40,477 nucleotides of DNA, taken from contig JAAEQG010001106.1 of assembly GCA_024231775.1 (NCBI GenBank), forward strand, positions 1 through 40,477, in the 5' to 3' direction. The notes beneath the pieces were generated by a model, which made no database searches, was not told the DNA's origin, and saw only the letters and a program-made list of their open reading frames with translations. Both the position numbers and the translations under genes were made by a program. Positions 1 through 40,477 of this stretch are shown piece by piece. How positions within the stretch are numbered: the first letter of the stretch is position 1; the number at the start of each line of letters is the position of its first letter. This stretch comes from a bacterium. Its GTDB lineage: Bacteria > Planctomycetota > Phycisphaerae > UBA1845.

Positions 1-278
1 ACGTGGGCAGCGATGACCTTCCGGGGATCATCTTCCTGAGCCCGTACCAGGCGGTGTCGCCCAACGAAGCCCCTCCGCAATTCGTGGCGGGACTAGGCGA
101 TCTAAACAACGACGGATTCGCCGACATCGGGATTGGCAACCCACTCGCGGACTTCGTTGATGAACAGCTTCCGCAGGAGCCCGGAAGTGCGGGAAGCGAT
201 CTTAGCACCGGTCGGCGGCGTGATGCCGGCGAGATCTATATGATCTACGGCCACAATGTGACGGATTCTAATCCCTGA
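1..278 (+). CDS. FG-GAP repeat protein, C-terminal fragment
   Basis: The frame is open from the left edge and stops with TGA at 276-278, so only the last ~91 residues are present and the true start lies outside the window. The segment GDLNNDGFADIGIGNP is a typical FG-GAP / integrin-alpha beta-propeller blade with a DxNxDGxxD calcium-binding loop. Such repeats occur in large exported or surface proteins. The ending (GEIYMIYGHNV) is also the kind of strand seen at the close of an FG-GAP blade. Function beyond extracellular adhesion or binding cannot be said. No convincing terminator follows; 279-531 carries no gene. Confidence 0.7.
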   Translation, partial: VGSDDLPGIIFLSPYQAVSPNEAPPQFVAGLGDLNNDGFADIGIGNPLADFVDEQLPQEPGSAGSDLSTGRRRDAGEIYMIYGHNVTDSNP

Positions 279-531
279 TTGCACATAAGTTTACGCTGAA
301 TCGGCCGGCTCCGAGGGGTCTGCGGGCAGTCCCGGCGGCGGGCATCGCCAGCCGGATTGCGGTGTCAGAGGGCCTCCGGCGGGTTGGCTTGCGTTTCGCG
401 GCGGGGTTGGGTAGAAGCCTCACGCGGTGCTCGGCGTGCCTGGGTTGGTCCGGTATGGTGGGCGTCTGATCAGGGGCGGCGAACTGCGAGTGTGCCAGCT
501 TCGTAGATAGCAGGGAACGACGGAGGATTCC

Positions 532-2544
532 ATGGCCCATTTCGACATCAAGCAGTCGGTGCAGGCGGAGACGGGCAAAGCCAGCGCGTTGATGATCGCT
601 ACGCTATTCGGCGGGATGCTGGTGGTGTGTTCGTTCTTCGCGGAGTGGCTTTTCGCGGGCTCGACGGTCCGCGGAAGCGAGGGCGAGTCTGGCAATTTCT
701 ACTCGTCGCTGATCGCTCTTGCGGGGGCGGTGCTGCTGGGAGCGCCGCTGATCTGGCATGCCCTGGTCCACTTGTGGCATGGCGAGAACCACATGGACGA
801 GTTGGTGGCGATGGCGATCGTCGCCGCGATTGCCCTGGGGGAGTATCAGGAGGCGGGGGTCATCGCGTTCTTCATGATCCTCTCGAACCTGATCGAGACG
901 CGTACCGCGTTGGGGGCCCGGGCGTCGATCGAGTCGCTGGTGCGTTTGACCCCCGACCAGGCCCATCGGGTCCTGCCGGATGGATCCGAGGAGGTGGTGG
1001 CGAGCGCCAAGCTGCATCCCGGCGACGTCATCCGCGTTCGCCCGGGCGACAACATCCCCGCGGACGGTGTGGTGCTCTCGGGCGAATCCAGCGTCAACCA
1101 GGCGAATATCACCGGTGAGTCGATGGCGGTGGACAAGGTTGACGGGCATGAGGTGTTCGGGGGTACGTCAAACCTGACCGGGGCGCTGGATATTCGGGTT
1201 ACCAAGGCGGGGAAGGATGCGACGCTGGGCAAGGTGCAATCGCTGATTCTCGAGGCGGAGGCCACCCAGGCGCCGCTGGCCCGGCTGATCGACCGATATG
1301 CCGGTTGGTATACCCCGACCATCCTGATGGTGGCGGGTATTGTGCTGTTCTTCGCCAGCGACAAGAAGGAAGGGCTGGAACGGGCGATCACCATGCTGAT
1401 CGTGGCGTGTCCGTGCGCGCTGGTGTTGGCGACCCCCACGGCGATGGTGGCGGCGCTGAGCTGCGCCGCTCGGTTGGGGATTCTGATCAAGAACGTGATC
1501 CACCTCGAACACGCCCGCAACCTGACGGCGGTCGTACTGGACAAGACCGGAACGCTGACCACCGGGGTGCTGAGTGTGACGCAGTTGAAACCCGCTCCCG
1601 ACGTGGACGGGGCGGACTTGCTGAAAACAGCGGCGACGGTGGAGCAGCTCAGCAAGCACCCCACAGCCCGCGCCCTGCTCGAGGTCGCCAAGCAGGCCAA
1701 GCTTCAACTGGAGCAGCCTGTCGGCTTTAAAGAAGTCATGGGACGCGGCGTACGGGCGAAGGTCGGGAACGACGAGATCATGGTCGGGCGGAGCAACTGG
1801 TTGGCGGAGCAGGGGGCGGACATGAGTCTGACCGACGATCCGCAATACTCTGAGACCGAAGGCCTGAGCATGATCTATGTAACGCGGAACAACCGCTGCC
1901 TGGGCTGGATCGGAATGGAGGACAAGACCCGTCCGGAAGCTCGGGCCGCCATCGAGGCCTTCCGCGAGGTCGGGGTGCAGAACCTGACCATGGTGACGGG
2001 GGACAAGTGGTCGGTGGCCCGGCGAGTCGCCGCGGAGATGGGTTGCACGGAGGTGCAGGCGGAGGTGCTGCCGGATCAGAAGCTGGCGTTGGTGGACGAT
2101 CTCAAGCGTCGCGGCCATCAGGTGTGCGTGGTGGGGGACGGGGTGAATGACGCTCCGGCGTTGGCGGCCGGTCACCTGGGTATCGCCATGGGCGCTGCGG
2201 GCAGCGACGTCGCGATTAAGTCGGCGTCGGTGGCGCTGATGAACAACGATCTGAACCGCATTCCATTCCTGATCCGTCTGTCGCGGAAGGCGACGGGCGT
2301 GATCTGGCAGAACCTGCTCTTTGGAGTGGCGTTTATTCTGGTTACGCAGACGTTCGCGATCTGGGGAGCGCTCAAGCCGATTATGGCGGCGTTTCTGCAC
2401 ATGATTGCGACCACGGTGGTTATCTTTAATAGCGCACGGCTCGTACGTTTTGGAGAGGAAATGGAGCCGCACACGGAGATGGCACCGCCCACCCCCGAGG
2501 TCGAGACTTCCAGCGTATCCCCCGTCCCCGCGCCGGCGACTTGA
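532..2544 (+). CDS. Heavy-metal translocating P1B-type ATPase
   Basis: A 670-residue membrane pump that would export a soft metal ion at the expense of ATP. Visible landmarks: two N-terminal hydrophobic segments (about 18-40 and 57-80), a hairpin at 91-122, TGES in the actuator domain (194-197), the metal-binding CPC in membrane helix 6 (293-295), the phosphorylated Asp in DKTGTLT (D337), the HP dipeptide of the nucleotide domain (376-377) and GDGVNDAP (from 535). The N terminus has no HMA-type CxxC metal-binding domain. The last helix pair reads FLHMIATTVVIFNSARL (H623, N633), which is not the usual Cu pattern and differs from the Asp-containing Zn/Cd/Pb pattern, so the metal is uncertain. 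ATG 532 follows GGAGG at 522-526. It appears to be a single gene with no adjacent metal regulator. Confidence 0.95.
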   Translation: MAHFDIKQSVQAETGKASALMIATLFGGMLVVCSFFAEWLFAGSTVRGSEGESGNFYSSLIALAGAVLLGAPLIWHALVHLWHGENHMDELVAMAIVAAIALGEYQEAGVIAFFMILSNLIETRTALGARASIESLVRLTPDQAHRVLPDGSEEVVASAKLHPGDVIRVRPGDNIPADGVVLSGESSVNQANITGESMAVDKVDGHEVFGGTSNLTGALDIRVTKAGKDATLGKVQSLILEAEATQAPLARLIDRYAGWYTPTILMVAGIVLFFASDKKEGLERAITMLIVACPCALVLATPTAMVAALSCAARLGILIKNVIHLEHARNLTAVVLDKTGTLTTGVLSVTQLKPAPDVDGADLLKTAATVEQLSKHPTARALLEVAKQAKLQLEQPVGFKEVMGRGVRAKVGNDEIMVGRSNWLAEQGADMSLTDDPQYSETEGLSMIYVTRNNRCLGWIGMEDKTRPEARAAIEAFREVGVQNLTMVTGDKWSVARRVAAEMGCTEVQAEVLPDQKLALVDDLKRRGHQVCVVGDGVNDAPALAAGHLGIAMGAAGSDVAIKSASVALMNNDLNRIPFLIRLSRKATGVIWQNLLFGVAFILVTQTFAIWGALKPIMAAFLHMIATTVVIFNSARLVRFGEEMEPHTEMAPPTPEVETSSVSPVPAPAT

Positions 2545-2640
2545 GAGTGAGGGTGGCCGACATAGGTTCCTGGGCGTCTTGCCGCTGGATTGCCGCTCCC
2601 TGGCAGCGTCCGCCCGCAGGACGATGCTACGATCTGGCCG

Positions 2641-2646
2641 TATAAT
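2641..2646 (+). promoter_or_regulatory. Perfect -10 box just before the oxidoreductase start
   Basis: TATAAT at 2641-2646 ends only 8 bases before ATG 2655. If used, transcription would begin at or next to the start codon, giving a leaderless mRNA; there is also no Shine-Dalgarno sequence. No good -35 hexamer is seen at the right distance, which keeps confidence low. Confidence 0.35.
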
Positions 2647-2654
2647 CCACTCCG

Positions 2655-3665
2655 ATGGGGCAAACCTCGTGTGACATTCTGATCGTCGGTGCTGGGCTCG
2701 CCGGGGCGGCGACGGCGTATCATCTGCGGCGTAGCGGCGCCGAGGGTGTGGTCATCGTGGAGCGTGAGGACTTGCCCGGGGTCCATTCGTCCGGTCGCAA
2801 CGCCGCCATGATTCGTGGGTACGTGGAGAATCCCCGGGTGGGGGAGCTGGTGCGTGAGGGCGCGGAGTTTGTGCGCACTGGTGAACTGGCGGAGTTTCGC
2901 GCCAGCGGATCGGTGCTCCTGGGGCTGGGCGAGGAGGAGGTTGCGCCGCGCGTACCGCCCGCGGTGGGCCGGGGGCTGTGGTGTCCGAACGACGGGGTGG
3001 TGGATGTGAGCGGGTTGTTGCACGGCTACCTGCGCGAGCAGGACGTGCGCTACGGCACGCGGGTCCTGGGATGGCGTCGTGCTGGTGAGCGGCTTGAGGT
3101 TGATACGACGCGGGGAAGGTTGAGCTGTCGTCTGCTGGTAAACGCCGCAGGCCCGTGGGCGGGCGAGGTTGGGGATCTGCCGCTGACTCCGCTGAACCGA
3201 CACCTGTGTGTCACTCCTCCATCGGATGCGTTGGATCCGGACTGGCCGTTCGTGTGGGACATTCCCGGCGGATTCTACTTCCGACCGGAGTCAGGTGGCC
3301 TACTGCTGTGCGCGTGCAATGAGCATGCAGCTTCCCCGGGGGATTACGACGCCTGTGAACCGCCGCTGGAGGCGCTGGCCCTACATGCGCAGCGGGTCCT
3401 TCCCGGGTTTTCCGATCTGCGCGTCAAAGAGTGCTGGGCAGGCCAGCGTACGTTCGCCCCGGACCGCGAGTTTGTGATTGGTCATGATTCGCGCTGCGGT
3501 CAGCTCATCCACGTTGCCGGGCTAGGTGGGCAAGGCGTAGGGGGTTCGTGGGCGGTGGGTCGCCTGGCTGCGGAACGAATCCTCGAGGGGCGTACCGCGC
3601 CGAACGCGGTGTTCTGCGCCCATCGCCTGATGGACTGCCAGGCGCATACCGTCCGTCCCGCCTAG
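2655..3665 (+). CDS. FAD-dependent oxidoreductase, DAO family
   Basis: A 336-residue protein of the D-amino-acid/glycine oxidase-like family. The N-terminal Rossmann fold is clear: DILIVGAGLAGAATAYHLR with GxGxxG at 12-17 and an acidic residue (E37) ending strand 2 to hold the FAD ribose. A second FAD-contact segment lies near the C terminus (GLGGQGVGGSWAVGRLAAE, about residue 300). NAAGPWAGE in the middle is also typical of DAO enzymes. The substrate is probably a small amine or amino acid but cannot be told from sequence. It is slightly shorter than the common 370-390 residues. No Shine-Dalgarno precedes ATG 2655, and a perfect TATAAT lies 8 bases upstream. It converges on the next gene with 76 bases between. 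Confidence 0.88.
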   Translation: MGQTSCDILIVGAGLAGAATAYHLRRSGAEGVVIVEREDLPGVHSSGRNAAMIRGYVENPRVGELVREGAEFVRTGELAEFRASGSVLLGLGEEEVAPRVPPAVGRGLWCPNDGVVDVSGLLHGYLREQDVRYGTRVLGWRRAGERLEVDTTRGRLSCRLLVNAAGPWAGEVGDLPLTPLNRHLCVTPPSDALDPDWPFVWDIPGGFYFRPESGGLLLCACNEHAASPGDYDACEPPLEALALHAQRVLPGFSDLRVKECWAGQRTFAPDREFVIGHDSRCGQLIHVAGLGGQGVGGSWAVGRLAAERILEGRTAPNAVFCAHRLMDCQAHTVRPA

Positions 3666-3741
3666 GCAGGTTGTAGCGGGCCGATCCTGCCGTCACTCCG
3701 GCGGCGATTGCACGTGAGCACTCGGGCTAGGTATTCCCTGC

Positions 3742-4896
3742 TCAGGGGCCGTCGAACAGGGCCTGGAACTCGCTGAAGTCGTTTAGATCGACATCGAGGT
3801 CATCGTCGAAGTCGAAGGTGGTCAGGCAGGTCTTCTCATCGGTGAGCACTGGCGCCAGCAGCGCGTCCGGGCCGGCCAGGCAATCGGTGAAGACCGAGTA
3901 GTCGTTCAGGTCCACGGCGTCGTCACAATTGGCGTCTCCGCTGGGCGCGCCGGTCCAGCCAGCCAGTCGGGCCATCATCCACCAGAAGGCTCGCCCCTTC
4001 AGATTGCAGTTGAGACAGTGTGAATGGGCGCAACTGCTGCACGACATACACATTTCACTGCCCGGGTTGTCGTCGCACCATTCGGTGGCCCAGTTTCCGC
4101 CGCCACCGCCGCTGTAGCTGCAGGTGTCCGTGGCGTAGAGCGATAGGAACTCGTCGCCGTCAGGGTCGTAGCTTTCAATGTCGGCGAAATCGAAGAGCAC
4201 GCCATTGGTGTTGATGACGTGGTCGCGAATCTGGTTGTTGCGTTGGTTGAGGGTGCCTTCGACACCACCGCCATTGAGGTGTCCGGTCATGTACACGAAG
4301 GTCACGTTCTGATAGTCCTCCTCCAACCCGGACATCAGATCGAGGTAGATCTGCATGTTCGCTTCGCTGGTGTCCGCTTGGCCACACCAGGACCACATCA
4401 CCGTATCGCGGTTATCGTAGCGATCATCTTCCAGCATCGCCCGGGTGGCTACTTCCCACTCGGTGCGGTTGGGGTTGCCGAGGTCGCTGGCTCCTTCGGG
4501 CCGGTAGTTCCAGAAAGAGAGCACGCCGGCAGGAGCCTGCACGTAGCTGCCGCCGTACTTGTAGTAGTTGTAGTCATCACAGACCTTGTACAGACATCCT
4601 CCACAGCCGTACCCGTTGCACGAGGGGCAGGTGGCTCCGGTACCGTTTGAACCGGCGTTGACCAGGTTGAGTCCGGTCACGATCTGGCTGCCGTGCGAGG
4701 TATGGCCGTAGGAGAGCCTGAGCTCGTCTTTGGCCCGCTCGATCCAGCAGTCCGGGACCATGTCGAGGTTGGTACAGGTGTGGTCGATGACGATGGCTTC
4801 CTGGGCAGTGACGCTCGCGGGAGCGAACAACAGAGTGCAGCCGACCGCCAGAACACACGCCGTGGGCGCAATCGTACATCGAATAGTCCTGCGCAA
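3742..4896 (-). CDS. Exported Cys-rich protein with dockerin-like C-terminus
   Basis: 384 residues of unknown function. A basic N terminus and hydrophobic core followed by SVTAQE give a signal peptide probably cut near residue 31. The mature start has IDHTC and a YGHTSHGSQ motif. Two cysteine clusters follow: CPSC/CGGC around 92-103 and a CMSCSSC...HCLNC group about 279-295, suggesting disulfides or a metal site. Residues 315-384 hold two EF-hand-like loops (DANCDDAVDLND and DFDDDLDVDLND) in a dockerin-like arrangement common in planctomycete exported proteins. The start codon is TTG at 4896, chosen because a strong AAGGAGGT (about 4902-4909) lies at good spacing and no ATG competes. A good promoter lies at 4970-4999. 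A distant relation to SGNH-type hydrolases is possible but unproven. Confidence 0.8.
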   Translation of the reverse strand: MRRTIRCTIAPTACVLAVGCTLLFAPASVTAQEAIVIDHTCTNLDMVPDCWIERAKDELRLSYGHTSHGSQIVTGLNLVNAGSNGTGATCPSCNGYGCGGCLYKVCDDYNYYKYGGSYVQAPAGVLSFWNYRPEGASDLGNPNRTEWEVATRAMLEDDRYDNRDTVMWSWCGQADTSEANMQIYLDLMSGLEEDYQNVTFVYMTGHLNGGGVEGTLNQRNNQIRDHVINTNGVLFDFADIESYDPDGDEFLSLYATDTCSYSGGGGGNWATEWCDDNPGSEMCMSCSSCAHSHCLNCNLKGRAFWWMMARLAGWTGAPSGDANCDDAVDLNDYSVFTDCLAGPDALLAPVLTDEKTCLTTFDFDDDLDVDLNDFSEFQALFDGP

Positions 4897-4969
4897 GGGA
4901 TACCTCCTTCAGGGTAGTGGTGTTGTGCGGAGCCGTGCGACCGCCCACGTCGGCGGCTGAGGTTTAAGT

Positions 4970-4999
4970 AGCATACCTAAACTCGGTGGGAGTCGTCAA
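4970..4999 (-). promoter_or_regulatory. Sigma70-type promoter for the exported dockerin-like protein
   Basis: On the minus strand TTGACG (4994-4999) is followed after 18 bases by TATGCT (4970-4975). Transcription would start near 4963, leaving a leader of about 66 bases before the TTG start at 4896. The remaining part of the 313-base gap (5000-5209) holds no gene; it contains only a short perfect stem at 5059-5075. Confidence 0.6.
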
Positions 5000-5058
5000 G
5001 GTCCGGGCTCTGACGTGGTACCGCATGAGGAAATGTTCGGCGTCCGGCAGGCCGGATG

Positions 5059-5077
5059 AAGTGACGGAGTCACTTTT
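5059..5077. other. Perfect 7-bp stem-loop in intergenic gap
   Basis: AAGTGAC and GTCACTT pair around a GGA loop (5059-5075), followed by TTTT on the plus strand. It resembles a small terminator on the plus strand, but no plus-strand gene ends nearby. In the minus direction, where the HD-GYP gene ends at 5210, no T-run follows. Its role is unclear. Confidence 0.3.
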
Positions 5078-5209
5078 CCAGCCTTGCGGGAACTGAGCAG
5101 GTGGGGAGGGGGTGCGGAGAGGTCTCTTCGTGTCGGCGATGGTCCCAATGTGTGCGCCGGGGCCGACTGCCGACTGTATTCCGACGGAGCGGGATCGAGC
5201 ACATCTCAC

Positions 5210-6619
5210 CTAGGCCGGTGTTGAAGCTGCCGACAGAGCGCTGAACTGCATACCCACTTCATGCCATCCGTCCTCATGGGCGCGGCAGCGAACCGTCTCC
5301 CCCTGGAGGGTCTTACAGCCTGCGGTCTGCACCTGCAATTGGATGCGGATCTTCTCCCCCAACTCAATGGGACCTGAGGATAGGAAACCGAGCCCCGAGC
5401 GGGAGATGCTGTGGGCGACGACGGGGACGGCGGCTTGCTCGACCCACCGACCGCCCACCTTCTTCAGGACGTGGACCCGTGCCAGGCAGTGGAAGGTGTA
5501 GCGCTGGTGTCTGCGGCGGCTGGTAACGTCGGACGGTGTGGTTGGTTCATCAGCCGTCGGTCCCGGAAGAGAGTCGGGAGGGATGGTACCCACCAGGTTG
5601 AGCCAGGCCTCCATGACCCTGGACTCGTACTTCTCGGGCGACTCCTCACGGATTATCGCAAGGGCCTGGGCCACGGACATGGTTTGGTTCTTGAACGGCC
5701 GGAAGGCTGTCATGGCATCGAACGAATCGACCACGGCGCACATCTTGCTGACGTCGTGGATGTGTGCTGCGGAGAGACCATCGGGGTATCCGCTGCCGTC
5801 CAGCCGTTCGTGATGTTGGCGGGCTACGGTCGCGACGAGCGGATCGACATTGTCAAAGGAGGTCACGTAGTCACTTCCCGACACCGGATGCGCACGGATG
5901 AGTTCCCAATCCGCGTCCGTCAGTTGGTCCGTCTTGTTCAGCACTTCGCCGGGCACGTGGATCTTGCCGATGTCGTGCATCATCCCCGCCTGGCAGATGA
6001 CCGCGAGCTCCCGCGAGTCGTGGTAGCCGAGTTGATACGCAAGCGGGACCATCCAGGCGCCGGTGTTGACCATGTGGGTCGCGGTATAGAAGTCATGGCG
6101 CGAGGCACAGAACATGTGACAGAAGGCATCGGGATTGTCCAGGACCAAGGCGGCGGTAGCGCTGGCGATCGCCTTCAGACGGGGAGAAGTGATGACCACT
6201 TCCGGGTCAGTCATCAGTTCATTGAGCAGTTCGTTACAGGTCCCATGGAGGAGGGCGGCTTTGTCCTGAACGGTCCTCGAGGGGTCGGCAACGAATTCCT
6301 CGAGCTGGGCTTCGTTCTGCTCGCGGAATCGGCGCTGATCGGAGATGCGGATGTAGACGAAGTCGATGCCGTCCTCCAATAAGCGGCGGCGGTCTTTTTC
6401 GGTGAATCCGGCGCGGTCGTCGCGATGGAGCACGAAACCTGCGCCGTCGTTGGAGAGTTCGGAGCGTAAGTGTAGCGGAATACCCGCAAGGGCGGCAGAT
6501 GGTACAGAGGAGAGGCAGACGGGCAGGTAGCCTGCTCGAGATGAGCTGACGGCGGTTCCACCTCCGCCAGACAATGCCAAGTCTGGTTGGCTCGCCATGC
6601 CCATGTGCGCCCCATCCAC
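5210..6619 (-). CDS. HD-GYP phosphodiesterase with C-terminal PilZ domain
   Basis: Up to 469 residues. An N-terminal region of about 140 residues precedes an HD-GYP domain (about 170-330) with HDIGK (H215, D216) and HHERLDGSGYP (269-279), the signature of cyclic-di-GMP hydrolases. After a short linker, residues 367-460 look like a PilZ cyclic-di-GMP receptor: the RxxxR motif is present (R369-R373), and the D/N-x-S-x-x-G motif appears as SISRSG (404-409), with Ser replacing Asp/Asn. One polypeptide may therefore bind and degrade the same messenger. No transmembrane segment is evident, so it is probably cytoplasmic. The start is uncertain: GTG 6619 and in-frame ATGs at 6604 and 6598 all lack a clear Shine-Dalgarno. 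It is separated from dnaE by about 213 bases. Confidence 0.88.
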   Translation of the reverse strand: MDGAHMGMASQPDLALSGGGGTAVSSSRAGYLPVCLSSVPSAALAGIPLHLRSELSNDGAGFVLHRDDRAGFTEKDRRRLLEDGIDFVYIRISDQRRFREQNEAQLEEFVADPSRTVQDKAALLHGTCNELLNELMTDPEVVITSPRLKAIASATAALVLDNPDAFCHMFCASRHDFYTATHMVNTGAWMVPLAYQLGYHDSRELAVICQAGMMHDIGKIHVPGEVLNKTDQLTDADWELIRAHPVSGSDYVTSFDNVDPLVATVARQHHERLDGSGYPDGLSAAHIHDVSKMCAVVDSFDAMTAFRPFKNQTMSVAQALAIIREESPEKYESRVMEAWLNLVGTIPPDSLPGPTADEPTTPSDVTSRRRHQRYTFHCLARVHVLKKVGGRWVEQAAVPVVAHSISRSGLGFLSSGPIELGEKIRIQLQVQTAGCKTLQGETVRCRAHEDGWHEVGMQFSALSAASTPA

Positions 6620-6832
6620 GGCAGGTGCCCGGCGTACGCCTCCGCGGGTGATATGAGGACTGACGACCGCCGGTCAGCACCACAAGAGTAGCTTCGTCCG
6701 TCTGGCTGCATTCCTTTAGTGTCCCGCGTAGGCCGCATGGGGGAAACCCGTATACGGCAGCCCCGCGTACGCGGAGGCAGAGTGCGGGCGCTGGTTGCGG
6801 AGAACCGGCGGAGGGCGGCGAATCCGGAGCGA

Positions 6833-9800
6833 TCAGGCGGGTATCGGAACGTCGCGTTGTGGTGCTGATCCGGTGGCTGGGGACTCGGCTGCGGCAGTGT
6901 CTGCGGCGGGCAGCCAATGTACGGGCAGTGGAATGGGTTTTCGTGCGGTTCCGATGAGCGTGATCGCCTGAGGGGACAAGAGGGCGCTAAGATCGTGAAT
7001 CAACTCCGGAGTTACGGTGACCGCCAGCCCGGGCCGCCCGATGGTGGCGATCAGGCCGTCGCGCGTGGCGACGTTGAAGTACACCGGAGTGGTTCCGGTG
7101 TGCTTGGCAAGAACGCCGGCCAGCGCGGAGAGCTGGGCGTCATCCACGGCGGCTTCGGGGAGGTCGAGCAGGAGGTGGGCGGTCAGCATGCCGGGGGCCT
7201 GCTCCGCGGTGATGACCTCGGTGATACGCAGGGAGGGATCCTCCCGGCGACGATCGACCTCTCCCCTGAAGAAGAGGATCGCATCGGGTTTCACCACGGC
7301 ACGCTGTTCGGTGAGCATCTCGGGAAAGAGGATGGCCTCCACCTGCCCCTTGAGGTCTTCGAGAGTGACGATGCCCAGTTTGGATCCGGGCTTGCGTCCT
7401 CCCTTGGTAACCACCGTGCGGAGGTGGCTGACCATGCCGCCGAGGATGACCTCCGCGCCCTCGACATGGGCTTTGAGATCGACGGTGTTGGCGGTTGCAC
7501 AGGCTTCGAGCAGTTGCAGGTGGCTGGCGAGAGGATGGCTGGTGACGAAGAACCCGAGCACCGCCTTTTCGCGGGCGAGCATCTCCGCCTCGTTCCACTC
7601 CTTGGTGGAGAGCTTGGGTTCGGGCGGAGCGGGCAGGTCGCCGTCGCCCCCGTCGCCGAACAGGCTCATCTGCCCCGAGAGACGATCGCGCCGGGCCGCT
7701 TGGCCGGTTTCGATGGCACAGTCCAACGCCTCGACGAGGGCTCGGCGCATGGCACCGGTGGTATCGAAGGACCCGCAGCAGATCAGCGCTTCTAACGTGG
7801 CTCGGTTGACCACGGTGAGATCGACTCGCTCGCAGAAATCGAAAAGGCTGGCGAACGGTCCATTCTCGCTGCGTTCGCTGGTGATCGCGGAGACGGCTTT
7901 CTCGCCCACGCCCTTGATCGCAGCCAGACCGAAGCGGATCACCGCGTCGTCGCCAGGGCGGCGTACCACGGTGAAGTCGTTGTCCGAAGAGTTGATGTCC
8001 GGAGCGAGGACCTGGATGCCCATGCGCCGACATTCCTCGCGATACTCGACGATCTTGTCGGTGTTGGACATCTCGAAGGTCATCACCGCCGCCATGAACT
8101 CGACCGGGTGGTAGGTCTTCATGTAGGCGGTCTGGAAGGCGACCAGGGCGTAGCCGGTGGAGTGGGCTTTGTTAAAGGCGTATCCGCCGAAGCGGAGGAT
8201 ATCCTCGAAGACGCGGTCCGCGGTGTCGCGGGGGATGCCCTTCTCGACGCAGCCCTCGATGAAGGGTCCGCGTTCGGCGTCGATCTGGCTGGTCTTCTTC
8301 TTGCTGATGAGCTTGGCCAGGCGGAAAGCCCGCTTGAGCTCGATCCCCCCGAGGCGGTTGACCATGCGGGAAACCTGCTCCTGGTAGACCATGATGCCGT
8401 AGGTCTCCTGGAGCACTTCGGTCATGATGGGGTGGGGCGTCGTCCAGGACTCGCCATGCTTGCGGGCGACGTAGGCATCGATGTTGACCATGGGGCCGGG
8501 GCGGTAGAGGGCGTTGGCGGCGATGAGATCCTCGATGCGGTTAGGTCGCATCTTCATAACCACGTCGCGCATGCCCCCGGACTCAAACTGGAACACCCCC
8601 TTGGTCTCGCCGCGGGCGAACAGGGCGTAAACCCGCTGATCGGTGATGTCGATCCGATCAAGATCGATCTCCTGCCCGGAGGATTTGACCGCGAGTTGGC
8701 GGGCACGTTCCAGCGTGGTCAGCGTGCGCAGACCGAGGAAATCGAGCTTGAGCAAGCCGACCTTCTCCACCGTGGGTCCGTCGTACTGGGTGACGACCTG
8801 GTTTTCCCCTTCGGGACGGTAGAGCGGCAGGAAGTTGTCCAACGGTTGATCGGCGACGACCACGCCGGCGGCGTGGACTCCGGCGTGACGGGCCAAGCCC
8901 TCCAGACGCCGGGCGATGTCGATGACCTTGCGGACGGTCGGATCATTGTCGCGTCTGGCCCGCAGGTCCGGTTCCTGTTCGAGGGCTTTGTCGATGGTCA
9001 TCTTCAACTCGGCGGGGATGAGCTTGGTCAGTTCCGCCGCCTGCTCGAAGGGCATGCCCAGGACTCGGCCGACGTCCTTGACCGCGGCGCGGGCTTTGAG
9101 CGTGCCGAAAGTGATGATCTGAGCGACGTGGCCGTACTTCTGACGGACGTACTCGATGACTTTGGCCCGGCCGTTCTGGCAGATGTCCACGTCGATGTCG
9201 GGCATCTCGTCGCGGTCGGGATCCATGAAGCGCTCGAAGTACAGTTCGTAGCGCATGGGATCCGGGGAGGAGATGCGCAGGCAGTGGCTGACCACCGAAC
9301 TGCACCCGCTTCCGCGGGCCCAACAGGGGATGCCCTGCGACCGGGCATGCCGCATAAGGTCCCAGACAATCAGGAAGTAGCTGGAGAAGTCCTTGCTGGA
9401 GATGACCCCCAGTTCGTAGTCGATGCGTTCGCGGAGTTCGTCGGTGATCTCGGGGTAGCATTGCTCGGCGCCGGCGTACACCTTGTCCCGGAGCACGTCG
9501 TCGGCGTTCTGCTTCTCGGGGAGCTTGTATACGGGGGCGTAGCGCTTGGAGAAATCGAACTGGAGGTCGCACATCTCGGCGATGCGCACGGTGTTGGCGA
9601 TGGCTTGGGGGTGTCCGGGGAACAGCTCCGCCATCTCCGTCGGGCTTTTGAAGTAGAACTGGTCGTTGGCGAAGCGGAAACGATCTTCATCGGTGAGCAG
9701 TTTTCCGGTGCTGATGCAGCAGAGCACGTCATGGGCTTCGACATCGCCGTGTTCAAGGTAGTGAACGTCGTTGGTGGCGATGGTGCCCACGCCAAAGCGG

Positions 9801-10393
9801 TTGGCCAGGTCGACCAGTTCCGGGTTGACGACTCTCTGCTCGGGGAGTCCGTGGTCCTGCAACTCGATGAAGAAGTGCTCCGGGCCGAAGATCTCCAGGT
9901 AGGTTCTGACCAGGTCTTCCGCGGCGCGGCGATTTTTCTTGAGAAGGGCCTGGGGAATCTCCCCGCCGAGGCAGGAGCTGGTGCAGATCAGCCCTTCGGA
10001 GAGTTCGGCGAGCACCTGCTTGTCGATTCGGGGGCGATAGTAAAAGCCCTCCTGGTAGGCGATGCTGGAGAGTTTGAGGAGGTTGCGGTAGCCGATCAGG
10101 TTGCGGGCGAGCAGGAGCAGGTGGTTGCTGGCCTCCTTCATCCCGCGGGCTTCCTTGTCCCGCCGATCTCCAGGAGCCATGTACACCTCGCAGCCGATGA
10201 TTGGTTTCACGCCGGCTTTGGAGGCTGCCTGGTAGAACTCGATGGCGCCGAAGAGATTGCCGTGGTCGGTGACGGCGACGGCGGGCATATCCATCTGCTT
10301 GGCGCGGTGGACGAGATCCTCGAGGCGGGTAGCGCCGTCGAGCAGGCTGAAGTGCGAGTGGACGTGTAGATGACAGAATGATGGCACTTCCAT
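6833..10393 (-). CDS. dnaE: DNA polymerase III subunit alpha
   Basis: The replicative polymerase, about 1186 residues. Order of domains: PHP (about 1-270), palm and fingers with catalytic PDIDVDI, helix-hairpin-helix (IKGVGEKAVSAI, about 825), and a C-terminal OB fold (ILGGMVSHLRTVVTK, about 1010). With ATG 10393 the palm aspartates fall at 401 and 403, the same numbers as in E. coli; this and an AAGGAGG 11 bases upstream are why it is preferred over the in-frame GTG at 10432. All nine expected PHP metal ligands can be found: H10, H12, D43, H44, E69, H91, C141, D209, H211. The fingers-side loop reads RGSGCSSVVSHCLRI rather than the common GRGSAAGSLVAY. The gene stands alone, flanked by unrelated genes. 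Confidence 0.97.
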   Translation of the reverse strand: MEVPSFCHLHVHSHFSLLDGATRLEDLVHRAKQMDMPAVAVTDHGNLFGAIEFYQAASKAGVKPIIGCEVYMAPGDRRDKEARGMKEASNHLLLLARNLIGYRNLLKLSSIAYQEGFYYRPRIDKQVLAELSEGLICTSSCLGGEIPQALLKKNRRAAEDLVRTYLEIFGPEHFFIELQDHGLPEQRVVNPELVDLANRFGVGTIATNDVHYLEHGDVEAHDVLCCISTGKLLTDEDRFRFANDQFYFKSPTEMAELFPGHPQAIANTVRIAEMCDLQFDFSKRYAPVYKLPEKQNADDVLRDKVYAGAEQCYPEITDELRERIDYELGVISSKDFSSYFLIVWDLMRHARSQGIPCWARGSGCSSVVSHCLRISSPDPMRYELYFERFMDPDRDEMPDIDVDICQNGRAKVIEYVRQKYGHVAQIITFGTLKARAAVKDVGRVLGMPFEQAAELTKLIPAELKMTIDKALEQEPDLRARRDNDPTVRKVIDIARRLEGLARHAGVHAAGVVVADQPLDNFLPLYRPEGENQVVTQYDGPTVEKVGLLKLDFLGLRTLTTLERARQLAVKSSGQEIDLDRIDITDQRVYALFARGETKGVFQFESGGMRDVVMKMRPNRIEDLIAANALYRPGPMVNIDAYVARKHGESWTTPHPIMTEVLQETYGIMVYQEQVSRMVNRLGGIELKRAFRLAKLISKKKTSQIDAERGPFIEGCVEKGIPRDTADRVFEDILRFGGYAFNKAHSTGYALVAFQTAYMKTYHPVEFMAAVMTFEMSNTDKIVEYREECRRMGIQVLAPDINSSDNDFTVVRRPGDDAVIRFGLAAIKGVGEKAVSAITSERSENGPFASLFDFCERVDLTVVNRATLEALICCGSFDTTGAMRRALVEALDCAIETGQAARRDRLSGQMSLFGDGGDGDLPAPPEPKLSTKEWNEAEMLAREKAVLGFFVTSHPLASHLQLLEACATANTVDLKAHVEGAEVILGGMVSHLRTVVTKGGRKPGSKLGIVTLEDLKGQVEAILFPEMLTEQRAVVKPDAILFFRGEVDRRREDPSLRITEVITAEQAPGMLTAHLLLDLPEAAVDDAQLSALAGVLAKHTGTTPVYFNVATRDGLIATIGRPGLAVTVTPELIHDLSALLSPQAITLIGTARKPIPLPVHWLPAADTAAAESPATGSAPQRDVPIPA

Positions 10394-10540
10394 AGCCCGG
10401 TTCGCCTCCTTCGCGCGGGATGATCGCTCCACCAGCTATGGTAAGCGCTGGGGCCGAGTATTCAATCGGGTTCGGCAAGCGGAGCAGGGCGTCCTGTGAT
10501 ATCCTCGGTCGGGCTTGCTGAGCTCCTGCGCGGCGGCGGA

Positions 10541-11698
10541 TTACTTGGAGGCCGTCTTGACGTTGACCTTCCAAGGGAAGCTCATTTCGGTGAGTGTTTT
10601 GGCCAGGCTGCTGGCGGCGAGTGGGTGAGAGGTAAGCGAGGCTTCGCGCTGGCCAGATTGGGTGATCGAGATGGTGGCGGTGGCTTTGGTGGCTTCGATA
10701 AAGAGTTCGCCGCCGCGTTTCAGGTCGTACTCGCGGCTGGCGGCGTACTTCTTGAAGACCATGCGCCGGTCGGTGAGGACCAGTCCGGCGGCTCCACGCT
10801 CGGCCCGGGCGAACTCCTGGTCGGCGTAGAATCCCATGAAGTCCTCGGATTCCTCCGGATGGAACCACTGGGAAATCTTGCTGCGGACGGCGAAGGGCAG
10901 GCGTTGCCACTCGTTGTCGCGTTGCTGGCGACCGGCGACCAGGAGTTTCTGATACGCCGGCGATCCGCGTCCGCCGTTGTTGCGATAGAATTCGAGAGCG
11001 ATGGTGAGGTTGGCGATCCCGATCTGGCAGAACTCGGCGCCGTCGTGCATGAGCGTATGGGTGGTGATTTCACCCACCGCACTGCAATGATCGCAGACGA
11101 AGTAGGGCATGGGCTCGTTGAAGGGAGGGGGGAGCACGTCGAGGGATTCGAGATGGTTGAGCCAGTCGGCTTTGTACTTGAAGAGCATCTCGTCCAGTCG
11201 ACGGGTGGTTCGCCGCTCCATCTCCCGGATGTTGAAGGCATCCTGGCGGGGGAGCTTGGCTGCCCAGACGAGCAGATGGCAGAGCAGGTCGGTCTTGCTC
11301 AGGCAGTTCACACATCGGTGGGGGAAGGACGCCCGGAGGTCCGCATCCCGGAGCAGATCGATCGGGAACTCGAAGTACGCCCCCAACTCGTCGATGCGTT
11401 CGAAGCTGATCCGCGGTTCGCTGGGGGGGGGCTTGGCGGTGAGGTTGGCGTGGGTGGTGGCCTCCACCGGCTTGGGCGCGGGACTTTCGAGCACTCCGGT
11501 GGCCCCGAGCACACTGGCGCTGGCTGGATCGTCCTCGGTGACCCATCCGCAGATGGTTTCATCGTCGATAGGATGGTCTTCGGCGATGCGGAAGCCTTGC
11601 CCGCATTTCTTGCAGCGTGCTCGGGCGCCCATGCGCTCCGCAGGGACCCGGTACTTCTGGGAGCAGCGTGGACAGCATACGACGGCGACGTCGGACAT
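10541..11698 (-). CDS. Zinc-ribbon protein with possible PH-like C-terminus
   Basis: 385 residues, not assignable to a known function. The N terminus is an MJ0042-type zinc ribbon (C9, C12, C29, C32 in CPRC...CKKC). A Pro/Ala-rich linker follows (about 60-95). A second CxxC pair set lies further on (CVNC 129-132 and CDHC 202-205), which could form another zinc site bracketing a helical insert. Residues about 290-385 contain GLVLTDRRMVFKKYAASREYDL, like the strand pair of bacterial PH/GRAM-like domains. ATG 11698 is chosen because the ribbon begins there; GGAG and AGG lie just upstream. A TTGACG-18-TATACT promoter sits at 11782-11811. It is divergent from the phosphomutase gene. No signal peptide or membrane helix is seen, so it is probably cytoplasmic. 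Confidence 0.7.
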   Translation of the reverse strand: MSDVAVVCCPRCSQKYRVPAERMGARARCKKCGQGFRIAEDHPIDDETICGWVTEDDPASASVLGATGVLESPAPKPVEATTHANLTAKPPPSEPRISFERIDELGAYFEFPIDLLRDADLRASFPHRCVNCLSKTDLLCHLLVWAAKLPRQDAFNIREMERRTTRRLDEMLFKYKADWLNHLESLDVLPPPFNEPMPYFVCDHCSAVGEITTHTLMHDGAEFCQIGIANLTIALEFYRNNGGRGSPAYQKLLVAGRQQRDNEWQRLPFAVRSKISQWFHPEESEDFMGFYADQEFARAERGAAGLVLTDRRMVFKKYAASREYDLKRGGELFIEATKATATISITQSGQREASLTSHPLAASSLAKTLTEMSFPWKVNVKTASK

Positions 11699-11781
11699 GC
11701 CTGTGATTCTCCACCATGCGTCGGCTGGCCCGCCGAAGAATCGGAGCTGGGGGCTCGGATCCCCCCAACCACCCAATCCGT

Positions 11782-11811
11782 AGTATACTCGCTATGGTCC
11801 GTCGGCGTCAA
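11782..11811 (-). promoter_or_regulatory. Sigma70-type promoter for the zinc-ribbon gene
   Basis: On the minus strand TTGACG (11806-11811) is separated by 18 bases from TATACT (11782-11787). Start of transcription near 11776 gives a leader of about 78 bases. The -10 lies in the palindrome AGTATACT, so the plus strand also shows TATACT (11784-11789) toward the phosphomutase gene, but no matching plus-strand -35 is seen. Confidence 0.6.
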
Positions 11812-11893
11812 CGCGGGGCGTCCGGGCGTCGAAGAAGCGTGACGGGCGGCGAAGTTGGTGCTAAAGTGGCGCAGGCAGCAAGGATGGTGCGAA

Positions 11894-13477
11894 ATGGCTT
11901 CGCCCGATGCGAAATCCGAGCAAACGTACACCCGATATTGTCCGGATCAACCTCGAGTGATGATCTCGGATGCGGTCTGCGCCGGGCGCCGTCGAGCGAA
12001 CTACCATGTCTGCGCGGAGTGTCAGTTCAATGACGACCGTACCGGACGTGGCAGCATGTGGCTAGCGGCGGTCCCGCGCAAGCCGGAAGAGAAGACCAAT
12101 ATGATCGAGCAGGTGTTCAAAGCGTATGACGTGCGGGCGACGTATCCGGACCCGCTTGACGAAGACGTGGCTTGGAAGATCGGTTACGCCGCGGCGACGT
12201 TCTTACGGTCTTCTCTGCGCGGGATGGAGCGTAGCGATCCCAGCGTGCGGACGCTGGTGGTCGGGCGGGACATGCGCAAGAGCAGCCCCTCCCTGGCGGA
12301 GGCGCTGATCGAGGGAGTGCGGTCCACCGGCATGGACGTCATCGACATCGGCATGATCGATACGCCGCAGGTCTACTTTGCGGTCAACCATTTGCCCAGT
12401 TGCGGGGGCGTGCAGACCACCGCCAGCCATAATCCCGCCCACTACAACGGCTTCAAGATCTCCGGTCAGCGGGGTGTTCCGGTGGGAGCGGACACGGGTT
12501 TGAACGACATCTGCGCCGTGGCCAAGAACCTGGCCAGGCACGAGTCGACTCAGCGCGGGAAGTTGACGACGCGCGATCTGTCGAGTGAGTACAAGGCGTT
12601 TGTGCGCGGGTTCCTGCAGACACCGCGCAAGCTGAAGATCGTGGTGGACGGCTCCAACGGCATGGCGGGGATGTGGGTGCCGATCCTGTTTGGGGATGTG
12701 CCCGAGGTGGAGCTGATCTGCCTGAACATGGAGACCAACGGGGAGTTCGTGCACGAGCCCAATCCCCTGGTGGAGTCGAACCTGCGCCAGTTGCGTGAGC
12801 AGGTGCGCGCGTGCGGGGCTGACTTCGGAATCTGCTTCGACGGGGATGCGGATCGGTTGATTGTGGTTGACGAGCAGGCGGAGATCGTCTCCTGCGACAT
12901 GCTCACGGCGCTGTTGGCTCCGCAGTTCCTGTCTCGCCACGCCGGGGCGACGGTGGTTTACGATCTGCGTTCGAGTCGCGTGGTCGCGGAAGAGATCCGG
13001 AAGGCGGGCGGGGTGCCCAAGCGAGAGCGGGTGGGGCACGCCTACATGAAGAAGGCTCTTGCGTCATCCAAGGGCGTCTTCGGCGGTGAGCTTTCTGGCC
13101 ACTTCTACTTCGCGGACAATTTCTACTGTGACTCGGGTATGCTGGCGCTGGTTCACGTGATCAACACGGTGAGCTCCCTGGACCGTCCGATGAGCGAACT
13201 GATCGCTCCTTTGCGGCGCAAGTCTCAGAGTGGAGAGCGCAACTTCGAAAACGAGGAGAAGGACGCGGCGATCAAGCACCTCGCCGAGTTGCACAAGTCC
13301 GCAAAGGTCGATTTCCTTGACGGAATCACCGTCGAGTACGCGGACTGGTGGTTCAACGTACGCAAGTCGAACACCGAACCGCTGCTGCGGCTGAACCTCG
13401 AGGCGGAAACCCCCGAACTCATGGAAGAGAAGATCACCGAGGTCGCTCGACACCTCGGCGAACCCGTTCAACACTGA
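11894..13477 (+). CDS. Phosphomannomutase/phosphoglucomutase with Cys-rich N-terminal extension
   Basis: Interconverts hexose 6- and 1-phosphates, supplying GDP-mannose or UDP-glucose for envelope polysaccharide. The phosphoserine loop TASHNPAHYNGFK, the Mg loop FDGDADR, the sugar loop GGELSGHFYF and the phosphate-binding RKSNTEPLLR are all present. Counting from the internal ATG 12101 puts the catalytic Ser at 109 and the length at 458, matching AlgC-type enzymes. An in-frame 69-residue extension begins at ATG 11894, which has AAGGA nine bases upstream. It contains ISDAVCAGRRR and VCAECQFND plus another Cys, like a small metal-binding knuckle. I favour the long form; the short form from 12101 remains possible because GGAAGAGAAG lies before it. 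Confidence 0.93.
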   Translation: MASPDAKSEQTYTRYCPDQPRVMISDAVCAGRRRANYHVCAECQFNDDRTGRGSMWLAAVPRKPEEKTNMIEQVFKAYDVRATYPDPLDEDVAWKIGYAAATFLRSSLRGMERSDPSVRTLVVGRDMRKSSPSLAEALIEGVRSTGMDVIDIGMIDTPQVYFAVNHLPSCGGVQTTASHNPAHYNGFKISGQRGVPVGADTGLNDICAVAKNLARHESTQRGKLTTRDLSSEYKAFVRGFLQTPRKLKIVVDGSNGMAGMWVPILFGDVPEVELICLNMETNGEFVHEPNPLVESNLRQLREQVRACGADFGICFDGDADRLIVVDEQAEIVSCDMLTALLAPQFLSRHAGATVVYDLRSSRVVAEEIRKAGGVPKRERVGHAYMKKALASSKGVFGGELSGHFYFADNFYCDSGMLALVHVINTVSSLDRPMSELIAPLRRKSQSGERNFENEEKDAAIKHLAELHKSAKVDFLDGITVEYADWWFNVRKSNTEPLLRLNLEAETPELMEEKITEVARHLGEPVQH

Positions 13478-13504
13478 TCTCTCGATCCCGTCGCGCAAGA
13501 AGAA

Positions 13505-13552
13505 GGTGGGACGCAGCGCTCGGCTGGGTCCCACCGTGGGTTGTTGCTTTTC
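13505..13552. terminator. Bidirectional rho-independent terminator
   Basis: Between the convergent phosphomutase and sppA genes. GGTGGGAC (13505-13512) pairs with GTCCCACC (13528-13535), and inside it CAGC pairs with GCTG around a GCTCG loop, giving a 12-bp stem with one G-G mismatch. On the plus strand it is followed by TTGTTGCTTTT; on the minus strand by TTCTT. Confidence 0.75.
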
Positions 13553-13561
13553 CGGCCGCTG

Positions 13562-15448
13562 CTATTGCCAGGGGACCGGAACGGGTCCGGTGTTGACCTG
13601 CGGCGTGGGCATCCACACGCTTGCGTCCGGCGGCGTGCTCCAGACCGGCTGGCAGAACTCCGGAACCGCCATCCAGCACAATGGCCGCGGCGCCGGGCCG
13701 GAGAAGATCTGCAACTGCTGTTCAAAGGTTACCGGTGGTGCAGCCGTCATTCCCTGCTGGAACATGCTGATCGTCTGGCTGGCGCTCATCATACCAAAGC
13801 TCTCGAAGATTTCGCCCAGGCTTCCCGGCCGGGGGTAGTGGACGATCTTGAGCTCGGCGCTGGGGGGGATGTTGGCCATCGTCCTGGCGGACTCGATAGC
13901 TTCGGTCAGCCCGCCCAGCTCATCGATCAGACCCAGTTCCAGGGCCTGCCGCCCGGTGTAGATGCGGCCCTCGGCGATCTTGCGGACCTCTTCCTCGGGA
14001 ATCCTGCGAGTCTGGGCAACGCGGTCGATGAATATGGAATAGAAATCCTCGATGTAGTCCTGGAAGAACTTGCGGTCCTTCTTGGACAGGTTGCGGTGCG
14101 GAGCCCCCAGCAGGCTGCGGGCACCGCGCTTCATCTCCTCGATCTCGTAGTCCATGCGGTTGAACATGGACCAGGCTGAACGGAAGACGCCGAGTACGCC
14201 GATGGACCCGGTGATCGTAGTCGGCTGGGCAAAGATGCGCCGAGCCGGGCAGGCGATGTAGTAGCCGCCCGAACCCGCCACCGAGCCCATGCTGACCACC
14301 AGCGGTTTGGCTTCGTCAAGCCGGCGTAACTGTTTCCAGATTACATCGGAGGCGTATCCGGATCCGCCGGGCGAGTCGATGCGCAATACCACGGCCTTGA
14401 TCGATTCCGTCTTGCGCAGCTTGTCGACGACCTTGGCGAAGTCGTCGCGACAGATATACATGGAGGAGAATCCGGCTCCGAGATTCACGTCGATGATCGG
14501 TCCGCGGGCGTGGAGTACGGCGATCTTGGGTCCGACGGCTTTGCGGGCCTCGGCGGCGTCCTCCATGCTTTCGTTGATCAGCTCCATGAAGTCCTGAATC
14601 GAGTTCACCTCGGCCAAGCTGCGCTCGTGACCGCGATGGCGCTTCATCTTCTCACGGCTGAGCACGCGGGCGCGGTACTCATCGTAGTAGGCAACGCTGT
14701 CAACCAAGCCGTGGTGCAGAGCCTGATCGGCGTCGAACAAGGCCTGGTCGATGGCCTTGGCGACCTGCTTGTCGCTGAGCTTGCGCCCCTTGACGATGGC
14801 GGACTTGTAGTCGCCAAACCAGCCATCGAGGATGGCGCCGAACTCCTCACGGAAGTACTTGTTGGATTCGCGGCGGTTGAGAAAGCCCGGGTACTTGTAG
14901 CGCCCGGCGGTGATGACCTCGTACTCCAGGCCGAGCATCTGGAAATAGCCCTTCATGTACGGGAATAGCCGCCCAAGACCGGGGATCATCACGTTACCGG
15001 TCGGAGCGATCACGATCTCGTCGGCAGCGCAGGCCAGCAGGTAGGCGTTGGGTCCGCCGGCATTGACATAGGCCAGGACCTTCTTGTCGGCCTTCCGCAG
15101 ACGCAAAACCGCGGCACGCAACTCCTCGACATCGGGGAACGACAGCGGGACGTAGCCGAGATCGAGCAGCACAGCTCCGATCTTGTCATCTTCAGCCCAC
15201 TCGTCGAGATTCTCGAGGACCTCCTGCAGGGTGCGCGTCTTTCCCGGAAGGGGAAGATTGAACATGCGCGCCGGCACGACGAATTGGTCGATGCGCAGCT
15301 CGGCCAGCCGCAGGATGGGACTCTGTTCCTCGTCCGCGTCTGCTTTCTGGGCGTCGAGGTCTTTCCCTTCTCCGTTCTCACCCGCAGCCACGGGGAACGG
15401 CGCGGCGAGCCCGAGTATCAGCAACCATACAATCGATCTGAGTTTCAT
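13562..15448 (-). CDS. sppA: Signal peptide peptidase SppA (protease IV, long form)
   Basis: 628 residues with an N-terminal signal or anchor (WLLILGLAAPFPVAAG). Long-form SppA has two ClpP-like halves: the first supplies the general-base Lys (K185 in AGRYKYPGF), the second the nucleophile Ser (S393 in GSVAGSGGYYIA), followed by the conserved TITGSIGVLG. It cleaves membrane-bound remnants of signal peptides or other exported fragments outside the cytoplasm. A proline-rich tail of about 50 residues after the protease fold (including MPTPQVNTGPVPVP) is not part of the family. AGGAGA eight bases before ATG 15448 supports the start. It is last in a run with two exported-protein genes (81 bases after the previous stop) and ends at a bidirectional terminator. 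Confidence 0.93.
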   Translation of the reverse strand: MKLRSIVWLLILGLAAPFPVAAGENGEGKDLDAQKADADEEQSPILRLAELRIDQFVVPARMFNLPLPGKTRTLQEVLENLDEWAEDDKIGAVLLDLGYVPLSFPDVEELRAAVLRLRKADKKVLAYVNAGGPNAYLLACAADEIVIAPTGNVMIPGLGRLFPYMKGYFQMLGLEYEVITAGRYKYPGFLNRRESNKYFREEFGAILDGWFGDYKSAIVKGRKLSDKQVAKAIDQALFDADQALHHGLVDSVAYYDEYRARVLSREKMKRHRGHERSLAEVNSIQDFMELINESMEDAAEARKAVGPKIAVLHARGPIIDVNLGAGFSSMYICRDDFAKVVDKLRKTESIKAVVLRIDSPGGSGYASDVIWKQLRRLDEAKPLVVSMGSVAGSGGYYIACPARRIFAQPTTITGSIGVLGVFRSAWSMFNRMDYEIEEMKRGARSLLGAPHRNLSKKDRKFFQDYIEDFYSIFIDRVAQTRRIPEEEVRKIAEGRIYTGRQALELGLIDELGGLTEAIESARTMANIPPSAELKIVHYPRPGSLGEIFESFGMMSASQTISMFQQGMTAAPPVTFEQQLQIFSGPAPRPLCWMAVPEFCQPVWSTPPDASVWMPTPQVNTGPVPVPWQ

Positions 15449-15529
15449 GGGTTCATCTCCTGGCTGGTTCCGAGTTCCGGTTCCGCGTCAGGCCCCTCCC
15501 CGGAACTGGGAACGGTGTACTCTGGACTT

Positions 15530-17662
15530 CTATTGCAGAGGCTCTTCTGCAGGCTTCTTTTCCACCCGGTGGATCTTGCCATCCTGGTCAATGTACAACT
15601 GTTCGAGATGCTCAAACGTGTCCGGGGCGATACCCAGAGTCCAGGCCTCTCTGCCCCAGTCGATCACGAACAGATCGTCGTCGATGTCCACCATCCCGTC
15701 GTCTTCGTCGTCGAACTCCTCTTCCTCTCCATCTTCCTCGTCTTCGTCGCCATCGCCGAAGATGTCCCCCAACCAGTCACTCCGTCGCTTCTTGGCGGAC
15801 AGGTCGAGGTCCAGCAGGTATGGATGCCCGGCGAAGTCGACGTAGCCGTCGAGCTCGGCAAGCTCGGCGGGCCATCGCCCCAGGTCCTTCTTGAACAGTT
15901 CGGCGTGATGGTGGAATACCTTGAGGGTGCGGCAGGCTGAGCGCTCGCGGGCGAGATCGGTCCCCCGGGTCTCCGTGGTGGCTAAGCCGAACAGCGTGGG
16001 CAAGGCGATCACTCCGGCGGGGATGGGCCCGCGATGGGTTGCCTCAATACCGCTGTACCTCACCTTTACGACGAGGGCTGCATCAGTGAGCCTCCCCTGG
16101 AGGTCCTTCATCCGCGGCAAGAGCAGGTCACGCGAGATGACCGCCAGGGAGAGATTGACGTAGGGTTGGATCAGCCGGTAAGCCTGCTGCCAGTTGATCC
16201 ACACCTCGCCATGTGGCTTCCGGGCGTCGGGCAGATAGCGTCGCTCCTTCGGACGGGGCGATTCCACCCAGCGGCGGACCAGCCGCTTGGGCGAGGAGGT
16301 AGTCATCCCCACCACCAGGAAGTCGCGCTCGCGTCCCTTGGCGTCCACCTCCTTGGTGATGAACAGCACCGGACGGTTCACGAACGGCATGATCGACCCG
16401 CCGCGCACCGCATGGGAGTCGCTCCAGAAGATCGGTCGGTCCTTTACCTCGGCTTCGTGCCACGGTTCTGGCTGCTCGCGATCGCGGAAGAGCTTGTTGG
16501 ATTTCTTCGTGGCCTCGCGAATGTCCTCGATCAGCTTCTCAGCCCGCTGAGTCTTGAGCTGAAAGACGAGGTCGGGAATGGGGGCAAAGCCGGTTCCCGG
16601 GAGCAGCGTCAGGCATGCAGCGCTGCCGGTGTTGGAGGCGATCGGTCCGGTCTCGACTTCTCCGACCATGGTGACCCTGCCCGGTCCATCCATCATCATC
16701 TGTGGCCCGAACCCGGCGATCCCGTCGAGCATCGCCTGGAAGCTGACCGCGTCGAAGACGAATCCGCCAAAGGCCTCGTCTGGGACGAAGAAGGTTTGCT
16801 TGACCTTGCCGAGCGCCGCCTTGGCGAGCATGCCGACACCCGGCGGCCAGTGCACGTTGATTTGCTCGACCCATTCCCCCGTCTCGTTTACCCGCATGGC
16901 GTAGACCGCGTCGGTCAGCGCGGAGAGTGAAGACCAGAAGGTGGCACCGCTGTCCTTTTCGGTGCCCTGCAAGTTGAGCCGACAAACCAACAGCGAGGCG
17001 CCGGTCTTCTCGGTCTCCTCGGTGCCGCGGAAGGGGGCTTCGGGGAGCTCGAGGTCGGGATGAGAAGCCACCACCGAGCGCGCGTCATCCACCGGAAGGA
17101 GGTAGGCCAGGGTTGTCCCCGGAAGGGCCAGGACATATCCGCCTTCCGGACGCGCGGTCAGCGTGATTCCCGCGAATAGCGTCTCCGCGGCCTCCAGAGT
17201 CAGCAAGGGCTGCAGCCGAGTGTGCAGATCCTTCAGTGGCCAATCCAGTTGCACCGCCCACTGAGCCAGCCCCTCGTTGTCCGCGGCGAAGATCATGGCT
17301 TCAACAGAGGTGTCGGGCCACGCCTTCACCTGGGCGAGGACGGATGAGGCGCCCTCGACGTCGACACCCTCGGCGGAGGAGCTGCCCAGCTCCGTCAGAA
17401 GCCTCCCCAGGTGCTCGATGAACGGTCCGCTGTGGGACCTGCGGGCGTCCGTCAGGAGACCGTGCAACGAGGGGACGTGCAACTCGAACCGAGGTTTGGG
17501 GGCGGCCTCTTCCTCGGCGACCGGCGCGGGCGGCGGTGCGATCGGTTCGCTGGCCGATTCCACCACTACCACTGGTGCGGAGGCGGCTTCCGTCTGGCAC
17601 CACGCAGTCGGTCCCGGAAGTGCGGTTGCCAGGATCCCCACGAAGGCAAGTAGTCTGCTCAT
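15530..17662 (-). CDS. Exported protein of unknown function with acidic tract
   Basis: 710 residues, not recognised. A signal peptide covers about the first 22 residues (MSRLLAFVGILATALPGPTAWC), followed by an Ala/Pro/Glu-rich low-complexity stretch to about 55. The body looks like a mixed alpha/beta periplasmic protein with no catalytic motif that I can name. Residues about 575-620 (ARERSACRTLKVFHHHAELFKKDLGRWPAELAELDGY) followed by a late LFVIDWG recall the end of GspG-type pseudopilins, where a helix precedes a WP...L and a DWG segment; this is a weak resemblance. A run of 20 mostly Asp/Glu residues sits at 636-655. ATG 17662 has GGAG seven bases upstream. It lies between another exported unknown and sppA, all on the same strand. 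Confidence 0.75.
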   Translation of the reverse strand: MSRLLAFVGILATALPGPTAWCQTEAASAPVVVVESASEPIAPPPAPVAEEEAAPKPRFELHVPSLHGLLTDARRSHSGPFIEHLGRLLTELGSSSAEGVDVEGASSVLAQVKAWPDTSVEAMIFAADNEGLAQWAVQLDWPLKDLHTRLQPLLTLEAAETLFAGITLTARPEGGYVLALPGTTLAYLLPVDDARSVVASHPDLELPEAPFRGTEETEKTGASLLVCRLNLQGTEKDSGATFWSSLSALTDAVYAMRVNETGEWVEQINVHWPPGVGMLAKAALGKVKQTFFVPDEAFGGFVFDAVSFQAMLDGIAGFGPQMMMDGPGRVTMVGEVETGPIASNTGSAACLTLLPGTGFAPIPDLVFQLKTQRAEKLIEDIREATKKSNKLFRDREQPEPWHEAEVKDRPIFWSDSHAVRGGSIMPFVNRPVLFITKEVDAKGRERDFLVVGMTTSSPKRLVRRWVESPRPKERRYLPDARKPHGEVWINWQQAYRLIQPYVNLSLAVISRDLLLPRMKDLQGRLTDAALVVKVRYSGIEATHRGPIPAGVIALPTLFGLATTETRGTDLARERSACRTLKVFHHHAELFKKDLGRWPAELAELDGYVDFAGHPYLLDLDLSAKKRRSDWLGDIFGDGDEDEEDGEEEEFDDEDDGMVDIDDDLFVIDWGREAWTLGIAPDTFEHLEQLYIDQDGKIHRVEKKPAEEPLQ

Positions 17663-17797
17663 GGTTCCACTCCGTTGCCCTCACCCGAATCGTTACTGCG
17701 AGGGCCTCCATGTATTGCGCCGGCGCACACCTTTCCTACCCTCCCACCGATCCTGGTACTGCGAAGTCAGGGGCCACGCCGGTTATCCGTGGCGGTG

Positions 17798-19609
17798 CTA
17801 CTGGGCGACAGGCGCCTGGGGTTGGCCGGGTCCGCCCGGTCCGCCCGGTCCGCCGGGACCCCCCGGGCCTCCCGAGCCCATCATCAGGGTCATGACTACG
17901 TTCTTGGCGGAAACGACCAACTCGGTGGGGAAGAACAGGTCCACTTGGACGACACCGTCCACCCCCGAACTGGTCATGGCCAGTGGTGCGTTGATCTCGG
18001 GCATGTCAAAGGGCAGCCCTTCGTCCTCATCCAGCACCTTCGCGGCAGACTTCAGGCACGCCACGATCTGGTCCACGGCGACATAACCCTCCGCCACCCG
18101 GTCTTTCGGCAGATGGCCGGATACTTTCTTAATCCCGGGTGCGTTTTCCAGCGGGGCGTCCCCCTGACCGGCGTGAGAGATCAGCCGGGTCATGTACTCG
18201 GCGCCGCCTCCGAAGCTGATCGCGACGGTGTTGGACCCCGCAGCGGCCATGCGGAAGAGCAGACCATCCTGCCCGAGGACTGCGAGGATTTCCTCCAGGT
18301 CGTCTTCGTCGATGGCGTCAATCTTGGCCAGATCCAACTTGAGATGGTCCACCTTGGCGCCGCCGATCTCCTCGGCGGCGGAGGCGTGGGAGGTGGCTGC
18401 GAAGATCATCTCGGCGTCGTCATCGCCTGTCAGGATTCCGTTGGCCGCATCGATAGCTTTGCCCGCGAGTTCGAGCCAGCGGGCACTGTCGCTGGTGTCG
18501 ATGATCATGGACATGCCCACGACCCCGTTCGGTCCTGCCGGGAGGGCTTCGATGGTGAAACCCAAGGCCCGGCTGAGCGGTGCCCATTCGTGGAGCAAGC
18601 CTTTGAGGATGCCGAGCTTTTCGGTGTCTATCCCTTCGGTGGTCTCGCCGGCACTGAAGTAGGGGTCCAACTGCTTGAGGGATTCGCTGATCTGTTCTGG
18701 GGTGTACACCTGGCCACCGGCCAGCATGAATCGGCCCGCGGGCAGTCCCTTCAACAGCGACCCGACCGCCGGCTGGAACTTCGCGCGATTGGCAAGCTCG
18801 CTGCCGGGCTTGGCGGAGAAGCCGAAGCGCATTCCCACGCCCGCGTTGTCCAGCGACAGGCCGATCAGCAACGAGCTGGCCCCCTCCACCAGCATGTTGA
18901 TCTGTTGCTTGTTGGACTCCGCACTGGCTGCGGCAAAGGGGCTGCCCCCACTTTGGCTCATCATGGTCATCATGGCGACGAGCCCGTCGATCTGCGGCTT
19001 GAAGACCTTCAGCACGCGGTCGGCATCGATCCACAGAACCAGGTCGAGACCTTCGAGTTGGTCAAGGCTCGCACCTTGCAGCTTGCTGCCAATGCCGCTC
19101 TTGGCTTCGGCGACTGCCTTGACGCCGTCCAGGGTGTCGGACACCACGAGCATCTGGTCGCCGATCTTCGCGAACCCGGGTTTGCCCATCAGGGTGACGC
19201 TCCAAATGCCTCCCTCGCCAGCTTGACCGCCCATGGCTTCGATCAGCGCCTTGGGATCGGTAGCGGAGACGATCAGGGCGTTCGTGGTGTTAAGCTCCAT
19301 CATGTTCGCGAAGGGCATCTGCACGAAGGCCACCGGTCCGGCGGCGTTCAGCCCCTCGGTCATCTGCAGGAACTGCTGGAGCACCGCCACCGGCGAGTTG
19401 AACGGTGGGGGCACCATCGGTTGTACCCCCAGGTTCGCCAGGGCTTGCTGCCACTCGGCGTCCAACTGCTGCAAGCTGGGGACGCAGACGAAAGCTACGG
19501 CGTCTTCAGGAATCGCTGACAGGGCTTTTTGTACTGATCCGGCTGCCGGTGCGGCCATCGGGCAGAGAATCGCCAGACTGACCAGGGTTACCAATGTCTT
19601 GCGCATCAT
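17798..19609 (-). CDS. Exported protein of unknown function with Gly-Gly-Pro tail
   Basis: 603 residues. MMRKTLVTLVSLAILCPMAAPAAG is a clear signal peptide. The mature part begins ALSAIPEDAVAFVCVPSLQQLDAEW, a pattern of exported proteins that repeat a structural unit (e.g. similar AIPEDAVAF-type openings), but I cannot assign a domain with confidence. The C terminus ends in five GGP repeats (about 580-594) and a Pro/Gln tail, a flexible collagen-like linker. The start ATG 19609 was chosen over 19615 and 19606 because AGGAGG sits seven bases before it. The long upstream in-frame extension to 19885 lacks support. It opens the three-gene run ending in sppA and has a possible promoter at 19676-19705. 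Confidence 0.75.
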   Translation of the reverse strand: MMRKTLVTLVSLAILCPMAAPAAGSVQKALSAIPEDAVAFVCVPSLQQLDAEWQQALANLGVQPMVPPPFNSPVAVLQQFLQMTEGLNAAGPVAFVQMPFANMMELNTTNALIVSATDPKALIEAMGGQAGEGGIWSVTLMGKPGFAKIGDQMLVVSDTLDGVKAVAEAKSGIGSKLQGASLDQLEGLDLVLWIDADRVLKVFKPQIDGLVAMMTMMSQSGGSPFAAASAESNKQQINMLVEGASSLLIGLSLDNAGVGMRFGFSAKPGSELANRAKFQPAVGSLLKGLPAGRFMLAGGQVYTPEQISESLKQLDPYFSAGETTEGIDTEKLGILKGLLHEWAPLSRALGFTIEALPAGPNGVVGMSMIIDTSDSARWLELAGKAIDAANGILTGDDDAEMIFAATSHASAAEEIGGAKVDHLKLDLAKIDAIDEDDLEEILAVLGQDGLLFRMAAAGSNTVAISFGGGAEYMTRLISHAGQGDAPLENAPGIKKVSGHLPKDRVAEGYVAVDQIVACLKSAAKVLDEDEGLPFDMPEINAPLAMTSSGVDGVVQVDLFFPTELVVSAKNVVMTLMMGSGGPGGPGGPGGPGGPGQPQAPVAQ

Positions 19610-19675
19610 GAGCATTCCTCCTATCGCTCGATTGCTTGATCCTTGATAGATTGAGTAGCTTACCCTCGTGTCTAG

Positions 19676-19705
19676 AGGATACCACACTCCTGCATCAGTT
19701 GTCGA
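19676..19705 (-). promoter_or_regulatory. Possible promoter for the exported-protein/sppA run
   Basis: Minus strand TCGACA (19700-19705), 18-base spacer, TATCCT (19676-19681): one and two mismatches to consensus. Leader of about 60 bases to ATG 19609. The rest of the 431-base gap between this gene and truB (19706-20040) shows no gene or RNA that I can recognise. Confidence 0.35.
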
Positions 19706-20040
19706 CTGTCCGGCGTAGCCCCCACAGGAAGAGACAACAAGCGACAAGGCCGGACCCGCCCGGTGCGTCCTCGCAGATCGTTTCTTCGGAAGAAGACGGT
19801 CGACAGGTTGACGGAATCGGACAGGATGTGATTCTGACGAAGTGTGACACTCTTGGCGCCCCCGGCGCAGGTGCGAAGTCCTCACGGGAGGGCTTTGACC
19901 GGTGTGGCTTCGTCCCGGTCCAGGGTGTGCGATGCGGGGCGTGCGGTGTTAGGATCCTCATCCAGGATGCCCGAGGCGGATGGACCGCGGCGGCCGCAGA
20001 ACAGGAGAGCGACTCGCCTCCAGAGCTTCGCCAATCGATT

Positions 20041-20793
20041 ATGGGTGATTCACCTGGCACGCCACCTTCCGGGATCATTACGCTGAACAAGCCGGTCGGG
20101 CTGACGTCCGCCAAGGCGCTGTACCGCGTGCGCAAGATCACGCGTGTGCGTAAGAGCGGCCACGCCGGGACGTTGGACCCGGCGGCTGACGGGGTGCTGG
20201 TGCTGTGTCTGGGCAAAGCCACCAAGCTGGTTGAGGCGGTGATGGACCAACCCAAAGTCTACCGGGCGTGGGCGCGGCTCGACGTGACCAGCACGAGCTT
20301 CGACAGCGATGCGGAACTCGTTCCGGTGGCAGCGCGAATTCTCCCCTCGTTCGATCAGGTTCGCGACGCGCTGGGTTCTTTTGAAGGACACATTCAGCAA
20401 GTGCCTCCGGCGGTCAGTGCTCTGAAGATCGGCGGGCAACCGGCCTACAAGCTGGTCCGTCAGGGGGTGGTGCCGAAGCTCGCCCCTCGACCGGCGAGGG
20501 TCTACTGGATGCATCTGCACCGCCTCTCCTGGCCGACGCTGGAGTTCGAGATGTGCTGCGGTCGGGGGACGTACGTGCGGGCGATAATCCGTGACCTGGG
20601 GCAAGGTCTGGGAACCGGCGGTTGCCTGACCGCGCTGACGCGTACCGCGGTCGGTCCGTTCAGGCTCGAAGACGCCGTGAGCTTCGCCGACCTCGAGCAG
20701 GAGGCCGATCCGCTGGCAGCGTTGCTGCCGCTCGAACAGGCGCGGGAATCCCTCGGCGTTCGGCCGATCCCCATCCCGCCGCGTCCTGCCTGA
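20041..20793 (+). CDS. truB: tRNA pseudouridine-55 synthase
   Basis: 250 residues. Converts U55 of the T-loop in tRNA to pseudouridine. The family opening GIITLNKPVGLTSAKAL and the catalytic motif GHAGTLDPAADGVL are clear, with the catalytic Asp at 46 (48 in E. coli). The RGTYVRAIIRDLG motif follows near residue 178. ATG 20041 is chosen by family alignment although only a weak Shine-Dalgarno is present; the frame is open back to 19636 but that stretch has no conserved character. In many bacteria truB sits near infB/rbfA/rpsO; here it stands upstream of a rhomboid gene instead, with its own promoter between. Confidence 0.95.
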   Translation: MGDSPGTPPSGIITLNKPVGLTSAKALYRVRKITRVRKSGHAGTLDPAADGVLVLCLGKATKLVEAVMDQPKVYRAWARLDVTSTSFDSDAELVPVAARILPSFDQVRDALGSFEGHIQQVPPAVSALKIGGQPAYKLVRQGVVPKLAPRPARVYWMHLHRLSWPTLEFEMCCGRGTYVRAIIRDLGQGLGTGGCLTALTRTAVGPFRLEDAVSFADLEQEADPLAALLPLEQARESLGVRPIPIPPRPA

Positions 20794-20850
20794 GCGCCGC
20801 CACCTCGGCGTGAGGGCCAAAACCAAGCGTGAGCTGGAGGTGCTCTTACT

Positions 20851-20879
20851 TTGCCGCTCCGCGCCAAGTCACCTATACT
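20851..20879 (+). promoter_or_regulatory. Sigma70-type promoter for the rhomboid gene
   Basis: TTGCCG (20851-20856), 17-base spacer, TATACT (20874-20879). Transcription would begin near 20886, giving a leader of about 36 bases before ATG 20922. Confidence 0.5.
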
Positions 20880-20921
20880 GTTGGCACGGAAGCAGACGGC
20901 GGTGGGTGCGGACAGGATGGC

Positions 20922-22121
20922 ATGATTCCGATACGGACCGAGACTTCGATCAAGGCTACGCCCTGGGCGAACTACGCGCTGATCGCCGCGAATATTCTGG
21001 CGTTCTTCGTGTTCGATTGGTCGGGGAGTGAGGATCTGGCCCGGATCAAGGAGGATCGGCTGATCCTGCAGGCGGACTGGCCGTCGCTTTACCAGTTCTT
21101 CACCTACCAGTTTCTCCACGGCGGCCCGATGCACTTGGCCGGGAACATGCTGTTTCTGTGGGTGTTCGGCAACCCGGTGTGCGCCAAGATGGGCGGGTTG
21201 GTGTATGCGCTCTTTTACCTGGCGGGCGGCGTATTCTCCGCCTGGGGTTTCGCGCTGACCTCAGCCAGTCCGATGCTCGGAGCCTCCGGAGCGATCGCCG
21301 CGGTGACCACGGCGTACCTGGCTTTGTTCCCGCGAAGTCACGTGACGGTGTTATTCATCTTTTTCATCATCACGACATTCGAAGTTCCGGCGATGATCCT
21401 GATCGTGTTCAAGGTGATCTTGTGGGACAACCTGTTGGCGCCCGGCCTGGAGGGTGCTGGTGGCGTGGCTTACTCCGCCCACTTGGCAGGCTACCTCTTC
21501 GGGTTCGTCACCACGATGCTGATGTTATGGATGCGGGCGCTGCCGCGCGATACTTTCGACATGGTCGCGTTGTTGAAGCGGTGGAATCAGCGGCGAGCCT
21601 TCTCGACGGCGATGACCGATCCGGCGGCGCGGGCCCAGGCCGAGCATGGTCGGGTGGCGCGGACGGTTACGGTTTCCGAGCAGGCGCGTGCCGCGGAAGA
21701 TGCTCAGATGGATCAGGCTACGGATCTGCGCACGCGGATCGCCGAGTTGCTTACGGCGAGCGATCCCGCATCGGCGGCAACTCTGCACGAGCAGCTCATG
21801 ACTTTGGACAACCGCCAATGTCTGCCCATGCAGCAGCAGATGCAGATCGCTCGCCAGTTCTATGAATCCGGCCGGTTTCCACAGGCCGCGGCGGCGTTCG
21901 GGCGTCTGCTGGAGATCTACCCGCAGTGTCCGGATCGAGAGGATATCGGGTTGCTGCTGGGGATCATCTACGCCCGAGACCTGCGTCAGTACCGCACAGC
22001 GGAGAAGTACCTGGAGGCATCCCGCGAGGGCATCGGTTCCGGAGATCGACTGCGGCAGTGCGAACGGTGGTTGGAGACGGTGCGGGCGGCTTTGGGGGAC
22101 GTAGCCCCGGAGCGGAGCTGA
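20922..22121 (+). CDS. Rhomboid-family intramembrane serine protease with TPR-like tail
   Basis: 399 residues. An N-terminal rhomboid domain of about six membrane helices has the L1-loop HGGPMHLAGNMLFLWVFG, the nucleophile Ser in GASGAI (S122) and the general-base His in AHLAGYLFG (H187), so it should be an active intramembrane protease cutting single-pass membrane proteins. After about residue 205 the protein leaves the membrane with a charged, Ala-rich segment and ends in TPR-like helices (about 300-395, QMQIARQFYESGRFPQAAAAFGRLLEIYP). The tail probably selects partners. ATG 20922 was chosen over the frame's earlier start at 20829 because AGGA precedes it and the membrane domain begins there. 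A promoter lies at 20851-20879. Confidence 0.92.
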   Translation: MIPIRTETSIKATPWANYALIAANILAFFVFDWSGSEDLARIKEDRLILQADWPSLYQFFTYQFLHGGPMHLAGNMLFLWVFGNPVCAKMGGLVYALFYLAGGVFSAWGFALTSASPMLGASGAIAAVTTAYLALFPRSHVTVLFIFFIITTFEVPAMILIVFKVILWDNLLAPGLEGAGGVAYSAHLAGYLFGFVTTMLMLWMRALPRDTFDMVALLKRWNQRRAFSTAMTDPAARAQAEHGRVARTVTVSEQARAAEDAQMDQATDLRTRIAELLTASDPASAATLHEQLMTLDNRQCLPMQQQMQIARQFYESGRFPQAAAAFGRLLEIYPQCPDREDIGLLLGIIYARDLRQYRTAEKYLEASREGIGSGDRLRQCERWLETVRAALGDVAPERS

Positions 22122-22270
22122 GCGCCGGCACGCTCTCCAATCGGGCGCGGTCTGCTCTGAGCAGGTCTGGGCGGTGTTTCCCGGCGGGAGCGATTGCCCG
22201 GGCAGATGATGTCGGTTTAAGATGACGGTCTCGGGACGGTGGTTGGGCGCTGCTAGGGGGCTAGGACGGC

Positions 22271-22753
22271 TTGAGGTATCGAACGCGGCAGGTCTTGATT
22301 CGAGCGGTCATCGCGGTGTTGGCGGTGTCGCTGGTGGTGGGGATCACGTGGATCGTCTGGTACGATCGCAGCCGCGGCGCGGTTTCGAGCAACCCCGCCG
22401 AGGATATTCCCGCGCGCGAGCTGGGGTTGGCGACGCGTATTATAGAGGCGGATATGCGGATGGTGGAGGGGACGATTGAACCGGACGGGATCCTGGGCAT
22501 GATCCTGGCGAGGTTTCATCGCCGTGCGGGACGGTACCCGGCCAATCTTGGGGAGTTGCATGAGGCTCCATCCGATCTGCCACCGTCGCGCTGGGACGGT
22601 CCGTACGTGGGTACTTCCGGTCTGCTCAACGACCCGTGGGGGCGGCGCTACGAGTATCAATGTCCTGGGGAACACAACCAGGAGCGCTACGACCTCTGGA
22701 GTGTCGGGCCGGATGGAACGAGCGGGACAGCGGATGACATCGGGAACTGGTAA
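22271..22753 (+). CDS. GspG-like (type II secretion pseudopilin C-domain) protein
   Basis: 160 residues. One N-terminal membrane helix (about 9-28) is followed by a region ending RYPANLGELHEAP ... LLNDPWGRRYEY ... YDLWSVGPDGTSGTADDI, which is the calcium-binding C-terminal half of GspG pseudopilins. The N terminus lacks a prepilin peptidase site (no G-F-T-L-I-E), so it is not processed like a pseudopilin and is more likely an inner-membrane-anchored single-copy protein. The start is TTG 22271, the only candidate in frame before the helix; AGGA lies four bases upstream. No other secretion genes are nearby. It is followed after 74 bases by the TerB-like gene. Confidence 0.75.
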   Translation: MRYRTRQVLIRAVIAVLAVSLVVGITWIVWYDRSRGAVSSNPAEDIPARELGLATRIIEADMRMVEGTIEPDGILGMILARFHRRAGRYPANLGELHEAPSDLPPSRWDGPYVGTSGLLNDPWGRRYEYQCPGEHNQERYDLWSVGPDGTSGTADDIGNW

Positions 22754-22827
22754 CTCCGCTCGAGGCGGAAGCTAGGCGATAGTGCGGCGGACGATCCGGA
22801 TGGCGTGTGACCTGGGGAGGTGCTGCG

Positions 22828-23220
22828 GTGAGCCATCGAGAACAGCGTGACTTGTTCGAGGCGGTGCTGGCGGTTGCAGGGGCTGATGGCCGGGTCACGC
22901 GCTCGGAGCGAGGGTTGCTTGAAGCCCTGGCGGAGCGAGTGGGCGTCGGTTGCGTGTCTCTAAACGCGATGATCGACCGGGTGCTCCGTGATGCCGAGTT
23001 CAAGACGCGTCTGAGCATAAAAGAGGTGGCTGAACCGTTGAAGGCGATGGAACTGCTGGTGGCTGCTGCGCGGATCGACGGGGAGATCAGTGAAGAGGAG
23101 CGTGAGTTGCTGGTGCGTATTTCCTCGGTCTGGAACATCCCGGATGACGACTTTGTGGCGGCTTTTGAACGGGGGATCGCCCAGGCCGACCGGCTGCGGG
23201 CCAAGCGGACGAGCGGTTGA
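22828..23220 (+). CDS. TerB-like / DjlA-N-terminal-like helical protein
   Basis: 130 residues, all helical. It has two repeated acidic helix-loop segments, FEAVLAVAGADGRVTRSERGLLEALAERVG and ELLVAAARIDGEISEEERELL, typical of the TerB/DjlA-like fold where D-G-x-I/V-x-x-x-E turns bind metal. GTG 22828 is chosen over 22807 because GGGGAGG lies at ideal spacing. Its stop codon overlaps or closely precedes the psd start (the last four bases are TTGA, with TTG as a possible psd start). This tight join with psd and pssA suggests a role linked to membrane lipid supply or envelope stress, which is inference. Confidence 0.75.
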   Translation: MSHREQRDLFEAVLAVAGADGRVTRSERGLLEALAERVGVGCVSLNAMIDRVLRDAEFKTRLSIKEVAEPLKAMELLVAAARIDGEISEEERELLVRISSVWNIPDDDFVAAFERGIAQADRLRAKRTSG

Positions 23221-23246
23221 CCGTTTCTCGACTGAGGCGTTTGGCT

Positions 23247-23957
23247 ATGCCCATCGCGCGTGAAGGCTGGCGAGAGCTGTTGCTGGGGACAGTGGTCCTC
23301 GCTGCGTTGGCAGTGGTGGGGGCCTTGTGGTTCTGGCCTGCGGTGGTGCCTTGCGTCGTGGTCTGGTTATGGCTGGTGTCGTTCTTTCGCGATCCCCGTC
23401 GTTTGCGCACGTACGCCCCCGGGGAGTTTTGCTCTCCGGCGGATGGGACGGTGACCGAGGTGGCTGAGCTGGATCACTACGATCCGCTCGACGGGCCGGC
23501 GGTGCGGATCGGTATCTTCCTCAGTCTGTTCAACGTACACATCAACCGCTCGCCATGCCACGGTCGGGTCCGCTCGGTGGAGCACCGTTCTGGGGGCTTT
23601 CTCGACGCTCGCCATCCGGACTCCAGCCGCTTGAACGAATCGGTAACCGTGGTGCTGGATCCGGCGGACGGTCTACCCGGTCCGGTGGTGGTGAGGCAGG
23701 TCGCCGGGTTGATCGCCCGGCGGATCGTGTGTCATGGGAAGGTGGGCGACGAGTGGCCCATCGGGCACCGTTTCGGGATGATCAAGTTCGGATCTCGGAC
23801 AGAGTTGATTATCCCCCGTCTTCCAGAGACCGAAGTACGGGTATCCCCCGGCGACAGGGTCCGCGCCGGGCTGAGCATAATCGCCGCCCAGCCGGCGGGG
23901 ATTCCGGAAGGTGGGGTTCGCCCCGCCGAAGCTGTCGCCGATGGGGCGGGCGTATGA
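23247..23957 (+). CDS. psd: Phosphatidylserine decarboxylase (short, PSD-A type)
   Basis: Turns phosphatidylserine into phosphatidylethanolamine. 236 residues from ATG 23247, with a membrane helix pair near the N terminus (LLLGTVVLAALAVVGALWFW). SPADGTV, FLSLFNVHINRSPCHGRV and the self-cleavage site FGSR (G182-S183, where Ser becomes the pyruvoyl group) identify the short family. An alternative start is TTG 23217, whose codon overlaps the stop of the preceding TerB-like gene (TTGA); ATG 23247 is preferred because GAGG lies nine bases upstream. Its end lies 31 bases before pssA, so the two enzymes of phosphatidylethanolamine synthesis are made together. Confidence 0.94.
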   Translation: MPIAREGWRELLLGTVVLAALAVVGALWFWPAVVPCVVVWLWLVSFFRDPRRLRTYAPGEFCSPADGTVTEVAELDHYDPLDGPAVRIGIFLSLFNVHINRSPCHGRVRSVEHRSGGFLDARHPDSSRLNESVTVVLDPADGLPGPVVVRQVAGLIARRIVCHGKVGDEWPIGHRFGMIKFGSRTELIIPRLPETEVRVSPGDRVRAGLSIIAAQPAGIPEGGVRPAEAVADGAGV

Positions 23958-23988
23958 GTGGCTCGCGGATGGCGAGTGGAGGCACCGC

Positions 23989-24942
23989 ATGAGCGTGATC
24001 GCCAACCTGGACGAGGTTCGTCAGCGCCGCCGGCGTCGGCGTCTGCGCACGATCTCCACGTTCCCCACGCTGCTTACGCTGTGCAATTTGCTGTGCGGGT
24101 TTGCGGCGATTCACTTCTGCTTGCGGGCGATGTTTGCCGTCGGCGCCGGGATTCCGGATGACGCCGCCCATACCCTGCACCTGATTAGCGCCGAGCGGAT
24201 AATGCCGTCCTATCTGGCGATTGGCGCGTTCCTGATCTTCGTGGGGATCTTCTTCGACATGCTTGACGGGCGGGTGGCGCGGCTGACCCAGAACACCAGC
24301 ACCTTCGGCGGTCAGTTGGATTCGCTGGCGGACATGGTTACCTTCGGGGCTGCACCCGCCTTGCTGGTCATCGCCATCATCACCAAGTATTCACACGGCG
24401 AGACAGCGATCACGCCCATCGCCGACGACTTTGCCGGTCGTGGCACGTGGTTGACCGCCGCGGTGTTCGTCTCTTGCGCGGCGCTGCGCCTGGCCCGTTT
24501 CAACGTCGAGCATGCCGGAGACGAATCTGCGCACCGGAGCTTCCGCGGGCTGCCGAGCCCGGGCGCCGGGGCCGTGCTGGCTTCGCTGGTGCTGCTGCGC
24601 GAGCATTCGAGCGGCTTTCGCGGGACTATGCTGGTGGGAGTGCTTCCCTTTGTCACTCTGGCGGCAGGTCTGCTGATGGTCAGCCGCGTTCGCTACGTTC
24701 ACCTGGCCAACACGTATCTCAAGGGGCGTCGTCCGTTTTGGCAGGTTGTGCTCCTGGTGATCGTGGTGACCGTGTTCTGGGCTCAGCCGGCTCCGATGCT
24801 GGCGGTGATAGTCTGCGGATACGCTGCCATGGGGCCGGTGTACTCGGTGGTGCGTTGGCTGCGGTTTCGCGGAGCCCGCCGGGAAACGCCGGCGGAGGAC
24901 GATGGCGAGCCCGAGTTGGATTCCACGCGCAAGCACGCCTGA
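23989..24942 (+). CDS. pssA: CDP-diacylglycerol-serine O-phosphatidyltransferase
   Basis: 317 residues, integral membrane. Joins serine to CDP-diacylglycerol to make phosphatidylserine, the substrate of Psd. The CDP-alcohol phosphotransferase signature D-x2-DG-x2-AR-x8-G-x3-D-x3-D fits exactly from D90 (DMLDGRVAR...GGQLDSLAD). Several hydrophobic helices flank it, and a 30-residue basic N terminus (RQRRRRRRLR) precedes the first. ATG 23989 was chosen over 23911 and 23941 because GGAGG sits six bases before it and the earlier frame overlaps psd. A 7-bp hairpin follows the stop before the convergent rsgA. Confidence 0.95.
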   Translation: MSVIANLDEVRQRRRRRRLRTISTFPTLLTLCNLLCGFAAIHFCLRAMFAVGAGIPDDAAHTLHLISAERIMPSYLAIGAFLIFVGIFFDMLDGRVARLTQNTSTFGGQLDSLADMVTFGAAPALLVIAIITKYSHGETAITPIADDFAGRGTWLTAAVFVSCAALRLARFNVEHAGDESAHRSFRGLPSPGAGAVLASLVLLREHSSGFRGTMLVGVLPFVTLAAGLLMVSRVRYVHLANTYLKGRRPFWQVVLLVIVVTVFWAQPAPMLAVIVCGYAAMGPVYSVVRWLRFRGARRETPAEDDGEPELDSTRKHA

Positions 24943-24961
24943 GCGCACCGGGGAGGTGCGC
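24943..24961. terminator. Hairpin between convergent pssA and rsgA
   Basis: GCGCACC (24943-24949) pairs with GGTGCGC (24955-24961) around GGGGA, in the 26-base gap between the two stop codons. There is no T-run on either side, so it may act only as a weak or protective stem. Confidence 0.4.
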
Positions 24962-24968
24962 CATCCCA

Positions 24969-26111
24969 CTATGATCGGCGGTCCGGTTCGGTGAAGAGGC
25001 GCACGTAGCTCTTGTAGCGGTCCGGGTGGATCAGGCCACGCTCGACCCCATCCTTGACGGCGCACTTGGCCTCGTGCACGTGAGTGCAGTCGGGGAACTT
25101 GCAGTCGGGGATGAGTTCGACGAACTCGTCAAAGTACATCTCAATTTCGTGCAGGGGAACGGCGGCAAGGTCGAACGAGCGGATGCCCGGGGTGTCCACC
25201 ACGTAAGCACCGATCTCGAGCTTGATGAGTCGGGCGGTGGTCGTCGTGTGGCGTCCGTGCAGGGTCTCCTCGCTGATTCGTCCGACGGGCAACTGCAGGC
25301 CGGGCTGGATGGTGTTGAGCAGTGAACTCTTGCCGACGCCGCTCTGGCCGGTGATCACCGAGGACGTTCCGCGGAGCATGTCTCCCAGTTGGTCGACCCC
25401 CGATCCCGCTACGGCGCTGGTTTGCAGGGTGCGGTACCCCAGGTTCGCATAGCGTTCCAGCAGGGCGGCGGAGCGGCCGTCGGTGTCGAGGTCGATCTTG
25501 TTCATGCACACCACCGGGACCATCCGGCCCGCCAGGGTGGCGACGATGTAGCGGTCGATCAGATGCGTTTTAGGCCGGGGATGGGCGGCGGAAGTGGTGA
25601 TGATGACCTGATCGACGTTAGCGGCGATGGTGTGGCGGCGGCGGCCGGAGACGCGCTCGAGCACTGAGCGTCGGGGCATGACCTCTTCGATGACGCCCTC
25701 GGTCTCGCGGCCTGGCTCATCGGCGACGATCTCGAAGCGCACCTTATCGCCGACGATGACTGCGTGGCGTTCGGCGATCCGGCGGCTGCGGACGATCCGG
25801 CGGACGGTGCAGGACCAGACCCGCTCGCCGTCGTCCACGTCGGCGAACAGCCCGCGCATGGTCACCACCGTACCGTTGAAGCGCGCCGGATCATCGGCGT
25901 CGTTCCGGACGACGACGGTTCGTTTTCGGGAGAGGTCTCCTTTGGCGGATACGGTTTCGCCGGATTCGGTATCGACGTCGTCGATCCCCTGTTCGCGGGC
26001 TTCGCGGGTCCAGTCTTTCTGGGGTGCGGGTTTGTTGCGGTTGTGGCGCAGGTCCACACGCACGCGCGTGCCCTTCTTGGCGGGCAGTTTCTTTCCGGGC
26101 TTACGGGCCAT
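24969..26111 (-). CDS. rsgA: Ribosome small subunit-dependent GTPase A
   Basis: 380 residues. A late 30S-assembly GTPase. The circularly permuted order is seen: OB fold (about 75-160), NKID (G4, 204-207), GQSGVGKS (G1, 255-262), DTPG (G3, 306-309), and then the zinc knuckle C337-x4-C342-x-H344-x5-C350. A basic, Lys/Arg-rich N-terminal extension of about 60 residues (KPGKKLPAKKGTRVRVDLRH) precedes the OB fold and probably contacts rRNA. ATG 26111 has no evident Shine-Dalgarno. It is convergent with pssA. Confidence 0.95.
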   Translation of the reverse strand: MARKPGKKLPAKKGTRVRVDLRHNRNKPAPQKDWTREAREQGIDDVDTESGETVSAKGDLSRKRTVVVRNDADDPARFNGTVVTMRGLFADVDDGERVWSCTVRRIVRSRRIAERHAVIVGDKVRFEIVADEPGRETEGVIEEVMPRRSVLERVSGRRRHTIAANVDQVIITTSAAHPRPKTHLIDRYIVATLAGRMVPVVCMNKIDLDTDGRSAALLERYANLGYRTLQTSAVAGSGVDQLGDMLRGTSSVITGQSGVGKSSLLNTIQPGLQLPVGRISEETLHGRHTTTTARLIKLEIGAYVVDTPGIRSFDLAAVPLHEIEMYFDEFVELIPDCKFPDCTHVHEAKCAVKDGVERGLIHPDRYKSYVRLFTEPDRRS

Positions 26112-26183
26112 CAGTTACCGATTGTCCGAAGTAGGGCGTGGTGATGTCAAGCCGCCGTAGCGAATGCTGAGCCCACCTGGAAA

Positions 26184-26239
26184 CTGTGGGACAGGCTTTT
26201 CAGCCTGTCTTATCCGTCGGGAGAGCCGGTCCCACACAG
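26184..26239. repeat. Nested inverted repeat in the rsgA-metG gap
   Basis: TGTGGGAC (26185-26192) pairs with GTCCCACA (26229-26236), and within it GACAGGC (26190-26196) pairs with GCCTGTC (26203-26209) around a short T-rich loop. The two stems share bases, so they are alternatives. It lies between the divergent rsgA and metG genes and no terminator role fits the gene directions. It resembles the palindromic dispersed repeats of planctomycete genomes, which is recollection, not a search. Confidence 0.5.
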
Positions 26240-26373
26240 GTCTCGGGGTGGTTCTCGTGTCCCTTGTAGGTTGTTACAGGGCGACTACAATCGCTCCCAG
26301 TGGACTTGGGGGCGGTGCCCGCCCTGTTGCGTCAGCGGTGGGGGTGCCCACCCGGTATTGCGGATGAACGCCG

Positions 26374-28113
26374 ATGGCTGGTCGAAAGTTTCTGGTTACG
26401 GGTGCGTTGCCGTATTCCAACGGGCGGTTGCACGTGGGGCATATTGCGGGGGCGTATCTGCCCTCGGACATCTACGTGCGCTATCTGCGGGCGGTGGGGG
26501 ATGACGTTCGCTATATCTGCGGCAGCGACGATAACGGGGTGGCGGCGCTGAAGAGCGCCCGCGAAGAGGGGATCTCCGTCGAAGAGCTGACCGCCAAGTA
26601 CAATCGGTCTCAGCAGGAGTCCTTCCGGGGGTTGGGCATCCGCTTTGACATCTACGGCGGCACGCATCAGCCCGACTTCGTCGAGATGCACACCAAGATC
26701 AGCCAGGGGTTCTTCCTGAGGATTCACGAGAAGGGCTACTTCACCAAGCGGGCTACCAAGCAGCTCTATGACGCCAAGGTGGGGCAGTTCCTCCCTGATC
26801 GCTTTGTGAAGGGGACCTGCCCGGTCTGCGCCAGCACCAACGCCTTCGGCGACCAGTGCGAGGACTGCGGGCGGCATATGGATGCGCTCGATCTGATCGA
26901 TCCGCTCAGCACCATGAGCGACAGCACCCCGGAAGTACGCGAGACCACCCACTGGTTCCTGCGGCTGGACAAGCTGCAGGGCGAGCTGGCGGAGTGGCTG
27001 CGCTCGAAACAGGACGCGGAGGAATGCGGGGCCCACTGGCGACCGATCGTGCTGAACCAGTCGCTGGGGCGCATCGACGCGGAGGGTCTGCCCGAGCGGG
27101 CGATGACCCGGGACATGAGCTGGGGCGTGCCCGTGCCTCTCGAGGACCCGGACGCCGCCGGAAAGGTGCTCTACGTCTGGTTTGACGCTCCGATCGGTTA
27201 CGTGTCGTTCACCGCGGTGGATTGTGAGCGTCGCGGCGAAGGCTGGGAGGCGTACAAAGAGTATTGGATGAACCCGGAGCGCAAGATCGTCCACTTCATC
27301 GGCGAGGACAACATCGTTTTCCACGCGATCACGTTTCCAGCCATGCTCGCCGCCACGCACGACAGCGGTTCGACCACCGGCGAGGCGGGCGAACATCAGT
27401 TGCCGCACAACGTGGTCTCCAACAGTTTTCTGAACATCAAGTCCGCCGGCAAGGATGAGGAGAAGATCAGCAAGAGTCGCGGGACGGCGATCTGGATCGA
27501 GGACTACCTCAAGACCTTCGACCCGGACCCGCTGCGCTACTACCTGACCGCGATCGCTCCCGAGCAACAGCGGACCGCCTTCGACGTGGACGACTACGTC
27601 AAGCGCAACAACACCGAGCTGATCGCCGCTCTGGGTAACTTCATCAATCGGGCGATGACGTTCACCCACAAGTACTTCGACGGCAAGGTGCCTGCTCCGG
27701 GCGCTCGCCAGGAGATCGACGACGCCCAGCTAGAAGCCTGTCGGTCGGCAGCCGACACGACGGCGGAGCTTTTGGAGCGCTGCCATTTCAAGGCGGCGCT
27801 GTTGGAGGTAATGGAGTTGGCCCGCTCGGGCAACGTGTACTTCGACACCACCGCCCCGTTCCGCACGCGCAAGACGGACATGGACGCCTGCGGGCGGGCG
27901 GTCAACGTGTGTGTGCAGACCGTGCGGACCATGACTACGATCATGGCGCCGTTCCTGCCGTTCGCCGCTCAGAAGTGTCTGGCGATGCTGCGCCTGGACG
28001 AGGAGGCGCTGAAGTGGGCGTCCGCCACCGAGGAACTCGCCGCCGACCACGCCCTGGCCCCAGCCGAGATTCTGTTCAAGAAGCTCGATCCGGACGAGGT
28101 GTTCAGCGACTGA
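26374..28113 (+). CDS. metG: Methionyl-tRNA synthetase
   Basis: 579 residues, class I synthetase charging tRNA-Met. The HIGH motif reads HVGH (20-23), the KMSKS motif KISKS (364-368), and the zinc knuckle has CPVC and CEDC (about 149-168). The anticodon-binding helical domain follows from about 405. The C-terminal EMAP/tRNA-binding domain found in longer forms is absent, so this is the short form. ATG 26374 begins the conserved KFLVTGALPYSNG opening; the Shine-Dalgarno is weak. Upstream is the divergent rsgA with an inverted repeat between. Confidence 0.97.
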   Translation: MAGRKFLVTGALPYSNGRLHVGHIAGAYLPSDIYVRYLRAVGDDVRYICGSDDNGVAALKSAREEGISVEELTAKYNRSQQESFRGLGIRFDIYGGTHQPDFVEMHTKISQGFFLRIHEKGYFTKRATKQLYDAKVGQFLPDRFVKGTCPVCASTNAFGDQCEDCGRHMDALDLIDPLSTMSDSTPEVRETTHWFLRLDKLQGELAEWLRSKQDAEECGAHWRPIVLNQSLGRIDAEGLPERAMTRDMSWGVPVPLEDPDAAGKVLYVWFDAPIGYVSFTAVDCERRGEGWEAYKEYWMNPERKIVHFIGEDNIVFHAITFPAMLAATHDSGSTTGEAGEHQLPHNVVSNSFLNIKSAGKDEEKISKSRGTAIWIEDYLKTFDPDPLRYYLTAIAPEQQRTAFDVDDYVKRNNTELIAALGNFINRAMTFTHKYFDGKVPAPGARQEIDDAQLEACRSAADTTAELLERCHFKAALLEVMELARSGNVYFDTTAPFRTRKTDMDACGRAVNVCVQTVRTMTTIMAPFLPFAAQKCLAMLRLDEEALKWASATEELAADHALAPAEILFKKLDPDEVFSD

Positions 28114-28214
28114 GGAATCACGTCATCGCGTAGTGAAAGCGCCGCGGGTCTGCGCGGATGCAGATGGGACGGACTCCTGCCGTCTTCATGAAGGCGGTTG
28201 CAGTTTCGTCAGGT

Positions 28215-28240
28215 CCGCTCCCTCACGGTCGCGGCTCGGT
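28215..28240. repeat. Short GC-rich motif, candidate dispersed repeat
   Basis: CCGCTCCCTCACGGTCGCGG followed by CTCGGT sits in the gap between the ends of metG and arsC. It looks like a short repeat unit scattered in planctomycete intergenic DNA, from memory only; only one copy occurs here. The rest of 28114-28255 shows nothing else. Confidence 0.3.
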
Positions 28241-28255
28241 GGGGTCTTCTGTGCG

Positions 28256-28732
28256 CTACGCCTCGGCGATGCGGTCGAGTTGGGCCTTCAACTCGGCGGG
28301 GCTTCCCTTGTCGAAGTCGATCCGGACCAGGGCTTCGATCTTCGTGCGCAGACGCGAGAACACTGCCAGGGCGTACTGCATCTGCTCCTCTTCGCTGCCT
28401 GGGTGGAATGAAGGATCGGGCAGCGGCCAATGGGCGCTCAGGGGTGCTCCGGGCCAGGTGGGGCAGGTCTCCTGGGCGGCGGCGTCGCAGACGGTGATGA
28501 CTACGTCCACCGACGCGTCCGCGAAATCGTCCCAACTCTTGGAGTGCTGATTCTCGATTGGCACACCCCACTCCTCGCCTGCGGCATGCACCAGAGGATG
28601 CACGTAGCCGGCGGGGAATGAACCGGCGGAGAGGGCCTCAAAACGCTCCGCGTCGAGATGCCGCAGCAGGGCTTCGGCCATCTGCGACCGACAGCAGTTC
28701 CCCGTACAGAGAAAGAGCACCCTCTTCTTCAC
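28256..28732 (-). CDS. arsC: Arsenate reductase, thioredoxin-coupled (low-MW phosphatase fold)
   Basis: 158 residues. The phosphate-binding loop C-T-G-N-C-C-R-S near residue 10 and the following pair of cysteines in VCDAAAQETCP match the three-cysteine relay of Bacillus-type ArsC, which reduces arsenate to arsenite using thioredoxin. The alternative, a low-molecular-weight tyrosine phosphatase, lacks those two extra cysteines. The start is GTG 28732, chosen because GGGGAGG lies seven bases upstream; the frame extends to 29194 without support. There is no arsenite pump or ArsR gene beside it, so it is an orphan arsenic gene. Confidence 0.9.
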   Translation of the reverse strand: MKKRVLFLCTGNCCRSQMAEALLRHLDAERFEALSAGSFPAGYVHPLVHAAGEEWGVPIENQHSKSWDDFADASVDVVITVCDAAAQETCPTWPGAPLSAHWPLPDPSFHPGSEEEQMQYALAVFSRLRTKIEALVRIDFDKGSPAELKAQLDRIAEA

Positions 28733-28885
28733 GAAACCACCTCCCCGCGTATTCAGGCCTGCATCGGTGTCTCTGCAAGCCGCTCGAAACGCTCCTCTTG
28801 ATTCACCGCGAGCAGAGCCATACCTTACAGCGTTGATCCGGGTGGGGGTAGCCTGCCGGACCCTGGAGCTGTGGGAGGTTGGGGT

Positions 28886-29374
28886 ATGAACGCTGGATGG
28901 CGCGTGGGCATCGGATACGACATTCACCGGCTGGTGGACGGTCGCCCGTTGGTGCTGGGTGGGGTCCGAATCGACTGGCCGCAGGGGCTTCTCGGGCACA
29001 GCGACGGCGATGCGGTGCTGCACGCGGTGGCGGACGCTCTGCTCGGGGCGGCCGCCCTCCCGGACCTGGGCGATCTCTTTCCCGACACCGACCCAGCCTA
29101 CCAGGGCGCGGACAGCCGGGCGCTCCTGGCGGAGGTGGTTAGTAAGGTCGCTGCTGCGGGGTATCGACCGCAGAATATCGACTGCATCGTTCACGCCGAA
29201 CGGCCGAAGCTGAGTGAGTTCAAAGAGCCGATCGCCCGGTCAATTGCCGCGATCCTCGAACTCGACCCCGGGGCGGTGAACGTCAAAGCCAAGACCAACG
29301 AGGGCCTGGGGCCGCTGGGATCGGCGGAGGGTATCGCTTGTACGGTCGTGGCCTTGTTACGGACTGACGACTGA
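28886..29374 (+). CDS. ispF: 2-C-methyl-D-erythritol 2,4-cyclodiphosphate synthase
   Basis: 162 residues, MEP pathway. Closes the cyclodiphosphate of CDP-ME phosphate, giving a precursor of IPP and DMAPP. The metal ligands are visible: GYDIHRL (Asp, His) and HSDGDAVLHAVADALLG (His). The end GPLGSAEGIACTVVALL matches the family. ATG 28886 is preferred to GTG 28871 because GGGAGG lies seven bases before it. It is followed after 101 bases by cysS, a neighbour pairing seen in other bacteria. Confidence 0.96.
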   Translation: MNAGWRVGIGYDIHRLVDGRPLVLGGVRIDWPQGLLGHSDGDAVLHAVADALLGAAALPDLGDLFPDTDPAYQGADSRALLAEVVSKVAAAGYRPQNIDCIVHAERPKLSEFKEPIARSIAAILELDPGAVNVKAKTNEGLGPLGSAEGIACTVVALLRTDD

Positions 29375-29475
29375 TTAACTGACTGTTCCGGATTGTATCC
29401 GTCCCCCATCCGGTGATCCGCCGAGGTGGGTAACCAGGATGGGGTACCCAACGCTGATAGCTGAGAGCTCTACCC

Positions 29476-30993
29476 ATGTCGATTCGCGTCTACAACACAC
29501 TAACCAACCAGAAGGAAGCCTTCGAACCGTTCACCCCGGGCAAAGTGGGGATGTACGTTTGCGGCCCGACGGTCTACAAGAATAGCCACATCGGACACGC
29601 GGTGGGTCCGGTGATCTTCGATGCGATCAAGCGCTACCTGACCTTCCGCGGTTTCGAGGTCACCTACGTAATCAACATCACCGACGTGGAAGACAAGATC
29701 ATCGCCGAGTCGCTCAGCCGAGGGCGGGGTCCGTTCGATCTGGCGGAGGAGATCACCGAGAACTACCTCCAGGCGATGGAACGGCTCGATGTGCGGGAGG
29801 GCATCGACGAGATCCCCCGGGTCTCCACCCACATGGTGGAGATCATCAAGCTGATCGAACGGATCATCGAGCGCGGATTCGCTTATGAGGCTGAGGGTGA
29901 TGTCTACTTCGACGTGGCTAAGGACCGCGATTACGGCAAGCTTTCTAATCGCATCGCCGACGAGCAGTCCGGGCAGCGTGAGCTGGGTTCCGGCCCCAAG
30001 CGCAACTCCGGCGACTTCGCCCTGTGGAAGGCGGCTAAGCCGGATGAGCCCGAAGAGGTGAAGTTCGATTCTCCGTGGGGTAAGGGGCGCCCAGGGTGGC
30101 ACATCGAATGCTCAGCGATGAGCATGCGTTACCTGGGCGAGTCGTTCGACATCCACGGCGGGGGGATGGACCTGATCTTCCCCCATCACGAGAACGAGAT
30201 CGCCCAGGCGGAGTGCGGTACGGGCAAACCGTTCGCCAAGTACTGGATGCACAATGGGCTGACCCGCTTCAACACCAAGAAGATCAGCAAGTCGGACGCG
30301 GAGATGGCTGAGGCGTTGGAGAAGATGATGCTCAACCCGCTGCTGGAAAAGTATGGCGGCGAGCTGCTGCGCTTCTTCATCCTCAGCACGCACTACCGCC
30401 GGCCGATCGACTTCTCCGACGAGGAACTCGAAGCCAAGAAGAAGGGGCTGGCGACGTTCCACCGCCTGTTCGAGCGCGTCGAACGGGTCTCGGGGCAGAG
30501 TCCCTACGAGGGGGCTGAGGCCAAGATGGACCGGCTGGCGTCTCTTGCGGCAGCGTCCCCGCCGGCCAAGGAACTGGTCGACGGGGTCAGTGAGGATCGC
30601 GACCGATACTTGCAGGCGATGGACGACGACTTCAATACGGCGGCAGCTGCGGCGGCGTTGTTCGATCTGTCGGGTCGGATCAACCGCCACATCGACACGC
30701 AGAAACTCGAAACCGACCGCGACGAGCATCAAAGCAGTGTTGCCCTGGAAGCCACCCGCCAGCTACTGGCCCTGGGACGCCTGATCGGTCTGTTCCTCCG
30801 CCCGCCCGCGGCGACGGCGGGCGCCGACACCGCTCTGCTCGACGAGGTGATGCAGGTGCTCATCGAGGTGCGGGCTCACAGCCGTAAGTGCAAGGACTTC
30901 ACCACCGCGGACCTGATCCGCGATCGCCTTGGCGGTTTGAAGCTGACGCTGGAAGACCGCCCCGATGGTACCTTCTGGCGCCGCGAGGGCTGA
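29476..30993 (+). CDS. cysS: Cysteinyl-tRNA synthetase
   Basis: 505 residues. Class I synthetase charging tRNA-Cys. CGPTVYKNSHIGH (C29, HIGH 38-41), the zinc-site segments WHIECSAMS and HHENEIAQAE, and KISKS (269-273) are all present. The helical C-terminal anticodon domain follows from about 330. ATG 29476 is taken from the conserved opening; GAGAG lies upstream. ispF precedes it and pepP follows after 53 bases, so it may share transcripts with both. Confidence 0.97.
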   Translation: MSIRVYNTLTNQKEAFEPFTPGKVGMYVCGPTVYKNSHIGHAVGPVIFDAIKRYLTFRGFEVTYVINITDVEDKIIAESLSRGRGPFDLAEEITENYLQAMERLDVREGIDEIPRVSTHMVEIIKLIERIIERGFAYEAEGDVYFDVAKDRDYGKLSNRIADEQSGQRELGSGPKRNSGDFALWKAAKPDEPEEVKFDSPWGKGRPGWHIECSAMSMRYLGESFDIHGGGMDLIFPHHENEIAQAECGTGKPFAKYWMHNGLTRFNTKKISKSDAEMAEALEKMMLNPLLEKYGGELLRFFILSTHYRRPIDFSDEELEAKKKGLATFHRLFERVERVSGQSPYEGAEAKMDRLASLAAASPPAKELVDGVSEDRDRYLQAMDDDFNTAAAAAALFDLSGRINRHIDTQKLETDRDEHQSSVALEATRQLLALGRLIGLFLRPPAATAGADTALLDEVMQVLIEVRAHSRKCKDFTTADLIRDRLGGLKLTLEDRPDGTFWRREG

Positions 30994-31046
30994 TTCTTTG
31001 ACAAGCACGCCGATCGCATCCAAGATGTCGCCACAAGGAGTAACCG

Positions 31047-32156
31047 ATGGCTAAGCGACCTAAGACCGGACCGCGACCGTTCATCCAGGCTCGAATCGAG
31101 GGTTGTCGTGCGGTGATGGCCGAGCGCGGCGTCGATGCCTTTCTGATCACTGGTCGGATGGATCATTACTACCTTACCGGCTTCTCGGGAGAGGATTCGG
31201 CGGTGCTGATTACGCGTCGTGGGGTACACGTGATCACCGATCGGCGTTTCGAGACGAGCAGCGCAGCCGAGGTCGGATGGGCTCGGCGCCACTTTCGCAA
31301 GGTCCTGCTCCCCGAGGAGGTGGGGAACGTCTGCCGCAAGCTCAAGCTGGCCAAGCTGCACATCCAGCCTGGGGCGGTGACCGTGGCGGACCACGCCGAG
31401 TTTCGCAAGTCCGCCAAGCCGACCCGGCTGGCGAACGCTCCGGACATCCTCGGACAGCTTCGGCGGTTCAAGGACCGCGACGAGCTCAGCGTTATCAAGC
31501 GGGCGATCAAGGTTGCGGAAGATGCGTTCAAGGCCACCCGAAGATCGATCCGGGTGGGACAGACCGAGCGGGAGATGGCGGCGCGGTTGGAATACGAGAT
31601 GGCCAAGCGGGGTTCATCCGGCTGTGCGTTCCCCTCCATAGTGGCTGAAGGCCCCAACGCTGCCCTACCTCACGCGGTGCCCGGTTCGCGCAAGGTAAGG
31701 AAGGGCAGCGCTATCCTCTTTGACTGGGGCGCCACCGTCGACTTCTACTGTAGCGACTTGACCCGCATGGTCTTCGTCGGTAGCATCCCGCCCAAGATCC
31801 GTAGGATCTACGGGATCGTTCTGGAGGCGCAGGAGAAGGCGATCGAGGCGGTCAAACCCGGTGAACGCATGTGCGACGTGGACGCGGTCGCCCGCCGGTA
31901 TATCAAGAAGCACGGCTTCGGGAAGTTCTTCGGGCATGGTCTGGGCCACGGGATGGGGCTGGACGTGCATGAGCCTCCGCGATTGTCCTGGATGTCTGAG
32001 GAGAAGCTCGCCCCAGGGATGGTCGTAACGGTCGAACCGGGCATCTATCTGCCCGGTGTCGGAGGGGTGCGGATCGAGGATGACGTGGTGGTGACGGAGC
32101 GGGCGTGCAAGGTGCTTTCGTCCGTGTCCAAGGATCTCCAAGAGTCGGTGGTTTAG
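31047..32156 (+). CDS. pepP: Xaa-Pro aminopeptidase (M24B)
   Basis: 369 residues. Removes N-terminal residues that precede proline. Creatinase-like N-terminal domain (about 1-150), then the pita-bread M24 fold with the five dinuclear metal ligands: Asp in LFDWGA, Asp in CSDLTR, His in GHGLGHGMG, Glu in VTVEPGIY and Glu in VRIEDDVVV. It is close to short PepQ/YpdF-like enzymes. The start ATG 31047 follows AAGGAG at seven bases. accB begins 63 bases after its stop. Confidence 0.92.
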   Translation: MAKRPKTGPRPFIQARIEGCRAVMAERGVDAFLITGRMDHYYLTGFSGEDSAVLITRRGVHVITDRRFETSSAAEVGWARRHFRKVLLPEEVGNVCRKLKLAKLHIQPGAVTVADHAEFRKSAKPTRLANAPDILGQLRRFKDRDELSVIKRAIKVAEDAFKATRRSIRVGQTEREMAARLEYEMAKRGSSGCAFPSIVAEGPNAALPHAVPGSRKVRKGSAILFDWGATVDFYCSDLTRMVFVGSIPPKIRRIYGIVLEAQEKAIEAVKPGERMCDVDAVARRYIKKHGFGKFFGHGLGHGMGLDVHEPPRLSWMSEEKLAPGMVVTVEPGIYLPGVGGVRIEDDVVVTERACKVLSSVSKDLQESVV

Positions 32157-32219
32157 CTTTTCGCGAATCAGGCCCGGAGACGATGATGTCGAGGGCCGGT
32201 TCATCATTGGAGACCGAAG

Positions 32220-32696
32220 TTGGTCGAAGTGGAAGTGATCAAGCGCTTGGTCGAGCTGATGGTCGAGAACGACTTGGCTGAAGTCTCGATCCGCGATGGT
32301 GAAGAAGAGATATCGCTGAAGAAGGCCCAGGCGGCGAACGCCCCGGGGCCGTATCTGCAAGCCCCAATGATGCCGCCTCCGGCGGTCGGCGTTCCGGCTC
32401 CTGCGGCGCCTTTGGCGCCGCCGCCCGCACGCGAGGAGGAAGATACGGACTCCGGTCTCGTGGCAGTGCCCTCGCCAATGGTGGGCACGTTCTACGCCGC
32501 CCCCGATCCCTCCTCGCCACCCTTTGTCAAGGCGGGCGACAGTGTGAGCCCGGAATCGGTGGTCTGCATCATTGAAGCCATGAAGGTCTTCAACGAGATC
32601 AAGGCGGGGGTCTCGGGCGTCGTCGAGCAGGTGCTCGTCGCCAACGAGACGGCTGTGGAGTTCGATCAGCCGCTGTTCAAGGTGCGCCCGGCGTAA
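32220..32696 (+). CDS. accB: Biotin carboxyl carrier protein of acetyl-CoA carboxylase
   Basis: 158 residues. A short helical N terminus, a Pro/Ala-rich hinge (about 40-80), and the biotinyl domain ending ESVVCIIEAMKVFNEIKAG, with the biotin attached to K122. It ferries carboxybiotin from AccC to the transferase subunits (accA and accD are not in the window). The start is TTG 32220 with GGAG seven bases upstream; no ATG is available. The order pepP-accB-accC is common. Confidence 0.95.
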   Translation: MVEVEVIKRLVELMVENDLAEVSIRDGEEEISLKKAQAANAPGPYLQAPMMPPPAVGVPAPAAPLAPPPAREEEDTDSGLVAVPSPMVGTFYAAPDPSSPPFVKAGDSVSPESVVCIIEAMKVFNEIKAGVSGVVEQVLVANETAVEFDQPLFKVRPA

Positions 32697-32813
32697 GTCC
32701 TCCGCACCGCCCGGACTTTCGGGCGCGGGGGGGGGTGACTGCGGGAGTCGAGCCCGCGTGGCGTTTCCGACGCACTTTGACTTTCAGCGGCGTATCCATA
32801 CCGACAGGTGGCC

Positions 32814-34157
32814 ATGTTCAAACGAATCCTCATCGCCAATCGGGGTGAAATCGCCTTGCGGGTGATCCGCTCGTGTCGCGAGATGGACATCGAGGTGGTC
32901 TGCGTGTTCTCCAAGGAGGACCGCGGTGCTGAGTATCTCAGGCTCGCCGATCGCTCGGTGTGCATCGGGCCGGCCGTTCCGGCGGAGAGCTACCTGCGCA
33001 GCGACCGCATCATCGCCGCGGCGGAGATGACCGCAGCGGACGCGATCCATCCCGGTTATGGGTTCCTGGCAGAGAATGCCCAGTTCGCGGACCAGTGTCG
33101 CGAGTGCAACATCGAGTTCATCGGTCCCAGCGCCGAAGCCATGCGCCAGCTCGGGGACAAGGCGATGGCCCGGACGATCGCGAAGAAGGCCAAGGTGCAG
33201 ACCGTCCCGGGCAGCGAGGGAGTGCTGGAGTCGAACGAGGAAGCCTACGCCCTCGCGGAGAAGATCGGGTACCCGGTGATGGTTAAAGCCTCCGCCGGTG
33301 GGGGGGGGCGAGGTCTGCGCATTGCTCGCCACCAGGAAGAACTGGAGAGGACCCTGTCTCAAGCCCGGCAGGAAGCCAAGAACGCCTTCAACGATGACGC
33401 GCTCTATCTCGAGAAGTTCATCGAGCATCCCCGCCACGTCGAGGTGCAGATCCTCGGGGATACGCACGGGAAGGTGGTCCACCTGTTCGAGCGCGACTGC
33501 ACCGTGCAGCGTCGCTATCAGAAGCTGATCGAGGAATCGCCCTCACCCGGTATCGAGAACCGCACGCGGAACGATCTGTGCAAGGCTTCGGTGCGCTTGG
33601 CCCAGGCAGCCGGGTACTCCAGCGCGGGCACGTTCGAGTTCGTCGTGGATCGCAAGGGCAAGCCATACTTCATCGAAGCCAACACTCGCATCCAGGTGGA
33701 GCATCCCGTTACCGAGATGATTACCGGCATCGATCTGATCAAGGCTCAGATCCGGATCGCCGCCGGAGAGAAGCTGCCCTTCACCCAGCGGGACATCAAG
33801 CGTAATGGTGCCGCTATCGAATGTCGGATCAACGCGGAAGATCCGGAGAACGGGTTCCGCCCCTGTGCGGGCTTGATTAAGCGTTTTCGTCCTCCGGGCG
33901 GGTTTGGGGTACGCGTGGATTCTCACGTCCACGATGGGCACCGGATATCCCCGCGGTATGACTCGCTGATCGGCAAGCTGATCGTGCATCGCCCGAACCG
34001 GGACGAGGCGATCGAGTGTATGCGGCGTTGTCTCGATGAGTTCACGGTCGAACCGGTCAAGACGACCATCGGACTCTACAAGGAAATCTTCCGCAACAAG
34101 GACTTCATCTCCGGAAAGTTCGACACCGGATTCATCGAACACAACTTCCCGTATTGA
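32814..34157 (+). CDS. accC: Biotin carboxylase subunit of acetyl-CoA carboxylase
   Basis: 447 residues. Carboxylates biotin on AccB with ATP and bicarbonate, the first step of fatty-acid synthesis. The opening [19 protein letters not shown], the ATP-grasp glycine loop GGGGRGLR (coded with a run of nine G), [14 protein letters not shown] and the [14 protein letters not shown] motif identify it. ATG 32814 is favoured over GTG 32808 because the family opens there and AGG lies five bases before. The 117-base gap after accB is GC-rich, holds a run of nine G and a weak hairpin (GCGGG/CCCGC), and has no gene. Confidence 0.97.
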
Positions 34158-34194
34158 GCGCGGTGCGTTCAGCCTCGCTCGAGTACCGCCGAGA

Positions 34195-35697
34195 CTATGG
34201 CGGTGGGCCGTTCGTTCCCGTCTCTGAGACCCCCGCGTACCCCAGCGATCCAAGACGCTTGATCACGTCGGCCTGTCCGGATCCGCCGCCGAACAATCGG
34301 GCGTCGTCCACGAATCCACTCACGCGGCGCAACTCGGCAAGTAGACGCTCGACCTGAGGGTGAGATGGGGCGTAGAGGTTGTTAAGCTCGTGCGGGTCTT
34401 GGCGCAGATCGTAAAGCTCGCTGCCGGCCGGTTGGTCTGGTCGGTAGATCAGCTTCCAATCCTGGTCGGATACGCTGTGCAAGATACGATCGTGAGGGCG
34501 AACCCGAACCATGCCCGCGGTAAGGTCGTACCCGTTCAGGGCGTCGGCGTACGCCAGTCGCGGAGCTTCGGAACGGCCGGCGATCAGTCCGCGCAGGGAG
34601 GCGCCGTCGAACTCGCCCGTCCCGGTGACGCCCAGGTAATCCAACACCGTGGGCAGGATGTCGATCGTCCGGACCGTGGCACCGATCACCCCGCCTTCCG
34701 GGCTACCCGGAACCCGTACGATCAGCGGTACACGGATCTGTTCCTGATAGAGCAGGCGATGCCGCCACCATCCGTGATGGGCCAAGCCGGAAACCAGCCC
34801 TTCCCCGTGGTCGGCTACTACTACGATGAGGGTCCTGTCGTAGAGTCCGCTCGTCCGCAGGAACTCGAGCAAACGTCCCAGGTTGGCATCAACGAAGGCT
34901 AGCTCTGCGTCGTATGTCGCCGATAGGCGGTCCTCCTTCGTGGGACCAGTGGGGCGGAAACGAGCCAGGTACTCCGGCGGAGGCAGTTCCGTGGTGTCGT
35001 GAGGATCCCAATAGTGTACCCACATGGCAAAGGGACGGTTGGCCTTCTGCTCTAGCCAGGCGATCGCCTGATCGGTGGTGGCATCGCTGCGCCGCTGGTT
35101 GACGGTCATGTCCCAGCCGAACACGCCGTGGGAATCTGATCTGATCTGATCAGCCCTGGTGTCGCGACACCCGCTGTCATAGACCGCGAATCCACGGTCC
35201 AGCCCGAAGAGCTCCGCCACGGTGAACGAGCTGAGGTACGCCGCCGTGTGCCAGCCCCTCTCCGCCAGGAGCGTCGCCATGGTCGGGACCGAGTCCGACA
35301 CGCGGTAACCACGCTCCGCGTACAGCACGCGCGCCCCATGCCCGGGCGGGTTCAGCCCCGTGAGGATCGACGCGTGCGAGACCGGGGTCACCGCCGCCTG
35401 GGCGATTGCGTTGTCAAAGCGATACCCCTCCGCGGCGAGCGCGTCCAGGTTCGGGCTGGTTGCGCGTGGACAGCCATAGCATCCCAGGCGTTCGCGGCGG
35501 GTGGTGTCCAACGTGATCAGCAGAACATTCCAGCGGTCCTCCGCTTCGGAAACCCCCTGCTCGCGCTCCGGGCAACCGGAGGATGCTCCGGCGGCCAGTA
35601 TCAGCAGCCAGAGCCAGCGGGCATGCCGCGATCGGCTGCAAGGGGTTTGGGTAACATGCTTCATTCGGCGACGCCGCATCGGTGCGCTCAGGGACAT
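34195..35697 (-). CDS. Sulfatase-like (alkaline-phosphatase superfamily) lipoprotein, Thr-type
   Basis: 500 residues. A hydrophobic leader ends in ASSGC (C42), a weak lipobox. The domain has LLITLDTTRRERLGCYG (metal Asp 64), VTPVSHASILTG, and DHGEGL, which are the metal and nucleophile segments of the sulfatase/phosphodiesterase fold. Where classic sulfatases have Cys or Ser in C/S-x-P-x-R (converted to formylglycine), this protein has Thr (T104) and His in place of Arg, so the usual sulfatase chemistry is unlikely; a Thr-nucleophile phosphodiesterase or phosphotransferase, as in LtaS-like enzymes, is the better guess. It ends LGSLGYAGVS, like its neighbour. ATG 35697 has no clear Shine-Dalgarno; ATGs at 35679 and 35664 are alternatives. 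Probably in the envelope. Confidence 0.85.
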   Translation of the reverse strand: MSLSAPMRRRRMKHVTQTPCSRSRHARWLWLLILAAGASSGCPEREQGVSEAEDRWNVLLITLDTTRRERLGCYGCPRATSPNLDALAAEGYRFDNAIAQAAVTPVSHASILTGLNPPGHGARVLYAERGYRVSDSVPTMATLLAERGWHTAAYLSSFTVAELFGLDRGFAVYDSGCRDTRADQIRSDSHGVFGWDMTVNQRRSDATTDQAIAWLEQKANRPFAMWVHYWDPHDTTELPPPEYLARFRPTGPTKEDRLSATYDAELAFVDANLGRLLEFLRTSGLYDRTLIVVVADHGEGLVSGLAHHGWWRHRLLYQEQIRVPLIVRVPGSPEGGVIGATVRTIDILPTVLDYLGVTGTGEFDGASLRGLIAGRSEAPRLAYADALNGYDLTAGMVRVRPHDRILHSVSDQDWKLIYRPDQPAGSELYDLRQDPHELNNLYAPSHPQVERLLAELRRVSGFVDDARLFGGGSGQADVIKRLGSLGYAGVSETGTNGPPP

Positions 35698-35782
35698 TAC
35701 TACGGCGGATCATAGTCCCACGTCGCGCGAGCGTCTATCAGCCAACCCGAGGGTTGCGGAGCGGTGGGGGCGTACCACGGTC

Positions 35783-37351
35783 TTACCGAGACTGATTGCA
35801 CGCTTGGGCTTTGGATACTCCGACGTAGCCGAGGGCTTCCAGGCCGGCAAGATGCTCTCGGGAGGGGTCGGTGCAGCAGAACACCGGGTTCGCCTGCTCC
35901 CGCCAGTTCAATAACTGAGTGCGGAGGGCGTCGCCGAGCGCGGAGGTGTCGTCCAGCGGCGTTTGTTCCGTCGGATCCTGCCGCAGATCGAAGAGTTCAA
36001 ACGTGTCCTTGATCGGATCGAAGATCAGCTTGTGCGTCTCCGTGCGGATGCACTGCTGCTTGTTCATGTTCAACCAAGTGTCGTGGGCCTCGTGGGGGAA
36101 TCCAAAGGGTTTCGTGGCTTCGCCGAATACGGGAGGGCGCTTTGCGGGAGAATCCTGGCCGATGAGTTGGGCCAAGCTACGCCCTTCCAGGCCCGGTGGC
36201 ACCGCGATCCCCAGGTATTCGAGCACGGTCGGCATCACGTCGATATTGGATGCCAGAACGTCCGCGACCTCGTCACGGTTGCGTCCCCCGGGGAAGCGGA
36301 TGATCAGTGGAGTGCGCAGTTCCGTGTCGTACACGCCGATGCCGTGATTGAAGAGCTTGACGTGCTCCCACTGTGTTTCGCCGTGGTCGGCGGTCAGGAC
36401 GATCAAGCAGCGCTCGTAGAGGCCGGTGGACTTCAGCGCTTCCAGCAGGCGGCCGACGTGGAGGTCGGTGTAGCTGATCTCGCCGCAATAGAGCTCGTCC
36501 AATACGCGGGCTTCCTCGATAGCGGTGGGCGCCTCCTCCTGGAGCAGCTTAACGATCCGCCGCACATCCGCGCGCGTGCCGGTGATCGGCAGGTCGTCGT
36601 GGCGGTACATGCGGTCAAAAGGTGGTGGAGGCTGATAGGGGGAGTGGGGGTCGAAGTAGTGGACGAACAGGAACTTGCGTCCGGAAGGGGCGTCCTTCAG
36701 CCAGCGCACGGCGCCGTCCGTCGTGCTCTGGGCGCGACGCTGAGCACGATCCGTGGGGTAGTCTTGGGCGGACCCCGGTTCCACTTCCAGGTCGAACGCT
36801 TCGTCCACCCGGCTGAAACCCTGGGCGAAATTGTAGGTCGAGTGCAGCGGCAGCGCTCCGATGACCGCCGCCGTCGCGAACCCGACGTCACGCAGGACCT
36901 CCGCCAGCATCAAAGTCTCGTCGGGAACGATGAAGGAATTACGGGCTACGCCGTGCGTGTGAGGATAGAGCCCACTCATCAACGAAGTGTGGGACGCCAG
37001 TGTCGTCGGGGCGGCGCTCAGGTGGTGGGTGATTCGCACCCCCTCGCGGGCCAGAGCATCAATGTGCGGGGTCTTCACAAAGGGATGCCCGTAGCAGCCC
37101 AGATGATCGGCACGCAGGGTATCGATCGAGATTACGATCAGGTGTTCGGCTTCCGCGATGGCGTGCTTGCTGGTCGGGGGCGTTTCTCGGGGGGCGGTTC
37201 GCCGCGCACACCCGCCGAGGCCGAGCACGGCGGGCGATAGCGCCAGCCAGACGACTGCCGCTTTTATGAAAGCCGCGCGTCTCAAGGCGGTGTCGCGTGC
37301 TGAGGGAGTTTGGGTTTCTCGGCCCGGCGAGTCGTGTACAACTGAAAACAT
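35783..37351 (-). CDS. Second sulfatase-like lipoprotein, Thr-type
   Basis: 522 residues, a paralogue of the preceding product, in tandem with an 85-base gap. N terminus ends in LGLGGC (C48), a good lipobox. VISIDTLRADHLGCYG gives the metal Asp (D77), TTLASHTSLMSG carries Thr at the nucleophile position (T117), and DHGETQWEH follows. As in its neighbour, Cys/Ser and Arg of the formylglycine motif are absent. The two share the C-terminal LGY(A/V)GVS ending, so they are tandem duplicates that have drifted. The role is likely to act on an envelope-linked phosphodiester or sulfate ester. ATG 37351 has AAGG upstream; a 15-base palindrome lies just before it. Confidence 0.88.
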   Translation of the reverse strand: MFSVVHDSPGRETQTPSARDTALRRAAFIKAAVVWLALSPAVLGLGGCARRTAPRETPPTSKHAIAEAEHLIVISIDTLRADHLGCYGHPFVKTPHIDALAREGVRITHHLSAAPTTLASHTSLMSGLYPHTHGVARNSFIVPDETLMLAEVLRDVGFATAAVIGALPLHSTYNFAQGFSRVDEAFDLEVEPGSAQDYPTDRAQRRAQSTTDGAVRWLKDAPSGRKFLFVHYFDPHSPYQPPPPFDRMYRHDDLPITGTRADVRRIVKLLQEEAPTAIEEARVLDELYCGEISYTDLHVGRLLEALKSTGLYERCLIVLTADHGETQWEHVKLFNHGIGVYDTELRTPLIIRFPGGRNRDEVADVLASNIDVMPTVLEYLGIAVPPGLEGRSLAQLIGQDSPAKRPPVFGEATKPFGFPHEAHDTWLNMNKQQCIRTETHKLIFDPIKDTFELFDLRQDPTEQTPLDDTSALGDALRTQLLNWREQANPVFCCTDPSREHLAGLEALGYVGVSKAQACNQSR

Positions 37352-37369
37352 GAGACCTTCACGGAAAGG

Positions 37370-37384
37370 GCATCCGTCGGATGC
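37370..37384. promoter_or_regulatory. 15-base palindrome, operator-like
   Basis: GCATCCG, T, CGGATGC (37370-37384) lies 18 bases before the ATG of the second sulfatase-like gene, in the 68-base gap after the DUF481 gene. The one-base centre suits a dimeric repressor site better than a hairpin. No matching regulator gene is adjacent. Confidence 0.3.
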
Positions 37385-37419
37385 GGCAACGCCGTGGATT
37401 CTGCGCCACGCCTCAAAGC

Positions 37420-38505
37420 CTACTTGAGCGTGAATACCACGCTGCCGTAGTACATGCGATCGAGACTATCGACGCCGTCGGGGGGGATGGAGTCGTACTC
37501 GAGCAGAGCCCCGAGCTTGAGCTTCCACACGTCGCCGTCCCCCAGGGGGATCAGGAGTCCTGAATCCGCTACCACACGGTAGTCGCGCATGGACTCGAAT
37601 GTTGGGTAGTAGGTCGTGCTATGCACGAGTTGCAGCCAGTCGAACAGATCCACCCGGTAGTCCAGCCCCACATCCATCATGGCGTCATCCCGGCTGGTTC
37701 CGTCGAGGTAGGACTCATGCAGGTACCCGACACCGGCGCGGGTTTTCAGCTCGTGTTTCTCTTCCTTGATCCAGTAGTAGCCGGCGCCGAGCGCGGCGGT
37801 GAAGCGCAGGTCCAGGTTCTCGAACTCATCGTACTCCGCTTCGGAGCGGGTGTAGCCGAACAGTCGATCGGTGAACAGGTGTTCCAGGTAGGCGCCCCCT
37901 TTGACCTCCGCGGTGTTGCGCTTCTTGTTCTCTTCGCCGTAGTCTCCGGACAGGTACAGCCGCAGCAGATCGGAATCGGACTTGTGCACCGCTTCGATGC
38001 GGGCGTGTGCGTCCAGCGTTTCAATGTTGCCCTCTCGCTGCTGGGCGCCGAGTTCAAGGGTGGCGGACCACTTTCCGATTTTCCCCTCCGCGACCTTGCG
38101 TTCCTCCTCCATGAGGGTTTCCATAGCGACGACCTCAGGGCTCTTTCCATCGGTCTGCCAAACGGCTTCGATCTGGCCGACCTCGACGGGGATGGTCCCC
38201 ATGGCGGTATGTACTACCATGCCGGCGCCGTCTGGATTGGTCTCTGCCGAACCCACCAGGCGATCGCCCGTGGAGAGCCCGACAACGACCGTGTCCTCCG
38301 TTGCGATCGACTGCACCTTTGCTGCGTCGATCACCAGTTGGCCGGCGAAGTCCGTGGTGATTCGGGCCTGTCCTCCCCCAAGATCGTCCAGCTTGCCTAC
38401 CAACCGGCTTCCGTCAGTCAGCGTGATGACGTCGGCCGTGGCTGCGGGGCAGATCATGCCCAGCAGAACGACCCAAGCTAGCGTGTTCAGTGATTTCGCC
38501 CGCAT
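37420..38505 (-). CDS. DUF481 outer-membrane protein
   Basis: 361 residues. A signal peptide (LNTLAWVVLLGMICPAATA), then two SH3-like repeats (ITLTDGSRLVGKLDDLGGGQARITTDFAG and the following one), a helical spacer (about 125-145), and a C-terminal membrane beta-barrel of alternating polar/aromatic strands ending VVFTLK. This is the YdiY/DUF481 family, of unknown role. It needs an outer membrane to make sense and so supports a diderm host. ATG 38505 follows AGGAG at five bases. It is upstream of two sulfatase-like lipoproteins on the same strand, with a small lipoprotein before it. Confidence 0.85.
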   Translation of the reverse strand: MRAKSLNTLAWVVLLGMICPAATADVITLTDGSRLVGKLDDLGGGQARITTDFAGQLVIDAAKVQSIATEDTVVVGLSTGDRLVGSAETNPDGAGMVVHTAMGTIPVEVGQIEAVWQTDGKSPEVVAMETLMEEERKVAEGKIGKWSATLELGAQQREGNIETLDAHARIEAVHKSDSDLLRLYLSGDYGEENKKRNTAEVKGGAYLEHLFTDRLFGYTRSEAEYDEFENLDLRFTAALGAGYYWIKEEKHELKTRAGVGYLHESYLDGTSRDDAMMDVGLDYRVDLFDWLQLVHSTTYYPTFESMRDYRVVADSGLLIPLGDGDVWKLKLGALLEYDSIPPDGVDSLDRMYYGSVVFTLK

Positions 38506-38636
38506 GGTGCTCCTGCCTGCTGCTCGCGCGTAGTGCTCTCCGCGATTCTATCGTTCGGGGCTGGGGCGTTGCGGCTTGCCGTATCCGGACTCGGACCCGG
38601 GCGCAGCCGCCCAAACCAAGTCGGCGCCCCGCCCGG

Positions 38637-38882
38637 CTATTCGTCGTCCGGGTCAAACTGGTCGAGCAGGTCGTCCACTCGATCCCCCACGTAGGTGTTG
38701 AGCGGCGTCAGAATCGCCGACTCCACCAGGTACTCGACCACTTCCCGACCGCTCAGCGTCACCGTGGACGTCGTCGTGAACTCGCCGAGATCACACGACC
38801 CGAGCGGTAGCGCACACGCCGTGCCCGCGATCAGGACCGCCAAGCGTCGCCGCAACGCGGTCGTACACCGACCGATCTTCAT
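38637..38882 (-). CDS. Small lipoprotein of unknown function
   Basis: 81 residues. A signal peptide with lipobox LGSC (C30) after RRRLAVLIAGTACALP, then a mature part of about 50 residues, EFTTTSTVTLSGREVVEYLVESAILTP and an acidic end. The start ATG 38882 has AAGGAG seven bases upstream, which is why it is chosen over the longer frame reaching 39212. It leads the run of envelope genes, 131 bases before the DUF481 gene. Confidence 0.75.
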   Translation of the reverse strand: MKIGRCTTALRRRLAVLIAGTACALPLGSCDLGEFTTTSTVTLSGREVVEYLVESAILTPLNTYVGDRVDDLLDQFDPDDE

Positions 38883-39013
38883 ACCCAATCTCCTTAGTTC
38901 GTCTTGGAACGGATCGCCCAGGCTTGCGAGCCCAAGCTCCGGGTCTTGCGCCAATCCCTTGAGTGCCGAATCCGCGCTTCGCCGCTCGACGATCCGTGTC
39001 TTGCGGAAGGACT

Positions 39014-39039
39014 GCCTCCCGTCTCCGCGCTGGGGAGGC
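39014..39039. other. Stem-loop in the 38883-39318 gap
   Basis: GCCTCCC (39014-39020) pairs with GGGAGGC (39033-39039) across a 12-base loop, with no T-run. The 436-base gap between the small lipoprotein and the next gene holds this stem and the nested palindrome at 39101-39242; no gene is seen in it. Confidence 0.35.
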
Positions 39040-39100
39040 TTCACCAGAAGCAGGATAGTGGGTCCTCCCCGAATCGGCAACCGCCGAGAAGCAGCCTCAG

Positions 39101-39242
39101 GGGTGCATCCCGAACAAGGTGGCAGAAACTGGCGAGGGTGGCATGGGCAAGCAGCAGCTTGCCCGTGGAATCGTCCAACACGGGCAAACAAGTTTGCCCA
39201 TGCCACCCCCAATCGGATGCACCCAGCATCAGGGATGCGCCC
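39101..39242. repeat. Large nested palindromic element
   Basis: An outer 10-bp inverted repeat (39101-39110 with 39215-39224) encloses a 15-bp perfect one (39136-39150 with 39194-39208, GGGTGGCATGGGCAA and its complement). Inside are two side hairpins: GGGCAAGC/GCTTGCCC around AGCA, and GGGCAAAC/GTTTGCCC around AA. TTGCCCGTG and CACGGGCAA pair across the middle. A further near-copy of the outer arm, GGGATGCGCCC, is at 39232-39242. The arms can form one long stem or a cloverleaf. No coding sequence lies in it. It looks like a REP-like or MITE-like intergenic element; only one copy of this unit is in the window. Confidence 0.7.
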
Positions 39243-39318
39243 ACAACCGGCCTGCTGGGGGATTCGGGTAAGACCGGTAGGCAGGGTCGATGGCCGCCCG
39301 CTCCGCTCGCAGCTTGGA

Positions 39319-40477
39319 TCAGCGGCCTACTTCGACATCCACATACACCAGACGATGGTCGCTGGAGGGTGCGGGATCATCGATCAGCCTGCGGAGCGGG
39401 TCATTCGGTCCTGGCCAGAACACCCCCGAACCGGTCACCTTCAATTCGGCTGACGGCAGGACGTAGTCGATTCGACCGAAGTCTGCCGTCTTGAAGAGGG
39501 TGGGTGATTGCCCGGAAACGTCCGCGGGCTTCATCCCGGGACGGCGCGGTCTGGGATCGGCCACCCGCGGTGACTTCAGCAACAAGTCGATGGCTGCCGT
39601 GCCGTACGCGCGCTCGTCCTTGTCAGGGTCGGCATTGAGGTCGCCCATGATGACGAACTCCGCTCCCCGGTCGAGGCCACCCGGTCGACCTTGGTCGTCG
39701 GTGATGTAGCTGCTCCGGTTCGCGCCGGCGACGTAGTCTGCCCAGAAGCGAATCTCGTCGAAGTTGCGGCGGCCGTTGCGGTCCTCCGCGCCGTCGAAGA
39801 CCGGGGGCGTGGGATGACAGGCCAGCACGTGGATCAGCATCGTGTCGCCCGGCCGATCGGCACGCGGAATACGCAAGGGTACATCCCAGTGACTCTTGCT
39901 ACTCAGGCGGAAGATGGTGGCTTCGAGAGGAGCGTACCACTTCGGCCTACTGCCCGCGCCGTCTGGCATGAGGTTGTCGGGCATATCCTTCCACTTGAAC
40001 TTCTGAAAGGTGCGCACGCGCTTGCGTTCGAACGGAAAGCGGCTGAACAAAGCCATACCATACTGCCCGGGATACTTGCCGTAACCGTACGCATCCGCCG
40101 GTCCGTCGGTGCGACCGTCGTTGTCCAGATCGAGCCCGCTGGGCACGCCGGTATTGACCGGCTCGAAGAACAAGTGGGGGTAGTCGATCGCCTGCTGATC
40201 CCCTTGCGGCACGTTCAGATAGCGCTCGAGGAGTAGTCGTGCGTTGCGGCGTGGGGCGTCGTCGAAGTCGATCTCGTTGATGAGCAGGACGTCCGGGCGA
40301 ACGCGTTGGACGATCTCCGCCGCCTTGCGCAGTTGCGGATCGACCCCGCATCCGTCGGCATCTGCGCGCTCGAGCTTGGCGGTGCTGAGCCCCCACACGT
40401 TGAACGCGGCGAAACGCACCGTATGCGCCGGGTTCGATCGACGGGCCTCACCACGGCTTTCGACCGAGGTTATGAAC
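39319..40477 (-). CDS. Endonuclease/exonuclease/phosphatase-family protein, 5'-truncated
   Basis: About 385 residues visible; the frame stays open through 40477, so the start is outside the window and the GTG at 40419 is internal. The fold is recognised from AAFNVWGLS at the N side, LLINEIDFDD, FVIMGDLNADP (the metal/catalytic Asp-Asn), and SSDHRLVYVDVEV at the end (the catalytic Asp-His). The NTGVPSGLDLDNDGRTDG insert and a calcium-like loop resemble large exported EEP proteins, so this is probably a secreted or surface phosphoesterase or nuclease rather than a DNA-repair enzyme. Its usual signal peptide would be upstream, beyond the window. Confidence 0.85.
   Translation of the reverse strand, partial: FITSVESRGEARRSNPAHTVRFAAFNVWGLSTAKLERADADGCGVDPQLRKAAEIVQRVRPDVLLINEIDFDDAPRRNARLLLERYLNVPQGDQQAIDYPHLFFEPVNTGVPSGLDLDNDGRTDGPADAYGYGKYPGQYGMALFSRFPFERKRVRTFQKFKWKDMPDNLMPDGAGSRPKWYAPLEATIFRLSSKSHWDVPLRIPRADRPGDTMLIHVLACHPTPPVFDGAEDRNGRRNFDEIRFWADYVAGANRSSYITDDQGRPGGLDRGAEFVIMGDLNADPDKDERAYGTAAIDLLLKSPRVADPRPRRPGMKPADVSGQSPTLFKTADFGRIDYVLPSAELKVTGSGVFWPGPNDPLRRLIDDPAPSSDHRLVYVDVEVGR

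Follow-up and report, generated by a model that had tools for sequence, protein, structure and literature searches.

Enzymes of the α-D-phosphohexomutase superfamily are defined by a four-domain PGM_PMM architecture and four active-site loops, and the superfamily includes GlmM as well as the phosphoglucomutases of PDB entries 5bmn and 1k35, which we take to be Xanthomonas citri PGM and Pseudomonas aeruginosa AlgC. The window analysed here, a stretch of planctomycete DNA of 40,477 nucleotides, encodes a protein with this architecture and all four loops, preceded by an N-terminal extension that carries a small Cys-bearing module. The gene thereby couples a central carbohydrate enzyme with an undescribed domain that stays conserved where the enzyme does not. 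We favour, with a probability of roughly one in two, a reading in which the module acts in its own right, as an independent interaction domain, probably structured by zinc, at the end of a flexible tether; selection may be preserving this little domain rather than the enzyme.

The two PDB entries share the four domains and the four active-site loops with the window protein (phmmer E values of 5.8e-84 for 5bmn and 5.7e-63 for 1k35), but their alignments, from residues 69 and 72 of the window protein, begin only after the extension. PF02878, PF02879, PF02880 and PF00408 all match above cut-off, from residue 73 onwards. Judged by its intact motifs, the window's mutase appears to be catalytically competent. 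It lies below every NCBIfam equivalog cut-off, so that no specific substrate class can be assigned: the best-scoring model, PRK09542, gives 441.5 of 618 bits, and the other PMM/PGM equivalogs, AlgC and CpsG, are not reached either (285 of 801 and 282 of 600 bits). GlmM belongs to the same superfamily, but the window protein scores 210 bits against TIGR01455, below the cut-off of 447.6.

Reading frame and N-terminal extension

The gene is a single frame of 527 amino acids from ATG 11894 to the stop at 13477, in which 69 in-frame codons (11894–12100) precede Met70 (12101). The Shine–Dalgarno-like sequence AAGG lies approximately 9 bases 5′ of ATG 11894. Upstream of this ATG the frame is still open, as far as TTG 11855, and the exact start is therefore probable rather than proven. 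In a whole-protein search of 60 relatives, essentially all of the full-length homologues (about 40) align from query residue 4–12, which indicates that the extension belongs to the protein. Between the window and its two congeners, pN/pS of the extension is approximately 0.2, at synonymous sites that are near saturation, and the extension evolves as protein between species.

Met70 itself is not conserved, a Met of any kind occurring in the 12 residues before FKAYD in only 58 of 108 aligned rows. Translation from 12101, with the upstream codons an untranslated open frame in GC-rich DNA, would accord with the frame that stays open to 11855 and with a purine-rich stretch preceding Met70. The chance of this is next to negligible, given the low pN/pS, the unconserved Met70, the conservation of residues 14–50 at the protein level across the phylum and the existence of the module as separate genes; for the family, an untranslated frame over residues 1–69 is rejected on conservation. 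An earlier note on this DNA had described a Cys-bearing frame running 69 codons upstream of 12101, as the frame and Cys16, Cys29, Cys40 and Cys43 bear out. That note had also held that its proposal would fall if the four Cys, searched for in relatives, were not conserved there; they are conserved across Planctomycetota.

Table 1 Features of the phosphohexomutase gene in the window
Feature	Position	Strand	Evidence
N-terminal extension, Met1–Asn69	11894..12100	+	Frame reading; relatives align from residue 4–12
Cys module core, residues 14–50	11933..12043	+	Alignments and structure model: strands 14–16 and 19–24, helix 26–34, then C40-x2-C43 knuckle
Cys16, invariant in 114 modules	11939..11941	+	114-row profile
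Cys29, at least 90% conserved, His in Planctomycetia-like clade	11978..11980	+	114-row profile
Arg32, invariant in 114 modules, inside predicted helix	11987..11989	+	114-row profile
Cys40-x2-Cys43 knuckle, both Cys invariant in 114 modules	12011..12022	+	114-row profile
Linker, residues 51–61, presumably flexible	12044..12076	+	Model (pLDDT <50); length and sequence differ among relatives
Phosphohexomutase body, Pfam PGM_PMM I–IV	12083..13474	+	Pfam; confident model
Catalytic serine loop TTASHNP (Ser178), intact	12416..12436	+	Motif alignment
Mg-binding loop DGDADR (316–321), intact	12839..12856	+	Motif alignment
Sugar-recognition loop GGELSGH (397–403), intact	13082..13102	+	Motif alignment
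Phosphate-binding loop RKSNTEP (490–496), intact	13361..13381	+	Motif alignment

The Cys module and its putative metal site

The consensus of the module is YxRYCPGExxIxISDAVCxGRRRxNYPKCxGCQFNDDE, with basic residues in the helix (GRRR, RQR; an R-R/Q-R pattern) and around the knuckle, and a strongly acidic stretch, FNDDE, after it. Four conserved Cys/His ligands at fixed spacing, the mark of a structural zinc finger, are found in all 42 modules of the near set, with C-x12-C-x10-C-x2-C spacing exact throughout. Cys-to-His replacement is a usual exchange at zinc ligands, and a structural metal site fits the alignment because a large Planctomycetia-like clade has His in place of the second Cys. 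We consider it probable, with good confidence, that the module binds a structural metal.

In GTDB genome contigs, a scan for the module gave 56 loci, nearly all titled Phycisphaerae or Planctomycetota; a single locus titled Alphaproteobacteria shares its gene order with its planctomycete relatives. Of 392 planctomycete genomes searched with the 114-row profile, 102 have the module; the search sampled Planctomycetota, many of the genomes are metagenome bins, and several locus sets were gathered by way of the module, a bias in favour of conserved modules. The searches of viral contigs found no relative, and those of plasmids nothing meaningful.

AlphaFold2 modelled the full window protein with a mean pLDDT of 92; the module reached approximately 85, the mutase was confidently predicted and the linker was disordered. 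Modelled in isolation, the module had a mean pLDDT of 70 overall and of 80–89 in its core, with two strands and a helix. Foldseek with this model detected no fold neighbour in the PDB, a sequence search of the PDB gave no match at a meaningful E value, and searches of Pfam, NCBIfam and PHROGs gave nothing above any cut-off. Titles and abstracts on planctomycete phosphomannomutase with zinc, on bacterial phosphomutase pseudoenzymes and on zinc-finger fusions yielded nothing relevant. On the evidence of its alignments, the module is an undescribed small domain, real and strongly conserved.

The nearest described counterparts of the module are small four-Cys bacterial zinc-binding domains (zinc ribbons and related forms), which likewise have four Cys including a Cys-x2-Cys knuckle and resemble the hairpin and helix of the model. 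The module differs from them in matching no Pfam, NCBIfam or PHROG family or PDB fold, and in its arrangement, C-x12-C-x10-C-x2-C, which places the second putative ligand within the helix beside the invariant Arg.

Outside the fusions, the module occurs in several other architectures. In other planctomycete families, stand-alone proteins of approximately 62–137 residues carry a divergent form, CPxR...LIxHxISxxxCxxRQxxxYHKCxxC, with longer spacing before the second Cys; in 11 of 20 stand-alone loci, a xylose-isomerase-like TIM-barrel gene of the same strand lies a short way upstream, in most cases as the immediate neighbour. In two genomes the module stands ahead of PEGA repeats in very long frames (L156 from 7004 and L157 from 4029), which are open over 2332 or more residues in L156 and 1982 in L157.

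Mutase decay and loss with the module kept

An alignment of 107 fusion proteins and the window protein was scored for the four active-site motifs, a mutase being called decayed if at least two of them were broken. All four are intact in 83 rows, including the window, and at least two are broken in 22 of the 107 fusions, in which, for example, TASHNP is changed to TGGRHP, DGDADR to SPDGSL, and SNTEP is lost. Within the window's order, the intact set (n = 54) has an identity of 63.5% in the module and 62.4% in the mutase, and the decayed set (n = 14) 65.5% and 44.3%, respectively. On trees built without the motif columns, parsimony gave 5 state changes for the 39-row set (at least 3 of them forced by well supported branches) and 8 for the 107-row set (at least 6 forced); the second count was scored at the Ser position only and so misses some decayed rows. 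These counts indicate that decay of the mutase happened repeatedly. Pfam mutase domains I–III still score in three loci (L038, L043 and L130). Two proteins of approximately 400 residues (L225:5344-6549 and L226:5293-6495) have the Cys/His module followed by a remainder that matches no Pfam mutase model, and possibly represent the far end of the decay.

PGM5 (aciculin) is an animal pseudoenzyme of the phosphomutase family, and the planctomycete proteins resemble it in that the mutase fold outlasts the catalytic residues. Unlike PGM5, they decay recurrently, in bacteria and with a Cys module attached, and the likeness is a general one.

In two further genomes (G008, locus L031; G020, locus L032), the module is encoded as a protein of 72–73 residues with no mutase behind it. 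Both genes adjoin a divergent TolC-like gene, the one that lies beside the fusion in 20 loci, and this position suggests a deletion of the mutase that spared the module; pN/pS for the pair is 0.28. Live mutase, dead mutase and no mutase are thus found as natural before-and-after sets in one order, and the sets make the route from enzyme to pseudoenzyme, and the part of the partner domain in it, directly testable. About 100 proteins, many presumably annotated only as phosphomannomutase, gain a second function to be sought, and for the decayed ones that annotation is probably wrong.

The fusion mutase is damaged in 11 genomes (several motifs are broken in ten of them, the Ser loop alone in G047), and every one of these has a further PGM_PMM_II protein besides the GlmM-like one or, in G047, an 818-residue one. 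Among 29 genomes whose fusion is intact, only 5 have such an extra protein (11/11 versus 5/29, Fisher p = 2e-6, kinship ignored). In a phylogeny-aware test the association is not significant, the independent pairs being too few; the phylogenetically independent contrasts that differ in the trait all run in the same direction, extra mutase with decay. The association is accordingly not put forward to prove that selection was relaxed. One plausible history, though an unproven one, would be that a replacement mutase ended the need for catalysis and that the mutase half then drifted or was lost, with the module staying.

Relatives without the fusion (G004, G008, G011–G015, G018, G020, G021, G032 and G033) mostly have a single mutase-family protein of approximately 780–890 residues and no GlmM-like one. 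In the window's genome, G000, the fusion is the sole PGM_PMM_II match and a separate GlmM was not found in the whole assembly; its congeners G001 and G002 each have, besides the fusion, a separate match of GlmM-like length at approximately 31% identity. The single match in G000 may reflect an assembly gap or an enzyme with double duty. One GlmM-like match elsewhere (G030:C57:8640-9932) contains an in-frame TAA.

Proposed function and gene neighbourhoods

Most likely, the extension would hold one structural Zn2+ through four Cys (in one clade, through three Cys and a His) within a predicted β-hairpin, a basic helix and the Cys-x2-Cys knuckle, and would be connected to the mutase by the flexible linker. 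The module would take no part in phosphoryl-transfer chemistry; it would serve for docking to another protein or to a nucleic acid, a partner that the stand-alone forms presumably bind as well, and confidence in any particular named partner is low. In the window, a working enzyme of PMM/PGM type would be positioned or gated through the fusion. Elsewhere the mutase would have turned into a pseudoenzyme, which may act as a scaffold or sense sugar phosphates, or would have been deleted with the module kept, apparently always in genomes that, among those checked, hold another phosphomutase. More tentatively, and with some doubt, the proteins could make up a family for signalling or scaffolding that spans the planctomycete phylum and is built around a new Cys4 domain; it would have captured a metabolic phosphomutase that repeatedly became a pseudoenzyme sensor, the window representing the still-catalytic state.

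The earlier note had proposed a metal-binding or redox regulatory module. A Cys module joined to a sugar-phosphate enzyme is indeed present, and the His clade fits a structural metal; the notion of an enzyme switch fares worse, as the module is equally conserved where the mutase active site is lost or the mutase is absent, and control of catalysis therefore cannot be what it does in general. A switch that acts in cis and responds to redox state or metal is conceivable for the live enzymes, in that the window and most relatives keep all four active-site motifs, full-length homologues carry the module and, in one other family group, an intact fusion is clustered with a UDP-sugar decarboxylase-like gene and a flavodoxin-like reductase. 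We regard it as distinctly unlikely, because of the equal conservation on dead mutases and without any mutase, and because the replacement of Cys29 by His across a whole clade, as far as the alignment can tell, argues against a disulfide switch.

A nucleic-acid-binding zinc finger would make the protein a regulator whose mutase half senses sugar phosphates, catalysis being ancestral or a second role. The invariant Arg32 in the basic helix and the basic residues near the knuckle are in keeping with this, as is the repeated loss of catalytic residues from a fold that is kept; the acidic stretch after the knuckle, the lack of similarity to any known DNA- or RNA-binding family and the absence of a common target or operon make it unlikely all the same. 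Coordination of an iron–sulphur cluster by the four Cys, as an electron-transfer or sensor unit, is very improbable: Cys/His ligation is found in some iron–sulphur proteins too, but one Cys-x2-Cys and two single Cys, 12 and 10 residues apart, resemble a zinc finger more than a ferredoxin motif, and one stand-alone form reaches only 16 bits with the PorD/KorD ferredoxin model, for which the cut-off is 60.

Neighbourhoods, based on simple ORF calling, vary among the forms. M16 peptidase genes, one or two of them, come after the fusion in 32 loci from the window's order (L046, L049, L062 and L071 among them), with an alanyl-tRNA-synthetase-like gene next in several; fusions with a dead mutase lie near holA. 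With M16 peptidases, the UDP-sugar decarboxylase-like gene or holA as neighbours, a single operon accounting for all forms is rejected. The window has no M16 neighbours, and its next gene encodes a convergent SppA-like protease. On the other side, the divergent neighbour (10541–11776, minus strand) encodes a protein whose start carries CxxC pairs (CCPRCSQKYRVPAERMGARARCKKCGQGF), a zinc-ribbon-like motif unrelated in sequence to the module.

Follow-up and report, generated by a model that had tools for sequence, protein, structure and literature searches.

A REP-carrying MITE of planctomycetes with a preferred orientation and spacing relative to predicted promoters

The nested palindrome at positions 39101-39224 of the window, by which we mean the whole analysed stretch of 40,477 nt (contig JAAEQG010001106.1), is a mobile element, namely a non-coding MITE with a pair of REP-like hairpins. 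Its spacing to predicted promoters, its orientation towards genes, its target duplication and its ends recur in other genomes, including elements that lack the REP pair. We consider it probable that the element is a MITE with a captured REP pair, which is moved in trans by a DDE transposase of the Mutator superfamily steered to promoter-bound polymerase.

All pieces of the architecture given in a preliminary description of this DNA could be confirmed. The palindrome contains a perfect 15-bp inverted repeat (39136-39150/39194-39208) within a perfect outer repeat of 10 bp (39101-39110/39215-39224), it displays four alternating GGGCAA/TTGCCC stretches and it lies between two genes on the minus strand. 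Also present is the near-copy of the outer arm, which forms an extra terminal-repeat-like arm on the minus strand outside the right end (39232-39242, 91% complementary). It had further been proposed that the sequence can fold either as one long stem or as a cloverleaf. The long stem, with an inner hairpin, is the minimum-energy form but the cloverleaf is not, even if arms that are 91% complementary would allow other pairings (39142-39152/39157-39167 and 39179-39189/39192-39202). The claim of a strong structure was borne out, since a 156-nt stretch folds far better than its shuffles (z = -5.8 for DNA and -5.4 for minus-strand RNA) and none of 200 shuffles did as well. A terminator or structured RNA was rejected, as the window revealed no Rfam match and none of 37 copies of the own genome is located between convergent genes.

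The edges of the 124-bp MITE copy (39101-39224, plus strand) were taken from the alignment of copies in its own genome, the left and promoter-proximal end being position 39101. It is 97.6% identical to the MITE consensus. According to the alignment, the left terminal inverted repeat is GGGTGCATCCC (39101-39111, plus strand). The block GGTGGCA (39118-39124, plus strand), a pattern common across the family, forms the inner part of an extended 24-bp repeat at this end. The core consists of two GTGG-tagged REP-like hairpins, the second of which is inverted (39136-39167, plus strand, and 39179-39208, minus strand). The right terminal inverted repeat (39214-39224, minus strand) reads GGGTGCATCCG here and GGGTGCATCCC in the consensus. 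Both sides are bordered by a target site duplication that comprises 8 bp in this copy and mostly 9 bp elsewhere, the left (AGCCTCAG, 39093-39100) and right (AGCATCAG, 39225-39232) copies being identical at 7/8 positions. The element lies 94 bp beyond the end of the upstream gene (39319-40419, minus strand), which belongs to the endonuclease/exonuclease/phosphatase family (Exo_endo_phos, PF03372). The downstream gene (38637-38882, minus strand), for which we chose the start codon, encodes 81 amino acids without a Pfam match and is read away from the left end. Its predicted promoter is composed of a -35 box TTGCCG (39075-39080, minus strand), which starts 21 nt from the left edge, and, after a 17-nt spacer, a -10 box TATCCT (39052-39057, minus strand). 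The best promoter score of the left flank was 8.75, a value reached by approximately 1% of shuffles. Because the MITE sits upstream of this predicted promoter, the predicted transcript of the gene that it faces does not include it.

A search of the own genome, a draft of 6.7 Mb in 1677 contigs, yielded further near-identical copies, at least 43 in total. Forty of 159 first-look candidates were scored and all 40 turned out to be strong matches, while the remaining ones were weak and mostly self-palindrome matches at the same places. The 43 copies analysed are those of 47 loci that met the length limit. The assembly may hold duplicated contig ends, as a flank is common to C1087 and C266. Aligned copies start at GGGTGCATCCC and stop at GGGATGCACCC, and their flanks diverge outside. 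The terminal repeat can be regarded as 11 bp or, together with the inner block, as an imperfect repeat of 24 bp (GGGTGCATCCC-N6-GGTGGCA). Comparison of the edges, as the preliminary description had advised, revealed unlike flanks and target duplications of 9 bp: in 30 copies, 9-bp flanks matched at 0.715 against 0.298 for swapped pairs, and lengths of 4-8 and 10-12 gave no comparable signal (0.22-0.37). Several elements in other genomes possess a duplication matching at 9/9 positions. It is because of these near-identical copies with terminal repeats and a 9-bp duplication that the 124-bp unit is regarded as a MITE. A second copy and conservation in relatives, whose absence had been named as a refutation of the earlier reading, were thus both found. 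The extended-end pattern was detected in 13/51 family genomes and, moreover, in 63 stretches of a genome collection, mostly metagenome assemblies of Phycisphaerae and other Planctomycetota, which suggests that the window stems from this group. The terminal-repeat pattern also matched in Streptomyces, Paenibacillus and others, but these matches look like chance. Outside the right end, 4/43 own copies (the window copy, L263, L273 and L275) have another terminal-repeat-like arm at a distance of up to 45 nt, and 0/43 have one outside the left end; L275 has a tandem right end plus a duplication. In another own-genome copy (L071, contig C1467), the left arm holds an insertion of about 50 bp.

The core of the MITE is made up of two palindromes in opposite orientation, each headed by GTGG (GTGG + CATGGGCAAGC...). 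In the own genome, 132 occurrences of the hairpin unit GGGTGGCAYGGGCAA...TTGCCCRTG were counted, compared to 0 in a backward control, and the unit is present in 11/60 relatives. The element of relative G023 exhibits the same GTGG-pair layout built of other palindromes. Similar hairpin pairs were identified in the own genome between different ends (CTAGTGCTTTGTCA...) and in other contexts. Elements with GGGTGCATCCC ends exist that do not contain the REP pair, e.g. one of 472 bp (L107) and one of 199 bp (L111). Since similar REP pairs sit within other ends and REP-less GGGTGCATCCC elements exist, ends and core are separable. We infer that the hairpins are passengers of the mobile unit. Among copies, the REP cores are nearly invariant (pairwise difference 0.007-0.012); the corresponding values are 0.05-0.08 for terminal repeats and most spacers and 0.32 for the short right spacer. 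In the target duplications, 24/189 positions differ (21 copies with at least 7/9 matching). The higher conservation of the core may be due to recent spread, to exchange with the many other hairpin copies or to use.

Neighbouring genes were assigned with a simple script, a gene caller based on a codon score. In the own genome, the gene next to the left end points away from the element in 39/40 resolvable copies, while the right end is balanced (20 away, 20 toward). The 37 own copies for which both neighbours are known lie between tandem (20) or divergent (17) genes and never between convergent ones; for comparison, gene pairs of the window with a gap of at least 60 bp comprise 16 tandem, four divergent and three convergent pairs. 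Of the tandem copies, 19 have one orientation and one has the other (p = 4e-5). In G023, the gene at the left end points away in 16/19 cases; here, tandem copies number 10 in one orientation versus two in the other, five copies are divergent and one is convergent.

Promoters were predicted, not mapped, by a script with a simple sigma70 consensus score, and flanks shorter than 100 bases were left out of the counts. Read in gene direction, the left flanks contain TTGAC at a distance of about 28 nt from the edge, and a TATACT-like box comes after it. The best -35 box started at 26-31 nt in 26/40 own left flanks (14 at 28 and eight at 29), compared to 4/41 right flanks and 2/40 on the wrong strand. 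Analyzed by arm type, a start at 27-30 nt was found in 24/38 left and 2/40 right arms of the own genome (p = 1.6e-24). The peak was first seen in these same data, so that the independent test is provided by the other genomes only, in which 13/49 left and 1/44 right arms had a -35 box at this distance, against 4% in shuffles (p = 4.5e-8). There, the effect is weaker than in the own genome and the left arms are uneven (1/12 in G023, 1/14 in G060, 1/5 in G033), most of the 13 coming from G019 and assorted other loci (10/18). Arms of unclear type were kept apart; a start at 27-30 nt was obtained for 1/4 of these in the own genome and for 6/20 in others. The signal in the -35 columns is weak and variable, with T at column 28 in 25/40 and at column 29 in 23/40 flanks. 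A minor class, in which the -35 box starts at 17-21 nt (16-20 bp), approximately one helical turn nearer, comprises 7/38 own left arms. The window copy belongs to this class, as its -35 box is at 21 nt and not at 28. One target (L018) is a tRNA-Leu promoter. By eye, no promoter was seen inside the element. An AT-rich target was also considered and dismissed, the flanks having no AT gradient. REP-less elements (e.g. L107, L130, L137, L342 and L343) have the -35 box at position 27-28. By contrast, MITEs with other ends but similar hairpins (a second family of the own genome and G022) have it at 27-30 at only 1/20 edges. Because the REP-less elements keep the spacing and the hairpin MITEs with other ends are devoid of it, the position relative to the promoter follows the ends, not the core.

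As the whole unit is bordered by terminal inverted repeats and a 9-bp duplication, the element points to a DDE transposase. In the favored mechanism, a DDE transposase of the Mutator superfamily, of the kind known from ISKra4, ISLre2 and TnGBS, would act in trans and bind the two unlike ends differently. It would be steered, presumably by contact with the polymerase, to RNA polymerase on a sigma70-type promoter. Insertion would then occur with the left end toward the gene and would duplicate 9 bp, the edge lying about 27 bp from the -35 box in most cases. The model for this mechanism are elements described by Guerillot et al. (2014, PMC3942029). That paper reports that TnGBS/ISLre2 and part of the ISKra4 elements integrate at a distance of 13-17 bp upstream of sigmaA promoters, that they have Mutator-like DDE transposases, inverted repeats of 18-39 bp ending in C and duplications of 8-9 bp, and that their orientation is fixed where the two ends are unlike. 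The authors propose there a contact with the RNA polymerase initiation complex, mention that the p-MULT 4 family, to which the ISKra4 group belongs, is also known from Planctomycetes, and name yeast Ty3 as an analogy. Ty3 is similar insofar as insertion is guided by the transcription initiation machinery, but it is a eukaryotic retrotransposon and therefore an analogy only. With the p-MULT 3/4 elements (TnGBS ICEs, ISLre2, ISKra4), the MITE shares the size of the duplication, the C at the end of the inverted repeat and oriented insertion upstream of promoters, whereas similarity in repeat length holds only for the imperfect extended repeat of 24 bp. The likeness is known from insertion features, the transposase of the MITE not having been found here. 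On the other hand, the peak is 27-28 bp from the -35 box instead of 13-17 bp, and the elements described here are non-autonomous, about 120-470 bp long, reside in Phycisphaerae-type planctomycetes and in many cases have two REP-like hairpins. By the tested features except the distance, the MITE may work like the promoter-targeting p-MULT elements. It is possible, albeit somewhat less than an even bet, that promoter-bound RNA polymerase steers the family to a register lying one helical turn upstream of that used by the elements of PMC3942029, that the transposase involved is of an undescribed lineage and that the family has acquired several kinds of REP doublets, which spread as its passengers.

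An alternative is random insertion followed by selection, the element being an upstream regulatory or insulating site of which well-placed copies were retained. Nearly invariant REP cores beside variable ends and spacers would fit a constrained or homogenised core. However, elements that share the ends but lack the REPs keep the distance and hairpin MITEs with other ends do not, and none of the 37 copies lies between convergent genes, where neutral insertions should survive. We therefore regard this explanation as unlikely. It is rather improbable, too, that the transposase reads the promoter sequence or the local DNA shape directly and that RNA polymerase is uninvolved. An enzyme reading sequence would yield equal spacing, and the evidence at hand consists of sequences only. 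Yet the -35 column is as weak and varied as in ordinary promoters, which suggests that many promoters are recognized through the polymerase.

The third alternative takes up the preliminary description, according to which a REP-associated transposase might be expected: a classical REP/BIME (REPIN) that a RAYT (Y1) transposase would mobilise in single-stranded form. Here, the dispersed mobile palindrome with target duplications and a REP-like core in BIME/REPIN-like layout stood, but movement by a tyrosine transposase was not supported. Like REPs, BIMEs and REPINs, the element has GTGG-tagged palindromes in inverted pairs, many copies and a strong stem; single units and other contexts occur and the own genome has six Y1_Tnp places. 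RAYT-moved REPs and BIMEs are not known to have terminal repeats or a target duplication. By contrast, the MITE encloses its pair in terminal repeats, the moving unit being defined by these and by the 9-bp duplication, and is situated upstream of promoters. Moreover, none of 36 examined Y1_Tnp loci (six own and 30 of relatives among the matches listed, with flanks of up to about 1.5 kb on each side) carries the GTGGCAYGGGCAA unit. According to PMC3733652, GTGG-tagged REPs are known from O. terrae, but REPs are mostly placed downstream of genes as well as between unidirectional or convergent ones, which is unlike the placement of the MITE. For the whole unit, movement by a RAYT is contradicted and thus very improbable, while it may account for the origin of the inner pair. 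Of the six own-genome Y1_Tnp places (L060-L065), three (L060, L062 and L064) have nearby palindromes of their own that are unlike the window unit. In L189 of G013, two GGGTGGCATGGTCCACGCTTGCGTGGCCATGC hairpins (841 and 939) lie near a weak Y1_Tnp match; they are REP-like and have the head of the window unit on another palindrome.

No autonomous parent of the MITE turned up in the own draft genome, G060 (one contig), G023 or the examined loci. Searches with 11-mer ends in three genomes, in two of them also with mismatches, did not give a parent, nor did shared proteins inside the TIR pairs of examined loci. PF01609 transposases (30 loci among the matches listed) and the two PF00872 places of G023 were without such ends, and the own genome has no PF00872 place. 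In L118, taken as the same genus as the own genome because its coordinates match G002, the left arm is kept and the right end was not found. Several candidates were discarded: exact terminal-repeat hits in the own genome look like chance, damaged copies or tandem right ends, a 2.1-kb TIR pair (L105) has no matching duplication, an ORF beside L130 has no Pfam match and an ORF near L159 encodes a peptidase.

Correia elements have terminal repeats. They resemble the MITE, as far as the consulted part of a review (PMC10969869) describes them, in being short, non-coding and upstream of genes, but they carry promoters themselves, while here the promoter belongs to the target and is at a fixed distance outside the MITE. 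No published account of the element was found in the literature on planctomycete MITEs, Phycisphaera palindromic repeats and REP/RAYT/MITE or in that on promoter-directed transposition, TnGBS, ISLre2, ISKra4 MITEs and miniature elements near promoters; it is likewise absent from the consulted parts of PMC3942029, PMC3733652, PMC8266576 and PMC10969869. Few families are known to transpose in a promoter-directed manner in bacteria, and the short elements document tens of natural landings, with a different spacing and in uncultured bacteria. If the favored mechanism holds true, each copy would flag a promoter, so that promoters of uncultured planctomycetes could be read from the copies, and the ends of the MITE would serve as a small substrate in tests of how a transposase locates the polymerase. 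The presence of REP pairs in elements that have at least two kinds of ends suggests one route of REP spread, in which REPs would travel as passengers of DDE elements.

Two further repeats were encountered. A second MITE-like family (L036, L050, L058, L059 and L211-L217 in the own genome, L191-L210 in G022) has similar GTGG-tagged hairpin pairs without promoter positioning, and in several of its loci the ends are CTAGTGCTTTGTCA.../CTAGTGCTCCGTCA... (CTAGTGYTCCGTC in G022). The third repeat is larger (L220-L223, L228 and L230 in the own genome); its left edge lies near the hairpin-unit head GGGTGGCA and its right part, ACCGAGTGGATCACGAGGTTGAAACG..., is common to the copies.
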